Below are positions 1-64,000 of a DNA stretch of 64,000 nucleotides, one piece after another. A model generated the notes under the pieces. That model did not search any database and was not told the DNA's origin. It saw only the letters and a program-made list of their open reading frames with translations. The DNA is from Haemophilus parainfluenzae. GTDB lineage: Bacteria; Pseudomonadota; Gammaproteobacteria; Enterobacterales; Pasteurellaceae. The position numbers and the translations under genes were made by a program. How positions within the stretch are numbered: position 1 is the stretch's first letter; the number at the start of each line of letters is the position of its first letter. The stretch spans positions 1,984,001 through 2,048,000 of the forward strand of contig NZ_CP127167.1 in the NCBI RefSeq assembly GCF_036288925.1, in the 5' to 3' direction.

Positions 1-207
1 TTACTTGAACTAAATGCACAACTTAAACGTGAATTAGACATGATAAAAAATAAAAATCGTGATTTAGAAGCAATGCTTGATGCCAATAAACGTGAAATTG
101 CGATCCAATGGTTTATTTATGGTGGCTCGGTATTAGGCGTAGGTTTATTAATCGGTTTAATATTACCTTACCTTTTACCAAGACGTAAACGTCGTAATAG
201 CTGGTAA
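1..207 (+). CDS. SH3-domain membrane protein, C-terminal part (YgiM/TIGR04211-like)
   Basis: The window opens inside this gene; 68 codons and a TAA stop are visible. The fragment starts with a charged, heptad-like coiled-coil stretch (about residues 1-35), then one hydrophobic helix (about residues 36-60) and a short basic tail ending in RRKRRNSW, so the C-terminus should be cytoplasmic. This coiled coil, single membrane helix and basic end match the C-terminus of the YgiM/TIGR04211 family, whose N-terminus is an exported SH3-like domain. That domain is outside the window, so the family name rests on the tail and on its position just before cca, as in Haemophilus influenzae. Function in the family is poorly known. 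Confidence 0.65.
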   Translation, partial: LLELNAQLKRELDMIKNKNRDLEAMLDANKREIAIQWFIYGGSVLGVGLLIGLILPYLLPRRKRRNSW

Positions 208-268
208 TGATTCATCGCAGAGGTAGGCATTCGCCTACCTTTTCTTTATATTTTAATGGGAGAGTAAA

Positions 269-1513
269 ATGGACATTTATCTTGTCGGCGGTGCAGTACG
301 TGATCAACTTTTAAGTTTGCCTGTGAAAGATCGTGACTGGGTTGTCGTGGGAGCTACACCAGAAATGTTGCTGGCTCAAGGTTATCAACAAGTTGGCAAA
401 GACTTTCCTGTTTTTCTCAATCCTGAAAGCCATGAAGAATACGCACTTGCCCGTACAGAACGAAAATCAGGCAAAGGTTATACGGGGTTTATTTGTGATT
501 TTTCAAATGATATTACACTTGAACAAGATTTAATTCGTCGAGATCTCACCATTAATGCCATTGCAAAAGATAAGGAAGGCAAGCTGTACGATCCTTATCA
601 TGGCGTAGAGGATATTCATCAACGTATTTTACGTCATATTTCGCCTGCTTTTGCTGAAGATCCACTTCGTGTATTACGTGTCGCTCGCTTTGCGGCTCGA
701 TTCCATCATTTAGGTTTCTCTATTGCCGAAGAAACCCTTAAATTAATGGCTGAACTTACTGAACAAGGTGAACTTGCACACTTAACGGCTGAGCGTGTTT
801 GGATGGAAACGGAAAAAGCATTAAACGAACCGCATCCTGAAATTTATTTTGAAACACTGCATCAAGTCGGCGCACTCAAAGTGCTCTTCCCTGAGATTGC
901 CGCCTTAGATGGCGTACCAAACCCAGCTAAATATCATCCTGAAATTGATAGCTTTGTTCATACCATGCTCGTATTACAGCAAGCCGTTAAACTGACAGAA
1001 AATACCAATTTGAATAAAAGTGCGGTCCGTTTTGCAGCAATTTGTCACGATCTTGGTAAAGTCCTTACACCCAAAGAAAATTGGCCTAGTCATCATGGAC
1101 ATGAAAAAGCGGGGATTAAACCGACTCGTTCATTATGTAAACGTCTTAGAGTCTCTGGCTATCTTCAAGAATTAGCTGAATTAACTTGTGAATATCACAC
1201 GCATGCACACAAAGCATTAGAACTTCGTCCAGAAACGGTAGTGAAACTCTTTAACACTTTTGATGTTTGGCGCAAACCTCAGCGATTTGAGGAATTTTTA
1301 TTGGTATGTTTATCTGATACTCGCGGACGAACGGGCTTTGAAAATAAAGAATATCCGCAAATTGATTACCTCAAAACACTTTATCAAGCTGCTCTAGCTG
1401 TTGATGTGCAACAAGTGATTTCCGATGGTTTTGAAAAGCAAGGTATTCGAGATGAATTAACACGTCGAAGAATTGCCGCAGTGAAAGCCGAGAAAACTCA
1501 CTTAAATGCTTAA
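269..1513 (+). CDS. cca: Multifunctional CCA protein (tRNA nucleotidyltransferase)
   Basis: Adds and repairs the 3'-terminal CCA of tRNAs using CTP and ATP. The class II nucleotidyltransferase head is clear: GGAVRD at residues 7-12 and the metal-binding DRDW at 21-24, followed by the RRD segment near residue 90. A C-terminal HD domain (H260-D261 in HDLGK) supplies the phosphohydrolase activity found in the long gamma-proteobacterial form, and the 414-residue length fits that form. The ATG follows a GGGAGAG ribosome site. Its 3' end overlaps the open frame that leads into lolB, so cca, lolB and ispE probably share a transcript. A Haemophilus uptake signal lies in the coding sequence near position 1018. 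Confidence 0.97.
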
Positions 1514-1577
1514 TCCAGCTTTACTAAAAGTAAACTACCCCTTACAATATGCGCAATTTTTTAGTAAATATTTTGTT

Positions 1578-2201
1578 ATGAAATTATTAAAATCTCTTCT
1601 TGCACCTGTATTTGCAAGTGTGATCTTATCCGCTTGTACCCTTGATGCAGAACGCCCAACAGATGTTCAACATATCGATAAGAACGATATTACGTGGCAA
1701 CAGCACCTCAAAAAAATCAAACAAATTCAATCTTATAGCACAAAAGGACAAATTGGTTACATCAGTCCACAAGAGCGTTTTTCTAGTCGCTTTGAATGGC
1801 AATATCAAAACCCTAAAGCCTATAAGTTAAAACTTTATTCTCTGATTAGCAAAACGACGCTAACTATGGAAATGCATCCTAATGGCATGACGATTTCAGA
1901 TAATAAAGGCAATCAACAATCTGATAAAAATGCCAAATTATTGTTACGCGAAATCATCGGAATGGATGTGCCATTAGAGCACTTATCTTATTGGTTAAAA
2001 GGTCAGCCAGCAGATAACGCAGATTACCAAGTTGGAACGAATCATCTTTTATCCGAATTTAGCTACCCACTTGATGGCTCAATGTGGACAGCCGATTACT
2101 TAAGTTATCATGCCGATAATTCGATGCCTGAAAATATTCTGTTAAAGAATAAAAGTACATCACAAACCCTAAAAATTCGTGTGGATGAATGGGCGTTCTA
2201 A
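1578..2201 (+). CDS. lolB: Outer-membrane lipoprotein LolB
   Basis: Receives lipoproteins from LolA and inserts them in the outer membrane. The start at 1578 is chosen because it puts a normal lipoprotein signal at the N-terminus: basic MKLLK, a hydrophobic core, then lipobox LSAC with the acylated cysteine at residue 20. The open frame runs 24 codons further upstream, but that would bury the signal peptide. The mature part is about 187 residues, normal for LolB, and contains the expected strand-rich sequence with WLKGQP near residue 137. The TAA stop overlaps the ATG of ispE (TAATG), which indicates translational coupling. Confidence 0.93.
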
Positions 2202-3094
2202 TGAAAACACATCACTTTTCGACCGCACTTTCAACTTCGCTTGGAAAGCCTAACCGCTTTCCAAGCCCCGCAAAACTCAATTTATTTCTCTATATAAACG
2301 GTAAACTGCCAAACGGCTACCACGAATTACAAACCCTTTTCCAATTTCTTGATTTCGGCGATTGGCTCACTATTGATATTTGCCAAGATAAACAAATTCG
2401 GATCACTCCTGAAATCCCTGGCTTACCTCTAGAGCAAAACTTAATCTATCGTGCAGCCACGCTCCTACAAGAAAAAACCAGCTGTACACTCGGTGCAACA
2501 ATTCATTTAGATAAAATTCTGCCAATGGGCGGGGGGATTGGTGGCGGCTCATCCAATGCCGCAACGACACTGCTTGCTTTAAACTATTTATGGCAAACCC
2601 ATTTATCCATTGATGAACTTGCCGAACTTGGGCTAAAACTTGGGGCTGATGTGCCTATCTTTGTTCATGGCCAAGCCGCTTTTGCTGAAGGTGTGGGTGA
2701 AAAAATTCAATACTGTGAACCGCAAGAAAAATATTATGTAGTACTGAAACCTGAAACCTCGATTTCTACTGCAGTGGTCTTTAGCGATCCCGATTTGCCA
2801 CGCAATACAGAAAAAAGATCCCTTGCCGAACTGTTGAATCAACCGTTTGCAAACGATTGCGAAAAAGTCGTGCGAACTCAATATCCTGAAGTTGAAAAAG
2901 CACTACTATGGTTGCTACAATATGCACCAGCCAGATTAACAGGAACTGGGGCTTGTGTTTTTGCTGAATTTGATGATGAAAAATCAGCACAAGCTGTTTT
3001 CCAACAAAAACCGAAGGAATTTTTCGGTTTTGTTGCTAAAGGATTAAACGTTTCACCATTACATACCATGTTGAAACAACTCTCGACCAACTAA
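2201..3094 (+). CDS. ispE: 4-diphosphocytidyl-2-C-methyl-D-erythritol kinase
   Basis: Fourth step of the MEP isoprenoid pathway: ATP-dependent phosphorylation of CDP-methylerythritol. It is a GHMP kinase with the substrate lysine in SPAKLN (K25), the glycine-rich ATP loop [14 protein letters not shown] at about 107-120, and the catalytic aspartate in GADVPIF near residue 150. An alternative start lies 12 bases upstream at 2189, but the ATG at 2201 overlaps the lolB stop and is the natural coupled start, giving 297 residues. The first codons include a Haemophilus uptake signal (TCGACCGCACTTTC), which encodes STAL and makes the N-terminus somewhat longer than in other IspE proteins. Confidence 0.95.
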
Positions 3095-3125
3095 TTTATC
3101 TACACTCAACCTGAGGTTATATAAA

Positions 3126-4073
3126 ATGCCAGACATTAAACTCTTTGCTGGAAATGCTACGCCTGAGCTAGCAAAAAAGATTTCTGAACGTCTTTACATT
3201 TCATTAGGCGATGCCACCGTTGGACGCTTTAGCGACGGTGAAATCCAAGTGCAAATTAATGAAAATGTGCGTGGTGCAGACGTATTTATTATTCAATCCA
3301 CCTGTGCACCAACGAATGACAACCTGATGGAATTGATTGTAATGGTTGATGCTTTACGTCGTGCATCAGCTGGTCGTATTACTGCCGTTGTTCCTTATTT
3401 CGGTTATGCTCGTCAAGATCGTCGTGTGCGTTCTGCTCGTGTTCCAATCACTGCAAAAGTGGTAGCAGATTTACTTTCAACAGTAGGAATTGACCGAGTA
3501 TTAACTTGTGACTTACACGCAGAGCAAATCCAAGGCTTCTTTGATGTACCAGTTGATAACGTATTCGGTTCACCTGTTTTACTTGATGATATCTTGAAGA
3601 AAACCGATCTTGTCAATCCTATCGTTGTTTCGCCAGATATCGGCGGTGTGGTACGTGCACGTGCGGTAGCGAAATTATTAAATGATACCGAAATGGCAAT
3701 TATCGACAAACGTCGTCCACGTGCAAACGTATCGCAAGTGATGCACATTATCGGGGATGTCGCAGATCGTGATTGTATCCTTGTCGATGATATGATTGAT
3801 ACAGGTGGTACATTATGTAAAGCCGCTGAAGCATTAAAAGAACGTGGTGCAAAACGTGTATTTGCTTACGCAACTCACGCCGTATTCTCTGGTGCAGCCG
3901 CACAACATTTAGCGAGCGATGCGATTGATGAAATTGTCGTGACAGATACTGTTCCACTTTCACCTGAAATGCAAGCGCTTGGTAAAGTTCGCGTACTGAC
4001 TCTTTCTACCATGCTTGCTGAAGCAATTCGTCGTATCAGCAATGAAGAATCTATTTCAGCAATGTTTGAATAA
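3126..4073 (+). CDS. prs: Ribose-phosphate pyrophosphokinase (PRPP synthase)
   Basis: Makes PRPP from ribose 5-phosphate and ATP for nucleotide, histidine and tryptophan synthesis. The 315-residue length is that of class I enzymes. The PRPP-binding loop DDMIDTGGT is near residues 220-229, and the ATP/flexible-loop motif [11 protein letters not shown] is near residues 93-103. The gene starts 32 bases after ispE with AACCTGAGG as a ribosome site, so it may be read from the upstream operon or its own promoter. It is followed by an inverted uptake-signal pair acting as terminator. Confidence 0.98.
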
Positions 4074-4096
4074 TTCTTTCGCTTAGTATTCATTTT

Positions 4097-4141
4097 AAAA
4101 GTGCGGTCGGAAAATCTTGTGTTTTTCGACCGCACTTTTTT
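4097..4141 (+). terminator. prs terminator built from an inverted uptake-signal pair
   Basis: Two facing copies of AAGTGCGGTCG separated by about seven bases form a strong stem, followed by a run of T on the plus strand. This inverted-USS arrangement is the usual Haemophilus way of ending genes while also marking the DNA for uptake. Confidence 0.85.
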
Positions 4142-4163
4142 ATACTTTCGTTAAAAATAGACA

Positions 4164-4241
4164 TAAAAAAAGTGCCCCATTGGGGCACTACTCGGAAAGC
4201 AAAATAGATGTCGGCTATTTAAAAATAGCACTTGTTTTTAG
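4164..4241 (-). ncRNA. Candidate CRP-activated small RNA
   Basis: About 78 nt on the minus strand between prs and mdh, with no open reading frame. A promoter lies directly upstream: TTGCAA, 17-bp spacer, TATTCT. The predicted start is near 4241. The end is a Rho-independent terminator, stem AGTGCCCC/GGGGCACT followed by seven U. A second short stem (GCTATTT/AAATAGC) lies in the 5' half, leaving a U-rich single-stranded stretch ATCTATTTTGCTTTCC between the two stems. A near-consensus CRP site is centred about 61 bp upstream of the start. I do not recognise the RNA; it is not clearly Spot 42 or CyaR by sequence. Promoter, activator site and terminator are seen directly; that they make an sRNA is inference. 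Confidence 0.6.
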
Positions 4242-4248
4242 TGATTAA

Positions 4249-4277
4249 AGAATACGACAAAGTCCTTTACATTGCAA
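4249..4277 (-). promoter_or_regulatory. Promoter of the candidate sRNA
   Basis: On the minus strand: -35 TTGCAA (4277-4272), 17-bp spacer, -10 TATTCT (4254-4249). The spacing is optimal and the hexamers are each two mismatches from consensus, typical for an activator-dependent promoter. Confidence 0.55.
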
Positions 4278-4291
4278 ATAGCAATATTCAA

Positions 4292-4313
4292 ATTTGTGAG
4301 CTAAATCACGATT
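4292..4313. promoter_or_regulatory. CRP (cAMP receptor protein) binding site
   Basis: TGTGA-N6-TCACG with A/T flanks on both sides, very close to the CRP consensus TGTGA-N6-TCACA. The centre (about 4302.5) is near -61 from the predicted start of the minus-strand sRNA, the classical class I activation position. It lies downstream of the 3' ends of both prs and mdh, so it cannot serve either of those genes as an upstream site. Confidence 0.65.
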
Positions 4314-4349
4314 TTTCTTCACTTTTTTATGTTTAATCGTTTTCGTATA

Positions 4350-4375
4350 AAAAAAGAGGAGCTGACTACTCCTCT
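4350..4375 (-). terminator. mdh terminator
   Basis: Stem AGAGGAG/CTCCTCT with a 7-base loop; on the minus strand it is followed by a run of U. It lies 20 bases after the mdh stop codon and separates mdh from the candidate sRNA downstream. Confidence 0.75.
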
Positions 4376-4395
4376 TCTCCAGAAATAGAATTAAA

Positions 4396-5331
4396 TTAGC
4401 CGTTAATAAATTTTTCGCCTAATTCAATATCCGCACGCAATGTTGATAACATTGCTTCTAAAGCTTCTTGTTCAAATTTGCTTAAGGTACCGATTGGTAA
4501 AATTTCTTCTACACCTTCTTTACCTAAACGTACAGGTTGAGCAAAGAAACGTGCATATTTACCGTCACCTTCAACATAAGTACATTCAACCACAGTTTCG
4601 CCGCTTAAGCCTTTCACTAATGAACGCGCAAAACGTGCTGCCGCTTGAGCCATAGAAAGTGTTGCAGAACCGCCACCTGCTTTTGCTTCAACCACTTCAG
4701 TACCTGCGTTTTGGATACGTTTAGTTAATGGTGCAATTTCCTCTTCTTTCCACTCAGCATACTGAACTTGTGAAAGTAATGGAAGAATCGTCACACCTGA
4801 GTGTCCACCAATTACCGGTACGCTTGTACGAGAAACATTTAAGCCTTTTAATTCAGATACAAATGTTTCAGAACGTAACACGTCTAAAGTGGTGACACCG
4901 AATAATTTACGTTTGTCGTAAACACCCGCTTTTTTCAATACTTCTGCAGCAATCGCAACCGTCGTGTTCACAGGATTGGTGATAATACCTACACAAGCTT
5001 TTGGACAAGTTTTTGCAACATGTTCAATTAAGTTACGCACGATACCTGCATTGATATTGAAAAGATCTGAACGATCCATGCCCGGTTTACGAGCTACCCC
5101 TGCAGAAATTAAAACGACATCCGCACCTTTAAGTGCAGGTGTTGGATCTTCTCCTGCAAAACCTTCTACTTTAACCGCTGTTGGGATATGGCTCACATCT
5201 TTAGCCACACCTGGTGTCACTGGTGCAATATCATACAGTGCTAATTCACTTTCAGCGGGTAATTGTAATTTAAGTAATAAGGCTAATGCTTGACCAATGC
5301 CGCCTGCTGCGCCTAATACTGCAACTTTCAT
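4396..5331 (-). CDS. mdh: Malate dehydrogenase (NAD)
   Basis: Interconverts malate and oxaloacetate in the TCA cycle (and the reverse branch used by fermenting Haemophilus). The Rossmann motif GAAGGIG is at residues 7-13. The substrate arginines are in [10 protein letters not shown] (near 81 and 87), the [10 protein letters not shown] signature follows near residue 150, and the catalytic histidine is in GGHSGVT near 177. The 311 residues match the proteobacterial dimeric enzyme. A strong GAGGAG ribosome site precedes the ATG. It is divergent from argR, the same mdh-argR arrangement as in many gamma-proteobacteria, and has its own terminator. Confidence 0.98.
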
Positions 5332-5467
5332 AAAATACTCCTCATGTATTAATCAATCCTAACTAGGTAGGATTTTAAGGTTTTCATTAATAAATTACAA
5401 ACAGAGAAATTCAATTATGAGATCTAGTTCAAACTTTTCAAATGACAGGTTTATTTTAATTGCCTAA

Positions 5468-5485
5468 AATGAATTTTTATGCAAT
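5468..5485. promoter_or_regulatory. Possible ARG box upstream of argR
   Basis: TGAAT-TTTT-ATGCA fits the ARG-box pattern TGAAT-N4-ATTCA with one or two mismatches and lies about 35-50 bases before the argR start, in the argR-mdh divergent region. ArgR commonly represses its own gene. A clear second box at the usual 3-bp spacing is not obvious, so this is tentative. Confidence 0.4.
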
Positions 5486-5517
5486 TCTTATGCAGATTCC
5501 CCTATATGAGAATATCT

Positions 5518-5976
5518 ATGTCAGATCAATTAACTAAAGCATTTAAAGAACTGCTCAATCAAGAACGATTTGCTTCTCAAAGTGAAATTGTTGAAGCCTT
5601 AAAAAACCAAGGATTTCAAAGCATTAACCAGTCTAAAGTTTCACGCATGCTAAGTAAATTTGGTGCAGTTCGTGCAAGAAATACGAAAATGGAAATGGTG
5701 TATTGCTTACCAAGTGAATTAAGCGTTCCCGCCACTAGCAGCCCATTAAAAAATCTGGTTTTAGATATTGATCACAATGATTTCGTTATCGTCATTAAAA
5801 CCTCTCCCGGTGCGGCACAGTTAATTGCCCGCTTATTGGATTCCATTGGTAAACCTGAAGGCATTTTGGGTACGATTGCGGGAGATGACACCATTTTTGT
5901 AACACCAACAAAAGACATAACAATCAAATCACTTCTAGAGCAAATTCAAATGCTTTTTGAAAGTAATCTATCATGA
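5518..5976 (+). CDS. argR: Arginine repressor
   Basis: Arginine-dependent hexameric repressor of arginine metabolism genes. The N-terminal winged helix ([14 protein letters not shown], then [16 protein letters not shown]) binds DNA. The C-terminal domain has the arginine-binding [11 protein letters not shown] near residues 118-128. I take the ATG at 5518, giving 152 residues like other ArgR proteins, rather than an earlier ATG at 5479 that would add a poorly conserved N-terminus. The stop overlaps the ATG of the next gene by four bases (ATGA), so the two are translationally coupled. Confidence 0.95.
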
Positions 5977-6857
5977 ATATCTTAGTGACCGGCGGAACGG
6001 GATTCGTTGGAAAACCCTTAGTTGAAGCGCTACTTTCACGTGGCGATACCGTGACAGTATTAACTCGCTCTATTGAAAAAGCCCAATCTATTTTTCTTGA
6101 AAAAACACCTCAATTTTTGACCGCACTTTTAACACTCAAAGACTTGAATACCTTTGATGCGGTTATTAATCTTGCCGGTGAGCCAATCTTCGATAAAAAA
6201 TGGACAGTTCAACAAAAAGAAAAACTGCGTCATAGCCGAATTAATTTAACACAACAGCTTGTCCAACTTATTAATCAAAGTGATAATCCACCCACCTTGA
6301 TTTCGGGTTCTGCAACGGGAATTTATGGAAACTGCGGTGACGAGCAGATCACTGAAAATACAAATCCAAATACTCAATTTACCGCTCAACTTTGTATTGA
6401 TTGGGAAAATGCGGCAAAGCAAGCCAACACAAGAGTCTGTTTAGTGAGAACCGGGTTAGTGCTTTCTCCAAAAGGTGGGGCTTTTGCAAAAATTCTACCG
6501 CTCTATCGCTTCGGATTAGGCGGAAAATTAGGGAATGGTGAGCAATATTGGAGTTGGATCGCGTTAGAGGATATGGTAGAAGGCCTGCTCTTTTTACTTA
6601 ATCATAATAATTGTGAAGGTGCATTTAATTTTACTGCACCACATCCAGTTAAAAACAAGACCTTTAACCAATTATTAGGTCAAGCATTACATCGTCCTTG
6701 TTTTGCTCACGTGCCTCAATTTTTACTCACTTCTCTTCTCGGTGAACGTACTTGCATTCTATTAGACAGTCAGAATGCCTATCCAAAACATTTGTTAGAT
6801 TGTGGATTTACATTCAAATATTCAGAATTAAGTGATTATTTCCATAATATACTTTAA
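5973..6857 (+). CDS. TIGR01777-family epimerase (YfcH-like SDR)
   Basis: An extended short-chain dehydrogenase-like protein with the N-terminal NAD(P) motif TGGTGFVG (residues 6-13), the [10 protein letters not shown] segment near residue 110 and a C-terminal DUF1731-type region. The family resembles sugar-nucleotide epimerases, but the substrate is not known. It overlaps argR by four bases and is probably co-transcribed with it, though a shared arginine role cannot be inferred from that alone. Length (294 aa) is normal for the family. A Haemophilus uptake signal is embedded near position 6120. Confidence 0.88.
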
Positions 6858-6861
6858 AAAC

Positions 6862-6890
6862 AAAAGGCTGACATTTTATCAGCCTTTTTA
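6862..6890. terminator. Bidirectional terminator between convergent genes
   Basis: Stem AAAAGGCTGA/TCAGCCTTTT with a 7-base loop and A/T runs on both sides; it can end the epimerase transcript (plus strand) and the folC transcript (minus strand). Confidence 0.85.
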
Positions 6891-6903
6891 CTTTGCAAAC
6901 CCA

Positions 6904-8220
6904 TTATGCTAAATATTCTAAAAATTCCCCTACGGTGTGGAAAGATCCAAATACCAGCACAATGTCATTTTTATCTGCATTTTTCACCGCACTTTGCACA
7001 CCTTCAATGACAGAGTCTTCAGAAACACTTTTTGCTGATGGGTAAACTGATGTTAATTTTGCATTCAAGTCATCACCCGATTGACCACGGTAACCACCTA
7101 ATGTGACACAATGCCATTGGTCAATAATGAAAGTAAGTTGGATAAACACCGACTCGGCATCTTTATCTTTTAACATACCACAAACGGCAATAATGCGACC
7201 TGAAATTTGTGTTTTAAGTGTGGTCAATTTTTCGGCTAAATATTTTGCCGCATGAGGGTTATGCCCAACATCAATGATCACTTTTGGCAACTGTGAATAG
7301 GATACATTCAAGCGATCTGCTAGCTTTTCTAACTGATTACCTTTCAATTGTTGGAAACGCCCCACCAATTCCACTTCAATTAATGAACGTTTGATAGTCT
7401 CAACAGAAATATCAAAAGGCAGCAGTTCAACAGCTGCCAAAGCTGTTGCGGCATTAGCTAATGGAATTTGGCAAAACGGCAGATTTTCTAACCGCACTTT
7501 ATTACTCTGCCACATCCAAGTTTGTTCATTAGCTTTAAACGACCAAGTAACATCTCGGCGTGAAACATGACAATGTAATTTCTCAGCTTGTTCTAACATA
7601 GGCTGCGGAACATTAGGTTCGCCAATCACAACCGGTTTATTCGTACGGAAAATACCCGCTTTTTCAAAGCCAATTTCTTCGCGAGTTGAACCTAGAAAAT
7701 CTGTATGATCAATATCAATACTGGTGATAACCGCCAGATCATTATCCACAATATTGGTTGCATCTAAGCGTCCACCAAGCCCCACTTCTAAAATGACGAC
7801 ATCAAGCTTCGCTTGTTTGAATAAATGCAACGCTGATAAAGTGCTAAATTCAAAATAAGTGAGGGACTGCGTTTTATGCTTTTCGATGAAATCAAAAGAA
7901 GCAGTATGCATTTTATCCGGCAAGTCTTGATTTTGAATACGAACACGTTCGTTATAACGCAATAAATGAGGTGAGGAATACACACCCACACGCAAGCCGT
8001 GATTTAACAGAATAGTTTCAAGCAAACGACAAGTCGTGCCTTTGCCATTTGTCCCCCCTACCGTGATCACATAAGGTGCGGGATTCAAGAGATCCAATTC
8101 TTCTGCCACGGATTTTATGCGCTCTAGCCCTAAATCAATAGCTTTAAAGTGACTGTTTTCCAAATAAGAAAGCCACTCAGCGAGTGGCGAAGTGGCTTTT
8201 AAATTCATTATATTACTCAT
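6904..8220 (-). CDS. folC: Bifunctional folylpolyglutamate/dihydrofolate synthase
   Basis: Joins glutamate to dihydropteroate and folates. Mur-ligase fold: P-loop GGTNGKGTT near residues 55-63, the [12 protein letters not shown] signature near 143-154, and the HNPHA motif near 320 at the start of the C-terminal domain. The start at 8220 overlaps the accD stop as ATGAGTAA, a usual coupled arrangement; in-frame starts also exist at 8229 and 8208, so the first few residues are uncertain. It follows accD in an accD-folC pair, as in other gamma-proteobacteria. Confidence 0.95.
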
Positions 8221-9103
8221 GTTCAACAACTTCTACTTCAACAAAAGGTGAAGGTTGATTGGTGAGTTTGCTTAAAAGGTTTCCAAGGGTTGAACGCATT
8301 TCTGAACGTTTCACGATCATATCAATTGCCCCTTTCTCGAGTAAGAATTCACTGCGTTGGAAGCCTTCTGGTAATTTTTCACGTACGGTTTGTTCAATAA
8401 CTCGTGGGCCTGCAAAACCGATTAATGCTTTTGGTTCAGCAATGTTTACATCACCTAACATCGCAAAACTTGCAGATACACCACCTAATGTCGGATCCGT
8501 TAATACTGAAATAAACGGCACACCTTTTTCACGCATTTTAGCTAATACCGCACTGGTTTTTGCCATTTGCATTAATGAGAAAAGTGCTTCTTGCATACGT
8601 GCACCACCACTTGCAGAGAAACAAACAAACGGACAATTTAATTCCATTGCTTTTTCTGCCGCTTTCACAAATTTTGAACCCACAACAGAGCCCATTGAAC
8701 CGCCCATAAAACTGAAGTTAGATGCAGCGACAACTACAGGCATATTGTAAAGTGTACCCGTCATTGTGATTAACGCATCTTTTTCACCGGTTTCTTTTTG
8801 TGCAGCAGTAATACGATCTTTATATTTTTTTAAATCTTTAAATTTAAGAATATCTTTTGGTTCTAAATCAGCCGATAATTCTTGGCTTGAACCTTCATCT
8901 AATAAGGCTAAAAGGCGCTCACGAGCATCAATGCGCATATGATGGCCGCATTTTGGGCAAACATGTAAATTACGTTTTACTTCTTCGCCGTAAAGGACTT
9001 GTTCGCAAGAGGTACATTTTGTCCAAACCCCTTCTGGCACGTTTGCTTTACGTGATGTAGCGGAAGAGGTTCCTTTGCTAAAAATTTTATCAATCCAGCT
9101 CAT
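8213..9103 (-). CDS. accD: Acetyl-CoA carboxylase carboxyltransferase subunit beta
   Basis: Transfers carboxyl from biotin to acetyl-CoA together with AccA, the first step of fatty-acid synthesis. The N-terminal four-cysteine zinc ribbon is intact (C30, C33, C49, C52), followed by the crotonase-like carboxyltransferase domain with SGGARMQEA near residue 165 and [12 protein letters not shown] near 207. At 296 residues it has the normal length. It lies 65 bases downstream of truA on the same strand and overlaps folC. Confidence 0.98.
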
Positions 9104-9168
9104 TTTTTACCTTTTTTATTAACTAGAAAAGTTTGCGTATTTAATCATAATTTAGCGAAATTTGCTAG

Positions 9169-9963
9169 TCAGATGAGATTATCTTCTAAAAACAACGGCC
9201 CTAAATTTTTCTGTGGAATCGCAAATTTTTCAGGGTAAATGACATTCACTAAATATAAGCCTTCGGGTTTCGCTGTTGGAGCGGCTAATTTACGATCTTT
9301 TTGCTCTAACAACCATTTCATCCACTCAACAGGTTGATTACCGGCACCGACTTCAATCAAGCTTCCCACAATGTTGCGTACCATATGATGCACAAAAGCA
9401 TTGGCTTGAATATCCACAATAATGTACTGCCCTTTTCGCATCACATTTAAATGATGCACATTTCGCCAAGGGGTATTTGATTGACACTGTGCCGCACGGA
9501 AAGAGGAAAAATCATTTTCGCCCAATAAAAACTGCCCCGCCTGGTGCATTTTCTCTTCGTCCAAATCTAAATGGCAATGGGTAATTCCTTCCGGCAAAAT
9601 GGCTGAACGCAATTTATTACAATATAAAATATAACGATAACGACGCGCGGTTGCCGAAAAACGGGCATGAAATTCATCATCCACTACTTTTGCCCAACTC
9701 ACTGAAATATCATCAGGCAAATTCGCATTAGTACCAAATGCCCAGGCTTTTTCAGGGCGAACCGCTTTGGTTTCAAAATGAACGACTTGTCCTGTGCCGT
9801 GCACACCAGAGTCTGTTCTGCCCGCACAAAATACTTCAATTTTTTCATTTGCCACAAAAGATAACGCTTTTTCTAATTCTTCTTGTACGCTACGCACTTT
9901 CTCTTGTCGCTGCCAGCCACAATACTGTTTTCCGTTATATTCAATGCCTAAGGCTATCTTCAT
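9169..9963 (-). CDS. truA: tRNA pseudouridine(38-40) synthase
   Basis: Makes pseudouridine at positions 38-40 of the anticodon arm. The catalytic aspartate is D51 in AGRTDSGVH, with the conserved RRYRYIL and the [11 protein letters not shown] motif near residue 195. At 264 residues it is complete. A single uptake signal (GACCGCACTTTT) lies just upstream in the leader region near 9995. Confidence 0.97.
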
Positions 9964-10011
9964 TGGAAAATACTCCTAAAACGATTTCAAATTTGACCGC
10001 ACTTTTTAGTG

Positions 10012-10223
10012 TTACCCTATTATTCTGTTACTCTTTACTTTTTCACTAGCTAACATATACGGATTAACATAGTCAATGTATCTTTCTAGAGTTAAGCCTT
10101 TAGGTTGAGCCCTAACTAGTTCACCTAAAGTCCATTCATAAGGGATTTTTTATTGACACTCACCACCCAATCATTTAGGATAATCTTACTTTCAACAGAA
10201 AATTGATTAGTGACAGTAATCAT
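10012..10223 (-). pseudogene. Small unknown gene split by a one-base shift at an A6 run
   Basis: An ATG at 10223 follows AAAGAACGA and, further upstream, a perfect extended -10 (TG-T-TATAAT, 10233-10241). The first frame reads about 26 residues to an A6 run and then stops after a few more codons. If one A is added, or the ribosome slips back one base, the frame continues with IPYEWTLGELVRAQ and runs to a stop at 10012, giving about 71 residues in all. I do not recognise the protein. Both halves look like real coding sequence (acidic, no stop codons), so this is either a recent frameshift, a sequencing error at the A run, or a frameshifted small gene. Confidence 0.45.
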
Positions 10224-10303
10224 TCGTTCTTTATTATAACAGTTTAAATAGCTTACAAAAGAACCTTTGAGTAAGCTTTTTTATTTATAAAAATAAAGGA
10301 AAT

Positions 10304-10495
10304 ATGATGAAAAATACAATTTTAACCCCAATAAAAAAGCGTTATCTTTCTCCAAAAGATTATTTGAAAGATCTGCAATTAAATAATATACACAACAATA
10401 TCGAACGAGTTCAGTTTGTACCACCAGAGATTGGTAAGCCTGGATTTGGAAAGTTCCTTGTTGAGTATAAAACACCAGTGTTGGTATCTCAATGA
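10304..10495 (+). CDS. Small hypothetical protein (63 aa)
   Basis: Starts after a good AAAGGA ribosome site. The product is basic in its N-terminal part (PIKKRYLSPKDYLKDL) with a proline/glycine-rich C-terminus and no membrane segment. Its stop overlaps the ATG of the next gene by four bases (ATGA), so the two form a coupled pair. No family is recognised. The pair is flanked by non-coding DNA and an apparently broken small gene, which suggests accessory DNA; a phage or plasmid origin is possible but not shown. Confidence 0.6.
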   Translation: MMKNTILTPIKKRYLSPKDYLKDLQLNNIHNNIERVQFVPPEIGKPGFGKFLVEYKTPVLVSQ

Positions 10496-10902
10496 ACAAT
10501 GAAAATCTTCCACAGCCAATCGAAAATAAAGACGAATTAATCAAAGAGTTCTTTGCTATCCAACAACAAGAAGTTGCAGTTAAGCGTGATGAATTAGCAA
10601 TCCGAAAAGAAGAAACAAAACTCAATCAAGAAGTGGCGTTAGCATCGATTACATCTCAAGAAAAAGTAGAGTTAAAACGAGGAGATGTATTCCTAAAAAC
10701 TCAAATCGCAAAATATTGGCTTTGGGGGGTTTTAGGCTTATTATTTACTTTCATTATTGGCATTGCTATGTATCTTGATAAATCGGATATTGCAATTCGC
10801 GTTATTGAAATTGGAGGATCGGTGCTTTTAGGTTACTTTGCTGGTATTAACCGAGGAAAGGCACAGATTTTAGAACAGCAAAATAGAACAAAAGATGAAT
10901 AA
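10492..10902 (+). CDS. Coiled-coil membrane protein, unknown function (136 aa)
   Basis: The first 80 residues are a long charged helix, probably a coiled coil (EFFAIQQQEVAVKRDELAIR and onward). Two hydrophobic segments follow at about 76-95 (WLWGVLGLLFTFIIGIAMYL) and 104-120, with a basic end. This layout places the coiled coil in the cytoplasm, tethered to the inner membrane. I recognise no family; similar small coiled-coil membrane proteins occur in prophage and conflict-system loci, but nothing here proves that. It is coupled to the 63-aa gene upstream and ends at a terminator. Confidence 0.65.
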   Translation: MNNENLPQPIENKDELIKEFFAIQQQEVAVKRDELAIRKEETKLNQEVALASITSQEKVELKRGDVFLKTQIAKYWLWGVLGLLFTFIIGIAMYLDKSDIAIRVIEIGGSVLLGYFAGINRGKAQILEQQNRTKDE

Positions 10903-10908
10903 TCATAA

Positions 10909-10935
10909 GCTCTCAATGGAGGGCTTTTTTTATTA
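10909..10935 (+). terminator. Terminator of the two-gene module
   Basis: Stem AGCTCTC/GAGGGCT with an AATG loop followed by seven T. The 17-base stretch AGGGCTTTTTTTATTAA here also occurs in CRISPR spacer 5 of this window. Confidence 0.75.
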
Positions 10936-11376
10936 ACAACCATAAATTCTTATATTACTCTCCACAATCTGTCGAAACCTCAATATATTCAAGACGAATA
11001 GTTCAACCGATTACCACTAGCGATTTTTTATATCCGTAATTCTAACTATGTCAAAATGGTAACCAACACAATACAGGAATGAATCCCTTCCTTACCTTAG
11101 GGCGGATTTCTGATCTAACGATCACCACTATCGAAAGTAATAAATTCAGAAAAACAACTTAGACACACTTCTTCACTAACAACTCAACGTTACATCAGAA
11201 AAGAAAAACCACTCAATCCAACCAAATAAAAAAGGCTCTTCAAATGAAGGGCCTTTTTTGTCACAAATCACGTTCCGAAACGTTTTTAAAACTCATTGAT
11301 TTTACTAAACTTTAAAACCTAAAAATAAGAAAAGGTTTCGGAATTAAAATTGACTTTAGATAGCGTAAATACTGGA
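10936..11376. other. Non-coding stretch before rplY, with one strong hairpin
   Basis: About 440 bases with no open frame that I can support. The clear element is the hairpin at 11228-11259 (AAAAAAGGC arms around CTTC-AAAT-GAAG), which would terminate in either direction and could end rplY. Nearer rplY, TCCGAAAC at 11273 and GTTTCGGA near 11335 form a wide inverted repeat of unknown meaning. Confidence 0.5.
11228..11259. terminator. Bidirectional terminator downstream of rplY
   Basis: AAAAAAGGCTCTTC / GAAGGGCCTTTTTT with a four-base loop; A and T runs on both flanks make it functional on either strand. Confidence 0.75.
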
Positions 11377-11664
11377 TTATGCTCTTTTGAAGTCAATGTG
11401 AACCAATTTTGGTTTGAATGGGTGACGTTGCATTGCTTGAACTTTCACTGCAACTTCTTTACCTTCAACCACTAAAGTGATTACATCGCTATAGAAAGAA
11501 TCGTGAACTTGTGCGTTGTTTAATTCATCGTGATTTAAGATGATTGAAACAGGTGCTTCACTGCCACCATAAATGATTGCAGGGATTTGACCGTTGTGAC
11601 GCAGGCGGCGGCTCGCACCCTTACCTTGCGCTTGACGAACTTCAGCGTTAAATTTAAATGCCAT
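11377..11664 (-). CDS. rplY: 50S ribosomal protein L25
   Basis: Binds 5S rRNA at the central protuberance. The short 95-residue form without the CTC domain, as in E. coli and Haemophilus. The N-terminus ([20 protein letters not shown]) and the C-terminal [12 protein letters not shown] motif are typical. Single gene, divergent from the dedA-family gene. Confidence 0.97.
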
Positions 11665-11890
11665 TTTAATGTTCTCTTGATTAAAAGTTTAAAATAAAAA
11701 ATTGCAGGCGACCCAGCAATTTTCCTAAATTTGCTCAAAGACAAACTTTGAGAGCGACGGATTATAAAATATTCAGCCCCACAATGCAAATTTACACAGC
11801 AAATTTTTTCTAGGCTTTTCAAGGCAAAGCGATTAAAATAAGCCCCAATTTTTAATTAATTTTAACTAACTGATTGTAAGTGGGTTTCAA

Positions 11891-12496
11891 ATGGAATTTC
11901 TTATCAGCTTTTTTACCGATTACGGTTATTGGGCGGTGCTATTTGTTCTGATTATTTGTGGTTTTGGTGTACCCATTCCAGAAGATATCACGCTTGTATC
12001 CGGTGGCGTAATTGCTGGTCTTTATCCTGAAAGTGTAAACTCCCATTTAATGTTATTAGTCAGTATGATCGGCGTACTTGCTGGTGACTCTTGTATGTAT
12101 TGGCTTGGTCGCATTTACGGCACCCGAATTCTTCGTTTCCGTCCAATGCGTAAAGTAATCACTCTACAACGCTTAAAAATGGTACGTGAAAAATTTGCCC
12201 AATACGGCAACCGCGTACTATTTGTGGCCCGTTTCCTTCCAGGATTACGCGCACCGATTTACATGGTTTCAGGTATCACCCGCCGCGTCAGTTACACACG
12301 CTTTATATTAATTGATTTCTGTGCGGCCATTATTTCTGTGCCAATTTGGGTTTACCTTGGCGAATTTGGTGCAAGAAACTTAGATTGGTTGCACGAACAA
12401 ATCCAAAAAGGTCAGCTTGTAATTTATATCCTTGTTGGTGCATTAGCGGTTTTCTTATTCTGGAAATGGAAAAAAGCGAAGAAACAGGCTAAATAA
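11891..12496 (+). CDS. DedA family inner-membrane protein
   Basis: DedA/SNARE-associated (VTT domain) protein of 201 residues with four to five membrane segments. The family signature is present: a PIPED motif (about residues 29-33) and the FVARFLPGLRAP segment with conserved arginine and glycines near residues 113-125. Family members take part in envelope homeostasis and have been linked to undecaprenyl phosphate or phospholipid flipping. Single gene ending in a strong terminator just before the tracrRNA. Confidence 0.92.
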   Translation: MEFLISFFTDYGYWAVLFVLIICGFGVPIPEDITLVSGGVIAGLYPESVNSHLMLLVSMIGVLAGDSCMYWLGRIYGTRILRFRPMRKVITLQRLKMVREKFAQYGNRVLFVARFLPGLRAPIYMVSGITRRVSYTRFILIDFCAAIISVPIWVYLGEFGARNLDWLHEQIQKGQLVIYILVGALAVFLFWKWKKAKKQAK

Positions 12497-12540
12497 TTTC
12501 TTATAAAGTGCGGTCAAAAATTTATAAATTTTCGTCAATT

Positions 12541-12576
12541 AAAAAACGCTTAATAATTTTATTAAGCGTTTTTTTG
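12541..12576. terminator. Terminator after the dedA-family gene
   Basis: Long stem AAACGCTTAATAA/TTATTAAGCGTTT with flanking A and T runs; ends the dedA-type transcript and would also stop read-through from the tracrRNA side. Confidence 0.85.
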
Positions 12577-12619
12577 TTTTTGTTAATCTACTCTCACATC
12601 TTTATTTTCTAAATAAGCA

Positions 12620-12724
12620 GAAAAAAGATGTCCCTTGAAACTTACATTTCAAGGGACAGAGCTTTGCGAGAAATCTTTTCTCTTATTGTAACAACGTTTT
12701 TCATTTCGCAGTGCCATTACAACG
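12620..12724 (-). ncRNA. tracrRNA of the type II-C CRISPR system
   Basis: On the minus strand, about 105 nt. The 5' part is the anti-repeat: GGCACTGCGAAATGAAAA pairs with the CRISPR repeat over GCACTGCGAAAT, and a second block TTACAA pairs with the 5' end of the repeat, with a bulge between. Then comes the region AATAAGAGAAAAGATTTCTC, and the 3' end is a strong terminator hairpin (TGTCCCTTGAAA / TTTCAAGGGACA, then U6). This order and the terminal hairpin are like Neisseria meningitidis tracrRNA. It has its own promoter and is divergent from cas9. Confidence 0.93.
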
Positions 12725-12730
12725 AGGTGA

Positions 12731-12759
12731 ATTCTATCTATTTATTTTTTTATCGTCAA
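12731..12759 (-). promoter_or_regulatory. tracrRNA promoter
   Basis: Minus strand: TTGACG (12759-12754), exactly 17 bp, TAGAAT (12736-12731). The expected start is about 12724, the first bases of the anti-repeat. Confidence 0.85.
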
Positions 12760-12780
12760 TATATTTTTTATACAAAAATC

Positions 12781-12789
12781 TGTTAAAAT
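12781..12789 (+). promoter_or_regulatory. Possible extended -10 promoter of cas9
   Basis: TG-T-TAAAAT about 36 bases before the cas9 start, with no convincing -35. The tracrRNA and cas9 promoters are back to back within 60 bp. A ribosome site AAAAGGAA follows at about 12809-12816. Confidence 0.5.
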
Positions 12790-12824
12790 TTAAACAAAAA
12801 AACTAATGAAAAGGAACCAACCTT

Positions 12825-15800
12825 ATGGAAAATAAAAACTTACATTATATCCTTGGTCTCGACCTTGGTATCGCCTCTGTTGGCTGGGCTGTAGTTGAAA
12901 TTGACGAAAAAGAGAATCCTCTGCGTTTAATTGATGTTGGTGTTCGTACTTTCGAACGAGCAGAAGTACCCAAAACAGGTGAAAGTCTCGCGCTTTCTCG
13001 CCGTTTAGCCCGCGCTGCTCGTCGATTAACTCAACGTCGCGTTGCTCGCCTGAAAAAAGCAAAACGACTTCTAAAATCAGAAAATATCCTATTATCCACT
13101 GATGAACGTCTTCCTCATCAAATTTGGCAGCTACGTGTCGAAGGTCTAGATCGAAAACTAGAACGCCAAGAATGGGCTGCTGTGTTATTGCATTTAATTA
13201 AGCATCGTGGTTATTTATCTCAGCGTAAAAATGAAAGTAAAAGCGAAAATAAAGAGCTAGGTGCGTTATTAAGCGGTGTAGCCAGTAACCATGAATTATT
13301 GCAACAAGCTACATATCGTACGCCTGCAGAACTTGCTGTAAAAAAATTTGAGATCGAAGAAGGTCATATCCGTAACCAGCAAGGCGCCTATACTCACACG
13401 TTTAGCCGACTAGACTTACTCGCCGAAATGGAACTTCTCTTCTCTCGTCAACAACTCTTTGGTAATCCATTCGCTTCAGAAAAATTATTAGAAAATTTAA
13501 CCGCACTTTTAATGTGGCAAAAGCCCGCCTTATCTGGTGAAGCCATTTTAAAAATGCTCGGTAAATGTACTTTTGAAGATGAATATAAGGCGGCTAAAAA
13601 TACCTATACTGCAGAACGTTTTGTTTGGATAACAAAATTAAATAATTTACGTATTCAAGAAAATGGCTTAGAGCGTGCTTTAAGTGATAATGAACGTTTA
13701 ATGTTAATCGAGCAACCTTATGAAAAAGCTAAATTAACTTATGCACAAGTACGTTCAATATTAAATTTATCTGATGATGCAATCTTTAAAGGCGTCCGTT
13801 ATTCCGGTGAAGATAAAAAAGCCATTGAAACCAAAACAACTCTGATGGAAATGAAAGCCTACCATAAAATTCATGATGTATTAAAGAGTAATAACCTAAA
13901 AGCTGAATGGGCGGAATTAAAGACAAATCCAACATTGTTAGATGAAATTGGCACGGCATTTTCATTATATAAAACTGATGAAGGTATCAGCGCTTACTTA
14001 GCAGGAAAACTTTCTCAGCCTGTATTAAATGCCTTATTATTGGAAAACCTTAGTTTTGATAAATTTATCCAATTATCTCTTAAAGCTTTATATAAACTTC
14101 TACCATTAATGCAACAAGGGCTACGCTATGACGAGGCTTGTCGTGAAATTTATGGCGATCATTATGGTAAAAAAACAGAAGAGACCCATCACTTCTTACC
14201 ACAGATTCCAGCTGATGAAATTCGTAATCCTGTAGTTTTAAGAACGCTCACGCAGGCTCGTAAAGTAATTAATGGCATAGTGAGATTATATGGTTCGCCC
14301 GCTCGTATTCATATTGAAACAGGACGAGAAGTGGGCAAATCTTACAAAGATCGTCGAGAACTAGAAAAACGTCAAGAAGAAAATCGCAAACAGCGTGAAA
14401 ACGCAATCAATGAGTTTAAAGAGTATTTTCCTCATTTTGCTGGTGAACCTAAAGCTAAAGACATTTTAAAAATGCGACTTTATAAACAACAAAATGCAAA
14501 ATGTTTATATTCCGGTAAACCTATCGAATTACACCGTTTATTAGAAAAAGGCTATGTAGAAGTCGATCATGCCTTGCCATTTTCCCGCACTTGGGATGAT
14601 AGCTTCAACAATAAAGTATTGGTGCTTGCTAATGAAAATCAAAACAAAGGCAATTTAACCCCTTTTGAATGGCTTGATGGTAAACATAACAGCGAACGCT
14701 GGAGAGCTTTCAAAGCATTAGTTGAAACAACTGTATTCCCTTATGCGAAAAAACAACGCATCCTAAGCCAAAAGCTTGATGAAAAGGGCTTTATTGAACG
14801 TAACTTAAATGATACGCGCTACGTTGCTCGTTTCTTATGTAACTTTATTGCAGATAATATGCACTTAACAGGTGAAGGAAAACGTAAAGTCTTTGCTTCC
14901 AACGGGCAAATTACTGCTTTACTTCGTAGCCGTTGGGGATTAGCAAAATCACGTGAAGACAATGATCGCCATCACGCTTTAGATGCCGTTGTGGTCGCTT
15001 GCTCAACCGTCGCTATGCAGCAAAAAATCACACGTTTTGTTCGTTTTGAAGCAGGTGATGTATTCACTGGAGAACGAATAGATCGTGAAACAGGTGAAAT
15101 TATTCCATTACACTTCCCTACACCATGGCAATTTTTCAAACAAGAAGTTGAAATCCGAATTTTTAGTGATAATCCTAAACTGGAGCTAGAAAATAGATTA
15201 CCGGATCGTCCACAAGCAAATCATGAATTTGTCCAACCTCTTTTTGTATCTCGAATGCCAACACGCAAAATGACTGGTCAAGGACACATGGAAACCGTGA
15301 AATCCGCGAAACGTCTCAATGAAGGGATAAGCGTGATTAAAATGCCACTCACTAAATTAAAATTAAAAGATTTAGAATCAATGGTAAATCATGAGCGTGA
15401 AAAAGAGCTTTATGACGCATTAAAAGCTAGCTTAGAGGCTTTCAATGATGATCCTGCTAAAGCGTTTGCTGAACCTTTTATGAAAAAAGGCGGGGCTATT
15501 GTTAAATCAGTACGAGTAGAACAAATACAAAAATCTGGAGTATTAGTCCGTGAGGGTAATGGTGTCGCGGATAATGCCTCTATGGTGAGAGTGGATGTCT
15601 TCACTAAAGATGGAAAATATTTCCTTGTACCAATTTATACCTGGCAAGTAGCGAAAGGTATTTTGCCTAATAAAGCTGTTATTCAGGGAAAAGATGAAGA
15701 AGATTGGGAAAATATGGATGACAATGCAACTTTCCAATTTTCATTACACCAAAATGACTTAGTAAAATTAGTCACTAAAAAGAAAACTATTTTGGGTTAC

Positions 15801-15992
15801 TTTAATGGACTTAATCGTTCCACAGGTAATATTGATATTAAAGAGCATGATTTAGATAAATCTAAGATCAAAGATGGTATTCATCAAAGTGTCGGCATAA
15901 AACTTGCTACTTCCTTTGAAAAATATCAAGTAGATGAACTTGGCAAAAATATTCATTTATGTAAACCAAGTAAACGTCAAGCTGTTCGTTAA
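12825..15992 (+). CDS. cas9: CRISPR-associated endonuclease Cas9, type II-C
   Basis: RNA-guided nuclease that cuts DNA matched by the crRNA:tracrRNA pair. All catalytic parts are intact: RuvC-I D13 in [11 protein letters not shown], arginine-rich bridge helix at about 55-85, RuvC-II E498 in [12 protein letters not shown] with D581-H582 in [11 protein letters not shown], RuvC-III H717 and D720 in [11 protein letters not shown], then the PAM-interacting domain. At 1,055 residues it is a compact II-C Cas9, the size known for H. parainfluenzae Cas9. A perfect Haemophilus uptake signal (AACCGCACTTTT) lies inside the gene near 13500. It has a terminator directly behind it, so cas1-cas2 may be expressed less or from another promoter. 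Confidence 0.98.
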
Positions 15993-16000
15993 TTTTCTCC

Positions 16001-16032
16001 AATCCCCATCGCATTGCCTATGGGGATTTTTT
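16001..16032 (+). terminator. Hairpin between cas9 and cas1
   Basis: Stem AATCCCCAT/ATGGGGATT with a 10-base loop followed by T6, only 8 bases after the cas9 stop. It should stop or thin transcription into cas1-cas2. Confidence 0.75.
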
Positions 16033-16045
16033 ATAAGGAAACATT

Positions 16046-16963
16046 ATGACATGGAGAAGTCTTCTTATTAGCAAAGGAGGAAAACTCTCTTTGCATCAGC
16101 AACAAATGCTAATTCAGCAAGAAGGGAAAGAATTTACCGTTCCTTTAGAAGATATTGCTATTGTTGTTGTGGAAAGCCGAGAAACAGTGATTACCTTTCC
16201 GTTACTCTCTGCATTCGGTTTATATGGGATCACTTTATTGAGTTGTGATGAACAATTTTTACCTTGTGGTCAATGGCTCCCTTTTAATCAATATTATCGA
16301 CAATTAAAAACCCTTAAATTACAACTTGAAACCAGTTTGCCACTGAAAAAACAACTTTGGCAACGAATTGTGCAACAAAAAATTCGTAATCAAGCAAAAG
16401 TCTTATCACTCTGTCAGTTTCAAGAAAAATCAGAACGCTTACTCCAGCTCGCTAATTTAGTGAAATCAGGTGATAAAGATAATCTTGAGGCACAAAGTGC
16501 GGTTATTTATTTCTCTGGATTATTCGGCACTCATTTCAGACGAAAAGAAGAAGACAATGCGATTAATATACATCTGAACTATGCTTATTCAGTTATGCGT
16601 TCAGCTGTGGCAAGAAGCCTTGTTCTTTATGGTTGGCTACCTCAATTAGGTTTATTTCATCATAGTGAACTTAATGCCTTTAATTTGGCTGATGATTTTA
16701 TTGAACCTTTTCGCCCTATTGTTGATTTGCTTGTATCGAACTTGCTCGAAAAAGGCTTACTCTCCAAAAACCTTAGTCCTATATCAAAACAACAATTAAT
16801 AAAAATCTTACATCATCAACTACGCTTTAAGCGGGAAAAAGTGAGTGTTTTAACTGCCATAGATAAAAGTGTTGCCTCTTTACAAATTGCACTTATTCAA
16901 AAAAATGCAGCATTATTGCAGTTACCAGAAATTGATACACTACAGGAATATCAATATGAGTGA
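16046..16963 (+). CDS. cas1: CRISPR-associated endonuclease/integrase Cas1, type II
   Basis: Integrates new spacers with Cas2. Type II Cas1 of 305 residues with an N-terminal beta domain and the helical catalytic domain. The expected metal ligands are E148 (LEAQSAV), H205 (FHHSELN) and E220 (DFIEPFRP). A ribosome site AAGGAAAC precedes the ATG. The gene holds a perfect uptake signal, AAAGTGCGGTTATT, near 16494. It is followed within 11 bases by the preferred cas2 start and probably shares its transcript. Confidence 0.97.
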
Positions 16964-16973
16964 GGAAGTATTT

Positions 16974-17281
16974 ATGCGTATGATCGTTTTATTCGATTTA
17001 CCGGTCACCACTAAAGCAAAAATGCGGACGGCAAACCAATTCCGCCAATTTTTACTTAAAGATGGTTATCAAATGTTGCAACTTTCTATTTACACTCGAA
17101 TTATTAAAGGGCGAGATGCTTTAGAAAAACATCATAAAAGACTCGTCGCACACTTACCTGAAGAGGGTTCAATTCGATGTTTATCTATTACAGAAAAACA
17201 ATTTGCGAGCATGGAAATTTTAGTGGGAGAGAAAAAACCGCAAGAAAAAAAGTCAATTCAAATCAATTACTGCTTTTTTAA
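16974..17281 (+). CDS. cas2: CRISPR-associated endoribonuclease Cas2, with -1 shift at A7
   Basis: Structural partner of Cas1 in spacer integration. Ferredoxin-like fold with D8 in [11 protein letters not shown] take ATG 16974 because GAGGAAG stands at ideal distance and the product starts like other II-C Cas2 proteins; an ATG at 16956 overlapping cas1 is possible. In the direct frame the gene has no stop where Cas2 should end: it runs on through a terminator and four CRISPR repeats to 17606. At codon GAA-AAA-AAG (17244-17252) the heptamer A-AAA-AAG is in the slippery phase; a -1 shift gives VNSNQLLLF and a TAA at 17279-17281, the normal Cas2 C-terminus, for about 102 residues. An eighth A in the DNA would do the same. 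Confidence 0.88.
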
Positions 17282-17298
17282 CCGTTTTTTTAGACAAA

Positions 17299-17333
17299 AA
17301 AAAGCCCCTAAACCTTACGGTATGGGGCTTTTT
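17299..17333. terminator. Bidirectional terminator between cas2 and the CRISPR array
   Basis: AAAAAGCCCC / GGGGCTTTTT with a 15-base loop, A and T runs on both sides. It can stop the cas1-cas2 transcript on the plus strand and crRNA transcripts leaving the array on the minus strand. Confidence 0.85.
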
Positions 17334-17342
17334 GCTGTCCCT

Positions 17343-18302
17343 ATTATAGCACTGCGAAATAAAAAAGGGAGCTACATCACAGATAGCCAATTATTAGCTT
17401 TAATCACCATTATAGCACTGCGAAATAAAAAAGGGAGCTACAACATACGCATAGTTGATAAGCTAAAAAATAACATTATAGCACTGCGAAATAAAAAAGG
17501 GAGCTACAACTGTGTGGCAAATACACCCATCAATATAAACATTATAGCACTGCGAAATAAAAAAGGGAGCTACAACCGAAGAGTGCCTTACTTAAATTAT
17601 TACTGAATTATAGCACTGCGAAATAAAAAAGGGAGCTACAACTAAAGGGCTTTTTTTATTAATTCCAATCATATTATAGCACTGCGAAATAAAAAAGGGA
17701 GCTACAACTTCACTATCTACCGTTGCAACCGGTAAATAATTATAGCACTGCGAAATAAAAAAGGGAGCTACAACATCCTAGCCTTGTAATCGAAGTAACA
17801 GGCGATTATAGCACTGCGAAATAAAAAAGGGAGCTACAACTCCGATCTTCAATTTGAAGAAATTACAACTATTATAGCACTGCGAAATAAAAAAGGGAGC
17901 TACAACCTGGAAAGCGGTGAAATCGATCCGAGTACGATTATAGCACTGCGAAATAAAAAAGGGAGCTACAACAAGCGTGACGATACATACGACGCAGAAA
18001 TGATTATAGCACTGCGAAATAAAAAAGGGAGCTACAACTAGATGTTATAGAGGAAATCAGGCTTTAAAATTATAGCACTGCGAAATAAAAAAGGGAGCTA
18101 CAACTCAATCATTTTTAAAATACGTTCTGGAGTTATTATAGCACTGCGAAATAAAAAAGGGAGCTACAACATAGTGGGGTGTATGCAGACAAAGAAGGCT
18201 ATTATAGCACTGCGAAATAAAAAAGGGAGCTACAACACAAATACTGACTGGGGATTACCTTATTTAATTATAGCACTGCGAAATGAAAAAAGGGTGTTAT
18301 TA
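17343..18302 (-). CRISPR. Type II-C CRISPR array, 15 repeats and 14 spacers
   Basis: Repeats of 36 bp start every 66 bp from 17343 to 18267; all 14 spacers are exactly 30 bp. The crRNA sense is the minus strand, set by the tracrRNA anti-repeat. Read that way, each repeat starts GTTGTAGCTCCC and ends in GCAGTGCTATAAT, whose last nine bases, TGCTATAAT, are a perfect extended -10. As known for Neisseria II-C arrays, each spacer can therefore be transcribed from the repeat before it. The repeat next to cas2 has one change (CTACATC for CTACAAC). The cas-distal repeat at 18267-18302 is degenerate in the half that pairs with the distal anti-repeat, but keeps its -10. Degeneracy there suggests the old end is cas-distal. 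Confidence 0.98.
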
Positions 18303-18320
18303 CAATACAGTATAAATTTA

Positions 18321-18596
18321 TTATTTAATAATAATGTATTTAACTTTATTCTCTTCTTGCATTTTTTTCTGATGCTCTCTCTCCCATTTTTTATATAAAA
18401 AATAGATTAATATCCTAAATAAGACAAGAAATACGAGGTAAGTAAATACAATACCTAAAAGTACATTCCATATTACACCATGAATAACGCCAATCAGCAC
18501 TAAAATAATTGAAAGCGGAAATAGAAAAAACACATTAAACACGACAATAAACTCTCTGCCTAAAAAGCGAATAAGAGCAATTTCATCTTTAAACAT
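18321..18596 (-). CDS. Small membrane protein, unknown function (91 aa)
   Basis: Very strong ribosome site AAGGAGG before the ATG. Two hydrophobic stretches (about residues 16-37 and 42-66), then a charged tail KKWEREHQKKMQEENK that ends in KYIIIK; the base composition is A/T rich. It lies between the degenerate end of the CRISPR array and riboflavin synthase. No family recognised and no known tie to the CRISPR system. Confidence 0.65.
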   Translation of the reverse strand: MFKDEIALIRFLGREFIVVFNVFFLFPLSIILVLIGVIHGVIWNVLLGIVFTYLVFLVLFRILIYFLYKKWEREHQKKMQEENKVKYIIIK

Positions 18597-18624
18597 ATTT
18601 CCTCCTTATAGTAATCTTAATTAA

Positions 18625-19239
18625 CTATATCCCTCTTGCTTTTAAATAATTCTCCACCGTATCTACAATCGCTTGTGTTTGAGGATCAATTTCAATATTT
18701 ACTAAATCGCCAATTTGGCGTTTGCCGATCAGAGTTCTATGCAAAGTTTCAGGAATTAAATTCACGCAGAATTCATCACCTTTCACTTCACCGATAGTAA
18801 GGCTGATGCCGTCAATCGCGATAAATCCTTTGGTGAGGATATATTTCATCACGTCTTTAGTAGGTAATTTAAACCAAATCTGACGATTGTTTTCGCTTTC
18901 GATAATCTGTGAAACGCTTGCAGTACAATAAACATGGCCAGATAAAATATGCCCACCAATTTCTGCACCCATTTGCATTGCGCGTTCAATATTGACAAAA
19001 TCCCCTGCTTTTAAGCTGCCGAGATTGGTGATGCGCAAGGTTTCTTGCATTAGGTCAAAGCTCACAAGATCATCATGAATTTCAGTCACTGTTAAGCATA
19101 CGCCGTTATTCGCCACTGATGCACCGATTTCTAAGCCTTTTCGCATTTCAGCTGGTAATTTTACGATCTGTGTTCTAAAATTATCGCTATCTTTAATTGT
19201 ATGAATTTGGGCGATGCCCTGTACAATACCTGTAAACAT
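18625..19239 (-). CDS. ribE: Riboflavin synthase, alpha subunit
   Basis: Dismutates two 6,7-dimethyl-8-ribityllumazine molecules into riboflavin. Two tandem lumazine-binding repeats of about 95 residues: the first starts MFTGIVQGI with GVCLTV near residue 47, and the second has the GHILSGHV segment and GISLTIG near 144. I start at 19239 (AAGGAAT ribosome site) since MFTGIV is the normal N-terminus; the open frame continues upstream without support. 204 residues. Divergent from hmrM with only 45 bases between the starts. Confidence 0.96.
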
Positions 19240-19284
19240 TATTATTCCTTCATTAAAAACTTTTCCAATATTATAGCAAAATTT

Positions 19285-20682
19285 ATGAATTCTCGTCTTT
19301 TTTCTCAATACCGTATTGATATTCAAAAACTTATCCGCATTGCGACACCTATCGGGCTTGCCCAGTTAGCTCAAACTGGCATGGGCACCGTGGATGTGAT
19401 TATGGCGGGGCGTGTGAGCTCGGCTGATGTCGGCGGTGTCGGTATTGGCGCCTCCATTTGGCTACCTTTAGTACTTTTCGGACAAGGCTTATTACTCGCC
19501 TTGCCACCAACAATTTCCTATTTAAATGGTTCAGGGCAGCGCCATCGCATTGCTCACCAAGTAAGACAAGGCCTTTGGATTTCATTTTTAGTGATGATTC
19601 CCCTTGCTTTCATCATCTATCATAATGATTTCATATTACAGTTTATGAATATGGATACCCACATGGCAGATGTGACGATGAATTATTTGCGTGCGATGGT
19701 GTGGGGCTTACCTGCCTATTTATTGCTGATTAATTTCCGCTGTTTGAATGATGGCATTACTAAGACCAAACCGTCCATGGTGATTACCTTCATGGGGTTA
19801 ATGCTGAATATTCCACTGAATTATATATTTATTTACGGCAAATTTGGTGCGCCAGCATTGGGCGGTGTTGGTTGTGGTGTGGCAACGGCTATTGTCAACT
19901 GGGCGATGGCGATCTTAATGATTACTTATTCGGCCAAAAACTATAACGAACGTAGTTTAAAAGTCTTTGAAAAGATTATTGAAAAGCCTGACATCAAAAC
20001 ACTGAAAAAATTGACCGCACTTGGTTTACCTATTGCCATTGCGCTGTGCAGTGAAGTGTCACTGTTTGCCTTGAGTAGTTTATTACTTTCCCCATTAGGT
20101 GCGGATGTAGTCGCTAGCCACCAAATTGCCTTAAACACCAGTGCCGTAGCCTTTATGTTCCCCATGTCTATTGCGATGGCTGCAACCATTTTAGTGGCGC
20201 AAGAACTCGGTAATCACGCACCACAAAAAGCCAAAATCATGGCTCACGCTGCTATTATTCTTGGTTTGATCGCGGCAAGTGTATTGGCGTTGGTAATTTG
20301 GGTATTTAGTGCAGAAATCGCCGCATTAATTGTAGGCGATAATGCCACCGTTATTGCCCTTTCAGGCAGCTTATTAGCAATGGCGGCGATTTATCAATTT
20401 TCAGATTCGGTGCAAGTGGTAGTGAGCGGTATTTTACGTGGCTATAAAGATACCAAAATTATCCTTTATATCACGTTACTTGCCTATTGGGGCGTGGGTA
20501 TCCCTGTTGGTTATATTCTTTCCCGCACGGATTGGATTGTTCCAAGCATCGGTGCAAAAGGCTTCTGGGTTGCGTTTATCATTGCATTAACCATTGCCGC
20601 CACTTTACTCTTTATACGTATGCGAAAAATCCAATCACAACCTGATGAAGCCATTATTCAACAGTTAGAAAGATTGAAGTAG
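19285..20682 (+). CDS. hmrM: MATE-family multidrug efflux pump (HmrM-like)
   Basis: Inner-membrane antiporter with 12 predicted helices in two MatE halves; family members export cationic drugs and dyes with Na+ or H+. The N-terminal half carries [18 protein letters not shown] near residue 25, the usual first-helix signature. Starting at 19285 gives 465 residues, matching H. influenzae HmrM. It is divergent from ribE, the same neighbour as in H. influenzae, and ends in an inverted uptake-signal terminator. Confidence 0.93.
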
Positions 20683-20690
20683 TTAAAGTA

Positions 20691-20721
20691 AAAAGTGCGA
20701 TCAAAAATTGACCGCACTTTT
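20691..20721. terminator. Inverted uptake-signal terminator between hmrM and rng
   Basis: AAAAGTGCGATC facing GACCGCACTTTT, one base off perfect; it serves both converging genes. Confidence 0.85.
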
Positions 20722-20726
20722 ATCTT

Positions 20727-22202
20727 TTACATCACGACTACATCAAACTGTTCTTGATTGTAGTACTGTTCCGTTTTAACTTGAACCTGTTTGCTGATGA
20801 ACATTTCAACCTCTGGCAATAAACCGTGCGATTCTTCTTTGATTAAATAATCCGCTACGGCTGGAGAGGCATAAACCACAAATTGTTCACTCGAGAATAA
20901 GTGGTTAACGCGAATAATCTCACGCATAATTTCATAGCATACCGTTTCAACGGTTTTTACACGTCCACGACCTTGACAAGTTGGGCATTCATCACACAAT
21001 ACGTGTTCTAAACTTTCGCGAGTACGTTTACGGGTCATTTCCACTAAGCCAAGTTGAGTAAAACCATTCACATTCGTTTTTACGCGATCTTTCGATAGGG
21101 CCTCTTCCAAGGATTCAATCACGCGATTGCGATGCTCATCGGTTTGCATATCAATAAAATCAATAATGATAATACCGCCTAAATTACGCAGTTGTAGCTG
21201 CTGCGCAATGGCTTTAGTGGCTTCAATATTGGTGTTAAAAATCGTTTCATCTAAATTTCGATGACCAACGAAAGCGCCCGTATTGATATCAATGGTCGTC
21301 ATGGCTTCGGTTTGCTCAATAATGAGATAGCCGCCCGATTTTAAATTCACGCGTTTCTCTAAGGCATTTTGAATACCACGTTCTACGCCATAAATATCAA
21401 AAATCGGTTGACTGCCCGTATAAAGCATTAATTTATCACTTAATTCAGGCATAAATTCATCGGTAAATTCTTTCACTTCGTTAAAACAAAGTTTGGAATC
21501 AATATGAATTTTCTCTAAATTAGCGCCGATAAAATCACGCAGAATACGTTGTGGTAATGCGGGCTCACCATAAATTTTAGAACGGGTTGGATATTTGCCT
21601 TTACGCTCAAGCACTTTACGCCATAAACGTTTTAAAAATTCTGCATCTTGACGCAATTCCTCTTCCGTTGCACCTTCGGTGGCGGTACGAATAATAAAAC
21701 CACCTAACTCATCACAAAAAGGCTCAACTAACGCTTTTAATCTTGCGCGCTCTTCTTCGCTTTCAATACGTTGCGATACCCCAACATGGCTATTTTCTGG
21801 CATAAAGACAAGATAACGAGAAGGCAATGTAATATCGGTGGTTAATCTTGCACCTTTGGTACCCAAAGGATCTTTTACCACTTGTACTACGATATCCTGA
21901 CCCTCGCGTACGAGTTCAGAAATGCTTTTTGCTCGGAATTGCTTTTGTTCATTCACATCCACACACTCGGTATGTGAAACAATATCGGAAGCATGTAAAA
22001 ATGCGGCTTTTTCTAAACCGATATCCACAAACGCAGATTGCATCCCCGGTAAAACACGAGTTACTCTCCCTTTATAAATATTCCCCACGATGCCACGTTT
22101 GGCTTGACGTTCAATATGAACTTCTTTTAAAACGCCCGTTTCCACCAACGCAACGCGGGTTTCATTGGGCGTAACATTCATTAATAATTCAACAGAATTC
22201 AT
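20727..22202 (-). CDS. rng: Ribonuclease G
   Basis: Endoribonuclease that matures the 16S rRNA 5' end and degrades some mRNAs. N-terminal S1 domain (RGIVGNIYKGRVTRVLPGM near residues 38-56). The catalytic aspartates are in TTIDINTGAF near 304 and GIIIIDFIDM near 347, and the zinc-link CPTC is near 407. At 491 residues it has the RNase G length, without the long RNase E scaffold. It is convergent with hmrM. Confidence 0.96.
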   Translation of the reverse strand: MNSVELLMNVTPNETRVALVETGVLKEVHIERQAKRGIVGNIYKGRVTRVLPGMQSAFVDIGLEKAAFLHASDIVSHTECVDVNEQKQFRAKSISELVREGQDIVVQVVKDPLGTKGARLTTDITLPSRYLVFMPENSHVGVSQRIESEEERARLKALVEPFCDELGGFIIRTATEGATEEELRQDAEFLKRLWRKVLERKGKYPTRSKIYGEPALPQRILRDFIGANLEKIHIDSKLCFNEVKEFTDEFMPELSDKLMLYTGSQPIFDIYGVERGIQNALEKRVNLKSGGYLIIEQTEAMTTIDINTGAFVGHRNLDETIFNTNIEATKAIAQQLQLRNLGGIIIIDFIDMQTDEHRNRVIESLEEALSKDRVKTNVNGFTQLGLVEMTRKRTRESLEHVLCDECPTCQGRGRVKTVETVCYEIMREIIRVNHLFSSEQFVVYASPAVADYLIKEESHGLLPEVEMFISKQVQVKTEQYYNQEQFDVVVM

Positions 22203-22259
22203 TTTTTCGACCTTAGTTTTAATGGTATAAGTCTATCGAAAAGGGAAATAGAATAATAG

Positions 22260-22313
22260 CCCCAAATAAGGTAAAATATGACCTTTCTCAAATTTTCATA
22301 ACTTATTTTGGGG
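22260..22313 (+). promoter_or_regulatory. 5'-UTR hairpin that covers the putP ribosome site
   Basis: CCCCAAATAAG (22260-22270) pairs with CTTATTTTGGGG (22302-22313), leaving one bulged base. The GGGG of the right arm is the only Shine-Dalgarno-like sequence before the putP ATG (six bases downstream), so the folded mRNA would hide it. A small GGT/ACC stem is possible inside the loop. A TAGAAT -10-like element at about 22248-22253 would start the transcript near the left arm. Confidence 0.45.
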
Positions 22314-22319
22314 TATTTA

Positions 22320-23834
22320 ATGTTTGGTTTAGACCCAACACTTATTACTTTTAGTATTTATATTTTCGGCATGATTTTAATCGGTGTCCTTGCCTATTAT
22401 TATACAAACAACTTATCCGATTATATTTTAGGTGGCCGTAAACTCGGGAGTTTTGTAACCGCCATGTCTGCTGGCGCATCTGATATGTCAGGCTGGCTAT
22501 TAATGGGCTTGCCAGGTGCGGTATATGTATCTGGTTTAGTAGAAGGTTGGATCGCCATTGGTTTAATCCTTGGAGCTTATTTTAACTGGTTGCTCGTGGC
22601 GGGTCGCTTACGAATTTATACCGAATTTAACAACAATGCGCTCACATTACCAGAATATTTCCACCACCGCTTTGGCACAAAGCATCATCTCTTAAAAATT
22701 GTGTCTGCATCAATCATCTTAGCATTCTTCACGATTTATTGTGCCTCGGGTGTGGTTGCGGGTGCTAAATTATTCCAAAACCTATTCTCAGTCGACTACT
22801 CCACCGCCATTTGGTACGGCGCATTAGCGACTATTCTCTATACCTTTATTGGTGGTTTTTTAGCGGTAAGTTGGACTGATACGATTCAAGCGACATTAAT
22901 GATTTTTGCCTTAATTTTAACGCCACTCTTCATCTTTTTAAGTTTGGGCGATGCATCACAATTTACGGAAGCACTCCATCAAGCTGAAATTGCGGCAAGT
23001 AAAGACTTTACCGATTTATTTAGTTCTACCACGCCATTAGGTTTATTAAGTTTAGCGGCTTGGGGCTTAGGTTATTTTGGTCAACCGCATATCCTTGCGC
23101 GTTTTATGGCGGCTTATTCGGTGAAATCATTAATCAAAGCACGCCGTATTAGTATGACGTGGATGGTGATTTGCTTAGCAGGTGCTATCGGTATCGGTTT
23201 CTTCGGTATCCCTTATTTCTTTGCGAATCCTGATGTTGCGGGCGTAGTAAATAATGAACCAGAACAAGTGTTTATTGAACTGGCTAAATTGCTCTTTAAT
23301 CCATGGATTGCCGGTATTCTGCTTTCTGCGATTCTAGCAGCAGTAATGAGTACACTTTCCGCACAATTATTAATTTCTTCTAGCTCTATTACTGAAGATT
23401 TTTATAAAGGATTTATTCGTCCAAAAGCCGCTGAAAAAGAATTAGTTTGGTTAGGTCGTGCAATGGTTTTAGTTATTGCCGCTATCGCCATTTGGATTGC
23501 GCAAGATGAAAACAGCAAAGTACTAAAACTCGTTGAATTTGCATGGGCAGGCTTTGGTTCTGCATTTGGTCCTGTTGTACTTTTCTCCTTATTCTGGAAA
23601 CGAATGACTTCTTCTGCAGCTTTAATTGGAATGATTGTGGGGGCTACCGTCGTATTTGCTTGGAGATCCGTCATTCCTAAAACCAGTGAGTGGTTTAACG
23701 TCTATGAAATGATCCCAGGTTTTACGCTTGCTAGCCTGGCAATTATTGTGGTTTCTCTCCTTTCTGCCGAACCAGAAAATGAAGTTAAAGAAACCTTTGA
23801 GAAAGCCGAAAAAGCCTATAAGGAAGCAAAATAA
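22320..23834 (+). CDS. putP: Sodium/proline symporter
   Basis: Na+-coupled proline uptake across the inner membrane; SSS (solute:sodium symporter) family with about 13 helices. Diagnostic pieces are the N-terminal [19 protein letters not shown] and [16 protein letters not shown] (the latter near residues 54-69), the helix-8 Na+ region [19 protein letters not shown] near 340, and a charged cytoplasmic tail. The start at 22320 gives 504 residues. Its stop overlaps the cmoB start (TAATG). A hairpin covers its ribosome site. Confidence 0.95.
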
Positions 23835-24799
23835 TGATTGATTTTCGTCCTTTTTATCAGCAAATTGCCACCACCAATTTATCTGCTTGGCTAGAAACGT
23901 TGCCTTTGCAGTTAAAAGAATGGGAAAAACAAACCCATGGTGATTATGCCAAATGGTCAAAAATTGTGGACTTTCTTCCTGATTTGCAGGCAGATACCAT
24001 CGATTTAAAAAATGCCGTGAAATCTGACCGCACTTCCCCACTTTTAGAGGGTGAAAAACAACGCATTATCCACCATTTAAAGCAATTTATGCCATGGAGA
24101 AAAGGACCTTATCATTTATTTGATATTCATGTAGATTGCGAATGGCGTTCTGATTTCAAATGGGATCGTGTCTTGCCTCATCTTGCTCCATTAAAAGATC
24201 GTACCATTTTAGATGTGGGTTGCGGTAGCGGCTATCATATGTGGCGAATGGTTGGCGAAGGTGCAAAAATGGTGGTAGGTATTGATCCAACCGAACTTTT
24301 CCTTTGCCAATTTGAAGCCGTTCGAAAATTATTAAATAACGATCGTCGAGCTAACTTAATCCCATTAGGTATTGAAGAAATGCAACCACTTGCGGCATTT
24401 GATACGGTATTCTCAATGGGTGTACTTTATCATCGTAAATCACCACTTGATCACCTCATACAGCTAAAAAATCAATTAGTAAAAGGTGGCGAGCTCGTCT
24501 TAGAAACCTTAGTAGTTGATGGCGATGTCAATACGGTATTAGTGCCTTCAGATCGCTATGCAAAAATGAAGAACGTATATTTTATTCCTTCTGTTGCTGC
24601 TCTCATTAATTGGTTGGAAAAAGTCGGCTTTACTAATGTGCGTTGTGTGGATGTCGCCACCACTACATTAGAAGAACAGCGTAAAACGGATTGGTTAGAA
24701 AATGAAAGTTTGATTGATTTCTTAGATCCAAATAATCACAGTAAAACCATCGAAGGCTATCAAGCTCCAACTCGCGCAGTGATTTTAGCCAATAAATAA
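23834..24799 (+). CDS. cmoB: tRNA U34 carboxymethyltransferase
   Basis: Converts 5-hydroxyuridine at tRNA position 34 to cmo5U using carboxy-SAM. Class I methyltransferase core with [15 protein letters not shown] near residues 121-135 and [12 protein letters not shown] near 149. Typical N-terminal region for CmoB, 321 residues. It overlaps putP by one base and probably depends on its transcript. It contains a near-perfect uptake signal around 24030. The gene is followed by the left arm of a terminator that has been split by an IS. Confidence 0.95.
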
Positions 24800-24884
24800 T
24801 TGCTTAAATAAAAGAGCGGTCAAAAAATGATCTGCACCCCAAAAGTTGGACTCAACAAACCAACAATTGAGGTGCAGATTTTTT

Positions 24885-25238
24885 ATGGGTAAACACTACA
24901 CAATCGAATTTAAATTACAGGTTCTTCAACCTATTTTGAATGGGAAAATGAGTATCAGAGAAGTGGCTCGTTTTTACAATATTCCTTCCAACGCCTTAGT
25001 CGGGACATGGTTGAAACGGTTTGAAAAAAGTGGCATAAAGGGACTTATTCCCCGTAAACCATCAGGACGACCGCCTATGAAACCCAAATATGCCAGAATG
25101 CCACCGCCACCCAAAACTGAAGAAGACCGTTTACGCCTGAGAATTTTACAGCTTGAAGCGGAGGTAGCCTACCTAAAGGAGTTGAGAAGGCTCAGACTTC
25201 AGGACGAAGCCGAGCAACGGAAATTATCCAAAGGTTAA
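24885..25238 (+). CDS. IS3-family transposase OrfA
   Basis: DNA-binding part of the transposase: helix-turn-helix (REVARFYNIPSNALVGTWLK, residues about 24-43) followed by a proline/basic linker and a leucine-zipper helix (RLRILQLEAEVAYLKELRRL). 117 residues from ATG 24885, which lies just behind the left-end hairpin. Its 3' end overlaps the open -1 frame of orfB over 25157-25238. Confidence 0.93.
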   Translation: MGKHYTIEFKLQVLQPILNGKMSIREVARFYNIPSNALVGTWLKRFEKSGIKGLIPRKPSGRPPMKPKYARMPPPPKTEEDRLRLRILQLEAEVAYLKELRRLRLQDEAEQRKLSKG

Positions 25239-26044
25239 GAACACGCTATCCGTTAAAATGGCTTTTAGGCTTTGCACAGTTAGCGCGTAGTACGTTTTTT
25301 GCGAAACTTCAGATTAAACCGGATAAGGATGAGGAGCTGAAAAAGGCCATTAAACGCATCAAAGCCAATCATCCTGATTATGGCTACCGACGTGTTCATG
25401 CCAGCTTGCCAGGCGTGAATCATAAAAAAGTTCAACGTTTAATGCAGACACTTGGGCTTCAAGTGCGGTCAAGAAAAAGCAAGAAATTTACCACCTATCG
25501 AGGCACGATAGGGGTAATTGCACCGAATCATCTTGAACGCGATTTTAGTGCAACGGCCCCGAAACAAAAATGGGTGACAGATATCACCGAGTTTAAGGCG
25601 AAAGATGGGAGTAAAGTCTATTTATCTCCAATTTTAGACTTATTTAACAATGAGATAGTCTCCTATAATCTCAGCTATTCCCCAAATTGGGCGCAAGTAG
25701 AGGACATGTTAATGCAAGCCGTCAAAGGATTAAATAAAGCTTGTGGTGTCATTTTACATTCAGACCAGGGATGGCAATATCAAATGGTAGCTTATCGTCG
25801 AATTTTAGCTGAACATGGCATCATTCAAAGTATGTCGAGAAAAGGGAATTGCTTAGATAATGCCGCAATGGAAAGTTTCTTTGGACGATTAAAAACAGAA
25901 TGTTTTTATGGTCGGGAATTTAAAACAAAAGAAGAGATAGTTGATGCCGTCAGGGATTATTTGGATTACTATAATCATCGACGGATTCAACTAAAATTAA
26001 AAGGACTGAGTCCGATACAATATCGAAAACAATCCTTTGAATAA
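25157..26044 (+). CDS. IS3-family transposase OrfB (DDE integrase domain)
   Basis: Catalytic part, read in the -1 frame relative to orfA and open from 25157. Retroviral-type rve domain with the DDE residues in TDITEF, HSDQGWQYQ and NAAMESFFGRLK (the last D/E spacing of 35 residues fits). No good independent start lies at its 5' end, so it is expected as an OrfAB fusion by -1 frameshifting; a candidate slip site is CTA-AAG followed by GAG at 25173-25181. No stop or frameshift inside, so the element may still be active. A perfect uptake signal AAGTGCGGTCAAG is at 25461. Confidence 0.92.
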   Translation, partial: SGGSLPKGVEKAQTSGRSRATEIIQRLRTRYPLKWLLGFAQLARSTFFAKLQIKPDKDEELKKAIKRIKANHPDYGYRRVHASLPGVNHKKVQRLMQTLGLQVRSRKSKKFTTYRGTIGVIAPNHLERDFSATAPKQKWVTDITEFKAKDGSKVYLSPILDLFNNEIVSYNLSYSPNWAQVEDMLMQAVKGLNKACGVILHSDQGWQYQMVAYRRILAEHGIIQSMSRKGNCLDNAAMESFFGRLKTECFYGREFKTKEEIVDAVRDYLDYYNHRRIQLKLKGLSPIQYRKQSFE

Positions 26045-26105
26045 CAGTCTAACTTTTTGGGGTCAGATCAAAAATTCAATGTTTTTTTGACCGCTCTTTA
26101 CTTTT

Positions 26106-27194
26106 CTATTTTAATGCAATATGCACCGTAATCTCTTCGCGATCGTGATACAAATGTTTTGCTTGAATATCAAATTCCAATTCTTTTTCTGCTAACATCA
26201 CAGCAAGATTTTCTAAGCACAACATCACTTCTTGATAACGTTTTTTCATTGGCAATTTCAAGTTGAAAATGGTTTCTCGGCACCAGCCGTTAATCAACCA
26301 TTTCCCTATTAAATTCGCAATTCGACTTGGTTGCTCCACCATATCACACACAAGCCAATCAATATGCTTGCGTTTTGGTGGTTGGAATTTAAATCCGTCT
26401 TCTGGGCAATGTTCTATTCTACCGGTATCATGCAAACTGGCCGCCATTTTGCCGTGATCAACTGCATACACAAATAAACCACGTTTCACTAATTGATAAG
26501 TCCAGCCACCAGGGCAAGCTCCGAGATCAACGCCAACCATATTTTCATTTAAGCGTCTACTTTCTTCATTTCGAGGAATAAAGGTTAAAATCGCCTCTTC
26601 CAATTTTAAAGTTGAACGGCTTGGCGCATCCGCTGGGAATTTCAAACGTGGTATCCCCATAAAATGGGTAGAGTTATTGTCAAGATAAGAATACCCTACA
26701 TAGCAGCAATTCGGCTGAGTGAAAAAACAATGTAAAATCTGACCGCGCTTTGCATTCGGCTTACCTTGTAACCAACCTTGTTTTTTCAACGCTTGGCGTA
26801 ACGGCACGGTAAATTTTCGGCAAAATGTCGAAAGCGCTTTGGCTTCATTCGTATCAGCTGTTTCGACAAATAGCTCTACCGCTTGCTTAAGATTAATGCC
26901 TTCTGCAATATGTTTATATTGAGCCATAATTGGCGAGATACGATCTTGAGGATCGAGATTTTCTAAGAAATCTGAAACAACGATCATTTGACGCGCAAAA
27001 ATCAAACGATTAAAAGGGATTTCTCGCGCTAAACGATCCGCATCACCCGGTTGATAACATTCAAAAATGACATAGCCGCTGTTTTCTACTACGCGAGCAA
27101 AACCAAATACACCACGCTCAGAGGCTCGGTCGGTAATTTCTGCGGCGACTTCTTTTTCAAAGCCAATTCGACAATATAAGGCTAATTTATTCAT
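26106..27194 (-). CDS. rlmM: 23S rRNA 2'-O-ribose methyltransferase (C2498)
   Basis: SAM-dependent methylation of C2498 in 23S rRNA. N-terminal THUMP-like region, then a Rossmann methyltransferase domain with [19 protein letters not shown] near residues 222-240 and the KDKE-type catalytic set (K in NLKLPMK near 310). 362 residues, normal. It overlaps the end of gcvA by eight bases, so the two are coupled. Confidence 0.95.
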
Positions 27195-28080
27195 GTTTTC
27201 CTAATTTAATTGAATCTTTAATCCATGTTCTAAAGGCTTGAATTTGTTCATCATCTAAACGATCTAAATGATTGACCACATAGAATGATTTTGGATCCCG
27301 TAATTCGGTTGGTAACACAATTTGCAAATGACCGCTTTCAATTTCTTGCTGAGCCAAAATACGATTCGCTAACGCAATACCCTGCCCATGAACGGCCGCT
27401 TGCAATGCCATAAAAGTATGGCTAAATAACGGACCTTGCTGAATATTCAAATCATCTAATTTGAGATAATCCACCATCGCTTGCCAGTTATCTCGGGTAT
27501 GCGTATGAATCAGCGTATGCTTTTTCAAATCATTAGCACAACTTACTGGTATTTTCTCAAGCAATGAAGGCGCAGCTAAAATTACTAAGTTCTCTTCGAC
27601 CAAACGATCAACCTGTAAATTTTCCCAATCACCTTTACCATAATAAATAGCAATATCTATTTCTTTATCCAATAAACCTTCATCTTGATCAACGCCTTTT
27701 AAGCGTACTTCTATTTCAGGATATTGCTTATTAAAATCATTTAAATGTGGTACAAGCCACTGAATACCAAAGGTCTGTGGAACACTAATGGTTAAATGGG
27801 GCTCGGCCTTAAGTGTTAATAATCGTTCCGTCGCTTCATTTAATTTTCTTAAAATTTTATTAATATCGATAAAATACGCTTTCCCAAATTCTGTCAATTC
27901 GAGCGAACGATTTTTACGAATAAAAAGCTCAACACCTAAAAAATCTTCTAATAATTTTATTTGATGGCTTACAGCTGCTTGTGTTACACACAACTCATCA
28001 GCTGCTTTTGTAAAGCTTAAATGCCGTGCGGCTGATTCGAAAGACTTCAATGAATTAAGGGGAGGCAAACGTTTATACAT
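27187..28080 (-). CDS. gcvA: LysR-type regulator GcvA
   Basis: Regulates glycine cleavage genes and, in enterics, activates the sRNA GcvB. N-terminal winged helix [20 protein letters not shown] with the [13 protein letters not shown] recognition helix near residues 32-44, then a periplasmic-binding-like effector domain. I start at 28080 (MYKRLPPL is the conserved N-terminus) with GGGAAG as ribosome site. The identity is strengthened by the gcvB sRNA gene divergent from it, as in E. coli. Confidence 0.94.
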
Positions 28081-28168
28081 AATTCTTCCCAAGGATAAAA
28101 TTTTAGTTTATAATCAAAAAATATATATCGGATTAGTTTTTTTTATGCATTAAATAAAAAAACATCAT

Positions 28169-28197
28169 TTGTCCTTTCACAACCTTCTACCTACAAT
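28169..28197 (+). promoter_or_regulatory. gcvB promoter
   Basis: TTGTCC (28169-28174), 17-bp spacer, TACAAT (28192-28197); predicted start near 28204. Divergent from gcvA, which is where GcvA would act. Confidence 0.75.
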
Positions 28198-28203
28198 ACA
28201 CCC

Positions 28204-28378
28204 ATACTTAATGATTGGTAATTCCTTACAAGTTAATGAGTTTCAGGCTTAAGTATGATGTTGTGTTTGCATATAGTTCGGTTCTCCGAACTGGAGTAAC
28301 AATTAAGTTACTCATTTACTTCCTGTATATATTAAACCATTCTGGTTAAGCGCTGCTCGTTTCGAGCGGCGTTTTTTT
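28204..28378 (+). ncRNA. gcvB: GcvB small RNA
   Basis: About 175 nt, Hfq-type sRNA that represses amino-acid and peptide transport genes. Recognised from position next to gcvA and from the conserved G/U-rich R1 seed TGATGTTGTGTTTGCA (28257-28272) and the ACTTCCTGTA element (28318-28327). Two stems lie between them (AGTTCGG/CCGAACT and GAGTAAC/GTTACTC). It ends in a strong terminator, CGCTGCTCG/CGAGCGGCG followed by T7. Confidence 0.93.
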
Positions 28379-28561
28379 ATTCCTGGCATTTTAGCATAAG
28401 CAAAATTTTATTTCCTGACTAACTTCACAAATTTGAAAACCCAATAAAAATTTTGAGAAATCACAATATTTTTGTGTTTAAAGGTTTTCATAGTTATCGT
28501 AATGGTGTAGATTAACCGCATTTCCATTCATAAAATTATTTATACAAATTAAGGAAGCAAA

Positions 28562-29593
28562 ATGAAAGACTTAGACTGGAACAATCTTGGATTTAGTTAT
28601 ATCAAAACGGATTACCGTTTCATTGCTCATTGGAAAGATGGTAAATGGGATGAAGGTGAACTGACCACTGATAATATGCTACATATCCATGAAGGCTCAA
28701 CGGCAATTCACTACGGTCAACAATGCTTTGAAGGCTTAAAAGCCTATCGTTGTAAAGATGGTTCAATCAACTTATTCCGTCCTGATCAAAATGCAAAACG
28801 CATGCAACATACCTCTGATCGCTTATTAATGCCACAAGTGCCAACAGAATTATTTATCCGTGCTTGTAAAGAAGTGGTGAAAGCAAACCAAGAATGGTTA
28901 GGTCCTTACGGATCTGGCGCAACATTATATTTACGTCCATTCCTCTTTGGTACAGGCGCGAATATTGGTGTAAAAACTGCACCTGAATTTATTTTTTCCG
29001 TATTCTGCTGTCCTGTTGGCGCATACTTCAAAGGCGGGCTAGCCCCTTCAAACTTCATCACTACCGATTACGACCGAGCAGCACCGATGGGAACTGGTGG
29101 TGTAAAAGTGGGTGGTAACTACGCAGCAAGTTTGCTTCCACATGAACTAGCCGCAAAAGAAGGTACGCCTGAACGTAAATTCGCTGATGCGATCTATCTT
29201 GATCCGAAAACACATACTAAAATTGAAGAAGTAGGGGCAGCAAACTTCTTTGGTATCACCAAAGATAATAAATTTATCACACCAGCGTCCGACTCTATTT
29301 TACCAAGTATAACTAAATACTCATTACTTCACATTGCAAAAGAGCGTTTAGGTATGGAAGCCATTGAAGGTGATGTGTATATCGATCAACTTGATCAATT
29401 TGCCGAAGCGGGGGCTTGTGGTACTGCCGCAGTGATTACGCCAGTAGGCGGTATTCAACACAAAGGTAAATTCCACGTGTTCTATTCAGAAACTGAAGTA
29501 GGTCCTGTTACACGTAAGCTTTACAACGAGTTAACCGGTATCCAATTCGGTGATGTCGAAGCGCCTGAAGGCTGGATTGTGAAAGTAGAATAA
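28562..29593 (+). CDS. ilvE: Branched-chain amino acid aminotransferase
   Basis: PLP enzyme for the last step of leucine, isoleucine and valine synthesis. Fold type IV with [13 protein letters not shown] near residues 51-63, the PLP lysine in [13 protein letters not shown] near 184, and the phosphate-binding [11 protein letters not shown] near 285-295. The 343-residue form is the longer bacterial class. AAGGAAGC is the ribosome site. It follows the gcvB terminator by 180 bases that hold its own promoter; no leader peptide with branched-chain codons was seen. Confidence 0.96.
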
Positions 29594-29608
29594 TTTATAT
29601 CTATCAAT

Positions 29609-29643
29609 AAAAAGAGCGATCAGATCAGATTGATCGCTCTTTC
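29609..29643. terminator. Bidirectional terminator downstream of ilvE
   Basis: AAAGAGCGATCA / TGATCGCTCTTT, a variant of the uptake-signal dyad, between ilvE and the converging ligase remnant. Confidence 0.8.
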
Positions 29644-29660
29644 ATTTATGACGATTTTCT

Positions 29661-30245
29661 TTACTTAACCAAACTCATCGCTAAGTTCTTCGCCCCTTTG
29701 AAATCCACTTTACCACTTCCGAGCATCGGAATTTCATCCACTAAGAAGACTTGGCTTGGGAGCATAATCGGCGGTACATTTAATCCTTTAATACGTTCAT
29801 TAATCTCGTCTAAAGAAAGTGCAGATTTGATTAAAAGTACAATGCTCTCGCCTTTTTTATCATCGCTCAAGGCAACGGCAACAAATTGATTTTCTTCATC
29901 AAATACTTGTGAAAGTTTCTCTTCCACGCTACCTAGACTGATCATTTCACCGCCGACTTTAGCAAATCGAGAATAACGATCCACAATGGTAATAAAGCCG
30001 TTATGATCAATATGGCCTTTATCGCCAGTTTTGTAATAACGTACACCGTCAATTTCAACAATCACTTCTGCTGTTTTTTCTGGTGCATTCAAATAACCTT
30101 TCATGACTTGCCCACCACCAATCAAGATCAAACCGTCTTCGCCGACTGGTAATTCTTGCAAGCTTTCTGGATCCACAATTTTAATAATGGTGCCCGGTAA
30201 TGGCATGCCGACTGTACCAGCTTGATTGAAGGTAATACTAATGCT
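29661..30245 (-). pseudogene. C-terminal remnant of acyl-ACP synthetase (Aas-like AMP ligase)
   Basis: About 195 residues matching only the end of an ANL-family ligase: AGTVGMPLPGTIIKIVD, GPNVMKGYLN-type motif as GGGQVMKGYLNAPEKT, the hinge YYKTGDKGHIDHNGFITIVDR, and the C-terminal catalytic lysine region GSGKVDFK. The N-terminal adenylation part and any PlsC-type acyltransferase domain are missing. Upstream the reading frame is joined, out of phase, to a truncated membrane transporter. In intact relatives a transporter, acyltransferase and acyl-ACP ligase form one lysophospholipid-recycling protein or operon, so this is best read as the 3' stump left by an internal deletion. Confidence 0.8.
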
Positions 30246-30793
30246 ATACCTATCACCCAAACACTTTGTAATACTTCATTCGGATCATCTGATGCCACAT
30301 AATGCGCTTCAAAGAAGAAAGAAAAAGCAAAAGAACTAAATAGAATGGCCACAATAGTAAGCGCTTGAATCACACCATTTGCCATACCAATATTTTCAGT
30401 GCCCACAATTGATTTAATAATGCTATATTTGGCTGGAGAATAGACCGCACTTTGCGCTGCCAAAATCAATGTCAGTACAAAGGAAATAGCAAACATTCCC
30501 GTCATATAACTCAATAAAATCCCCGCACTAATCACCACAGCCGCTAAACTGCTATAACGAATCACATTGGTGCGAGAAAATTTATCGTTAATAAATGCCG
30601 AAGGGGAAAATAAGAAAATAAATGGCAATAAAATCATGGCATTAATTAATGCCGTTAAAACGACCAAACTCTCGCCTGAAAAACTTTTCAGTAATACATT
30701 TTGAATGGTAATTTTATGTGCCAAATCCACACTGGCATTAATAAAGGCAATGGCTAAATACGGTACAAAGCCAGCATATTTTAAGAGTTTCAT
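30240..30793 (-). pseudogene. N-terminal remnant of MFS lysophospholipid transporter (LplT-like)
   Basis: The first 185 residues of an MFS transporter with about five helices (for example FSGESLVVLTALINAMILLP and the AAQSAVYSPAKYSIIKSIVG loop, which is typical of the LplT group). At about 30240 the frame passes into ligase sequence in the wrong phase and ends after 35 unrelated residues at 30128. The start overlaps the MerR-type gene by four bases (ATGA), so the intact ancestor was the second gene of that operon. Half a transporter is unlikely to work. Confidence 0.8.
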
Positions 30794-31431
30794 TTCCCAC
30801 TCTCCGCTTGATAAAGATTAAAGGTTTTCATATTCAAGAGATAAGGTTTTAACACCAACAATAAATCAAATAAGTGTTTTAATTTTTCATCTTTTTGTTC
30901 GCTATTGGCTAATGCCGCTAAAGTCACATTCACCTCTTTTTCTGCTAACATTTTGGCTGCAGCTAAATAAGCTTTCACTACCTCCATTTCGGCTTCATCA
31001 CAACGAGCCAAGATCACCAAAATATCACGTTCTTTTGCTGTAAAAATGCCTTCACGAGGATTCAATAATCCTTCCGCTACCATGTCTTCAATTTGTTCAG
31101 CAGAAAGATGAAATTCTGTACATAATTGCTCAATAGTGAACACTTCATTTTCAGCCCCCATGATGATATCCAATAATCCAATAAGGCTTTCATAAGGATT
31201 ATTCCAATCAAAATGAGGATGAGCAAAAAGTGCTTTAATTTGTGAAATCGTTGCATTGAAATTGCTTTGTAGATACTTAATAAAACTGAGCAACTCTACA
31301 CAATATTCATCATAGAGATGAAAATTCGGTTTATCTTTTACTGGTTCTGGCAACAAACCTTCTTTCACATAGTACAGTACCGTGGATTTTGGTGTCTGAC
31401 TAAGCTTAACCAAATCATTCATTTTTAACAT
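30790..31431 (-). CDS. MerR-family transcriptional regulator
   Basis: N-terminal MerR winged helix (MNDLVKLSQTPKSTVLYYVKEG, split here as two motifs in residues 4-25) followed by NFHLYDEYCVELLSFIKYLQ. The C-terminal part of about 130 helical residues is a ligand-sensing region with a second helix-turn-helix-like stretch (TIEQLCTEFHLSAEQIEDMV). It heads the operon of the broken transporter/ligase and so probably sensed a fatty acid or lysolipid; that is inference from position. A dyad overlaps its own promoter. The start may be 31431 or 31422. Confidence 0.85.
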   Translation of the reverse strand: MLKMNDLVKLSQTPKSTVLYYVKEGLLPEPVKDKPNFHLYDEYCVELLSFIKYLQSNFNATISQIKALFAHPHFDWNNPYESLIGLLDIIMGAENEVFTIEQLCTEFHLSAEQIEDMVAEGLLNPREGIFTAKERDILVILARCDEAEMEVVKAYLAAAKMLAEKEVNVTLAALANSEQKDEKLKHLFDLLLVLKPYLLNMKTFNLYQAESGK

Positions 31432-31462
31432 AAGGATTTCCCTCTAGGTTGATTTGTTGTGT

Positions 31463-31502
31463 ATTGTATCGTATAAAAATAAAAAGTAAATAGTGTTACT
31501 TT
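31463..31502 (-). promoter_or_regulatory. Promoter and operator of the merR-type gene
   Basis: Minus strand: -35 TTTACT (31490-31485), 16 bp, -10 TACAAT (31468-31463). A perfect dyad AAAGTAA-N6-TTACTTT (31483-31502) covers the -35, as expected for self-repression. The 16-bp spacing is not the long spacing of classical MerR activation. Confidence 0.55.
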
Positions 31503-31522
31503 ACACTTTTATTAAATTTAAT

Positions 31523-31557
31523 AAAAAAAGTTGTTCACCACATCATGAACAACTTTC
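31523..31557 (-). terminator. Terminator of the OppA-like gene
   Basis: AAAGTTGTTCA / TGAACAACTTT with a 7-base loop, followed on the minus strand by U7. Confidence 0.8.
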
Positions 31558-31567
31558 TTAATCAGCT

Positions 31568-33133
31568 TTAGTTTTCAACTTTTCGCCATAAATCCTTACT
31601 GTAAATGACGCCCACCGGATTTTTCTTCGCCCCCATAATAGTTGGAGAAAGATAAACTGGCGTGGTGTATTGAAAAAGCGGTAAAGTAAGGTTTTCCTGT
31701 TGAATCTTCTCACTTAATTTTAAGTAAATTTCTGACCGCTCTTTTTCATTTAAGCTTGTCAATGCTTGCTCAAAAAGTTGGTCATATTCCGCATTGGCAT
31801 AGCCATTTTTATTATCAGGACTTTTAGAATAGAACAAACCCAAGAATGCCATCGGATGATTAAAATCCGCACACCAACCAGAACGAATGACTTGGAAATC
31901 ACCTTTTTGACGTTTAGCCTGTAATGTTTGCCAATTGACTGGTTGTGCATCCACACGCAACATATCTGATTGCGTTAATTGCCCGACTAAACGTTGCGCG
32001 ATATTTACATGCAATGGCGTCTCATCATAAAGCACATTTAAGTGTAGCGGATGTCTTTCATTAATTTTATTTTGAGCCAATAGCTGCTCGGCAACAACGG
32101 GCTCCCATCTTGAATCTTGTCCATTTAACATGGCTTTCGGTAAAAAATACGAACTCGGAATTGCCGCAGGAATCTCATTATTCACGATATTGGTGACAGA
32201 GACCAACGAAGCTATCGCCTTACGCACATCGGCCTTAGCAACTTTAGGATCGTTGAGATTAAATTCATAAAAATAACTACAAAGCTGTGGGAAATGTTGA
32301 AGGTCCGCGTGCACTTCTGGTACATCAACCACCACATCAAAGTCAGACAATTTAGTGGCGATAAAAGGCAAATATTCTACCCGCTCAAAAGCCACATTAT
32401 TTTTCTGCCAATAATAGGGGTTTTTAATCAAATGTATACCTTGTTGGTTTTCACTTTGCAACATATAGGCGCCATTTGTTACTGCAACTACATTTGGATT
32501 TTTATATTGAGGCACAAGGCTGATATGTGCCACCATTTCCGGTAAATAAGGCGTGGCTTTATCCAGTTCAATACGTAAAGTGCGGTCATTTTCCGCATAA
32601 ATTCCCAAGCTCTTAAAAGGTTTATTTTTCTCTAAAATACCTTTCGCATTTTTTAAATTGAGATAAGCTAAATAAGATCTTAAAGGACTATTTGATTGGG
32701 ATAACGCTTGCCAAGAAAGCATGACATCTTGGGCAACTAAAGGATCACCATTTGACCAACGAAGCCCTTCACGCAAGGTAAAGATCCAGGTTTTATTGTC
32801 TTTTGTTTGCCAACTTTCTGCGATACCCGGCACGATTTTTCCCTCTGGATCATAAGCCGTTAAGCCTTCATACAAATCACGCAATAAGCTCTCTTGTTCT
32901 GGATAACGAACAAACCAAGGCTCAAAAGAAGGGGGATGAGTAAACGCCCGAGTCAGTAATGTACGATTCGATTTTGAAGTATTCTCTTGTTTGATAGACT
33001 GGCTTTGTGTTGGTTGCTCATCCGTTTCTGTGTTTATCGATTTCTGGCTGTTTAATTTATCACAACCACTCAATCCAAAAACGACACCGAAAATAACCGC
33101 ACTTTTAAGCCAAGTCAGGAAAGAATTATCCAT
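31568..33133 (-). CDS. OppA-type peptide-binding lipoprotein
   Basis: Substrate-binding protein of the SBP family 5 (peptide/nickel ABC transporters). The N-terminus is a lipoprotein signal with lipobox LSGC (acylated cysteine at residue 24 counting from ATG 33133). A TTG two codons upstream is also open. The mature protein carries RAFTHPPSFEPWFVRYPEQE and YEGLTAYDPEGKIVPGIAESW, typical of OppA. No permease or ATPase genes lie beside it, so it is an orphan binding protein, as in H. influenzae where it also lies next to prlC. Its start overlaps the ybaN-like gene by eight bases. Confidence 0.9.
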   Translation of the reverse strand: MDNSFLTWLKSAVIFGVVFGLSGCDKLNSQKSINTETDEQPTQSQSIKQENTSKSNRTLLTRAFTHPPSFEPWFVRYPEQESLLRDLYEGLTAYDPEGKIVPGIAESWQTKDNKTWIFTLREGLRWSNGDPLVAQDVMLSWQALSQSNSPLRSYLAYLNLKNAKGILEKNKPFKSLGIYAENDRTLRIELDKATPYLPEMVAHISLVPQYKNPNVVAVTNGAYMLQSENQQGIHLIKNPYYWQKNNVAFERVEYLPFIATKLSDFDVVVDVPEVHADLQHFPQLCSYFYEFNLNDPKVAKADVRKAIASLVSVTNIVNNEIPAAIPSSYFLPKAMLNGQDSRWEPVVAEQLLAQNKINERHPLHLNVLYDETPLHVNIAQRLVGQLTQSDMLRVDAQPVNWQTLQAKRQKGDFQVIRSGWCADFNHPMAFLGLFYSKSPDNKNGYANAEYDQLFEQALTSLNEKERSEIYLKLSEKIQQENLTLPLFQYTTPVYLSPTIMGAKKNPVGVIYSKDLWRKVEN

Positions 33134-33605
33134 TTTCAACGTCTTCTGTTTTAATCCAAAAGAAAAAGAACCAATATTTTACCGCAATTAAAATGGCAAT
33201 GATCGTTCGACCCACAACGCTTGGGGTAAAATAAAAGCCAATTAAAAGCATTGTGGTTGAAAACGTTAGAATAGAAATTTTTGCTTTTTTCGTCAATGCA
33301 CGACGTTCATTAAAGGATTTTAGGTGTTTTTGATAAAGCTTAGTGCCTAAAAACCATTGTTCTAAACGAGAAGAACCTTTCGCAAAAGAATAAAGTGTAA
33401 GCAGTAAAAAAGGTGTGGTTGGAAGAATAGGTAAAAAAATACCAATAACACCTAATATTAAAGAAATGCAACCAAGAACAATATACATGACTTTGGTTAA
33501 AGAAGTCTTTGAGAAAAACTTAAGTGAAACAACACCTATAACGATCGCAAGAGCAATGATGCCAGAAAAAATGATAATAGAAAAAAAGGAAGTGCCGTCC
33601 ATCAT
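33126..33605 (-). CDS. YbaN/DUF454 inner-membrane protein
   Basis: Small membrane protein with the DUF454 core VLGCISLILGVIGIFLPILP then TTPFLLLTLYSFAKGS. The open frame extends far upstream, but ATG 33605 (or 33602), with AGGG before it, is the first sensible start and gives about 159 residues with an extra N-terminal helix compared with E. coli YbaN. Function in the family is not settled. It precedes and overlaps the peptide-binding lipoprotein gene. Confidence 0.85.
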   Translation of the reverse strand: MMDGTSFFSIIIFSGIIALAIVIGVVSLKFFSKTSLTKVMYIVLGCISLILGVIGIFLPILPTTPFLLLTLYSFAKGSSRLEQWFLGTKLYQKHLKSFNERRALTKKAKISILTFSTTMLLIGFYFTPSVVGRTIIAILIAVKYWFFFFWIKTEDVENG

Positions 33606-33718
33606 AAACCCTAAATAAAAGTGATACGCAATTATCACTGATTTTTTAGATTTTTCAACCTTGATATTATAGAATTTGTCGCAATTTACTAAAGAAACTA
33701 TTAGCAAAAGGAATATTT

Positions 33719-35758
33719 ATGTCTAATCCATTACTTCATATTGAAGGCTTACCTCCGTTTTCTCAAATCAAACCGGAACATATTCAACCGGCAATTCAAA
33801 AACTCATCGAAGAAAATCGTCAAGCCATTGAACAAGTTCTAAAACAACCGCACTTTATTTGGGAAAACTTTATTGAACCGCTTTCTGAAGCAGGCGAGTA
33901 CTTAAGTCGTGCTTGGTCACCCATCTCCCATTTAAATTCAGTTAAAAACAGCCCTGAATTACGTGATGCGTACCAAGCCTGCTTACCACTACTCTCTGAA
34001 TACAGCACTTGGGTAGGCCAACACAAAGGCTTATACAACGCTTATTTAGCCTTAAAGAATAGTCCTGAATTTGCGACTTACTCCGTCGCGCAAAAGAAAG
34101 CCATTGAAAATGCACTACGTGATTTTGAGCTTTCAGGTATCGGTTTATCCGAAGAAAAACAAAAACGTTATGGTGAGATTGTCGCGCGTTTATCTGAATT
34201 AAGCTCACAATTTAGTAATAATGTACTCGATGCCACCATGGGCTGGGAAAAAGTTATTGAAGATGAAAGTGAATTAGCGGGTCTTCCTGAATCCGCATTA
34301 CTTGCGGCAAAACAATCTGCAGAAAGTAAAGGTTTAAAAGGCTATCGTTTTACGTTAGAAATCCCAAGTTATTTGCCAATCATGACCTATTGTGAAAATG
34401 CAGCATTACGCGAAGAAATGTATCGTGCTTATACGACTCGCGCTTCTGATCAAGGTCCAAATGCTGGTAAATGGGATAATACGGCGATCATTGAAGAAAT
34501 CATGACGTTACGCGTGGAGCTAGCTAAATTGCTAGGTTTTAATACCTATACTGAACGCTCACTTGCGACCAAAATGGCAGAAAATCCACAACAAGTGTTA
34601 GATTTCTTAAATAACCTTGCAGATCGTTCAAAAGCACAAGGTGAGAAAGAATTAGCTGAACTCAAAGCTTATTGTGAAAAAGAATTTGGCGTCACTGAAC
34701 TCGCCCCTTGGGATATCAGTTTCTATTCTGAAAAACAAAAACAACATTTATATGCGATCAATGATGAAGAACTTCGTCCTTATTTCCCTGAAGATCGCGT
34801 TATTTCGGGCTTATTTGAATTAATTAAACGTATTTTTAATATTCGTGCAGTTGAACGTTTTGGTGTAGATACTTGGCACAAAGATGTGCGTTTCTTTGAT
34901 TTAATTGATGAAACCGATGAAGTACGAGGCAGTTTCTATCTCGATCTTTATGCACGCGAAAATAAACGTGGCGGCGCATGGATGGATGATTGTATCGGCA
35001 GAAAACGCAATGCCGACGGTTCAATTCAAAAACCGGTTGCCTATTTAACGTGTAACTTCAACGCGCCTATTGGGGATAAACCTGCGCTATTCACCCATGA
35101 TGAAGTCACGACTCTATTCCACGAGTTTGGTCATGGTATTCACCATATGCTTACCAAAGTTGATGTGCCGGATGTTGCGGGTATCAATGGTGTACCTTGG
35201 GATGCGGTAGAGCTTCCAAGTCAATTTATGGAAAACTGGTGTTGGGAAAAAGAAGCCCTTGATTTTATTTCGGGTCACTTTGAAACGCACGAACCATTGC
35301 CAGAAGAAAAATTAAATCAACTTCTGAAAGCGAAAAACTACCAAGCAGCGATGTTTGTGTTACGTCAGCTTGAATTTGGCTTGTTTGATTTTACCCTTCA
35401 TCATACTTTTGAAGTGGGTAAAGCTAACCAAGTGCTTGATACCTTAAAAGCAGTGAAAGATAAAGTTGCCGTGATTAAAGGTGTTGAATGGGCAAGAGCA
35501 CCACATAGCTTTAGCCATATCTTTGCTGGCGGTTACGCAGCAGGTTATTACAGCTATTTATGGGCTGAAGTGTTATCTGCAGATGCCTTCTCTCGCTTTG
35601 AAGAAGAAGGAATTTTCAATCCAGTTACGGGTAAATCCTTCTTAGATGAAATTCTCACTCGCGGCGGCTCTGAAGAACCAATGGTATTATTCAAACGCTT
35701 CCGTGGGCGTAAACCTCAACTAGACGCATTGCTTCGCCATAAAGGCATTGCGAACTAA
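33719..35758 (+). CDS. prlC: Oligopeptidase A
   Basis: Cytoplasmic M3-family zinc metallopeptidase that degrades short peptides and cleaved signal peptides. The zinc motif HEFGHGIHH is near residue 467, with the downstream glutamate ligand in ELPSQFMENWCWE near 496. 679 residues, full length. Preceded by AAAGGAAT; followed by an inverted uptake-signal terminator. It is divergent from the ybaN-like gene. Confidence 0.97.
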   Translation: MSNPLLHIEGLPPFSQIKPEHIQPAIQKLIEENRQAIEQVLKQPHFIWENFIEPLSEAGEYLSRAWSPISHLNSVKNSPELRDAYQACLPLLSEYSTWVGQHKGLYNAYLALKNSPEFATYSVAQKKAIENALRDFELSGIGLSEEKQKRYGEIVARLSELSSQFSNNVLDATMGWEKVIEDESELAGLPESALLAAKQSAESKGLKGYRFTLEIPSYLPIMTYCENAALREEMYRAYTTRASDQGPNAGKWDNTAIIEEIMTLRVELAKLLGFNTYTERSLATKMAENPQQVLDFLNNLADRSKAQGEKELAELKAYCEKEFGVTELAPWDISFYSEKQKQHLYAINDEELRPYFPEDRVISGLFELIKRIFNIRAVERFGVDTWHKDVRFFDLIDETDEVRGSFYLDLYARENKRGGAWMDDCIGRKRNADGSIQKPVAYLTCNFNAPIGDKPALFTHDEVTTLFHEFGHGIHHMLTKVDVPDVAGINGVPWDAVELPSQFMENWCWEKEALDFISGHFETHEPLPEEKLNQLLKAKNYQAAMFVLRQLEFGLFDFTLHHTFEVGKANQVLDTLKAVKDKVAVIKGVEWARAPHSFSHIFAGGYAAGYYSYLWAEVLSADAFSRFEEEGIFNPVTGKSFLDEILTRGGSEEPMVLFKRFRGRKPQLDALLRHKGIAN

Positions 35759-35762
35759 TAAC

Positions 35763-35800
35763 TAAAAAAGAGCGGTCAAATTTTTGACCGTTTTTTATTT
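35763..35800 (+). terminator. prlC terminator (uptake-signal variant dyad)
   Basis: AAAAAAGAGCGGTCAAA facing TTTGACCGTTTTTT; the right arm lacks CTC, so the dyad is partly degraded. Confidence 0.65.
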
Positions 35801-35817
35801 TCCAATATGTAGAAAAT

Positions 35818-35850
35818 AAAAAAGCCCTCGGTAATCCGAAGGCTTTTATT
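35818..35850 (-). terminator. rpsO terminator
   Basis: AAGCCTTCGGA/TCCGAGGGCTT-type stem (minus strand) with a short loop, followed by U6. Confidence 0.8.
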
Positions 35851-35869
35851 TTTACTATCGTAATAAAAA

Positions 35870-36139
35870 TTAGCGACGTAAACCTAAACGAGCGATAGTG
35901 CTTTGGTATAAAGCAAGATCAGTACGTTTTAAGTAGTCTAAAAGTTTACGACGACGAGAAACCATACGTAATAAACCACGACGACCATGGTGGTCTTTTT
36001 TGTGCTCAGCGAAGTGAGCTTGTAAGTGGTTGATTTGTGCAGTTAATAATGCGATTTGAACTTCAGAAGAACCAGTATCTTTCGCATCGCGACCAAATTC
36101 AGCAACGATTGCTGCTTTTTTTTCAGTACTTAGAGACAT
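35870..36139 (-). CDS. rpsO: 30S ribosomal protein S15
   Basis: Binds 16S rRNA helices 20-22 and helps form intersubunit bridge B4. 89 residues, complete, with the conserved [13 protein letters not shown] and [20 protein letters not shown] motifs. Strong ribosome site (AGGAGTAAAAA before ATG). A hairpin with a G-U pair next to a G-C pair lies in its 5' region and may be an S15 control element. Confidence 0.98.
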
Positions 36140-36177
36140 TTTTTACTCCTAAAAGGTAGTGTTATTAATACATCATT

Positions 36178-36197
36178 CGCCGATCTCTAACTCAGCG
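36178..36197 (-). promoter_or_regulatory. Hairpin in the rpsO leader
   Basis: On the minus strand CGCTGA-N8-TCGGCG, with a U-G pair beside a G-C pair in the stem, about 40-60 bases before the rpsO ATG. S15 proteins recognise G-U/G-C elements in 16S rRNA and in several rpsO leaders, so this could be an autoregulatory site. Confidence 0.35.
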
Positions 36198-36271
36198 ATG
36201 ACAAGGAACCTGAATTTTAACGATTGAAGCCAATAAAAGCAAGGAATTATTACGCTGTTCCCCCTAAATGT

Positions 36272-36361
36272 TTAATCATTTTTAAATCCATTCTTACGAA
36301 TAATCTCTTGCGCATGCTTGCTCAATAAAAATTGATAAAATCGTTGCGTCAATTCGGTAAT
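36272..36361 (-). pseudogene. 3' remnant of a second solute-binding protein gene
   Basis: Minus strand, reading LTQRFYQFLLSKHAQEIIRK then NGFKND and a TAA stop at 36272. This is the usual C-terminus of a ModA/iron-type periplasmic binding protein. The frame differs from that of the neighbouring binding protein, whose own end (HLFYQIELPN) runs into it at about 36350-36360. A deletion that joined the two genes is the simplest reading. Confidence 0.55.
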
Positions 36362-37314
36362 TCAATCTGATAGAACAAGTGATAAAACGTTTGTACTTCT
36401 TTTGCAAATTCAGCAATAGGTTTACCGCTGGCTAAATGAGAGACCCAACGTACTCCAAGCAAACGGTTCACACTAGGTGGCGAATCTAACCAACCAAATG
36501 GATTATTCGGAATTAAAAAAACGTGTCCATTTTTGACCGCACTTAATTGTTGCCATTGCGGATTATCTTTTAAGGTTTGCAAAAACTCAGGATATTGGCT
36601 AAAAATCACATCAGGATTCCATAATAAAAGTTGCTCCATCGAAACCTGTGTGAGCCCTTTATGATCGCCTTCTACCACGTTTTTTAAACCGACTATTTCA
36701 ATGGCTTCCGTATGAATGGAGCCTTTTTGTCCTGTTTGTAAGCCATCTGCACTACGAGCTAAATAGAAGGTTTTGGTAAATTTAGAGGCGTTTTCGACCG
36801 CTTGTTTAAGCGTTTCTTCCGCATACTTAGCCTGAGGTTTAGTTAAGTTCTCTACCCCTAATACTTTGCCTAAATAACGTAAGGTAGTCGGTGTTTCGCT
36901 GAGTTTGCCATCTAACAATAAATAAGGCACGCCCGTTTGCTCAAAGGTGCGCTTTGCTTGATCGATATAGTTTGGCGTAACATTACCCACATCAATAATT
37001 AAATTCGGTTGTAATGCCACAATTTTCTCTGGCGAGAGCGTGCTGCCTTTTCCAGCTATTTTCCCTAAGGTTGGTAAAGTTTGTTGCACTGCAGGAAACA
37101 GTTTTCCGCGTTTTTCCATATTAAATCCTGCCAATCCAAGCAATTTATTCGGTGCACTTGAAAGCAATAATACATCGGCTGGATTGCCCGCACTTAATAC
37201 TTTTTCAATTTTAGCAGGCTGAGGCAATTCCCCTGCCAAATAAGATACTTCCTCGGTTGCTAATGCTGCGGTTCCTACACAGACTGAAAGTACAATGGTT
37301 ATCCATTTTTTCAT
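36349..37314 (-). CDS. Haem/iron-complex ABC transporter substrate-binding protein (HmuT-like)
   Basis: Periplasmic binding protein of the BtuF/FhuD/HmuT class. Signal peptide residues 1-19 (ends GTAALA). The mature protein has the paired Rossmann-like lobes with LLLSSAPNKLLGLAGFN, GSTLSPEKIVALQPNLIID near 92-110, and WNPDVIFSQYPEFL near 234. At 321 residues it is close to full length, but the last residues come from the junction with a foreign reading frame. No permease or ATPase gene is next to it; with the TonB-receptor remnant at 44.4 kb it marks a haem/iron uptake locus that has lost parts. Confidence 0.85.
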   Translation of the reverse strand: MKKWITIVLSVCVGTAALATEEVSYLAGELPQPAKIEKVLSAGNPADVLLLSSAPNKLLGLAGFNMEKRGKLFPAVQQTLPTLGKIAGKGSTLSPEKIVALQPNLIIDVGNVTPNYIDQAKRTFEQTGVPYLLLDGKLSETPTTLRYLGKVLGVENLTKPQAKYAEETLKQAVENASKFTKTFYLARSADGLQTGQKGSIHTEAIEIVGLKNVVEGDHKGLTQVSMEQLLLWNPDVIFSQYPEFLQTLKDNPQWQQLSAVKNGHVFLIPNNPFGWLDSPPSVNRLLGVRWVSHLASGKPIAEFAKEVQTFYHLFYQIELPN

Positions 37315-37459
37315 GTTTTCTCCCTCTTTTAGCCATTCAACTGATACAACTTAATTTTAACGCTATATATTTTTTAACATAACAGATAAATTTTGTTAGA
37401 ATAACATCGTTATATTTTCAATTATATAATATTTATTATTCATAGCTAAAGGTGAAAAA

Positions 37460-38107
37460 ATGAAATGGGATGTGATTTATAAGTTTTGCTTGCTTTGCAT
37501 ACTCATTGCAGGATTAGCAGGGATATTGTTCAGCGGCTTAGGGATTTACTTCCAGTGGCCCATTCAAGGCATCTTTCAGTTGCATTTAGGTTCTGCTTTA
37601 CTGTTTATTTTGGGTGTGGCTTTACACGTCTTCAATCGTAAAAATAAAGCGGTCAAAATTGTTCAACAATTTAACGATTTAGTGACACATAGTCGCTATC
37701 CCACCTATTGCAATTTAGACCGTTTGATCATGACGTTTGAGCACTTTTCAATTCTACAAATTGCGGAGCAACTTCAACTTACCCCTTCGATTTTACTCAC
37801 TGAATTAGCTAACGGAAAAATAAACTTCAGCGATTCTAACCGCACTTTACGAGAAAATTTCCCCCATCATAATGATGAGAAAATTTTCGCCGCGATCACT
37901 ATTGCATTGAAGTTACGTTTCAACCCCAACCCAAAACCGACCGCGCTTTTGCCTTACAAGCCGACTTTAGTAGAAACAGTATCCTTTGGCAGGATTGCGA
38001 CCGTATCGGTCAAGCCCCCGCCACGCGCAGGGCGGCGATTAGGGCGGCCATGGCGGCGGTTTTATGACGGTTTTGCGGGTAATACAGATACATCGGCGGG
38101 TAAGTGA
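37460..38107 (+). CDS. Two-helix membrane protein with hybrid C-terminus
   Basis: Starts after AAAGGTG with two membrane helices (about 9-32 and 37-57), then a soluble part (FEHFSILQIAEQLQLTPSIL near 96). I recognise no family, though such genes sit beside haem-uptake genes in Pasteurellaceae. After about residue 175 the frame enters GC-rich foreign DNA and reads antisense through the end of the LysR gene (KPPPRAGRRLGRPWRR...), so the last 35-40 residues are not native. The native stop has been lost at the left junction of the island. Confidence 0.6.
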   Translation: MKWDVIYKFCLLCILIAGLAGILFSGLGIYFQWPIQGIFQLHLGSALLFILGVALHVFNRKNKAVKIVQQFNDLVTHSRYPTYCNLDRLIMTFEHFSILQIAEQLQLTPSILLTELANGKINFSDSNRTLRENFPHHNDEKIFAAITIALKLRFNPNPKPTALLPYKPTLVETVSFGRIATVSVKPPPRAGRRLGRPWRRFYDGFAGNTDTSAGK

Positions 38108-38909
38108 TGGCGGTTTGGGGGAGGATTTCCACCAGTTTGCCCGCCTCAAGTGCAGCTTGCACCCAGCTTTGCGGCAGCCACGCCACCGCCAGTCCGTCCA
38201 ACGCCGCTTGTTTCACCAGCAGGGTGGAATTAAACACCAGGCTTTCGGGCACGCGGATTTTCACCAACTGCTTGTTTTCCATAAATTCCCATTCGCTCAG
38301 GCGGTATTCGGGGTTAAAGGAAATCACGGCGCAGCGATGTTTTGCCAATTCCTTCAAAGCCTTAGGCGCGCCGAAGCGAGCAAGATAAACAGGCGACGCT
38401 ACCAGCGCCATTTGGTTGGGCGCGGAAATCGGCACCGCCACCATATCGCCCGCCACGTCTTTACCCGAGCGCACGCCGAAATCAAACCGCTCCGCCACGA
38501 TGTCGCAATAGCGGTTGTTGATAAAAATCTCCAGCTCCATATCGGGATTGTCCGCAAAAAAACCGCTTAATCTGGGGTAAATCAGCTCGTAGGCGGGGCG
38601 TTCGGGGCAGTTAATGCGGATTTTGCCGCGCATTTCGTGGGTGAAATCCACCAAGGCACCCAACTCCTGCTGAATGCCGCTAAACAGCGGCGCAATGCGT
38701 TCGAGCAGCTGCTGCCCCGCTTCGGTGGTGGATACGGCTCTGGTGGTGCGGTTTAACAACTTGATTTTCAGACGGCCTTCCAAATCGCTAATCCGGTGGC
38801 TCAAGGCGGAAGGCTGCACGTTTAACGCCTGCGCCGCTTTGCTGAAACTGCCGAGTTTTGCCACCTGCACAAAGGCGTAGAGGTCGTTGAATTGTTTGTT
38901 GTCGTTCAT
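38010..38909 (-). CDS. LysR-type transcriptional regulator of the island
   Basis: 299 residues. Winged helix at the N-terminus (DLYAFVQVAKLGSFSKAAQA, then QPSALSHRISDLEGRLKIKL near 32-51) and an effector domain of the CrgA/YafC-type group. It is divergent from the first hydrolase, the classical LysR layout, and three 15-bp T-N11-A sites in the island are its likely targets. The coding sequence carries an AG-type Neisseria uptake sequence (AGGCCGTCTGAA). Its 3' end overlaps, antisense, the truncated native gene at the left junction. Confidence 0.92.
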   Translation of the reverse strand: MNDNKQFNDLYAFVQVAKLGSFSKAAQALNVQPSALSHRISDLEGRLKIKLLNRTTRAVSTTEAGQQLLERIAPLFSGIQQELGALVDFTHEMRGKIRINCPERPAYELIYPRLSGFFADNPDMELEIFINNRYCDIVAERFDFGVRSGKDVAGDMVAVPISAPNQMALVASPVYLARFGAPKALKELAKHRCAVISFNPEYRLSEWEFMENKQLVKIRVPESLVFNSTLLVKQAALDGLAVAWLPQSWVQAALEAGKLVEILPQTAITYPPMYLYYPQNRHKTAAMAALIAALRVAGA

Positions 38910-38925
38910 CGCTGCTGCTCCATTG

Positions 38926-38940
38926 GTGAAATTTTCTCAC
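38926..38940. promoter_or_regulatory. Putative LysR operator 1 (hydrolase 1 / lysR)
   Basis: GTGAAATTTTCTCAC, a near palindrome with T-N11-A. Its centre (38933) is about 65 bp upstream of the predicted start of hydrolase 1 and 17 bp or more before the lysR ATG, so it could also serve autoregulation. Confidence 0.6.
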
Positions 38941-38963
38941 TAGCGTATAGCAATTTATCTGTC

Positions 38964-38991
38964 TTATCAAATAAATTCATCGGCTTATAAT
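38964..38991 (+). promoter_or_regulatory. Promoter of island hydrolase 1
   Basis: TTATCA, 16 bp, TATAAT (38986-38991); start expected near 38998. A wider inverted repeat AATTTAT/ATAAATT (38952-38977) covers the -35 region and may be a second, lower-affinity regulator site. Confidence 0.6.
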
Positions 38992-39032
38992 AATACGCCT
39001 GATCAACGTTCGACAAACAAGATAGAAACCCG

Positions 39033-40115
39033 ATGAAACGCAATATAATGAAAGGCTTGAAAGCCACATTCTTAACCGCAACGCTCGCTACAATCTTAGG
39101 AGGCAACGCCATGGCAGCAGATTACCGCAATAACCCGTTCACCTTAACTTACGACGGCGCCATCACTGAAAACGTGCAAGGCAAAGTGAATATCCACCCT
39201 GTGAAATACACCCAAAAACAAACCGGCATCGAAGTGGTGGCCAACGTTTACACACCGGTCAACTACGACGCCAAGAAAAAATACCCGACCATCGTGGTTG
39301 CCCACCCGAACGGCGGCGTGAAAGAACAAGTGGCCGGCCTGTACGCGCAGCGTTTGGCAGAGCAAGGCTATCTCACCATCGCCTTTGACGCAGCCTACCA
39401 AGGCGGCAGCGGCGGCACACCGCGCTACACCGATAAACCGCAAAACCGTATCGAAGACATCCGCTCGGCGGCGGACTTTATCAGCCAATATCCGGGCGCG
39501 GACGCCAGCCGCTTGGGCGTACTCGGCATTTGTGGCGGGGGCGGCTACACCATCAAAGCGGTGCAAACCGACAAACGCTTTAAAGCGGTGGCAACGCTAA
39601 GTATGTTCAACTCCGGCGACGTGCGAAGAAACGGTTTTATGCGCAGCCAAAAAGACACTATTCAAGAGCGTTTGGCAGACATCGCCAAAGTGCGCACCGA
39701 AGAAGCTGCGGGCGGCCCGATTCAATACACACCGGCTTTCGGTCAAAACATGACCGACGAACAAGTCGCCGCGCTGCCCTTCGAGCTGTACCGTCAAGGC
39801 TACCAATATTACGGCCAAACCCACGCTCACCCGAATTCGCAAACCAACAGCACCGTGGACAGTTTGCAGGATTTGATGGAGTTTGACGTCAACGCCAACG
39901 TGGATTTGATTAACCAACCGCTCTTGATGATGGCAGGCGACAAAGCCGACACCTTATACATGACCGAAGAAGTGTTCGCCAACGCCACCGGCACCAAAAA
40001 CAAAGAGCTGTACAAAATCAAAGGCGCCACCCATATGGAAACCTATTGGAAACAGCCCTATGTGGATCAAATCAGCAGCAAACTCACCGAATTTTTCGGC
40101 GCGAATTTGAAATAA
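39033..40115 (+). CDS. Exported alpha/beta hydrolase (dienelactone-hydrolase-like)
   Basis: 360 residues. Signal peptide about 1-29 (core LKATFLTATLATILGGNA, cleavage after AMA). The mature enzyme has an alpha/beta-hydrolase fold: oxyanion region VVAHPNGGVKEQ, nucleophile elbow LGICGGGGYT near residue 166 (a cysteine in place of serine, as in dienelactone hydrolase), acid in MMAGDKADTLY near 300, and catalytic histidine in IKGATHMETYW near 333. Substrate unknown; similar proteins are annotated as hydrolases of lactones or xylan-type esters. First gene rightward from the lysR-divergent promoter; own terminator made of Neisseria uptake sequences. Confidence 0.88.
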   Translation: MKRNIMKGLKATFLTATLATILGGNAMAADYRNNPFTLTYDGAITENVQGKVNIHPVKYTQKQTGIEVVANVYTPVNYDAKKKYPTIVVAHPNGGVKEQVAGLYAQRLAEQGYLTIAFDAAYQGGSGGTPRYTDKPQNRIEDIRSAADFISQYPGADASRLGVLGICGGGGYTIKAVQTDKRFKAVATLSMFNSGDVRRNGFMRSQKDTIQERLADIAKVRTEEAAGGPIQYTPAFGQNMTDEQVAALPFELYRQGYQYYGQTHAHPNSQTNSTVDSLQDLMEFDVNANVDLINQPLLMMAGDKADTLYMTEEVFANATGTKNKELYKIKGATHMETYWKQPYVDQISSKLTEFFGANLK

Positions 40116-40169
40116 CACCGGTAAAGTGCGGTCGGAATTTTGAAAATTTTTCTCACCGCAAAAACGAAC

Positions 40170-40206
40170 AATGCCGTCTGAAAATAAATTTTTCAGACGG
40201 CATTTT
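40170..40206 (+). terminator. Terminator made of an inverted pair of Neisseria uptake sequences
   Basis: ATGCCGTCTGAAAA / TTTTCAGACGGCAT with a short A/T loop, followed by TTTTA. Both arms are the full 12-mer AT-DUS of Neisseria. A perfect Haemophilus uptake signal stands 50 bases upstream (40122). Confidence 0.9.
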
Positions 40207-40210
40207 ATTG

Positions 40211-40225
40211 GTGAGAATTTTTCAC
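40211..40225. promoter_or_regulatory. Putative LysR operator 2 (flavodoxin operon)
   Basis: GTGAGAATTTTTCAC, a near-perfect palindrome with T-N11-A, centred about 66 bp upstream of the predicted start of the flavodoxin-reductase-cupin operon. Confidence 0.6.
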
Positions 40226-40248
40226 AGAGCCATTGCGATTTATGCGGA

Positions 40249-40277
40249 TTATCAAACCAATTCAACAGGTTTACACT
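40249..40277 (+). promoter_or_regulatory. Promoter of the flavodoxin operon
   Basis: TTATCA (40249-40254), 17 bp, TACACT (40272-40277), start near 40284; the -35 hexamer is the same as at the hydrolase 1 promoter. Confidence 0.55.
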
Positions 40278-40303
40278 ATGTTCAAGCCATTAAGGAGAAT
40301 AAG

Positions 40304-40906
40304 ATGAAGCATTCAAAATTGACCCGCCTCCGTTTTGTGCAAGGCGGTTTGGCGCTGCTGGCAGCAGGCGGACTGAATCTCAAAGCAAGCGCCGCAGGCA
40401 AAAGCGATACGCTGGTGGTGTACCTTTCCCGCACCGGCAACAACAAAGCCTTGGCGCAGTTTGTCGCCCAAAGCACGGGGGCGGATTTGGCCGCCATCGA
40501 AACCGCCGAACCTTATCCGCAAAATTATGCGCAAATGCGCGACCAAGCGGCACAAGAAATTGCAGACGGTGTGTTGCCACCGCTGAAAAACATGCCGAAC
40601 ATCGAGCCTTACCGCCGTATCGTCATCGTGTTCCCTACTTGGGCGATGCGCCTGCCCGCACCGGTGAAGAGTTTTTTAATCGGGCGCAACCTACGCGGCA
40701 AAACCATTCTGCCGCTCAACACCAATGCCGGTTACGGCGTGGGCAGCGGCTTTGAGGAAATCAAACTGCTGGCAGCAGGCGCGGACGTGCGCCTGGGTTT
40801 GTCGCTCAAAGGCGGCAACGAACGCGACGGCATTCTTTTGGTGATGAAAGGCAATGCCCTGACGCAGGCACAAAACCAAATCCGTCCGTGGCTGGCAAAA
40901 AATTAA
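40304..40906 (+). CDS. Flavodoxin-like protein with N-terminal export signal
   Basis: 200 residues from ATG 40304, which has TAAGGAG before it. The N-terminus (MKHSKLTRLRFVQGGLALLA, then AAGGLNLKASA) looks like an export signal; TRLRFVQ is one residue away from a Tat motif with its second arginine changed. The rest is a flavodoxin fold: phosphate loop LSRTGNNKALA near residue 42, the IVFPTWAMRLPAPVKSFL strand and loop near 109-126, and TNAGYGVGSGFEEIK near 141. It binds FMN by family knowledge; if exported folded it would need Tat. First gene of a three-gene operon with a 12-base gap to the reductase. Confidence 0.85.
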   Translation: MKHSKLTRLRFVQGGLALLAAGGLNLKASAAGKSDTLVVYLSRTGNNKALAQFVAQSTGADLAAIETAEPYPQNYAQMRDQAAQEIADGVLPPLKNMPNIEPYRRIVIVFPTWAMRLPAPVKSFLIGRNLRGKTILPLNTNAGYGVGSGFEEIKLLAAGADVRLGLSLKGGNERDGILLVMKGNALTQAQNQIRPWLAKN

Positions 40907-40918
40907 GAAGCAAATAAA

Positions 40919-41881
40919 ATGAAAACCAGAATTTTAGGCAAAGATTTAACTGTGTCCGCCATCGGGCTGGGCATTATGGGTATGGATCACGCTTACGGCA
41001 AGGCGGCAGATCGCGGCGAGATGATTGAGCTTATCCGCCATTCCATCGCGTTGGGCGGAAATTTTTTTGACACCGCGCCCATTTACGGCAAGGCCAATGA
41101 AATGCTACTGGGCGAAGCGGTGAAAGGCATGCGCCATCAAGCGGTGATCGCCACCAAATTCGGCATTGTGGGGCAAACTCATTCCGCCAGCGGCGTGGAG
41201 AATGTGCTGGACAGCCGCCCCGAATCCATCCGCAAGCAAGTGGACGAATCATTACGCAATCTGCAAACCGACTACATCGACCTGTATTACCAGCACCGCA
41301 TTGACCCGAATGTACCCGCCGAGGCTGTGGCGGAAGTAATGGGCGAATTGATTAAGGCAGGCAAAATCCGTCATTGGGGCGTGTCCAACGCGCCGATTGA
41401 GTATATGGCCGCCGCCCACGCCGTTACGCCCATTACCGCCACGGAGAACCAATATTCCATGGTGTTCCGCGCTCCCGAAAAAGCATTGTTTGCTTTTTGC
41501 GAAGCCAACCATATCGGCTTTGTGGCATACAGCCCACTGGGGAACGGCTTTTTAAGCGGCCGTTTTAATGCGCAGACCCAGTACGCCAAAGGCGATTTCC
41601 GCCGCATGATGAAGCGTTTTTCGGCGGATGTGATGACGAAAAACCAGCCTGTGTTGGACTTGCTGCACGAGCTCGCCGCCGCCAAATCCGCCACCGCCGC
41701 GCAAATCGTGTTGGCGTGGGAACTGGCGCAACGGGATTTCATCGTGCCGATCCCGGGGACGACCAAACAATCCCGTCTGCAAGAAAATTTGGGCGCGATG
41801 GCGGTTGAATTAAGTACCGATGAAGTGGCGCGTATCAATCAAAAATTAGATGCCATGCACATCGACGAAACGCATTTTTAA
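40919..41881 (+). CDS. Aldo/keto reductase
   Basis: 320 residues, (beta/alpha)8 NADPH-dependent reductase without a signal peptide, so cytoplasmic. Catalytic set D-Y-K-H: FFDTAPIYGKANE (D45, Y50 region), the lysine in VIATKFGIVG near 80, and the histidine in LYYQHRIDPN near 124. The C-terminal cofactor motif is IPIPGTTKQSRLQENL-like near 280. Closest to the YajO/YghZ-type or general aldehyde/quinone AKR group. Second gene of the operon, 12 bases from each neighbour. Confidence 0.93.
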   Translation: MKTRILGKDLTVSAIGLGIMGMDHAYGKAADRGEMIELIRHSIALGGNFFDTAPIYGKANEMLLGEAVKGMRHQAVIATKFGIVGQTHSASGVENVLDSRPESIRKQVDESLRNLQTDYIDLYYQHRIDPNVPAEAVAEVMGELIKAGKIRHWGVSNAPIEYMAAAHAVTPITATENQYSMVFRAPEKALFAFCEANHIGFVAYSPLGNGFLSGRFNAQTQYAKGDFRRMMKRFSADVMTKNQPVLDLLHELAAAKSATAAQIVLAWELAQRDFIVPIPGTTKQSRLQENLGAMAVELSTDEVARINQKLDAMHIDETHF

Positions 41882-41893
41882 CGGTCTAATACC

Positions 41894-42919
41894 ATGAAAA
41901 TTTTACAAAAACTGACCGCACTTTGCATGGCATTATCCAGCCTGACAGCGGTTGCGGAGGATAAAATGTCAACCACTTACACACCAGTCAATCAACAAAC
42001 CCTACAAGTGGCAGACGCTGCCCATTTTAGCGGCAACGCCGAGTTTGCCCGCCTACCTATAATGCCATCAAACGGCGATGTTGCGCCCGCTATTGTGCAT
42101 TTTGCCCCCAATGCGTTGACGGATTGGCACAGCCACAGCCAAGGGCAGTATTTGATCGTAACCGACGGCACGGGGCGTTTCCAAGAATGGGGCAAGCCCG
42201 TGCAAACCATTCAAAAAGGCGATGTAGTGTGGATTGCGCCCGATGTCAAACACTGGCACGGCGCGGGCAAATTCACGGCGATGAGCCATATCGCCATCAG
42301 TCCCGTCAAAGACAATCGCGTAACTTGGCTGGAAAAAGTAAGCCCTGAGGCAGATAAAAGCGCGGTCAAAAATTCAAAAGTTTTTGACGGTATATTCACC
42401 GCCAAACAGCGCAGTATCGTCCCGCTCGCCGTCGCCGCTACGATTGGCGACCAAGCAGGCGTAAAAACTGCCGCCGAAAATGCACTGGCAGCAGGCTTGA
42501 CGGTGAGCGAACTCAAGGAAGCTGTGTCGCACCAGTTTGCCTATATCGGCGCACCAAAAACCCTCAACGCCTTGACCACGCTCAAAGCCCTACTTGACGA
42601 ACGCACCGCCCAAGGCATCAAAGACCCGCAAGGCAAACCCGCCACGGATTTGGGCAAAGTAGATTATTACGCGCTCGGCACGCAAAAAATGGCGCAGCTT
42701 ACCCAAGCGGCGACTTCCCGCCCGATTTTTGATTTCGCTCCGGCGGTGGATTACGCCCTCAAAGCCGAACTGTTCGGCTACCAGTTCGCCCGCGATAATT
42801 TGGGCGATGTAGAGCGCGAACTCGCCACCCTCGGCTCGCTGCTCGCCTTCGGCGAAAGCGTCAACGGACAACTGCGCTCGCATTTAAGCGTGCTGAAAAA
42901 TTTGGGCTTAAGCGAGTAA
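41894..42919 (+). CDS. Cupin / carboxymuconolactone-decarboxylase-like protein, C-terminus cut by a stop
   Basis: 341 residues with a signal peptide (cleavage after about LTAVA, residue 21). Domain 1 is a cupin with metal ligands in DWHSHSQGQYLIV and KHWHGAGKF (residues about 77-120). Domain 2 (about 170-240) is a CMD/AhpD-like helical domain (TIGDQAGVKTAAENALAAGL, then HQFAYIGAPKTLNAL) without the CxxC of AhpD. After the TAA at 42917 the same frame stays open for 26 codons to a TGA at 42998 and reads GLAQIERQISPAQAANMQSV, which looks like the natural continuation, so the stop is probably a recent nonsense change. The signal sequence contains a perfect Haemophilus uptake signal. Confidence 0.85.
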   Translation: MKILQKLTALCMALSSLTAVAEDKMSTTYTPVNQQTLQVADAAHFSGNAEFARLPIMPSNGDVAPAIVHFAPNALTDWHSHSQGQYLIVTDGTGRFQEWGKPVQTIQKGDVVWIAPDVKHWHGAGKFTAMSHIAISPVKDNRVTWLEKVSPEADKSAVKNSKVFDGIFTAKQRSIVPLAVAATIGDQAGVKTAAENALAAGLTVSELKEAVSHQFAYIGAPKTLNALTTLKALLDERTAQGIKDPQGKPATDLGKVDYYALGTQKMAQLTQAATSRPIFDFAPAVDYALKAELFGYQFARDNLGDVERELATLGSLLAFGESVNGQLRSHLSVLKNLGLSE

Positions 42920-43027
42920 GGCTTGGCGCAGATTGAGCGGCAAATCAGCCCGGCGCAAGCGGCGAATATGCAAAGCGTGTGGGCAAGCGTGAAAGGCTGA
43001 AAGCGCGGTCGGTTTTGAGCAAATTTT

Positions 43028-43062
43028 AAGACCGTCTGCCCCCCTTGTCAGACGGCCTTTAT
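43028..43062 (+). terminator. Degraded Neisseria-type uptake-sequence terminator
   Basis: GACCGTCTG and CAGACGGCC face each other around a C-rich loop, followed by TTTATT. It resembles the other inverted DUS pairs but each arm has changes. Confidence 0.65.
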
Positions 43063-43064
43063 TC

Positions 43065-43079
43065 TTGAAAATTTCTCAC
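43065..43079. promoter_or_regulatory. Putative LysR operator 3 (hydrolase 2)
   Basis: TTGAAAATTTCTCAC, one base off the dyad of operator 1, with T-N11-A. Centre about 65 bp upstream of the predicted start of hydrolase 2. Confidence 0.55.
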
Positions 43080-43102
43080 AACATCATACTGATTTTACAG
43101 AA

Positions 43103-43130
43103 TTAACATTCTAACCCATTCCGCTATAAT
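43103..43130 (+). promoter_or_regulatory. Promoter of island hydrolase 2
   Basis: TTAACA (43103-43108), 16 bp, TATAAT (43125-43130); start near 43137. Confidence 0.6.
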
Positions 43131-43164
43131 GTCCCTAATCCAATCAAACACAAGGACAATCAAG

Positions 43165-44268
43165 ATGAAAAAATCCGCATTTTTTACCGCACTTTCGCTG
43201 GCGGCAGCCACGGCAACCGCCGCGCCGTTAAGCATTGAAAGCCAAGGCAGTTTTGCTGTGGGCGGTACGGTGAAAACCAGTCAAGGCCACTACAACCCAC
43301 GCCCTGAAATTACCCAAAATAAAACGGCTAACGACTTTATGGCGGTGTTCAACGCCAATATGCAAAATGGCGGGCAGACCCTGCACGGCGATCACGCAAC
43401 GGTGTGGTATCAAATCCCGACGGTTGCCAAAGCCTTGCCGCTGGTGTTTTTGCACGGCGCGGGGCAGTCAATGCGCACGTGGCAGACCACGCCTGACGGT
43501 CGTGAGGGCTGGAACAATATTTTCTTACGCAAAAATTACCCCGTTTTCCTCGTAGATCAACCGCGCCGAGGCTGGTCGGGACGTTCCACTGTGGACGGTG
43601 CGATTACTGCCACGCCCGACGATCAATTTTGGTTCGCCCAATTCCGTATGGGCGAATACCCGAAATTTTTTAAGGGCGTCGCTTTCCCGCAAGATGCCGC
43701 CAGCCTGAACCAATTTTTCCGCCAAATGACCCCGAACACCGGCGCCTTTGACGTAGGCGTGATTTCAGACAGCCTCAAAGCCCTGTTTGAGCGCGTGGGC
43801 GACGGCATGCTCGTTACCCATTCGCAAGGCGGCATCGCAGGTTGGTTTGCGGGCATCAAAGCGTCTGACAAAATCAAAGGGATTGCCGCCATTGAGCCGG
43901 GCAACTTCCCCTTCCCCGAAGGCGAAGTACCGCCCACCATCACCAGCGCATTCGGCGATATTGTTCCCGCCAAGATAAGTGCGGCGGATTTTGAAAAACT
44001 CACCAAAATGCCGATTATCATCTATTTTGGCGATAATATCAGTGATAAACCGTCCAAAATCCAAGGCGAAGACCAATGGAGCATCCGTCTCGCCCTCGCC
44101 CGCCAATGGGCGGATGTGGTGAACAAACATGGAGGCGATGTCAAAGTGGTGCATTTGCCAGAAGTGGGCATTCACGGCAACACCCATTTTATGATGCAGG
44201 ATTTGAATAATGCCGAGGTTGCCGAGCATTTGGCGGGTTGGTTGCAAGAAAAGGGGCTGAATAAATAA
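43165..44268 (+). CDS. Exported alpha/beta hydrolase (esterase/lipase type)
   Basis: 367 residues from ATG 43165 (AAGGACAATCAAG before it); an upstream in-frame ATG at 43129 lies over the -10 and is unlikely. Signal peptide about 1-20 (MKKSAFFTALSLAAATATAA). The mature part is an alpha/beta hydrolase: LVFLHGAGQSMRTW (oxyanion HG) near residues 90-103, VDQPRRGWSGRS near 129-140, nucleophile serine in LVTHSQGGIAGW near 220, and histidine in VGIHGNTHFMM near 340. Substrate unknown. The signal-peptide codons contain a perfect Haemophilus uptake signal (ACCGCACTTT). Own promoter and operator; ends in an inverted DUS terminator. Confidence 0.9.
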   Translation: MKKSAFFTALSLAAATATAAPLSIESQGSFAVGGTVKTSQGHYNPRPEITQNKTANDFMAVFNANMQNGGQTLHGDHATVWYQIPTVAKALPLVFLHGAGQSMRTWQTTPDGREGWNNIFLRKNYPVFLVDQPRRGWSGRSTVDGAITATPDDQFWFAQFRMGEYPKFFKGVAFPQDAASLNQFFRQMTPNTGAFDVGVISDSLKALFERVGDGMLVTHSQGGIAGWFAGIKASDKIKGIAAIEPGNFPFPEGEVPPTITSAFGDIVPAKISAADFEKLTKMPIIIYFGDNISDKPSKIQGEDQWSIRLALARQWADVVNKHGGDVKVVHLPEVGIHGNTHFMMQDLNNAEVAEHLAGWLQEKGLNK

Positions 44269-44270
44269 CA

Positions 44271-44303
44271 AAATGCCGTCTGAAATTTTCAGACGGCATT
44301 TCG
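44271..44303 (+). terminator. Inverted Neisseria uptake-sequence terminator
   Basis: AAATGCCGTCTGAAA / TTTCAGACGGCATTT with almost no loop; both arms are full AT-DUS 12-mers. Right-most clear Neisseria mark of the island. Confidence 0.88.
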
Positions 44304-44395
44304 TATCTCAAAAACTTTCTAAAATCCTACCGCGCTTTTTAGAAAATCGCTTTATTCGGGGAGTCGGCTTTTTCCCTTTGAGTATAAGGCATCGG

Positions 44396-44637
44396 GATGT
44401 GGGTCAGCATATATTGGCGCATGGCAATCGGAACATGGCCGTTATTATTTAGATGGTGGTGAAACCGTGAAACTCTCTGGTTTTGGAAATAGCAATGCGA
44501 AATTGATCTATGAACCTGTTTCAGGGTTAAGTTTAGAAGCGGGTGTATCGAACCTCTTTGATAAAAACTACTACTATCAAGCTGGCTACCCAGAAGAAGG
44601 ACGCATTTATTTCGGCAATATCCGATATAAATTCTAA
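44396..44637 (+). pseudogene. C-terminal remnant of a TonB-dependent receptor
   Basis: The frame ending at TAA 44635-44637 reads YIGAWQSEHGRYYLDGG, KLSGFGNSNAKLIYEP, LSLEAGVSNLFDKNYYYQAG and ends GRIYFGNIRYKF. These are the last beta-strands of an outer-membrane siderophore/haem receptor, including the NLFDK motif and the terminal aromatic F. About 80 residues of a protein that normally has 600-800 remain, with no start. The loss of its 5' part coincides with the right edge of the island, so the receptor was removed when the island came in. Confidence 0.85.
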
Positions 44638-44640
44638 AAT

Positions 44641-44681
44641 AAAAAACGGGCAACTTGTAAAACAGGTTGCCCGTCGTTTTT
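44641..44681. terminator. Terminator between the receptor remnant and hldE
   Basis: AAAAAACGGGCAAC / GTTGCCCG...GTTTTT, bidirectional; serves the receptor remnant and hldE, which converge. Confidence 0.8.
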
Positions 44682-44690
44682 ATAAAGCCA

Positions 44691-46121
44691 TTAATCTTTC
44701 AGCGCTTTGATTTTCTCAATCACGTTTGTAGTTGAACAGCCATTTTCGAAATTCAATACACGAACATCACCGCCGTTCGCCCACACTTCTTTACTGCCTG
44801 CAATCTCTTCTGGTTTGTAATCGCCGCCTTTTACCAATAAATCCGGTAAAATCTCACCGATTAAACGTTGTGGTGTATCTTCATCAAAAGAGACTACCCA
44901 ATCCACTGAAGCTAAACCAGCCAATACTGCCATACGAGCATTCAGATTGTTAATTGGACGACTTTCACCTTTTAAGCGTTTGACTGAATCATCCGTATTC
45001 ACGGCAACAATTAAGCGATCGCCAAGTTTGCGAGCATTTTCTAAATAAGACACATGACCTGGATGAAGAATATCAAAACAACCGTTTGTCATCACAATTT
45101 TCTCACCGCGCGCTTTAGCATGAGATACTGCAGTTTTTAATTGGCTTTCTGACATAATACCGAAGCCTGTTTCAGAACGTCCATGGATTGCATTCTCTAA
45201 TTCCACAGTAGAAACCGTTGATGTACCCAATTTACCAACCACAATACCTGCCGCCACATTGGCTAAGTAGCAAGATTCTTCAAAAGAAAGACCGTCTGCA
45301 AGTGCGGTTGCTAAGACACTGATTACGGTATCGCCCGCCCCCGTTACATCAAACACTTCTTTTGCAACGGTTGGTAAATGGAACGGTTCTTGATTTGGAC
45401 GAAGTAATGTCATGCCTTTTTCAGAGCGCGTCACTAAAAGTGCGGTCAATTCGATGTCTGAAATTAATTTTAAACCTTTCTCAATGATCTCTTCTTCAGA
45501 ATCACACTTACCTACCACCGCTTCAAACTCTGACATATTTGGTGTCAGTAAAGTCGCACCACGATAACGCTCAAAATCTGTACCTTTTGGATCGATTAAC
45601 ACGGGTACGTTTGCTTTACGTGCAATTTGGATCATCTTTTGCACATCTTTTAATGTACCTTTACCGTAATCAGAAAGCACTAGCGCACCAAAGTTTTTCA
45701 CTTCCGTTTCTAATTTCGCAAGCAACTCATTACATTCCACGTTTTGGAAATCTTCTTCAAAGTCCAAGCGTAGTAATTGTTGATGACGAGACAAAATACG
45801 TAATTTCGTAATGGTTGGGTGAGTATCCAATGCCACAAAATTACAATCAATTTTTTGATGTTGTAATAAATTGGTTAAGGCTGCACCTGTTTCATCTTGA
45901 CCAATTAATCCCAAAATTTGCACAGGTACATTAAGAGAAGCAATATTCATTGCCACGTTTGCTGCACCACCTGCACGCTCTTCATTATCTTGTACACGAA
46001 CCACAGGAACTGGTGCTTCCGGTGAAATACGATTAGTCGCACCAAACCAGTAACGGTCAAGCATCACATCGCCTAACACTAATACTTTCGCTTGATTAAA
46101 ATTGGCAGAATATTGAGCCAT
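44691..46121 (-). CDS. hldE: Bifunctional heptose 7-phosphate kinase / heptose 1-phosphate adenylyltransferase
   Basis: Makes ADP-heptose for the LPS inner core. N-terminal ribokinase domain (about 1-318) with [11 protein letters not shown] and the catalytic [11 protein letters not shown] near 265. C-terminal nucleotidyltransferase domain (about 345-476) with [20 protein letters not shown] near 347 and the HxGH motif. 476 residues, full length. Single gene, divergent from the lpxL-type acyltransferase gene that also serves LPS. Confidence 0.97.
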
Positions 46122-46218
46122 TTTGAAATCTCTCTGTTGGAATAATAAAAATTTGGTGCAATTTTACCACAACTCAAATTTGCGATAAACTACACGTCGA
46201 ACTAACCAGAAAAGAATT

Positions 46219-47154
46219 ATGAAAAACGAAAAACTCCCTCAATTTCAACCGCACTTTCTTGCCCCTAAATACTGGGGCTTTTGGCTTGGTGTGGCGATTT
46301 GGCGAAGCCTTTTGTTACTTCCCTATCCAATTTTACGTCACATCGGCAATGGCTTAGGCTGGCTTTTCTCAAAATTAAAAGTAGGAAAACGCCGTGCTGC
46401 AATTGCTCGCCGAAATCTTGAGCTCTGCTTCCCAGAAATGCCCGAACAAGAGCGTGAAGCCATTTTGCAAGAAAACTTGCGTGCCGTTGGGATGGCGATT
46501 ATTGAAACCGGTATGGCGTGGTTTTGGTCTGATGCGCGCATTAAAAAATGGTCAAAAATTGAAGGCTTAAATTATTTAAAAGAAAATGCCCAAGACGGCA
46601 TTATCTTTGTGGGTGTTCATTTCCTCACTCTTGAGTTAGGCGCACGTATTGTGGGCTTACATCATCCTGGCGTAGGCGTTTACCGTCCAAATGACAATCC
46701 TGTATTGGATTGGCTACAAATCAAAGGTCGCTTACGTTCAAATAAAGATATGCTAAACCGAAAAGATCTGCGTGGTATGCTCAAAGCCTTACGCAAAGGT
46801 GAAACCATTTGGTATGCCCCTGATCATGACTACGGCAGAAAAAATGCGGTATTTGTGCCTTTCTTTGCCGTACAAGAAGCGGCAACCACGACGGGCAGTT
46901 ACTATCTACTTAAATCCGCACCAAATTGCAAAGTCGTGCCTTTTGCCCCATTACGTAATAAAGATGGTTCAGGCTATACGGTCAGCATTTCGCCACCAGT
47001 GGATTTTTCTGATCTTTCAGATGAAACGGCGATCGCTGCACGAATGAATAAAGTCGTGGAAAAAGAAATCTTAAAAGGTGTGGAACAATACATGTGGCTA
47101 CATCGCCGATTTAAAACACGCCCAACGGAAGATGAACCGAGTTTGTATTCATAA
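46219..47154 (+). CDS. lpxL: Lipid A acyltransferase LpxL/HtrB
   Basis: Adds a secondary acyl chain to Kdo2-lipid IVA at the inner membrane. N-terminal membrane anchor (about 20-42), catalytic HX4E in GVHFLTLELG near residue 135, and the PDHDYG motif near 198. 311 residues. I choose LpxL rather than LpxM because of the HFLTLE motif and the hldE neighbour, as in H. influenzae where the gene is called htrB. The first codons include an uptake signal (AACCGCACTTT). Confidence 0.93.
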   Translation: MKNEKLPQFQPHFLAPKYWGFWLGVAIWRSLLLLPYPILRHIGNGLGWLFSKLKVGKRRAAIARRNLELCFPEMPEQEREAILQENLRAVGMAIIETGMAWFWSDARIKKWSKIEGLNYLKENAQDGIIFVGVHFLTLELGARIVGLHHPGVGVYRPNDNPVLDWLQIKGRLRSNKDMLNRKDLRGMLKALRKGETIWYAPDHDYGRKNAVFVPFFAVQEAATTTGSYYLLKSAPNCKVVPFAPLRNKDGSGYTVSISPPVDFSDLSDETAIAARMNKVVEKEILKGVEQYMWLHRRFKTRPTEDEPSLYS

Positions 47155-47202
47155 GTGCGGTTGATTTTTCATTTGTTTTTGAATGCTAAAACGACATATC
47201 GA

Positions 47203-47234
47203 AAAATAAGGAAAATTTTCCTTATTTTTTTCTT
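47203..47234 (+). terminator. Terminator after lpxL
   Basis: AAAAATAAGGAAAA / TTTTCCTTATTTTT, a perfect dyad with T run; lies just upstream of the promoter of the candidate sRNA. Confidence 0.8.
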
Positions 47235-47260
47235 GATTTTTATATAATTAAATATATAAT
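47233..47260 (+). promoter_or_regulatory. Promoter of candidate sRNA/leader
   Basis: TTGATT (47233-47238), 16 bp, perfect TATAAT (47255-47260); start near 47267. Confidence 0.65.
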
Positions 47261-47266
47261 GAACCT

Positions 47267-47352
47267 CGTTTTAGATAGTAAACTTGTGTTATGACAAACA
47301 CACTACTGGCTAGTGCATTCCCCCCACTCCTTTTGCACTAGCCATTTTTTTT
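47267..47352 (+). ncRNA. Candidate small RNA or attenuated leader with anti-SD loop
   Basis: About 86 nt from a good promoter to a strong terminator: stem GGCTAGTGCA/TGCACTAGCC (47308-47317 and 47334-47343) followed by T8. The 16-base loop, TTCCCCCCACTCCTTT, is C-rich and resembles the 3' end of 16S rRNA, so it can pair with ribosome-binding sites. A 16-codon frame (ATG 47291 to TAG 47339, MTNTLLASAFPPLLLH) runs through the hairpin, but has no good ribosome site. It could be a free sRNA or the attenuator of the nif3-like gene 45 bases downstream. Confidence 0.55.
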
Positions 47353-47397
47353 GAAATCTCTTACCATATCTCACCCTTTTCTTTTTTCTTAGAAATC

Positions 47398-48153
47398 ATG
47401 AACAACCTAGAACTTGAACGTTTACTAAACGAAAAACTTAGCACAGACAGAATTAACGATTATGCGCCTAACGGTTTGCAAGTAGAAGGCAAAGCGGAGA
47501 TCAAAAAGATCATCACGGGCGTCACCGCAAGCCAAGCTTTGATTGATTATGCCGTTGCACAACAAGCTGATGCAGTACTTGTCCACCATGGCTATTTTTG
47601 GAAAAGTGAAAATCCTTGTATTCGCGGCATGAAAGGCAAACGTATCAAAACCTTGCTTGTGAATGACATCAATTTATATGGCTACCATTTACCCTTAGAT
47701 GTTCACCCTGAATTAGGCAACAACGCAAAACTTGCTCAGTTATTAGGGATTAGCGATCTTCAACCTTTAGAAAATAGCTCAACCAGTATTCCTGTTTGGG
47801 GAACGTTAAAAGATCCCATTACCGCTGAAGAATTTGCGCAACGTATTGAGCAAGCACTTCACCGTAAACCATTAATTTGCACCGAAAATGGACCGCACTT
47901 AATCCGTAAAATTGGCATTTGTACTGGTGGTGGACAAGGCTATATTGATTTAGCCGCAGCACAAGGTTGTGATGCTTTTATTACCGGTGAGGTTTCGGAG
48001 CAAACCATTCACTCTGCTCGTGAGCAAGGTATTCATTTCTTTGCGGCGGGTCACCATGCTACTGAACGCTATGGCATTAAAGCATTAGGTGAATGGCTAG
48101 CGGCTGAATATGGCTTGGATGTAGAATTTAAAGATATTGATAATCCGGCCTAA
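47398..48153 (+). CDS. Nif3-like dinuclear metal-centre protein (YbgI family)
   Basis: 251 residues. NIF3/DUF34 family, forming hexamers with a two-metal site; a GTP cyclohydrolase 1 type 2-like role has been suggested, but function is unsettled. Metal ligands appear as HHGYFWK near residue 63 and GHHATERYG near 219, with E223. The start has no evident ribosome site, which may mean leaderless-like or structured initiation, and an attenuator-like hairpin lies 45 bases upstream. Confidence 0.93.
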   Translation: MNNLELERLLNEKLSTDRINDYAPNGLQVEGKAEIKKIITGVTASQALIDYAVAQQADAVLVHHGYFWKSENPCIRGMKGKRIKTLLVNDINLYGYHLPLDVHPELGNNAKLAQLLGISDLQPLENSSTSIPVWGTLKDPITAEEFAQRIEQALHRKPLICTENGPHLIRKIGICTGGGQGYIDLAAAQGCDAFITGEVSEQTIHSAREQGIHFFAAGHHATERYGIKALGEWLAAEYGLDVEFKDIDNPA

Positions 48154-48238
48154 CTGGTACAAAGTGTGATTAATTGCCGAAAGCACACAAAACAAGTATA
48201 ATCTCGTCGATTTTTTTAACTCAAACATAGGAAAAAAT

Positions 48239-49027
48239 ATGGGTTTCTTAACTGGTAAACGTATTTTAGTGACAGGTCTTGCAAGCAACCGTTCTATTGC
48301 TTACGGGATCGCAAAAGCAATGAAAGAACAAGGCGCTGAACTTGCTTTCACTTATTTAAACGATAAATTACAACCACGCGTAGAAGAATTTGCAAAAGAA
48401 TTTGGTTCTGACATCGTATTACCTTTAGACGTAGCGACCGATGAAAGCATCCAAAACTGCTTTGCTGAATTAAGCAAACGTTGGGAAAAATTTGATGGTT
48501 TTGTACACGCTATTGCATTCGCACCAGGCGATCAATTAGATGGTGATTACGTAAACGCCGCAACTCGTGAAGGCTACCGTATCGCTCACGACATCAGTGC
48601 ATTCAGTTTTGTTGCAATGGCACAAGCGGCTCGTCCTTACTTAAATCCAAATGCAGCGTTGTTAACGCTTTCTTACTTAGGGGCAGAACGTGCAATTCCT
48701 AACTACAACGTGATGTGTTTAGCAAAAGCATCTCTTGAAGCGGCAACTCGCGTAATGGCAGCGGATTTAGGTAAAGAAGGTATTCGTGTGAATGCGATCT
48801 CTGCTGGTCCAATCCGCACTTTAGCGGCATCAGGCATTAAAAACTTCAAGAAAATGCTTTCTACCTTTGAGAAAACCGCAGCATTACGCCGCACTGTCAC
48901 TATCGAAGATGTGGGCAACTCAGCCGCATTCTTATGTTCTGATTTAGCATCGGGTATTACCGGTGAAATCGTTCACGTTGATGCAGGTTTCAGCATCACT
49001 GCAATGGGCGAATTAGGCGAAGAATAA
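48239..49027 (+). CDS. fabI: Enoyl-[acyl-carrier-protein] reductase (NADH)
   Basis: Last reduction of each fatty-acid elongation cycle; the target of triclosan. SDR fold with the divergent [11 protein letters not shown] cofactor loop (residues 13-23), the catalytic Y-X6-K as YNVMCLAK near 156-163, and [13 protein letters not shown] near 189-201. 262 residues, complete. It is followed by rnb in the same direction, as in H. influenzae. Confidence 0.97.
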
Positions 49028-49093
49028 TTTTTCGTACAGTCTATTTTTAGGCAGGCTTTTCAGTCTGCCTTTTCTCTCTTTTTAAATATAACT

Positions 49094-51073
49094 ATGTTCC
49101 AAGATAATCCATTACTCGCACAACTTAAGCAACAAATCCACGATAGCAAAGAACACGTTGAAGGCGTGGTAAAAAGTACTGATAAAGCTTATGGTTTTTT
49201 AGAGTGCGATAAAAAAAGCTACTTTATTGCCCCACCCGCAATGAAAAAAGTGATGCACGGTGACAAAATCAAAGCCACCATTGAAAAACAAGGCGATAAA
49301 GAGCAAGCTGAACCTGAAGAATTAATTGAGCCAATGCTCACGCGCTTTATTGCCAAAGTGCGGTTCAATAAAGACAAGAAATTGCAAGTTTTGGTTGATC
49401 ACCCAAGTATCAACCAACCCATTGGTGCACAACAAGCTAAATCCGTCAAAGAAGAATTACAAGAAGGCGACTGGGTCGTAGCAAATTTAAAAACGCACCC
49501 ATTACGTGATGATCGCTTTTTCTATGCCACTATCAATCAATTTATCTGCCGTGCTGATGATGAATTAGCCCCTTGGTGGGTGACATTGGCACGTCATGAG
49601 CAATCTCGTCATCCTGTGCAAGGTGCCGAAAGCTATGAGATGTTAGATCAACAAACTCGCGAAGATCTGACCGCACTTCATTTTGTCACTATTGACTCTG
49701 AAAGCACGCAGGATATGGACGATGCGCTTTACATTGAACCTATCGAACAAAATGGTACGCAAACCGGCTGGCGATTAGTCGTTGCTATTGCGGATCCAAC
49801 AGCTTACATTGCATTAGATTCACAAATTGAAAAAGATGCGAAACAGCGTTGTTTTACCAATTATTTACCTGGCTTTAACATTCCTATGTTGCCGCGTGAA
49901 TTGTCTGATGACTTATGCTCATTAATGGCAAATGAAACTCGCCCTGCATTAGTGTGTTATATCGAAACGGATCTTGCCGGCAACATCACGGCTAAACCGC
50001 ATTTTGTGTCAGCTTATGTACAATCTAAAGCAAAATTAGTCTATAACAAGATCTCAGATTATTTAGAACAAGTACCGGATGCATGGCAACCGGAAACACC
50101 AGAAATTGCACAGCAAATTGATTGGTTACATCAATTTACTAAAGCACGTATTCAATGGCGTAAAACGCATTCTCTTTTATTTAAAGAAAAACCGGATTAC
50201 TCCTTTATTCTCGCTGAAAATGGCAAAGTGAAAGAAATTAAAGCGGAATATCGTCGTATTGCAAATCAAATCGTAGAAGAATCCATGATCATCGCCAATA
50301 TCTGTGCTGCACAATTCTTAGCTGAACAAGCACAAACCGGTATTTTTAATACACACTCGGGGTTTGATAAGAAATTCTTAGAAAACGCGCATAATTTCTT
50401 AATGGCAAATTTAGCTAATGAAGAAAATCAAGCTGAGCTTGCTGAGCGTTATTCTGTGGAAAATTTGGCAACCTTAAAAGGTTATTGCCAAATGCGTCAT
50501 GATATTGAACCCATTGAAGGTGACTATTTAGAATTCCGTTTACGTCGTTATTTAACCTTTGCGGAGTTTAAATCGGAACTCGCTCCACATTTTGGGCTTG
50601 GATTAGAAGGTTATGCGACCTGGACATCGCCTATCCGTAAATATTCCGATATGGTGAACCATCGTTTAATTAAAGCCGTACTCACACAGCAAGCTTGTGA
50701 AAAACCACAAGATGAAGTCCTTGCTCGCTTACAAGAAGCCCGTCGCCAAAATCGCTTGGTTGAGCGTGATATCGCAGACTGGTTATATTGTCGCTATCTT
50801 GCTGACAAAGTCGCTGAAAATACTGGATTTGATGCAGAAGTGCAAGATGTAATGCGTGGCGGTTTACGTGTTCAATTATTGGAAAATGGTGCATCAATGT
50901 TCGTACCGGCCTCTACACTGCACCCGAATAAAGCTGAAATGCAAGTGAACACTGATGAATTGGCCTTGTATATTCAAGGAGAACGTCGCTACAAAATCGG
51001 CGATTTAGTGAAAGTGAAACTCACCGAAGTGCGAGAGGAAACTCGTAGCATTGTAGGAAATATTATGATGTAG
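49094..51073 (+). CDS. rnb: Exoribonuclease II
   Basis: Processive 3'-to-5' exoribonuclease. Two N-terminal cold-shock-like domains (1-170), the RNB catalytic domain with the aspartates in DSESTQDMDDALYIE near 201-210, and a C-terminal S1 domain (about 570-655). 659 residues fits RNase II rather than the longer RNase R. Contains an uptake signal near 49670. A hairpin 10 bases after the stop is the likely terminator and is related to the left end of the IS. Confidence 0.95.
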   Translation: MFQDNPLLAQLKQQIHDSKEHVEGVVKSTDKAYGFLECDKKSYFIAPPAMKKVMHGDKIKATIEKQGDKEQAEPEELIEPMLTRFIAKVRFNKDKKLQVLVDHPSINQPIGAQQAKSVKEELQEGDWVVANLKTHPLRDDRFFYATINQFICRADDELAPWWVTLARHEQSRHPVQGAESYEMLDQQTREDLTALHFVTIDSESTQDMDDALYIEPIEQNGTQTGWRLVVAIADPTAYIALDSQIEKDAKQRCFTNYLPGFNIPMLPRELSDDLCSLMANETRPALVCYIETDLAGNITAKPHFVSAYVQSKAKLVYNKISDYLEQVPDAWQPETPEIAQQIDWLHQFTKARIQWRKTHSLLFKEKPDYSFILAENGKVKEIKAEYRRIANQIVEESMIIANICAAQFLAEQAQTGIFNTHSGFDKKFLENAHNFLMANLANEENQAELAERYSVENLATLKGYCQMRHDIEPIEGDYLEFRLRRYLTFAEFKSELAPHFGLGLEGYATWTSPIRKYSDMVNHRLIKAVLTQQACEKPQDEVLARLQEARRQNRLVERDIADWLYCRYLADKVAENTGFDAEVQDVMRGGLRVQLLENGASMFVPASTLHPNKAEMQVNTDELALYIQGERRYKIGDLVKVKLTEVREETRSIVGNIMM

Positions 51074-51082
51074 GCATATAAA

Positions 51083-51131
51083 ATTTGCACCTCAATTATT
51101 GGCTGTTTAGTCCAACTTTTGGGGTGCAAAT
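51083..51131 (+). repeat. IS-left-end-like hairpin acting as rnb terminator
   Basis: ATTTGCACC (51083-51091) pairs with GGTGCAAAT (51123-51131), followed by AATTTTTT. Read on the minus strand this 49-base unit matches the left end of the IS at 24.8 kb (GCACCCCAAAAGTTGGACT is shared), where the arms are ATCTGCACC/GGTGCAGAT. The changed base pair is changed in both arms. No transposase or right end is present here. Confidence 0.7.
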
Positions 51132-51159
51132 AATTTTTTAACCGTACTTTTTATTTAAA

Positions 51160-52104
51160 TTACTTTAACCAAAATTGTCCTTTGAAAATTTTTCCTAGTG
51201 TTATCAGTACTAAACCACTCATCATCAGGTTAGCGAAGATAAATGCACCATTTGCCAAGCCGCTCAGTACATTATGATGAACGAAAAAAACGGCCCCATT
51301 TGCTAAAGAAGCTAATCCGAATGAAAAAGCCCAGAAGCCAATATTTAGCCCTTTTTCACTAATCCAAGGGAACAGGCGAATTAAAAAGAACATTTGTAAA
51401 AAACCGTATCCCCATAAGAACTTAACGAAAAGATCGATCTCTCCCCCATTAAGCGATAAGTAAGCCGACGATCCCACGAATGCCGGCGCTAAAATGATCC
51501 CCATGGTTGGACGAAATTGTGGTTCAATTTGCAACACGCGTAAGCGCTGGAATAACACCGGTTCATAAATAATCCAAGCAATCATCCCTGCACCTAAGAA
51601 CAAATAGCCTAAATCGTGATAACCTAACAAGGCCAATGATGATGCACTGGTGAAATTAGTTGCTACAGAAGGCAAATAAAAAGGTGGCAATGTCGATTTC
51701 TGCTCAAACGTGCCATCTTTCCATAACGCACTAATACGCACGGAAGCAAACAATAATTGCCCAATTGTCCCAATCCAAATTAATCCCTCACCAATGAGAG
51801 GAAGCCAACGATACAGAATATCCCCGCTTAACATCGTTGTAATCGGTATTAAGGCAAGAAAAGAAAAACGTATCGGACAGCAATATTCATCGCGTACTTC
51901 GTGAGAGAAATAAATCATTTTATAAATATAAAGCAAGACGAAAAGTGCCCATACTGAAACAGACGTTACGCCAATAATATCACTCACATTCCGAGAAAAA
52001 GAGAGCGTATCGCCCATATGTAGCCAAGCTAAAGACAAGGCACCTAAACCTAATGGAATCGCAAAATACCCTGTTGGTAATGGAAATGGTCGTTTATCAG
52101 TCAT
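51160..52104 (-). CDS. tehA: TehA-type anion channel / tellurite resistance protein
   Basis: Inner-membrane SLAC1/TDT family protein with ten helices in 314 residues. The family residues are seen as LPTGYFAIPLGLGALSLAW near 9-27 and ANFTSASSLALLGYH near 155. H. influenzae TehA, the structural model of the plant SLAC1 channel, has the same opening PFPLPTGYF. Its physiological substrate is unclear; tellurite resistance is seen when it is overproduced. No tehB is next to it. Single gene. Confidence 0.94.
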   Translation of the reverse strand: MTDKRPFPLPTGYFAIPLGLGALSLAWLHMGDTLSFSRNVSDIIGVTSVSVWALFVLLYIYKMIYFSHEVRDEYCCPIRFSFLALIPITTMLSGDILYRWLPLIGEGLIWIGTIGQLLFASVRISALWKDGTFEQKSTLPPFYLPSVATNFTSASSLALLGYHDLGYLFLGAGMIAWIIYEPVLFQRLRVLQIEPQFRPTMGIILAPAFVGSSAYLSLNGGEIDLFVKFLWGYGFLQMFFLIRLFPWISEKGLNIGFWAFSFGLASLANGAVFFVHHNVLSGLANGAFIFANLMMSGLVLITLGKIFKGQFWLK

Positions 52105-52216
52105 TATTATTCTCCTAAAAATTGATACCTTACAAGATTATCTCTAAATGCATGAATATTGATGTGGATTTATCTCAAAGACTAGAATAAAAATCTCATT
52201 TCTCTAGATGAAAGAA

Positions 52217-52238
52217 AGGGCTAATAAACATTAGCCCT
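52217..52238 (-). terminator. Weak hairpin after serS
   Basis: AGGGCTAAT/ATTAGCCCT with a 4-base loop, 24 bases beyond the serS stop; the following U run is broken by C. Confidence 0.5.
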
Positions 52239-52261
52239 AAATTGAATTTATGTATTTTGGA

Positions 52262-53560
<1,299 letters not shown>

Positions 53561-53789
53561 CTATTTTTCATTATGAAACAGATGCCTTTATTCTAGCGTG
53601 CTTTGAGCAAATAAACCAGTTAAAAGCCTGATTTTTCTTTTATTAACCTCTTCAAAAACATCCAATTTTATGACCGCACTTTGCCATGATTTAATTTTGT
53701 GATCTCTGTCAAATTCTGAGAATGAGACACTAGAAACAGCAAAAAAAAGTTCTATAATGAAAATGAACGTTAACCAAGAGGAGTAACCT

Positions 53790-54008
53790 ATGTTTCCTGA
53801 ATTTCGCGATTTAATCACTAAGCTTAAAAACAAAGATGCTTATTTCGATCGCTTGTTTGAAAAGCACAATGCATTAGACCAAGAGATCAAAAATAAGATT
53901 GATAACATAGAACTCGCTACTCATACGGAAATTGAGAACTTGAAAAAAGAAAAATTACGGATTAAAGACGAGCTCTATCAATACTTGAAAAAGAAAGCAG
54001 CTGAGTAA
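53790..54008 (+). CDS. YdcH/DUF465 small coiled-coil protein
   Basis: 72 residues, almost entirely a charged helix pair with the family pattern FRDLITKLKNKDAYFDRLFE, HNALDQEI and LKKEKLRIKDELYQYLKK. Function unknown in the family; related to Slx/YdcH-type proteins. Strong ribosome site AAGAGGAG and a good -10 (TATAAT at about 53753) upstream. Confidence 0.9.
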   Translation: MFPEFRDLITKLKNKDAYFDRLFEKHNALDQEIKNKIDNIELATHTEIENLKKEKLRIKDELYQYLKKKAAE

Positions 54009-54027
54009 TTTGGTTTAATGTGAAGAC

Positions 54028-54057
54028 AAAGTGCGGTGAAATTTACCGCACTTTTTT
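54028..54057. terminator. Inverted uptake-signal terminator
   Basis: AAAGTGCGGTGAAA / TTTACCGCACTTT overlapping dyad, between the ydcH-like gene and the converging DMT transporter. Confidence 0.85.
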
Positions 54058-54060
54058 GTT

Positions 54061-54939
54061 TTAAGCGGTTTTGTTTTTTTGAGAGCCCAGATAAATCGCC
54101 ACTAATGTCAGCACTGCCCCCGCCCATTGCCAATGATTGATGGGCTTATCCAAGCCAAAATAATCAATCACAAGCGCCACCACCGGCTCAGAAAGAAGCA
54201 ATAAACCGGTTAAACCTAACGACAAATAAGGAATGGTATAAGCAATCATGCCCCAGGCGACACATTGCATCACTGCACCATAAATGAAGACTAATCCCCA
54301 ATCGGTGAAGGTGGTTGGATAAAGATTATCAGAATTAAAAATCAACGAAGGAACAATTAAAACAAGCGCACCACTTAAACTCAAAATAAACATTAACGAA
54401 AATAAAGCGGTGGGTTCTTCTTCGTGTACTTTTTTAATCATAATCATTGAAGTGGCAAGCATGCCTGCAGAAATGAGCCCAATGATAATGCCGTACATCC
54501 CCTCAAAATTATGTTGTAACTCTTCCCCTGAGATTAAGACAACACCCGCAACCGCTAGAAAAAGGCTTAACATTTGTAATTTCGTTTGGCGTTCACCAAA
54601 GAAAAGATAGCCAATTGCTGCCAAAAAGAAAATCTGCAAGCTATTCAGCAACGTTGAAATACCCGGCCCTACCGCATATACACTTTCATGCCAAAAGGAT
54701 AAATCAAAGGCTAAAAAGATGCCGGCTAATACAGCATACATCATCGCTTTACGGCTTTTCGGGAAACGCTGTCTTTTTAATTTCATTAAGAACCAGAAAA
54801 TAAAAGAGGCAATAAGTAAACGCCAAAATGCAATGGCATAACCACCCACTGGCACAAACTTAACAATTAGGCTTCCTAAACCGAATAGCACGCAGCCCAC
54901 GACTAACATCGGGGCGGCGTAAGATTTTATTTTATCCAT
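54061..54939 (-). CDS. DMT-superfamily (EamA) transporter
   Basis: 292 residues with ten predicted helices and two EamA repeats (for example GLGSLIVKFVPVGGYAIAFWR near 20-40 and LSLGLTGLLLLSEPVVALVI near 243-262). Members export amino acids, nucleobases or other metabolites; the substrate here is unknown. It overlaps the next upstream gene by one base, so the two membrane proteins are co-translated. Confidence 0.88.
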   Translation of the reverse strand: MDKIKSYAAPMLVVGCVLFGLGSLIVKFVPVGGYAIAFWRLLIASFIFWFLMKLKRQRFPKSRKAMMYAVLAGIFLAFDLSFWHESVYAVGPGISTLLNSLQIFFLAAIGYLFFGERQTKLQMLSLFLAVAGVVLISGEELQHNFEGMYGIIIGLISAGMLATSMIMIKKVHEEEPTALFSLMFILSLSGALVLIVPSLIFNSDNLYPTTFTDWGLVFIYGAVMQCVAWGMIAYTIPYLSLGLTGLLLLSEPVVALVIDYFGLDKPINHWQWAGAVLTLVAIYLGSQKNKTA

Positions 54940-55739
54940 TAAATGAACATTGCCCAGACAGCCAAACTCGCTACCATAAAGAACAAAATGAGTAAGCTGT
55001 TATAACTAAGTTTCCATTTATTAACACTGTGCAAAAGCAATACCCCTGCTATTACTAAGTGAAGAACAAAATAAATACCGTATGCGAAAACACCATCAAA
55101 ACTGACCGCACTTACACCTTGATAAACAATAAAGATCAGTACTGCCAACGCATTCAGTGCAAGCAGTAAAATCATCAATAATGGCAGTAACGCAATGAAA
55201 CCTTGCAGACGATTACGAGAAACAGACAAGCATAAATTCGCCAATAATACCCCCATCACCGCTTGCGCCAATGGATTATATTGCACGAAATTTGGTGTTG
55301 GATTGCCAAAGAAAATCATCAAATACGCAATCACACCCAATCCACTCACCAACGATGCCATTAAGAGAAAACCACGGCGAGCGACTTCATCCTTAGGTTG
55401 TTTCCATACTGCATATACAGCAGATAATCCACATAAACTGACAATATCAGTCATCACATAATGATGTGGGGAGGCTAAGCTCATTCCAAGCCAAACTAAC
55501 CAATAAAGTGCAAAACAGACATTTGCTTTGATTAAACGTCCACGTTGTCCTGGACAAATTTCGCCTTTAATAAAGGCGACCAAACAAAGTAGCTGAGCAA
55601 TCAGCACACCAAAGGCTAAATGAGGAATCAGTTTTTCAACAGATTGCAAAGACTCTGCAAAAAATTCAATAATTAATAGCAACCCAATTGGCAAGAGAGC
55701 AAGAAATGCGGCTAAGGGTTTGGATTGTTCTTCTGACAT
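54939..55739 (-). CDS. Polytopic membrane protein, unknown function (266 aa)
   Basis: Eight or so hydrophobic segments without a recognised domain (for example LAAFLALLPIGLLLIIEFF near 9-27 and LVIAGVLLLHSVNKW near 228-242). It starts with acidic MSEEQSK and ends in a hydrophobic helix. First gene of a two-gene unit with the EamA transporter. An uptake signal (TGACCGCACTTA) lies inside near 55105. No function can be assigned. Confidence 0.75.
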   Translation of the reverse strand: MSEEQSKPLAAFLALLPIGLLLIIEFFAESLQSVEKLIPHLAFGVLIAQLLCLVAFIKGEICPGQRGRLIKANVCFALYWLVWLGMSLASPHHYVMTDIVSLCGLSAVYAVWKQPKDEVARRGFLLMASLVSGLGVIAYLMIFFGNPTPNFVQYNPLAQAVMGVLLANLCLSVSRNRLQGFIALLPLLMILLLALNALAVLIFIVYQGVSAVSFDGVFAYGIYFVLHLVIAGVLLLHSVNKWKLSYNSLLILFFMVASLAVWAMFI

Positions 55740-55872
55740 AAGATTCTCGATTAGAAAAAGAAAGCGGCATTATGCCAAAATTTACGGCTTTTTTTAATGG
55801 CTTTCGTGCATTTTGACTCATTCCCTTTTAAAATAAGCAAAATTATAACCGCACTTTAGGAACCACAAAAAA

Positions 55873-56535
55873 ATGCTATTAAGCGTACTTTATATTATTG
55901 GAATAACTGCCGAAGGAATTACCGGTGCATTAGCCGCTGGACGAGAAAAAATGGATATTTTTGGGGTAATTATTATTGCCTGCGTGACGGCGATTGGTGG
56001 CGGTTCGGTACGCGATGTATTACTTGGACACTACCCGCTTGGCTGGGTTAAACATCCTGAATATTTCATTATGGTGGCTGGTGCAGCTGTATTAACGGTT
56101 TTTATCGCACCTTTCATCAAACATTTCATGCGCTACTTCCGCACAATTTTCTTGGTGTTAGATGCCTTAGGATTAATCGTGTATTCCATTATCGGTGCAC
56201 AAATTGCCATTGATATGGGCTATGGCTTTACCGTGACATCCATTGCGGCAACGGTGACGGGGGCATTTGGTGGTGTGTTGCGTGATTTACTTTGTAACCG
56301 CATTCCCCTTGTATTCCAAAAAGAACTTTACGCCAGTGTATCATTCTTCTCTGCTGTGATGTATATGGCATTACAACATATTCAATTAGATCATACGTTT
56401 ACGATTTTACTGACTTTATTCAGCGGTTTTGCACTGCGTTTACTTGCTGTTCGATTTGGCTGGGGACTACCTGTTTTCGATTTCCAAGAGCAAGAAGATG
56501 AAACAAATGATAAATTACCGAAGAAAACAAAATAA
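55873..56535 (+). CDS. TRIC/UPF0126 family cation channel protein
   Basis: 220 residues, seven helices in two inverted repeats, each with the glycine-hinge motif: [15 protein letters not shown] near 38-52 and [17 protein letters not shown] near 129-145. Prokaryotic TRIC proteins form trimeric K+-permeable channels. It lies 15 bases before proA and both are probably on one transcript, though a link to proline is not known. Confidence 0.92.
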
Positions 56536-56550
56536 TTAAAAGGAATAATT

Positions 56551-57804
56551 ATGTTAGAACAAATGGGCAAACAGGCTAAAGATGCGGCCTTTATTTTAGC
56601 GCAGTTAAACACCACTGAAAAAAATCATGCGCTCAGTATTATTGCAGATCAATTAGAACAGCAAGTGGATCGTATTCTTGCCGCAAACCAAAAAGATATT
56701 GAAATTGCAAAACAAAATGGCTTATCAGAAGCATTAATTGATCGTCTTTTATTAACCGAAGATCGCCTAAAAGGCATTGCGAATGATGTGCTCCATGTGA
56801 TTTCGCTCGCCGATCCTGTGGGTAAAATCATTGATGGAGGCACCTTAGATAGCGGATTAAAGATCGAACGCGTTCGTACTCCGCTTGGCGTGATTGGTAC
56901 CATTTACGAAGCACGTCCCAATGTAACCATTGATGTGGCAAGCCTTTGCTTAAAAACCGGTAATGCCGTGATTTTACGTGGTGGAAAAGAAACGCAACAT
57001 TCCAACCAAATTTTAGTAGAAGTGGTACAAAATGCCCTTGAACAAGCTGGACTACCACGCCATGCAGTCCAAGCCATTACCGATCCGAATCGTGAACTTG
57101 TGATGCAACTGCTTAAATTGGATCGTTATGTGGATATGATTATTCCTCGTGGCGGTGCAGGCTTACATGAGCTTTGTAAACAACATTCCACTATTCCTGT
57201 GATTGTCGGTGGTGTAGGCGTTTGCCATCTTTTTGTGGAAGAAAGTGCTGACCAAGAAAAAGCCCTTGCGGTGATTGCTAATGCAAAATGCCAACGTCCA
57301 AGCACATGTAATACGCTGGAAACACTTTTAGTTCAGCGCTCGATTGCTGATGCTTTCCTACCAAAACTCGCGAAATATTTAGCCGAGAAAAAAGTAAAAT
57401 TCCATGCAAAATCGACCGCACTTTCGATTCTTCAAGCTGCAAATGTCGATGTGCAAGAAGTGACTGAACAAGCGCTACGCCAAGAATGGGGCTCATTGGA
57501 TCTCAATGTTGTGGTGGTTGAAGATATGGATGCGGCGATTGCTCACATTCGTGAATATGGCACACAACATTCAGAAAGTATCTTGACGGAAAATCAACGA
57601 CTAGCCACACAATTTATCAATCAAGTGGATGCAGCAGCCGTGTATGTGAATGCAAGTACCCGATTTACCGATGGCGGACAATTTGGTTTAGGTGCTGAAG
57701 TGGCGGTAAGTACTCAAAAACTTCACGCTCGCGGCCCAATGGGATTAGAAGCCTTAACCAGTTATAAATGGGTTTGTGTAGGTGATTACACTTCTCGCCA
57801 ATAA
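56551..57804 (+). CDS. proA: Gamma-glutamyl phosphate reductase
   Basis: Second step of proline synthesis: NADPH-dependent reduction of glutamyl 5-phosphate to the semialdehyde. Aldehyde-dehydrogenase fold, with [20 protein letters not shown] near 112-131, and the catalytic cysteine in [11 protein letters not shown] near 255. 417 residues, complete. No proB is adjacent. Starts after AAAAGGAAT and ends in an inverted uptake-signal pair. Confidence 0.97.
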
Positions 57805-57821
57805 TCTGTTCCATCCATAAA

Positions 57822-57860
57822 ATAACCGCACTTTGAAAGCATCAAAGTGCGGTTATTTTT
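57822..57860. terminator. Inverted uptake-signal terminator between proA and the DUF808 gene
   Basis: AATAACCGCACTTTGA / TCAAAGTGCGGTTATT, 16-bp perfect arms with a 5-base loop and T run. Confidence 0.9.
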
Positions 57861-57870
57861 TATCTCGTTT

Positions 57871-58719
57871 TTAGTGTTTACCAAATAATTTCATCGCGGG
57901 TAATACAATCGCACAAGCAATCGCGCCTACAATCACACCCACGACTAACGTCGCCACATTACCTAATAAGCCATTCGCTAATTGATAATCAGCAAGTAAA
58001 TGATGAATGAAATCCACATTATGTACGAAAATACCACCACCGACTAAGAACATCGCAAGCGTACCGATAAAACTAAGTGAACGCATAAATTTAGGCATAA
58101 TCACTAAAATTGCATTCCCGATTGACTTCGCCACACCACCTTTTTTGATAAGGTATAAACCGAAATCATCCGCTCTAACAATCAATGCCACTAAGCCATA
58201 AACAAAAATAGTAATCCCGATACCCACTACCGAAAGGGAAATAATACGTGTCAGCAAGCTGGCTTCAGTTAATTCACCTAATGCAATAATGATAATTTCA
58301 GCGGAAAGAATAAAATCGGTACGAATTGCCCCTTTAATTTTAGCGGCTTCATTAAAGGTTGTTTTTTCTTCGTGCTCTTCATGAGCAATAAATTTATGTA
58401 GAATTTTCTCTACACCTTCAAAACACAAATACGCCCCACCTATCATCAGAAGTGGCACGATCAACCAAGGTAAAAACGCAGAAAGCAGTAAAGCAATTGG
58501 AATTAAAATGACTTTATTGACTAACGATCCTTTGGTGACTGCCCAAACAATGGGTAATTCACGATCGGAAGATGCCCCCGTTACCTGATTAGCATTTAAG
58601 GCTAAGTCATCGCCTACCACGCCAACAGTTTTCTTGGCTGCTATTTTGGTCATCAAAGCGACATCATCAAGAATCGATGCAATGTCATCAATAAGGGTAA
58701 AAAGAGAGCTAAACGCCAT
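57871..58719 (-). CDS. DUF808 (YedI-like) membrane protein
   Basis: 282 residues. N-terminal helix-rich segment FTLIDDIASILDDVALMTK with the family NANQVTGASSDRELPIVWAV near 41-60, then about six to seven helices. DUF808 proteins are inner-membrane proteins of unknown function. Complete gene, single unit, 40 bases downstream of dnaX on the same strand. Confidence 0.9.
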   Translation of the reverse strand: MAFSSLFTLIDDIASILDDVALMTKIAAKKTVGVVGDDLALNANQVTGASSDRELPIVWAVTKGSLVNKVILIPIALLLSAFLPWLIVPLLMIGGAYLCFEGVEKILHKFIAHEEHEEKTTFNEAAKIKGAIRTDFILSAEIIIIALGELTEASLLTRIISLSVVGIGITIFVYGLVALIVRADDFGLYLIKKGGVAKSIGNAILVIMPKFMRSLSFIGTLAMFLVGGGIFVHNVDFIHHLLADYQLANGLLGNVATLVVGVIVGAIACAIVLPAMKLFGKH

Positions 58720-58759
58720 ATTCTTTCCTTTATAAAGTTAAAATTTAGAGAAATGAGTT

Positions 58760-60904
58760 TTAGACTGGTCTAATGCTTTCGACATCCAACTTCGCATCAA
58801 ACTCTTTTTGTAATAAAAGCAGTTTTTTATCTTGCTGCAAATCCGTACGCGCCTGTTCACGTAAGTCTTGATAAACCTTTTTACGGTAATCCATCGGTGT
58901 TAAAACATCGGAATCTTCAACAAAAATCGACAATTTGACTGGTTTTTCATATAAACGTTCAAGATGTTCCACTAAATTTTTAATATTTCGATCTTGTTTT
59001 AAATGCGCTTTTTCAGAATGAAGCCCGAGTTGAATTTCATCTTCTGTTTGAGACTTAATGAAGCAATTTAATGCCAACTCTTTTGAAAAGCCAATCACGC
59101 CTGAACGTTCGACAATATCCGTCCAAGGATCTTGTTTTTGCGTAATTTGAATAATTTTCTCACGCAACTCTGGTGTCACATCTTTCAACATTGCCTGTTT
59201 AATATCAGAAGGACGCACACCGCTATCCACCTTGGCTAAATCCGGGTTGCTCCACTCCCAACGATAGGTTTCCGCATCCAGAATTTCTTGCTCTTCCGCA
59301 TCTATTTCAGCATTGTCATCAATGGTATTTTCAACCGTCTCAATACTTTGCTTTAACTTGTCAGCTTGTTGAGTCATTGGATTTGGTACCGCGGCTTTCG
59401 TTTGCGTAGCTTTCGGTGGTGTCATCTCTCGCACGGGAAGTGCGGTCATTTTAGGCGCGTTTTTTTGCTCGTCTAACTCTTGGAGATGATGCAAGGTTTC
59501 TTCCACCGCGGCTTGCTGTTCATCATGATGATGTTGGCGCTCTGATTGCTCAATTTTCGTTAATTGATTCAATGCCTCTAGCGCAGCAAGGCTAGCCAAA
59601 TTCAATGAAGATGTGGTTTGAGTGGAAACTGGTTGAGAAGACGAGGAATGCACAACCGCCGCTTGAGCCATCGGCTTTTGTGCTTGAGCAGAATAATTTG
59701 CTTTGATGTTTTGCGACAGCACCGGCATATCCACATAACCAGAAACAGGCTGATTTTCAACCGCACTTTTCTGTGTATTTTGTTCAGGGGATAGCCCGCC
59801 TTGTTTAGGCGTTTGTGCTGCCGTAAGGAACTTTGGGTGGAATGCCAATGCCCTCAATAATGTCATTTCGGCACCAATTCGACGATTTGGTGCGGAGGCC
59901 AATTCTTTTCGACCTGATACAATCACTTGATAGAAAAATTGTACGTCTTCCGGTGAAATATGTTTGGCCAGAAAACCTAAGTGATCGTTTTCATCTGTGG
60001 CATTTTTAGCAAGTAACTGCATTAACGCGATTTGATGCAATTTCTCAGCTGTTTCTGCCAATAACTCATCCCAATCACCCGCTTTTTCAGCCACCGTTTG
60101 GATGGTTTTCATTAAACGCTCACCGTTACCTTGATGTAAGGCGTAAATGATTTCAATCGGCTGATCTTCATCTAACAACCCAAGCATGGTATTCACCACA
60201 TCGGTGGAAACTTTACCGTTGCCCATGGCAATCGCTTGATCCGTTAAACTTAAGCTATCACGAATACTGCCCTGTGCAGCTTTGGCTAATTTATCTAATG
60301 CTGGCGCATCAAAAGGAATATTTTCGGCAGTAAGCACGCGATTAAGATGTGCTGAAATTTGCGGTTCATCTAATGCTTTGAGATGAAATTGCATACAACG
60401 GGATAAAATCGTAATCGGTAATTTTTGAGGATCCGTTGTAGCGAGTAGGAATTTCACATATTCAGGCGGCTCTTCCAAGGTTTTTAACAACGCATTGAAA
60501 GAATGGCGAGAAAGCATATGCACTTCATCGATAAGATAGACTTTATAACGCCCTACTACAGGCTTATATTGCACATTGTCTAACAGCTCACGCGTGTCTT
60601 CTACTTTGGTACGAGAAGCCGCATCGATTTCAATTAAATCAATAAAGTTGCCTGCTTCGATCGCTTTACAGTTTTCACATTCACCGCAAGGATCAGCAGT
60701 AATACCATTTACGCAGTTCAAGCCTTTCGCAAATAAACGAGCAATGGAGGTTTTACCCACGCCACGGGTGCCGGAAAATAAATAAGCATGATGTAAACGG
60801 TTTTCTTTTAAACCGTTTTCCAAAGCAGTGAGTACATGGCTTTGCCCCACTACTTCAGAAAAGTTTTTTGGTCGCCATTTTCTGGCTAAAACTTGGTAGC
60901 TCAT
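58760..60904 (-). CDS. dnaX: DNA polymerase III subunits tau/gamma
   Basis: Clamp-loader ATPase and, through its C-terminus, organiser of the replicative polymerase. Walker A GTRGVGKTS near 45-53, four zinc cysteines near 64-79, and DEVHMLS (Walker B) near 126. Domains IV-V follow a low-complexity, Gln/Thr/Ala-rich linker (about 370-550). 714 residues for tau. In the linker, codons 480-482 read CAA-AAA-AAC, a slippery A-AAA-AAC; a -1 shift there gives Arg-Ala-stop and a gamma-like product of about 484 residues. The E. coli-type A-AAA-AAG near codon 430 is not present. Confidence 0.96.
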   Translation of the reverse strand: MSYQVLARKWRPKNFSEVVGQSHVLTALENGLKENRLHHAYLFSGTRGVGKTSIARLFAKGLNCVNGITADPCGECENCKAIEAGNFIDLIEIDAASRTKVEDTRELLDNVQYKPVVGRYKVYLIDEVHMLSRHSFNALLKTLEEPPEYVKFLLATTDPQKLPITILSRCMQFHLKALDEPQISAHLNRVLTAENIPFDAPALDKLAKAAQGSIRDSLSLTDQAIAMGNGKVSTDVVNTMLGLLDEDQPIEIIYALHQGNGERLMKTIQTVAEKAGDWDELLAETAEKLHQIALMQLLAKNATDENDHLGFLAKHISPEDVQFFYQVIVSGRKELASAPNRRIGAEMTLLRALAFHPKFLTAAQTPKQGGLSPEQNTQKSAVENQPVSGYVDMPVLSQNIKANYSAQAQKPMAQAAVVHSSSSQPVSTQTTSSLNLASLAALEALNQLTKIEQSERQHHHDEQQAAVEETLHHLQELDEQKNAPKMTALPVREMTPPKATQTKAAVPNPMTQQADKLKQSIETVENTIDDNAEIDAEEQEILDAETYRWEWSNPDLAKVDSGVRPSDIKQAMLKDVTPELREKIIQITQKQDPWTDIVERSGVIGFSKELALNCFIKSQTEDEIQLGLHSEKAHLKQDRNIKNLVEHLERLYEKPVKLSIFVEDSDVLTPMDYRKKVYQDLREQARTDLQQDKKLLLLQKEFDAKLDVESIRPV

Positions 60905-60920
60905 CGCATCTCTTTAAAAA

Positions 60921-61463
60921 TTAATGGCCTTCAAAATTGACTAAGGTGTAGCAATCAATGCCTAAATCACGTAAGCGTTTTTCGCCCCCTAATTCTGGCA
61001 AATTAATCACAAAGGCAGCATGTTTCACATCTCCACCTAAACGTTGAACTAATTTCACGGTGGCTTCAACTGTACCGCCCGTTGCTAACAAGTCATCAAT
61101 GATTAACACATTATCACCTTGTGAAATGGCATCAGTGTGCAATTCAAGGGTGTCTTGACCGTATTCTAACTGATAAGACTGTGCAATCACTTCACGAGGT
61201 AATTTGCCCGGTTTACGAACGGGGATAAATGGCAAGCCTAATGCTAATGCAACTGGCGCACCAAAAATAAATCCACGAGACTCAGTACCAATTACTTTTG
61301 TGAGTCCTTGATCTTTATACTTTTCAACGATCAAATCGATTGTGGCTTTAAAAGCTGTAGGCGCTTCAAGTAAGCTCGTGATATCACGGAAAATAATGCC
61401 TTCTTTTGGATGATTTGGGATAGATTTGATAGAAGATTTGATTAATTCAAGTTGTTTGTTCAT
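60921..61463 (-). CDS. apt: Adenine phosphoribosyltransferase
   Basis: Salvages adenine to AMP with PRPP. The PRPP loop is [16 protein letters not shown] near 121-136, and the ESRGFIFG motif is near 62. 180 residues, complete. It lies 16 bases upstream of dnaX on the same strand, the usual apt-dnaX order, and likely shares its transcript. Confidence 0.97.
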
Positions 61464-61532
61464 AAATAATTGCTCAAAAAAGAGTAAGAAAAAATCCTGT
61501 TTTTAGGCTCGCATTCTAGCATATAAAAATGC

Positions 61533-61563
61533 AAAAGTGCGGTGAATTTTGACCGCACTTTTG
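61533..61563. terminator. Inverted uptake-signal terminator after lpxM
   Basis: AAAAGTGCGGTGAA / TTGACCGCACTTTT, perfect arms with T run (on the minus strand for lpxM). Confidence 0.88.
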
Positions 61564-61576
61564 TAAATAAAATGAA

Positions 61577-62542
61577 TTAATCTGGGTAAATATCTTCCCC
61601 GTCTTTTCGAGTACGAAGAAGCTGTAAAATCCAGACATATTGTTCGGGTGTTGGCGTGACGAAATACTCTATTTCTTCGTTCATCGCACGGGCCGATTGC
61701 TCAGGATCGTCGCTTAATTGCATTGGTGGGCGAATTTCCATTTCATACTTGCCACGCTTGGCGTTATAGCGTGGGAACATTGGAATAACCACCGCTTTCG
61801 CTAATTTTGCCATTTTGTTTAACCCAGGAAGTGTGGCTTTATAAGTGGAAAAGAAATCCACAAAGACACTTTGCTCGGCACCAAAATCTTCATCTGGAAG
61901 ATAATACCCCATTTGGCCTTGTTTGATATGTGCTAAAAACGGCTTAATACCATTTTGGCGAGCATGCATTTTCCCGCCAAAACGCTGACGCGCTAAAGTC
62001 CACAACCAGTCCACCAACGGATTTCGGTGCGGGTTATACATTGACGTCATCGGCATGCCGTGTGTATGCAAAATAATGCCTGAAGCATCTATCGCCCAGC
62101 CATGTGGTACCATTAAAATGATGTTATGCCCTTCAGCTTTGGCTTGCTTGATATGTTCAAGGCCAATGAATTCACTGCGTTTTTGTAAATGTTTTTTAGA
62201 ACGAATGGCAATTTCACCAATACCAAGCATGACTTGTGCGACCGTCACAAACATCTCTTCAATCACTTTTTCACGCTGCTCAGCCGTCCAATCCGGGAAA
62301 CAGAGTTTCAAATTAATCTCGGCACGAATACGTGGTTTACCAATTTTTTTGGTCAGCGCACGAGCCAGTTTCTCGGCCATTTTATCGCGTAAACGAAATG
62401 GTACAAAAGCGAGTAACAAAAGCACAAAAATACCAAGCCAAATGCCCCAATTTTTCGGGTGCAAATATGACCATGAAAAATGTGGTTCATAACCTGTTCG
62501 TGCTGTAATACGTAATTTTTTCTGAGAGTCTGTCATAATCAA
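61577..62542 (-). CDS. lpxM: Lipid A acyltransferase LpxM/MsbB
   Basis: Adds the last secondary acyl chain (myristoyl) to lipid A. N-terminal anchor around 34-52, HX4D catalytic motif in VPHGWAIDASG near residue 148, and the LPDEDFG motif near 218. 321 residues; start 62542 or 62536 (MTDSQKK). It follows the TSUP permease and MepA genes exactly as msbB does in H. influenzae, which separates it from the lpxL copy at 46 kb. Confidence 0.93.
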   Translation of the reverse strand: MIMTDSQKKLRITARTGYEPHFSWSYLHPKNWGIWLGIFVLLLLAFVPFRLRDKMAEKLARALTKKIGKPRIRAEINLKLCFPDWTAEQREKVIEEMFVTVAQVMLGIGEIAIRSKKHLQKRSEFIGLEHIKQAKAEGHNIILMVPHGWAIDASGIILHTHGMPMTSMYNPHRNPLVDWLWTLARQRFGGKMHARQNGIKPFLAHIKQGQMGYYLPDEDFGAEQSVFVDFFSTYKATLPGLNKMAKLAKAVVIPMFPRYNAKRGKYEMEIRPPMQLSDDPEQSARAMNEEIEYFVTPTPEQYVWILQLLRTRKDGEDIYPD

Positions 62543-62545
62543 TCA

Positions 62546-63313
62546 TTAAAAATGAAACCAACCTTGATCATACGCCATTTTTATCGTCATGATAAATGAC
62601 ATAATCACCACCATCGGTCTGATCAGTTGTTTGCCTTTTGCCATCACCATTTTAGCACCTAAATTTGCACCTATCAGACTTCCTACCATCATCACTAAAC
62701 CGACAGTCCAAATGACATGCCCCCCAATAAAGAAGAAAATTAATGAAGCAAAATTTGAGGTTAAATTCATCACTTTCGCATGGGCGGTGGCTTTGGTTAG
62801 GTTAAATCCAAGCAATGTCACACAAGCTAGGTTCATCAATGAACCCGTCCCAGGCCCGAAAAAGCCGTCATAAAAACCCAGAAGAGAGCCAAAACATAAC
62901 GCAAAAACAGCATAAGAAATTCGTTGTTTACGATCACTTTCGCCCAATTTAGGCGTAAATAAAAAGTATAAGCCGATCGCTAAAATGAGAAATGGAAGCC
63001 CTTTTTTAATTAATGACGCATCTAAACTTTGAATAAGCAAGGTGCCAACCACCGAACCGATAAAAATCACCAATAAGATGAAAGAAAACTCTGATAAATT
63101 GACCGCTCTTTTACGCAAAAAGTAAATACTTGCAGACAACGCACCACCGAATGCTTGTAATTTATTCGTGCCTAATGCCATTGCAGGTGGCATACCTGTC
63201 ATTAATAAGGCAGGGATTGTAATTAAGCCTCCGCCACCCGCTATAGCATCAATAAATGCGGCAATAAAGGCAGCAGCAAAAAGCATGGCTAATATATCAA
63301 TCCCCAACTCCAT
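62546..63313 (-). CDS. TSUP-family permease (YfcA-like, TauE/SafE)
   Basis: 255 residues with eight helices. Family motifs are present: IDAIAGGGGLITIPALL near 21-37 and GFYDGFFGPGTGSLM near 140-154. Such proteins move sulphur-containing or other anions; the substrate is not known. It stands four bases from lpxM and 11 from mepA, so all three form one operon. Confidence 0.9.
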   Translation of the reverse strand: MELGIDILAMLFAAAFIAAFIDAIAGGGGLITIPALLMTGMPPAMALGTNKLQAFGGALSASIYFLRKRAVNLSEFSFILLVIFIGSVVGTLLIQSLDASLIKKGLPFLILAIGLYFLFTPKLGESDRKQRISYAVFALCFGSLLGFYDGFFGPGTGSLMNLACVTLLGFNLTKATAHAKVMNLTSNFASLIFFFIGGHVIWTVGLVMMVGSLIGANLGAKMVMAKGKQLIRPMVVIMSFIMTIKMAYDQGWFHF

Positions 63314-63323
63314 TATTTAACTC

Positions 63324-64000
63324 CTACTCTAACCATTCGCTACTATTTGGCGAACTCAACACTTGCTGACATAAAAACGGTTCTGGTGGTGTTACTTTTG
63401 GTTTAGAAGAGCCTGAACCTGGTTTTGCGGGTTCAAACCAAGAATAAAGTTCATCGCCACAACCATCGCCTGCTGGTACAGGTGCTTGATCTTCACAATA
63501 AGCGGCATCTTTCGGACAAGCAATGCGCACGTGGAAATGTGAATCATGTCCAAACCATGGACGAATTTTATGTAACCAGGTACGATCATCTCCTGCAGTT
63601 TGACAAAGTTTTAATTTAATCGCGGGGTTCACAAAAATACGCGTGACTTTGGGATCTTGTGCCGCCAGTTTAATTAATGTGGCGTGATTGTTATTCCACA
63701 CATTTTCATCAACACGTTGTGTTTGACGGTTCACCACGAGCAAACCTTTTCCATCCGAATTTAACGCTTCGCTGTCTGTCATAGTGCCCATACGCAACCA
63801 AATATCCGCATCTAATCCCATTTGATGGCTTGCATGCCCCGTTAAAAAGCGACCACCACCTGGCATAGCAATATCCCCAACTAACATCGTTGGTAAGCCT
63901 GCTGACTTCTCTTTTTGTCCAAGACGCTGTAAATAGTCAATCATATCCGGATGACCATAATAGCGATTTTTATTCATACGAATCACTTGGTAGCCCTCAC
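63324..64000 (-). CDS. mepA: Penicillin-insensitive murein endopeptidase MepA (5' end beyond window)
   Basis: Cleaves D-Ala-mDAP cross-links in the periplasm. The gene runs off the right edge; the visible frame begins EGYQVIRMNKNRYYGHPDMI. The M74-family LAS zinc motifs are seen as PGGGRFLTGHASHQMGLDADIW (zinc histidine and aspartate) and WFGHDSHFHVRIACPK. The C-terminal paired cysteines follow. The N-terminus with its signal peptide is not in the window, so length cannot be judged. Confidence 0.93.
   Translation of the reverse strand, partial: EGYQVIRMNKNRYYGHPDMIDYLQRLGQKEKSAGLPTMLVGDIAMPGGGRFLTGHASHQMGLDADIWLRMGTMTDSEALNSDGKGLLVVNRQTQRVDENVWNNNHATLIKLAAQDPKVTRIFVNPAIKLKLCQTAGDDRTWLHKIRPWFGHDSHFHVRIACPKDAAYCEDQAPVPAGDGCGDELYSWFEPAKPGSGSSKPKVTPPEPFLCQQVLSSPNSSEWLE

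Follow-up and report, generated by a model that had tools for sequence, protein, structure and literature searches.

LysR-type regulators typically occupy a recognition box near -65 and an activation box near -35 of the promoters that they control. The model of a recognition and an activation box, and the T-N11-A motif, are described in PMC11739112. Here we describe a six-gene island in a 64-kb stretch of DNA (the window), which carries its own LysR regulator and resembles these systems in the family domains of the regulator, in the divergent orientation of its gene and in the spacing and position of the boxes. It differs from them in that one local regulator is accompanied by three matching promoters (elsewhere one to four) within one gene block. 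The regulatory architecture is that of the textbook, while the gene set was not found as a described system in the open-access literature searched.

The PgrR (YcjZ) regulator of Escherichia coli represses genes for peptidoglycan degradation, and its gene, like that of the island regulator, is divergent from a gene for a YcjY-type hydrolase. The two regulators are 34% identical and the two hydrolases 35%, with a match of the island enzyme (hydrolase 1) to the YcjY structure PDB 5xb6 at E=1.5e-53. GIC stands at the nucleophile elbow of both enzymes, but YcjY, as judged by eye, lacks a signal peptide of the kind seen in hydrolase 1. The annotation of 9 kb around pgrR-ycjY (1384000-1393000) contains no gene for a flavodoxin, an aldo/keto reductase or a carboxymuconolactone-decarboxylase (CMD) protein. 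With this identity, and with a site matrix (see below) whose best score over pgrR-ycjY (L105) is 2.4, which is no site, the island LysR does not qualify as a PgrR/YcjZ orthologue. By eye, a different palindrome lies at a like distance in pgrR-ycjY.

The gene for another E. coli regulator, YafC, adjoins dkgB, an aldo/keto reductase gene annotated as a methylglyoxal reductase. Of the NCBIfam models, that of YafC scores highest with the island LysR but stays far under cut-off (NF040888; 152 bits against 470), so the two are not equivalogs; they are 27% identical, and the site matrix finds no site over yafC-dkgB (L104; best 4.9). Among structures, the island LysR matches PDB 3mz1 (E=2.7e-31) more closely than 3hhg (E=5.5e-26), which we take to be CrgA of Neisseria. 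CrgA belongs to the same broad LysR group and is not the closest relative, and its targets are not known to include the gene set of the island.

An acquired island with its own regulator

The island (37937..44425, 6,489 bp, no strand) has a GC content of 53% in surroundings of 38-41%. Its flanks, 36358-37936 (from 36355 in G004) and 44426-46000, align to G010, G004 and G009 with no island sequence between them, and the same flanks are present in G008. In these four same-genus genomes about 1.79 kb of other sequence occupies the place of the island, and these approximately 1.8 kb contain most of a TonB-receptor-like gene. All five GCCGTCTGAA words of the window, which are Neisseria-type uptake sequences, fall inside the island. 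The island seems to have been picked up by a Haemophilus-like bacterium from a Neisseria-like one. With at most five candidates scored per genome, the nearest regulator from a probable Neisseriaceae genome reaches only 58% identity. Alignment with relatives shows lesions in two of its enzymes, and the block may therefore be decaying in its present host.

The regulator gene (38010..38909, minus strand, 299 aa) encodes a member of the LysR family, with Pfam HTH_1 and LysR_substrate domains above cut-off (PF00126, E=4.6e-21; PF03466, E=6.6e-34). It is 68-75% identical to regulators of Orbus, Frischella, Cricetibacter and two further genomes, G229 and G232. As the initial annotation had noted, it is divergent from the first rightward unit, that of hydrolase 1 (39033..40115, plus strand).

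Three promoters share a two-box site

The initial annotation had proposed three near-palindromic operators, one before each rightward unit, and all were found where it had placed them, by motif and matrix scans: GTGAAATTTTCTCAC at 38926..38940, GTGAGAATTTTTCAC at 40211..40225 and TTGAAAATTTCTCAC at 43065..43079, on the plus strand. Their centres were borne out at -65, -66 and -65, counted from starts predicted 7 nt past the -10 hexamers. These are, all on the plus strand, TATAAT for hydrolase 1 (38986..38991), TACACT for the flavodoxin (40272..40277; weak, with 4/6 consensus bases) and TATAAT for hydrolase 2 (43125..43130). The site proved larger than first described, with a weaker second T-N11-A box centred at about -38, over the -35 region. 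On the same strand, this box lies at 38952..38968 at operator 1, at 40237..40253 at operator 2 and, in weak form, at 43091..43107 at operator 3. All three promoters have, relative to predicted starts, the T-N11-A box near -65 and the second (activation) box near -35 of LysR-type regulators.

The pattern shared by the three sites, KTGARAWWTTYTCAM, has exactly three exact matches in the 2,228,071-bp genome, the three operators, although this count is partly circular because the pattern was drawn from them. If one mismatch is tolerated, the pattern matches 26 times on the forward and 27 times on the reverse strand, and a reversed control 14 and 18 times, so these looser matches are mostly background. 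The two-box pattern, itself partly shaped on the sites of the window, likewise occurs exactly only at these three places genome-wide, with the next best at two mismatches. Its matches at three mismatches (18 + 17, against 21 + 6 in the reversed control) are background.

A matrix of 46 columns, derived from lysR/hydrolase promoters in five genomes other than this one, holds no sequence from the window. It ranks the three sites 1, 2 and 3 among 127,910 positions of the window, with scores of 35.0, 25.6 and 21.4; the next best place scores 15.0. None of 200 windows simulated with a first-order Markov model contained a score as high as 21.4 (maximum 18.5). When the columns of the matrix were permuted 200 times, the poorest of the three ranks was 3543 at best (666 if 10 bases of slack were allowed). 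The triple-site pattern is thereby confirmed as well above chance. Alone, the -65 half of the matrix ranks sites 1, 2 and 3 as 2, 6 and 1, and the -38 half ranks them 1, 7 and 121 of 127,954, which marks site 3 as having a weak second box. At 40140 lies a look-alike with one mismatch, which was not counted as a fourth operator because it lacks the second box (-13.7 with all 46 columns). A Haemophilus-type uptake word at 40124 adjoins it.

The site recurs in other bacterial families

In Pasteurellaceae, in Orbaceae and in G435, a genome probably of the Neisseriaceae, the two-box layout recurs upstream of the same gene classes. Scans across loci, made with a 5+3 matrix from which the G435 site was left out, gave 13 sites beyond the training set in 11 loci (the window and five training loci included). 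An open reading frame of at least 100 aa lies within 260 bp at 11/13 of these, and every one of the 11 is a module gene: aldo/keto reductase in five cases, flavodoxin in two, carboxylesterase in two (that of L077 checked with Pfam, that of L003 identified by its similarity to it), and cupin/CMD and hydrolase 1 once each.

The -65/-66 spacing is repeated in Orbus, Frischella, G229, Cricetibacter (three sites), Bibersteinia (four sites) and G435, where the site precedes the cupin/CMD gene. For G232 the automatic -10 assignment gave a different position (-61), yet TACAGT occupies the common register. Of the six genomes whose regulators are closest, three (Orbus, Frischella and G229) have a single site each. 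The four sites of Bibersteinia score 30.8-36.0 with the window-free matrix, though its regulator is only 41% identical. Hydrolase 1 and cupin/CMD genes are also present in Chelonobacter (L006) and G057 (L080), and matrix scans of these two loci found no site. A lack of sites is not confined to loci with a more divergent LysR, since the Chelonobacter regulator is 42% identical, about the same as that of Bibersteinia. The initial annotation had pointed to Neisseria and Kingella as places to search. Among 83 genomes from the family to which G435 belongs, probably Neisseriaceae, a single one has a LysR homologue at E <= 1e-85, and a site precedes its cupin/CMD gene.

The 46-bp site gives a tight regulon definition for this gene set, and the island is a clean case in which a regulator seems to have travelled with its operators from one bacterial family to another.

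A probable local regulon and its alternatives

We consider it likely that the island forms a self-contained regulon under LysR, with three promoters that are switched on together. This part of the initial annotation is well supported because the same two-box site recurs, at the same distance, before the same gene classes in relatives; the weak -10 at site 2, the weak second box at site 3, the lesions in two enzymes, the single sites of Orbus, Frischella and G229 and the lack of a site at L006 and L080 speak against it. LysR would occupy the -65 box as its recognition box and contact the second box at about -38. On binding an effector it would shift on the second box, touch RNA polymerase and activate the promoters of hydrolase 1, of the flavodoxin, aldo/keto reductase and cupin/CMD genes, and of hydrolase 2. 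Since only 16 bases separate the -65 box of operator 1 from the start codon of lysR, LysR bound at site 1 probably also represses its own gene. The shared promoter grammar should help to find the inducer, as any compound acting on one of the promoters would be expected to act on all of them.

The sites may instead be genuine and read mainly by a second, related LysR (G000:C1:337561-338439, 46% identical), or by both regulators. The second locus consists of lysR, a divergent DkgA-like reductase gene and a cupin gene, and a site, TTAGTGAATTTAATTCAC...TTTATC, precedes the reductase; such a site was present in 8/10 loci scanned, from a 12-locus set. With the window-free matrix it scores 20.2, just under site 3, which makes cross-talk with this locus a real rival. 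Sites 1 and 2 (35.0 and 25.6) far outscore it, however, and lysR lies in the same stretch at L003, L074, L077 and L082, loci with at least two sites, and we regard reading mainly by the second regulator, or by both, as unlikely. L079 has two sites, with no lysR found within the 12 kb examined.

It is more improbable still that the likeness of the sites is the remnant of the duplication of one promoter and that they are inactive in this host. Hairpins of uptake words before site 2 and, imperfectly, before site 3 would fit such an origin, as would the two coding lesions, which suggest relaxed constraint, and the rarity of close LysR orthologues in the family. However, the sites resemble one another mainly at positions conserved in other genomes too, and the bases between differ, unlike those of a recent copy; the reading frames of lysR, the reductase gene and the two hydrolase genes are also open. 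That the sites are AT-rich palindromes arisen by chance, or relics of extended uptake sequences, as the uptake word beside the look-alike at 40140 might suggest, is contradicted by the Markov and column-permutation controls and by recurrence in other genera, and is scarcely credible.

Enzymes of the island and their possible pathway

Under the preferred reading of one local regulon, LysR would control five proteins. Hydrolase 1 is dienelactone-hydrolase- or YcjY-like (Pfam DLH, Peptidase_S15) and scores 75 bits against the UilS lactonase model NF047920, whose cut-off is 400. Its unit is followed by a hairpin of paired uptake words (40170..40204, no strand; hairpin and terminator scans), a likely terminator. 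In the second unit, the flavodoxin gene (40304..40906, plus strand; Pfam Flavodoxin_4) encodes an N-terminal, Tat-like signal that reads TRLRF, with NRRRF or SRRQF in two of four aligned relatives. The aldo/keto reductase gene (40919..41881, plus strand; Pfam Aldo_ket_red, E=1.4e-75), in whose product no signal was seen, probably shares its transcript.

The cupin and CMD-like protein (41894..42919, plus strand; Pfam Cupin_2, CMD) has a stop codon earlier than in all five aligned relatives. Its CMD part passes the Pfam CMD model and scores 35.9 bits against PcaC, 4-carboxymuconolactone decarboxylase (TIGR02425, cut-off 155.7); its cupin part falls narrowly short of (R)-mandelonitrile lyase (NF049940; 123.8 bits, cut-off 140). 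Hydrolase 2 (43165..44268, plus strand), an alpha/beta hydrolase with a THSQGG nucleophile elbow, barely exceeds the cut-off for Abhydrolase_6 (26.5 against 26.3 bits) and matches PDB 4q34 (E=2.9e-96) and the esterase 1qlw (E=1.6e-38). A further hairpin of paired uptake words (44268..44304, no strand), terminator-like on the minus strand only, may end this third unit.

The initial annotation had both hydrolases and the flavodoxin exported; signal peptides judged by eye agree, and add one for the cupin/CMD protein. The esterases, the cupin/CMD protein and the flavodoxin would thus act outside the cytoplasm and the reductase inside it, most likely as one ester/lactone-cleaving and reducing set. 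The pathway first proposed, in which a lactone, a quinone or another electrophile would be removed, is a guess, and the gene content fits ester/lactone chemistry with reduction. The bacteria that carry the gene set are animal-associated. More tentatively, the set may be a mobile, self-regulated envelope module for detoxification or catabolism, in which exported esterases and flavodoxin, cupin/CMD proteins and aldo/keto reductases form the multi-promoter regulon of one LysR family, move between Neisseriaceae, Pasteurellaceae, Orbaceae and Lautropia and carry out extracytoplasmic flavin chemistry on a mucosal-surface substrate. For a response to hypochlorite or quinones, the relevant passages of PMC7464077 are too thin to choose on; they do report a carboxymuconolactone decarboxylase induced, among many genes, in Burkholderia biofilms (PMC7464077).

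Gene layout and operator matches

The three near-palindromes (sites 1, 2 and 3, at 38926-38940, 40211-40225 and 43065-43079) lie where the initial annotation placed them, and its gene set is present by open reading frames (ORFs) and domains: lysR on the minus strand (38010-38909, gene call and domains), with hydrolase 1, flavodoxin, aldo/keto reductase, cupin/CMD and hydrolase 2 genes on the plus strand. The gaps between flavodoxin and reductase genes and between reductase and cupin/CMD genes are 12 bases each, and these three genes are therefore probably carried on a single transcript. An uptake-word hairpin at 40170-40204 is terminator-like on both strands and another, at 44268-44304, on the minus strand only; a similar imperfect uptake-word pair, noted by eye, precedes site 3.

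The observation of three matching putative operators is confirmed, and genome-wide pattern matches, matrix ranks with Markov and permutation controls, and a repeated spacing to the -10 element place it above chance. The annotated motif as an IUPAC pattern, and likewise a two-box pattern, match exactly only at sites 1-3 in the 2.23-Mb genome; both were shaped on the three sites themselves, and once mismatches are allowed their counts fall near those of reversed controls (26/27 against 14/18 and 18/17 against 21/6, respectively). We also used a 46-column matrix containing no window sequence, drawn from the lysR-hydrolase 1 promoters of Orbus hercynius, Frischella japonica, Cricetibacter osteomyelitidis and genomes G229 and G232. 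Across both strands of the 64-kb window the sites are its top three matches (35.0, 25.6 and 21.4; next 15.0). The maximum score across 200 first-order Markov windows was 18.5. When the matrix columns were permuted (200 versions), the lowest-ranked of the three sites never did better than rank 3543 (666 with ten-base slack).

Two-box promoters

The aligned promoters contain two boxes, only the first of which is in the initial annotation. This box (columns 5-17, TGA-N9-TCA, a T-N11-A site) is centred at -65/-66, and the overlooked second T-N11-A box (columns 32-44, flanks mostly GAT...ATC) is centred at about -38 and runs into the -35 hexamer, TTATCA or TTAACA. The second half of the matrix alone ranks site 1 first, site 2 seventh and site 3 121st of 127,954. 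In LysR activators the recognition and activation boxes lie near -65 and -35. The layout seen here matches their recognition-box and activation-box arrangement, as set out in PMC11739112.

The distance of the first box from the -10 element repeats across genomes, being -66 in Orbus, Frischella, G229, the first Cricetibacter site and all four Bibersteinia sites. The other two Cricetibacter sites lie at -66 and -65 and one G435 site at -65; in G232 the script chose another hexamer as the -10, giving -61.

Sites in relatives

The 5+3 matrix (listing threshold ≥15) was scanned over 11 loci: the window, Orbus (L001), Frischella (L002), G229 (L073), G232 (L074), Cricetibacter (L077), G435 (L082), Bibersteinia (L003), Lautropia (L005), L075 and L078. 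Besides the eight sites used for training, the scan found 13 more, and these score 13.0-36.0 with the window-free matrix. Eleven of the 13 have an ORF within 260 bp downstream, and all eleven ORFs belong to gene classes of the module: five aldo/keto reductases (L074 contributes two, and L003, L005 and L078 one apiece), two flavodoxins (L077, L003), two carboxylesterases of 549/550 aa (L077, by Pfam; L003, by likeness to it), one hydrolase 1 (L003) and one cupin/CMD gene (L082, in two pieces by tblastn). No ORF lies within 260 bp of the sites at L075:3491 and L082:3106, the latter having a transposase-like ORF further on. In locus L079 one additional site precedes hydrolase 1 and another precedes a flavodoxin.

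Several loci depart from a simple rule. Orbus, Frischella and G229 have a single site each despite further module genes, which may share the first transcript. Hydrolase 1 is present with no site in the matrix scan at Chelonobacter (L006), L007, L008 and L029/L080; the LysR close by in L006 shares 42% identity, which makes it at least as close as that of Bibersteinia (41%), and those close by in L080 share 28-32%. Before the lysR-like gene of Lautropia only the first box is seen. An ORF of a different class separates lysR from hydrolase 1 in Cricetibacter, and the site remains with hydrolase 1.

In G232 (L074, 1152-4838 and 12553-16111) the flavodoxin, reductase and hydrolase-2 genes occur in two copies, the 46-bp sites before both reductases being identical and the second hydrolase-2 copy being in pieces (tblastn).

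Proposed regulation and possible cross-talk

The proposal of a LysR regulon over the three units is well supported, as a sequence-based reading, by comparison with relatives; a single pathway for the enzymes is unproven. Most likely, LysR would sense a compound and activate all three units, and it would probably limit expression of its own gene since site 1 lies only 16 bases from the lysR start codon. The main rival is that the island circuit and a second LysR locus of the source genome (L078, G000:C1 ~335.7-338.4 kb, 49-52% GC), encoding LysR, a mandelonitrile-lyase-like cupin and, divergently from LysR, a DkgA-like reductase, may cross-talk, because that locus also carries a site of this type, scoring next to site 3 (20.2 against 21.4, window-free matrix). 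The kind of system is textbook; no described system with this gene set was found in the literature searched.

Enzymes and possible lesions

Hydrolase 1 is a dienelactone-hydrolase/YcjY-type protein and, like YcjY, has GIC at the nucleophile elbow. Hydrolase 2 is similar to solved esterases (structure-database comparison). In relatives, sites of the operator type also precede carboxylesterases, and a further alpha/beta hydrolase follows the flavodoxin gene in L077 (Pfam-checked) or is fused to a flavodoxin in L074 (by likeness). With so many hydrolases in the module, our best guess at the substrate is an ester or lactone, and the reductase would then act on a carbonyl product. Cricetibacter hydrolase 1 (L077, 9447-10502) lacks a ~30-residue stretch found in other homologues. 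By eye, a palindrome of another sequence, ATCATTTAAATGAT, lies between E. coli pgrR and ycjY (L105, 141-310), at a similar spacing to a possible promoter.

Four of the five enzymes have putative export signals (by eye). The flavodoxin signal (40304-40380) reads TRLRF, and two of four relatives have a twin arginine (Cricetibacter NRRRF, G232 SRRQF); without it, Tat export may be weakened. The cupin/CMD gene (region 42917-43000) stops before a tail present in all five aligned relatives, and the homologous tail continues in frame past the stop. Given this early stop and the flavodoxin signal, some functions may be lost in this host.

Distribution

In the host's family, 11 of 140 genomes carry a LysR homologue at E ≤ 1e-75, that of the host among them; the other ten homologues are 75% (G028, the only one above 57%), 57% (G151, with an in-frame stop) and 44-48% (eight genomes) identical. 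Only G007 among ten other same-genus genomes has one at this threshold. Such homologues occur in 4/44 genomes of the Orbus family and, at E ≤ 1e-85, in at least one of 399 genomes drawn from Lautropia's order (with scoring limited to five candidates per genome) and one of 83 in the family of G435, namely G435, the same genome as in the order-wide search. The 21 GCCGTCTGAA words in 19.5 kb of this genome suggest that G435 belongs to the Neisseriaceae. Of 120 genomes, 28 (the host's among them) carry hydrolase 1 at E ≤ 1e-40, with identity no higher than 40% in 21 of the 28; in a search of genome contigs, identity is ≥61% at 8/20 loci.

Insertion point and probable donor type

In G010, G004 and G009 the left flank aligns as far as 37936 and the right flank from 44426 onward, and nothing of the island (37937-44425) lies between them; G008 has the same flanks. 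In these four genomes the empty-site gap is ~1.79 kb and includes the greater part of a TonB-receptor-like ORF with a Plug domain, of which only the last residues are kept in the window, at the right edge of the island. The island occupies the position of most of this gene, adjoining a periplasmic-binding-protein/FecCD locus. The other six same-genus genomes align over the right-hand part only, plus matches of a few dozen bases; in the one read, G005 (L108), the whole locus is missing.

All five Neisseria-type uptake words of the window fall inside the island, one within lysR. A donor with such sequences is likely; no donor genome was found among those compared. Three of the window's 43 Haemophilus-type words lie in the island (40124-40132, 41915-41923 and 43186-43194), and two of these three fall in signal-peptide codons. 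They look like words acquired once the island had arrived, or while it was in a different Pasteurellaceae host.
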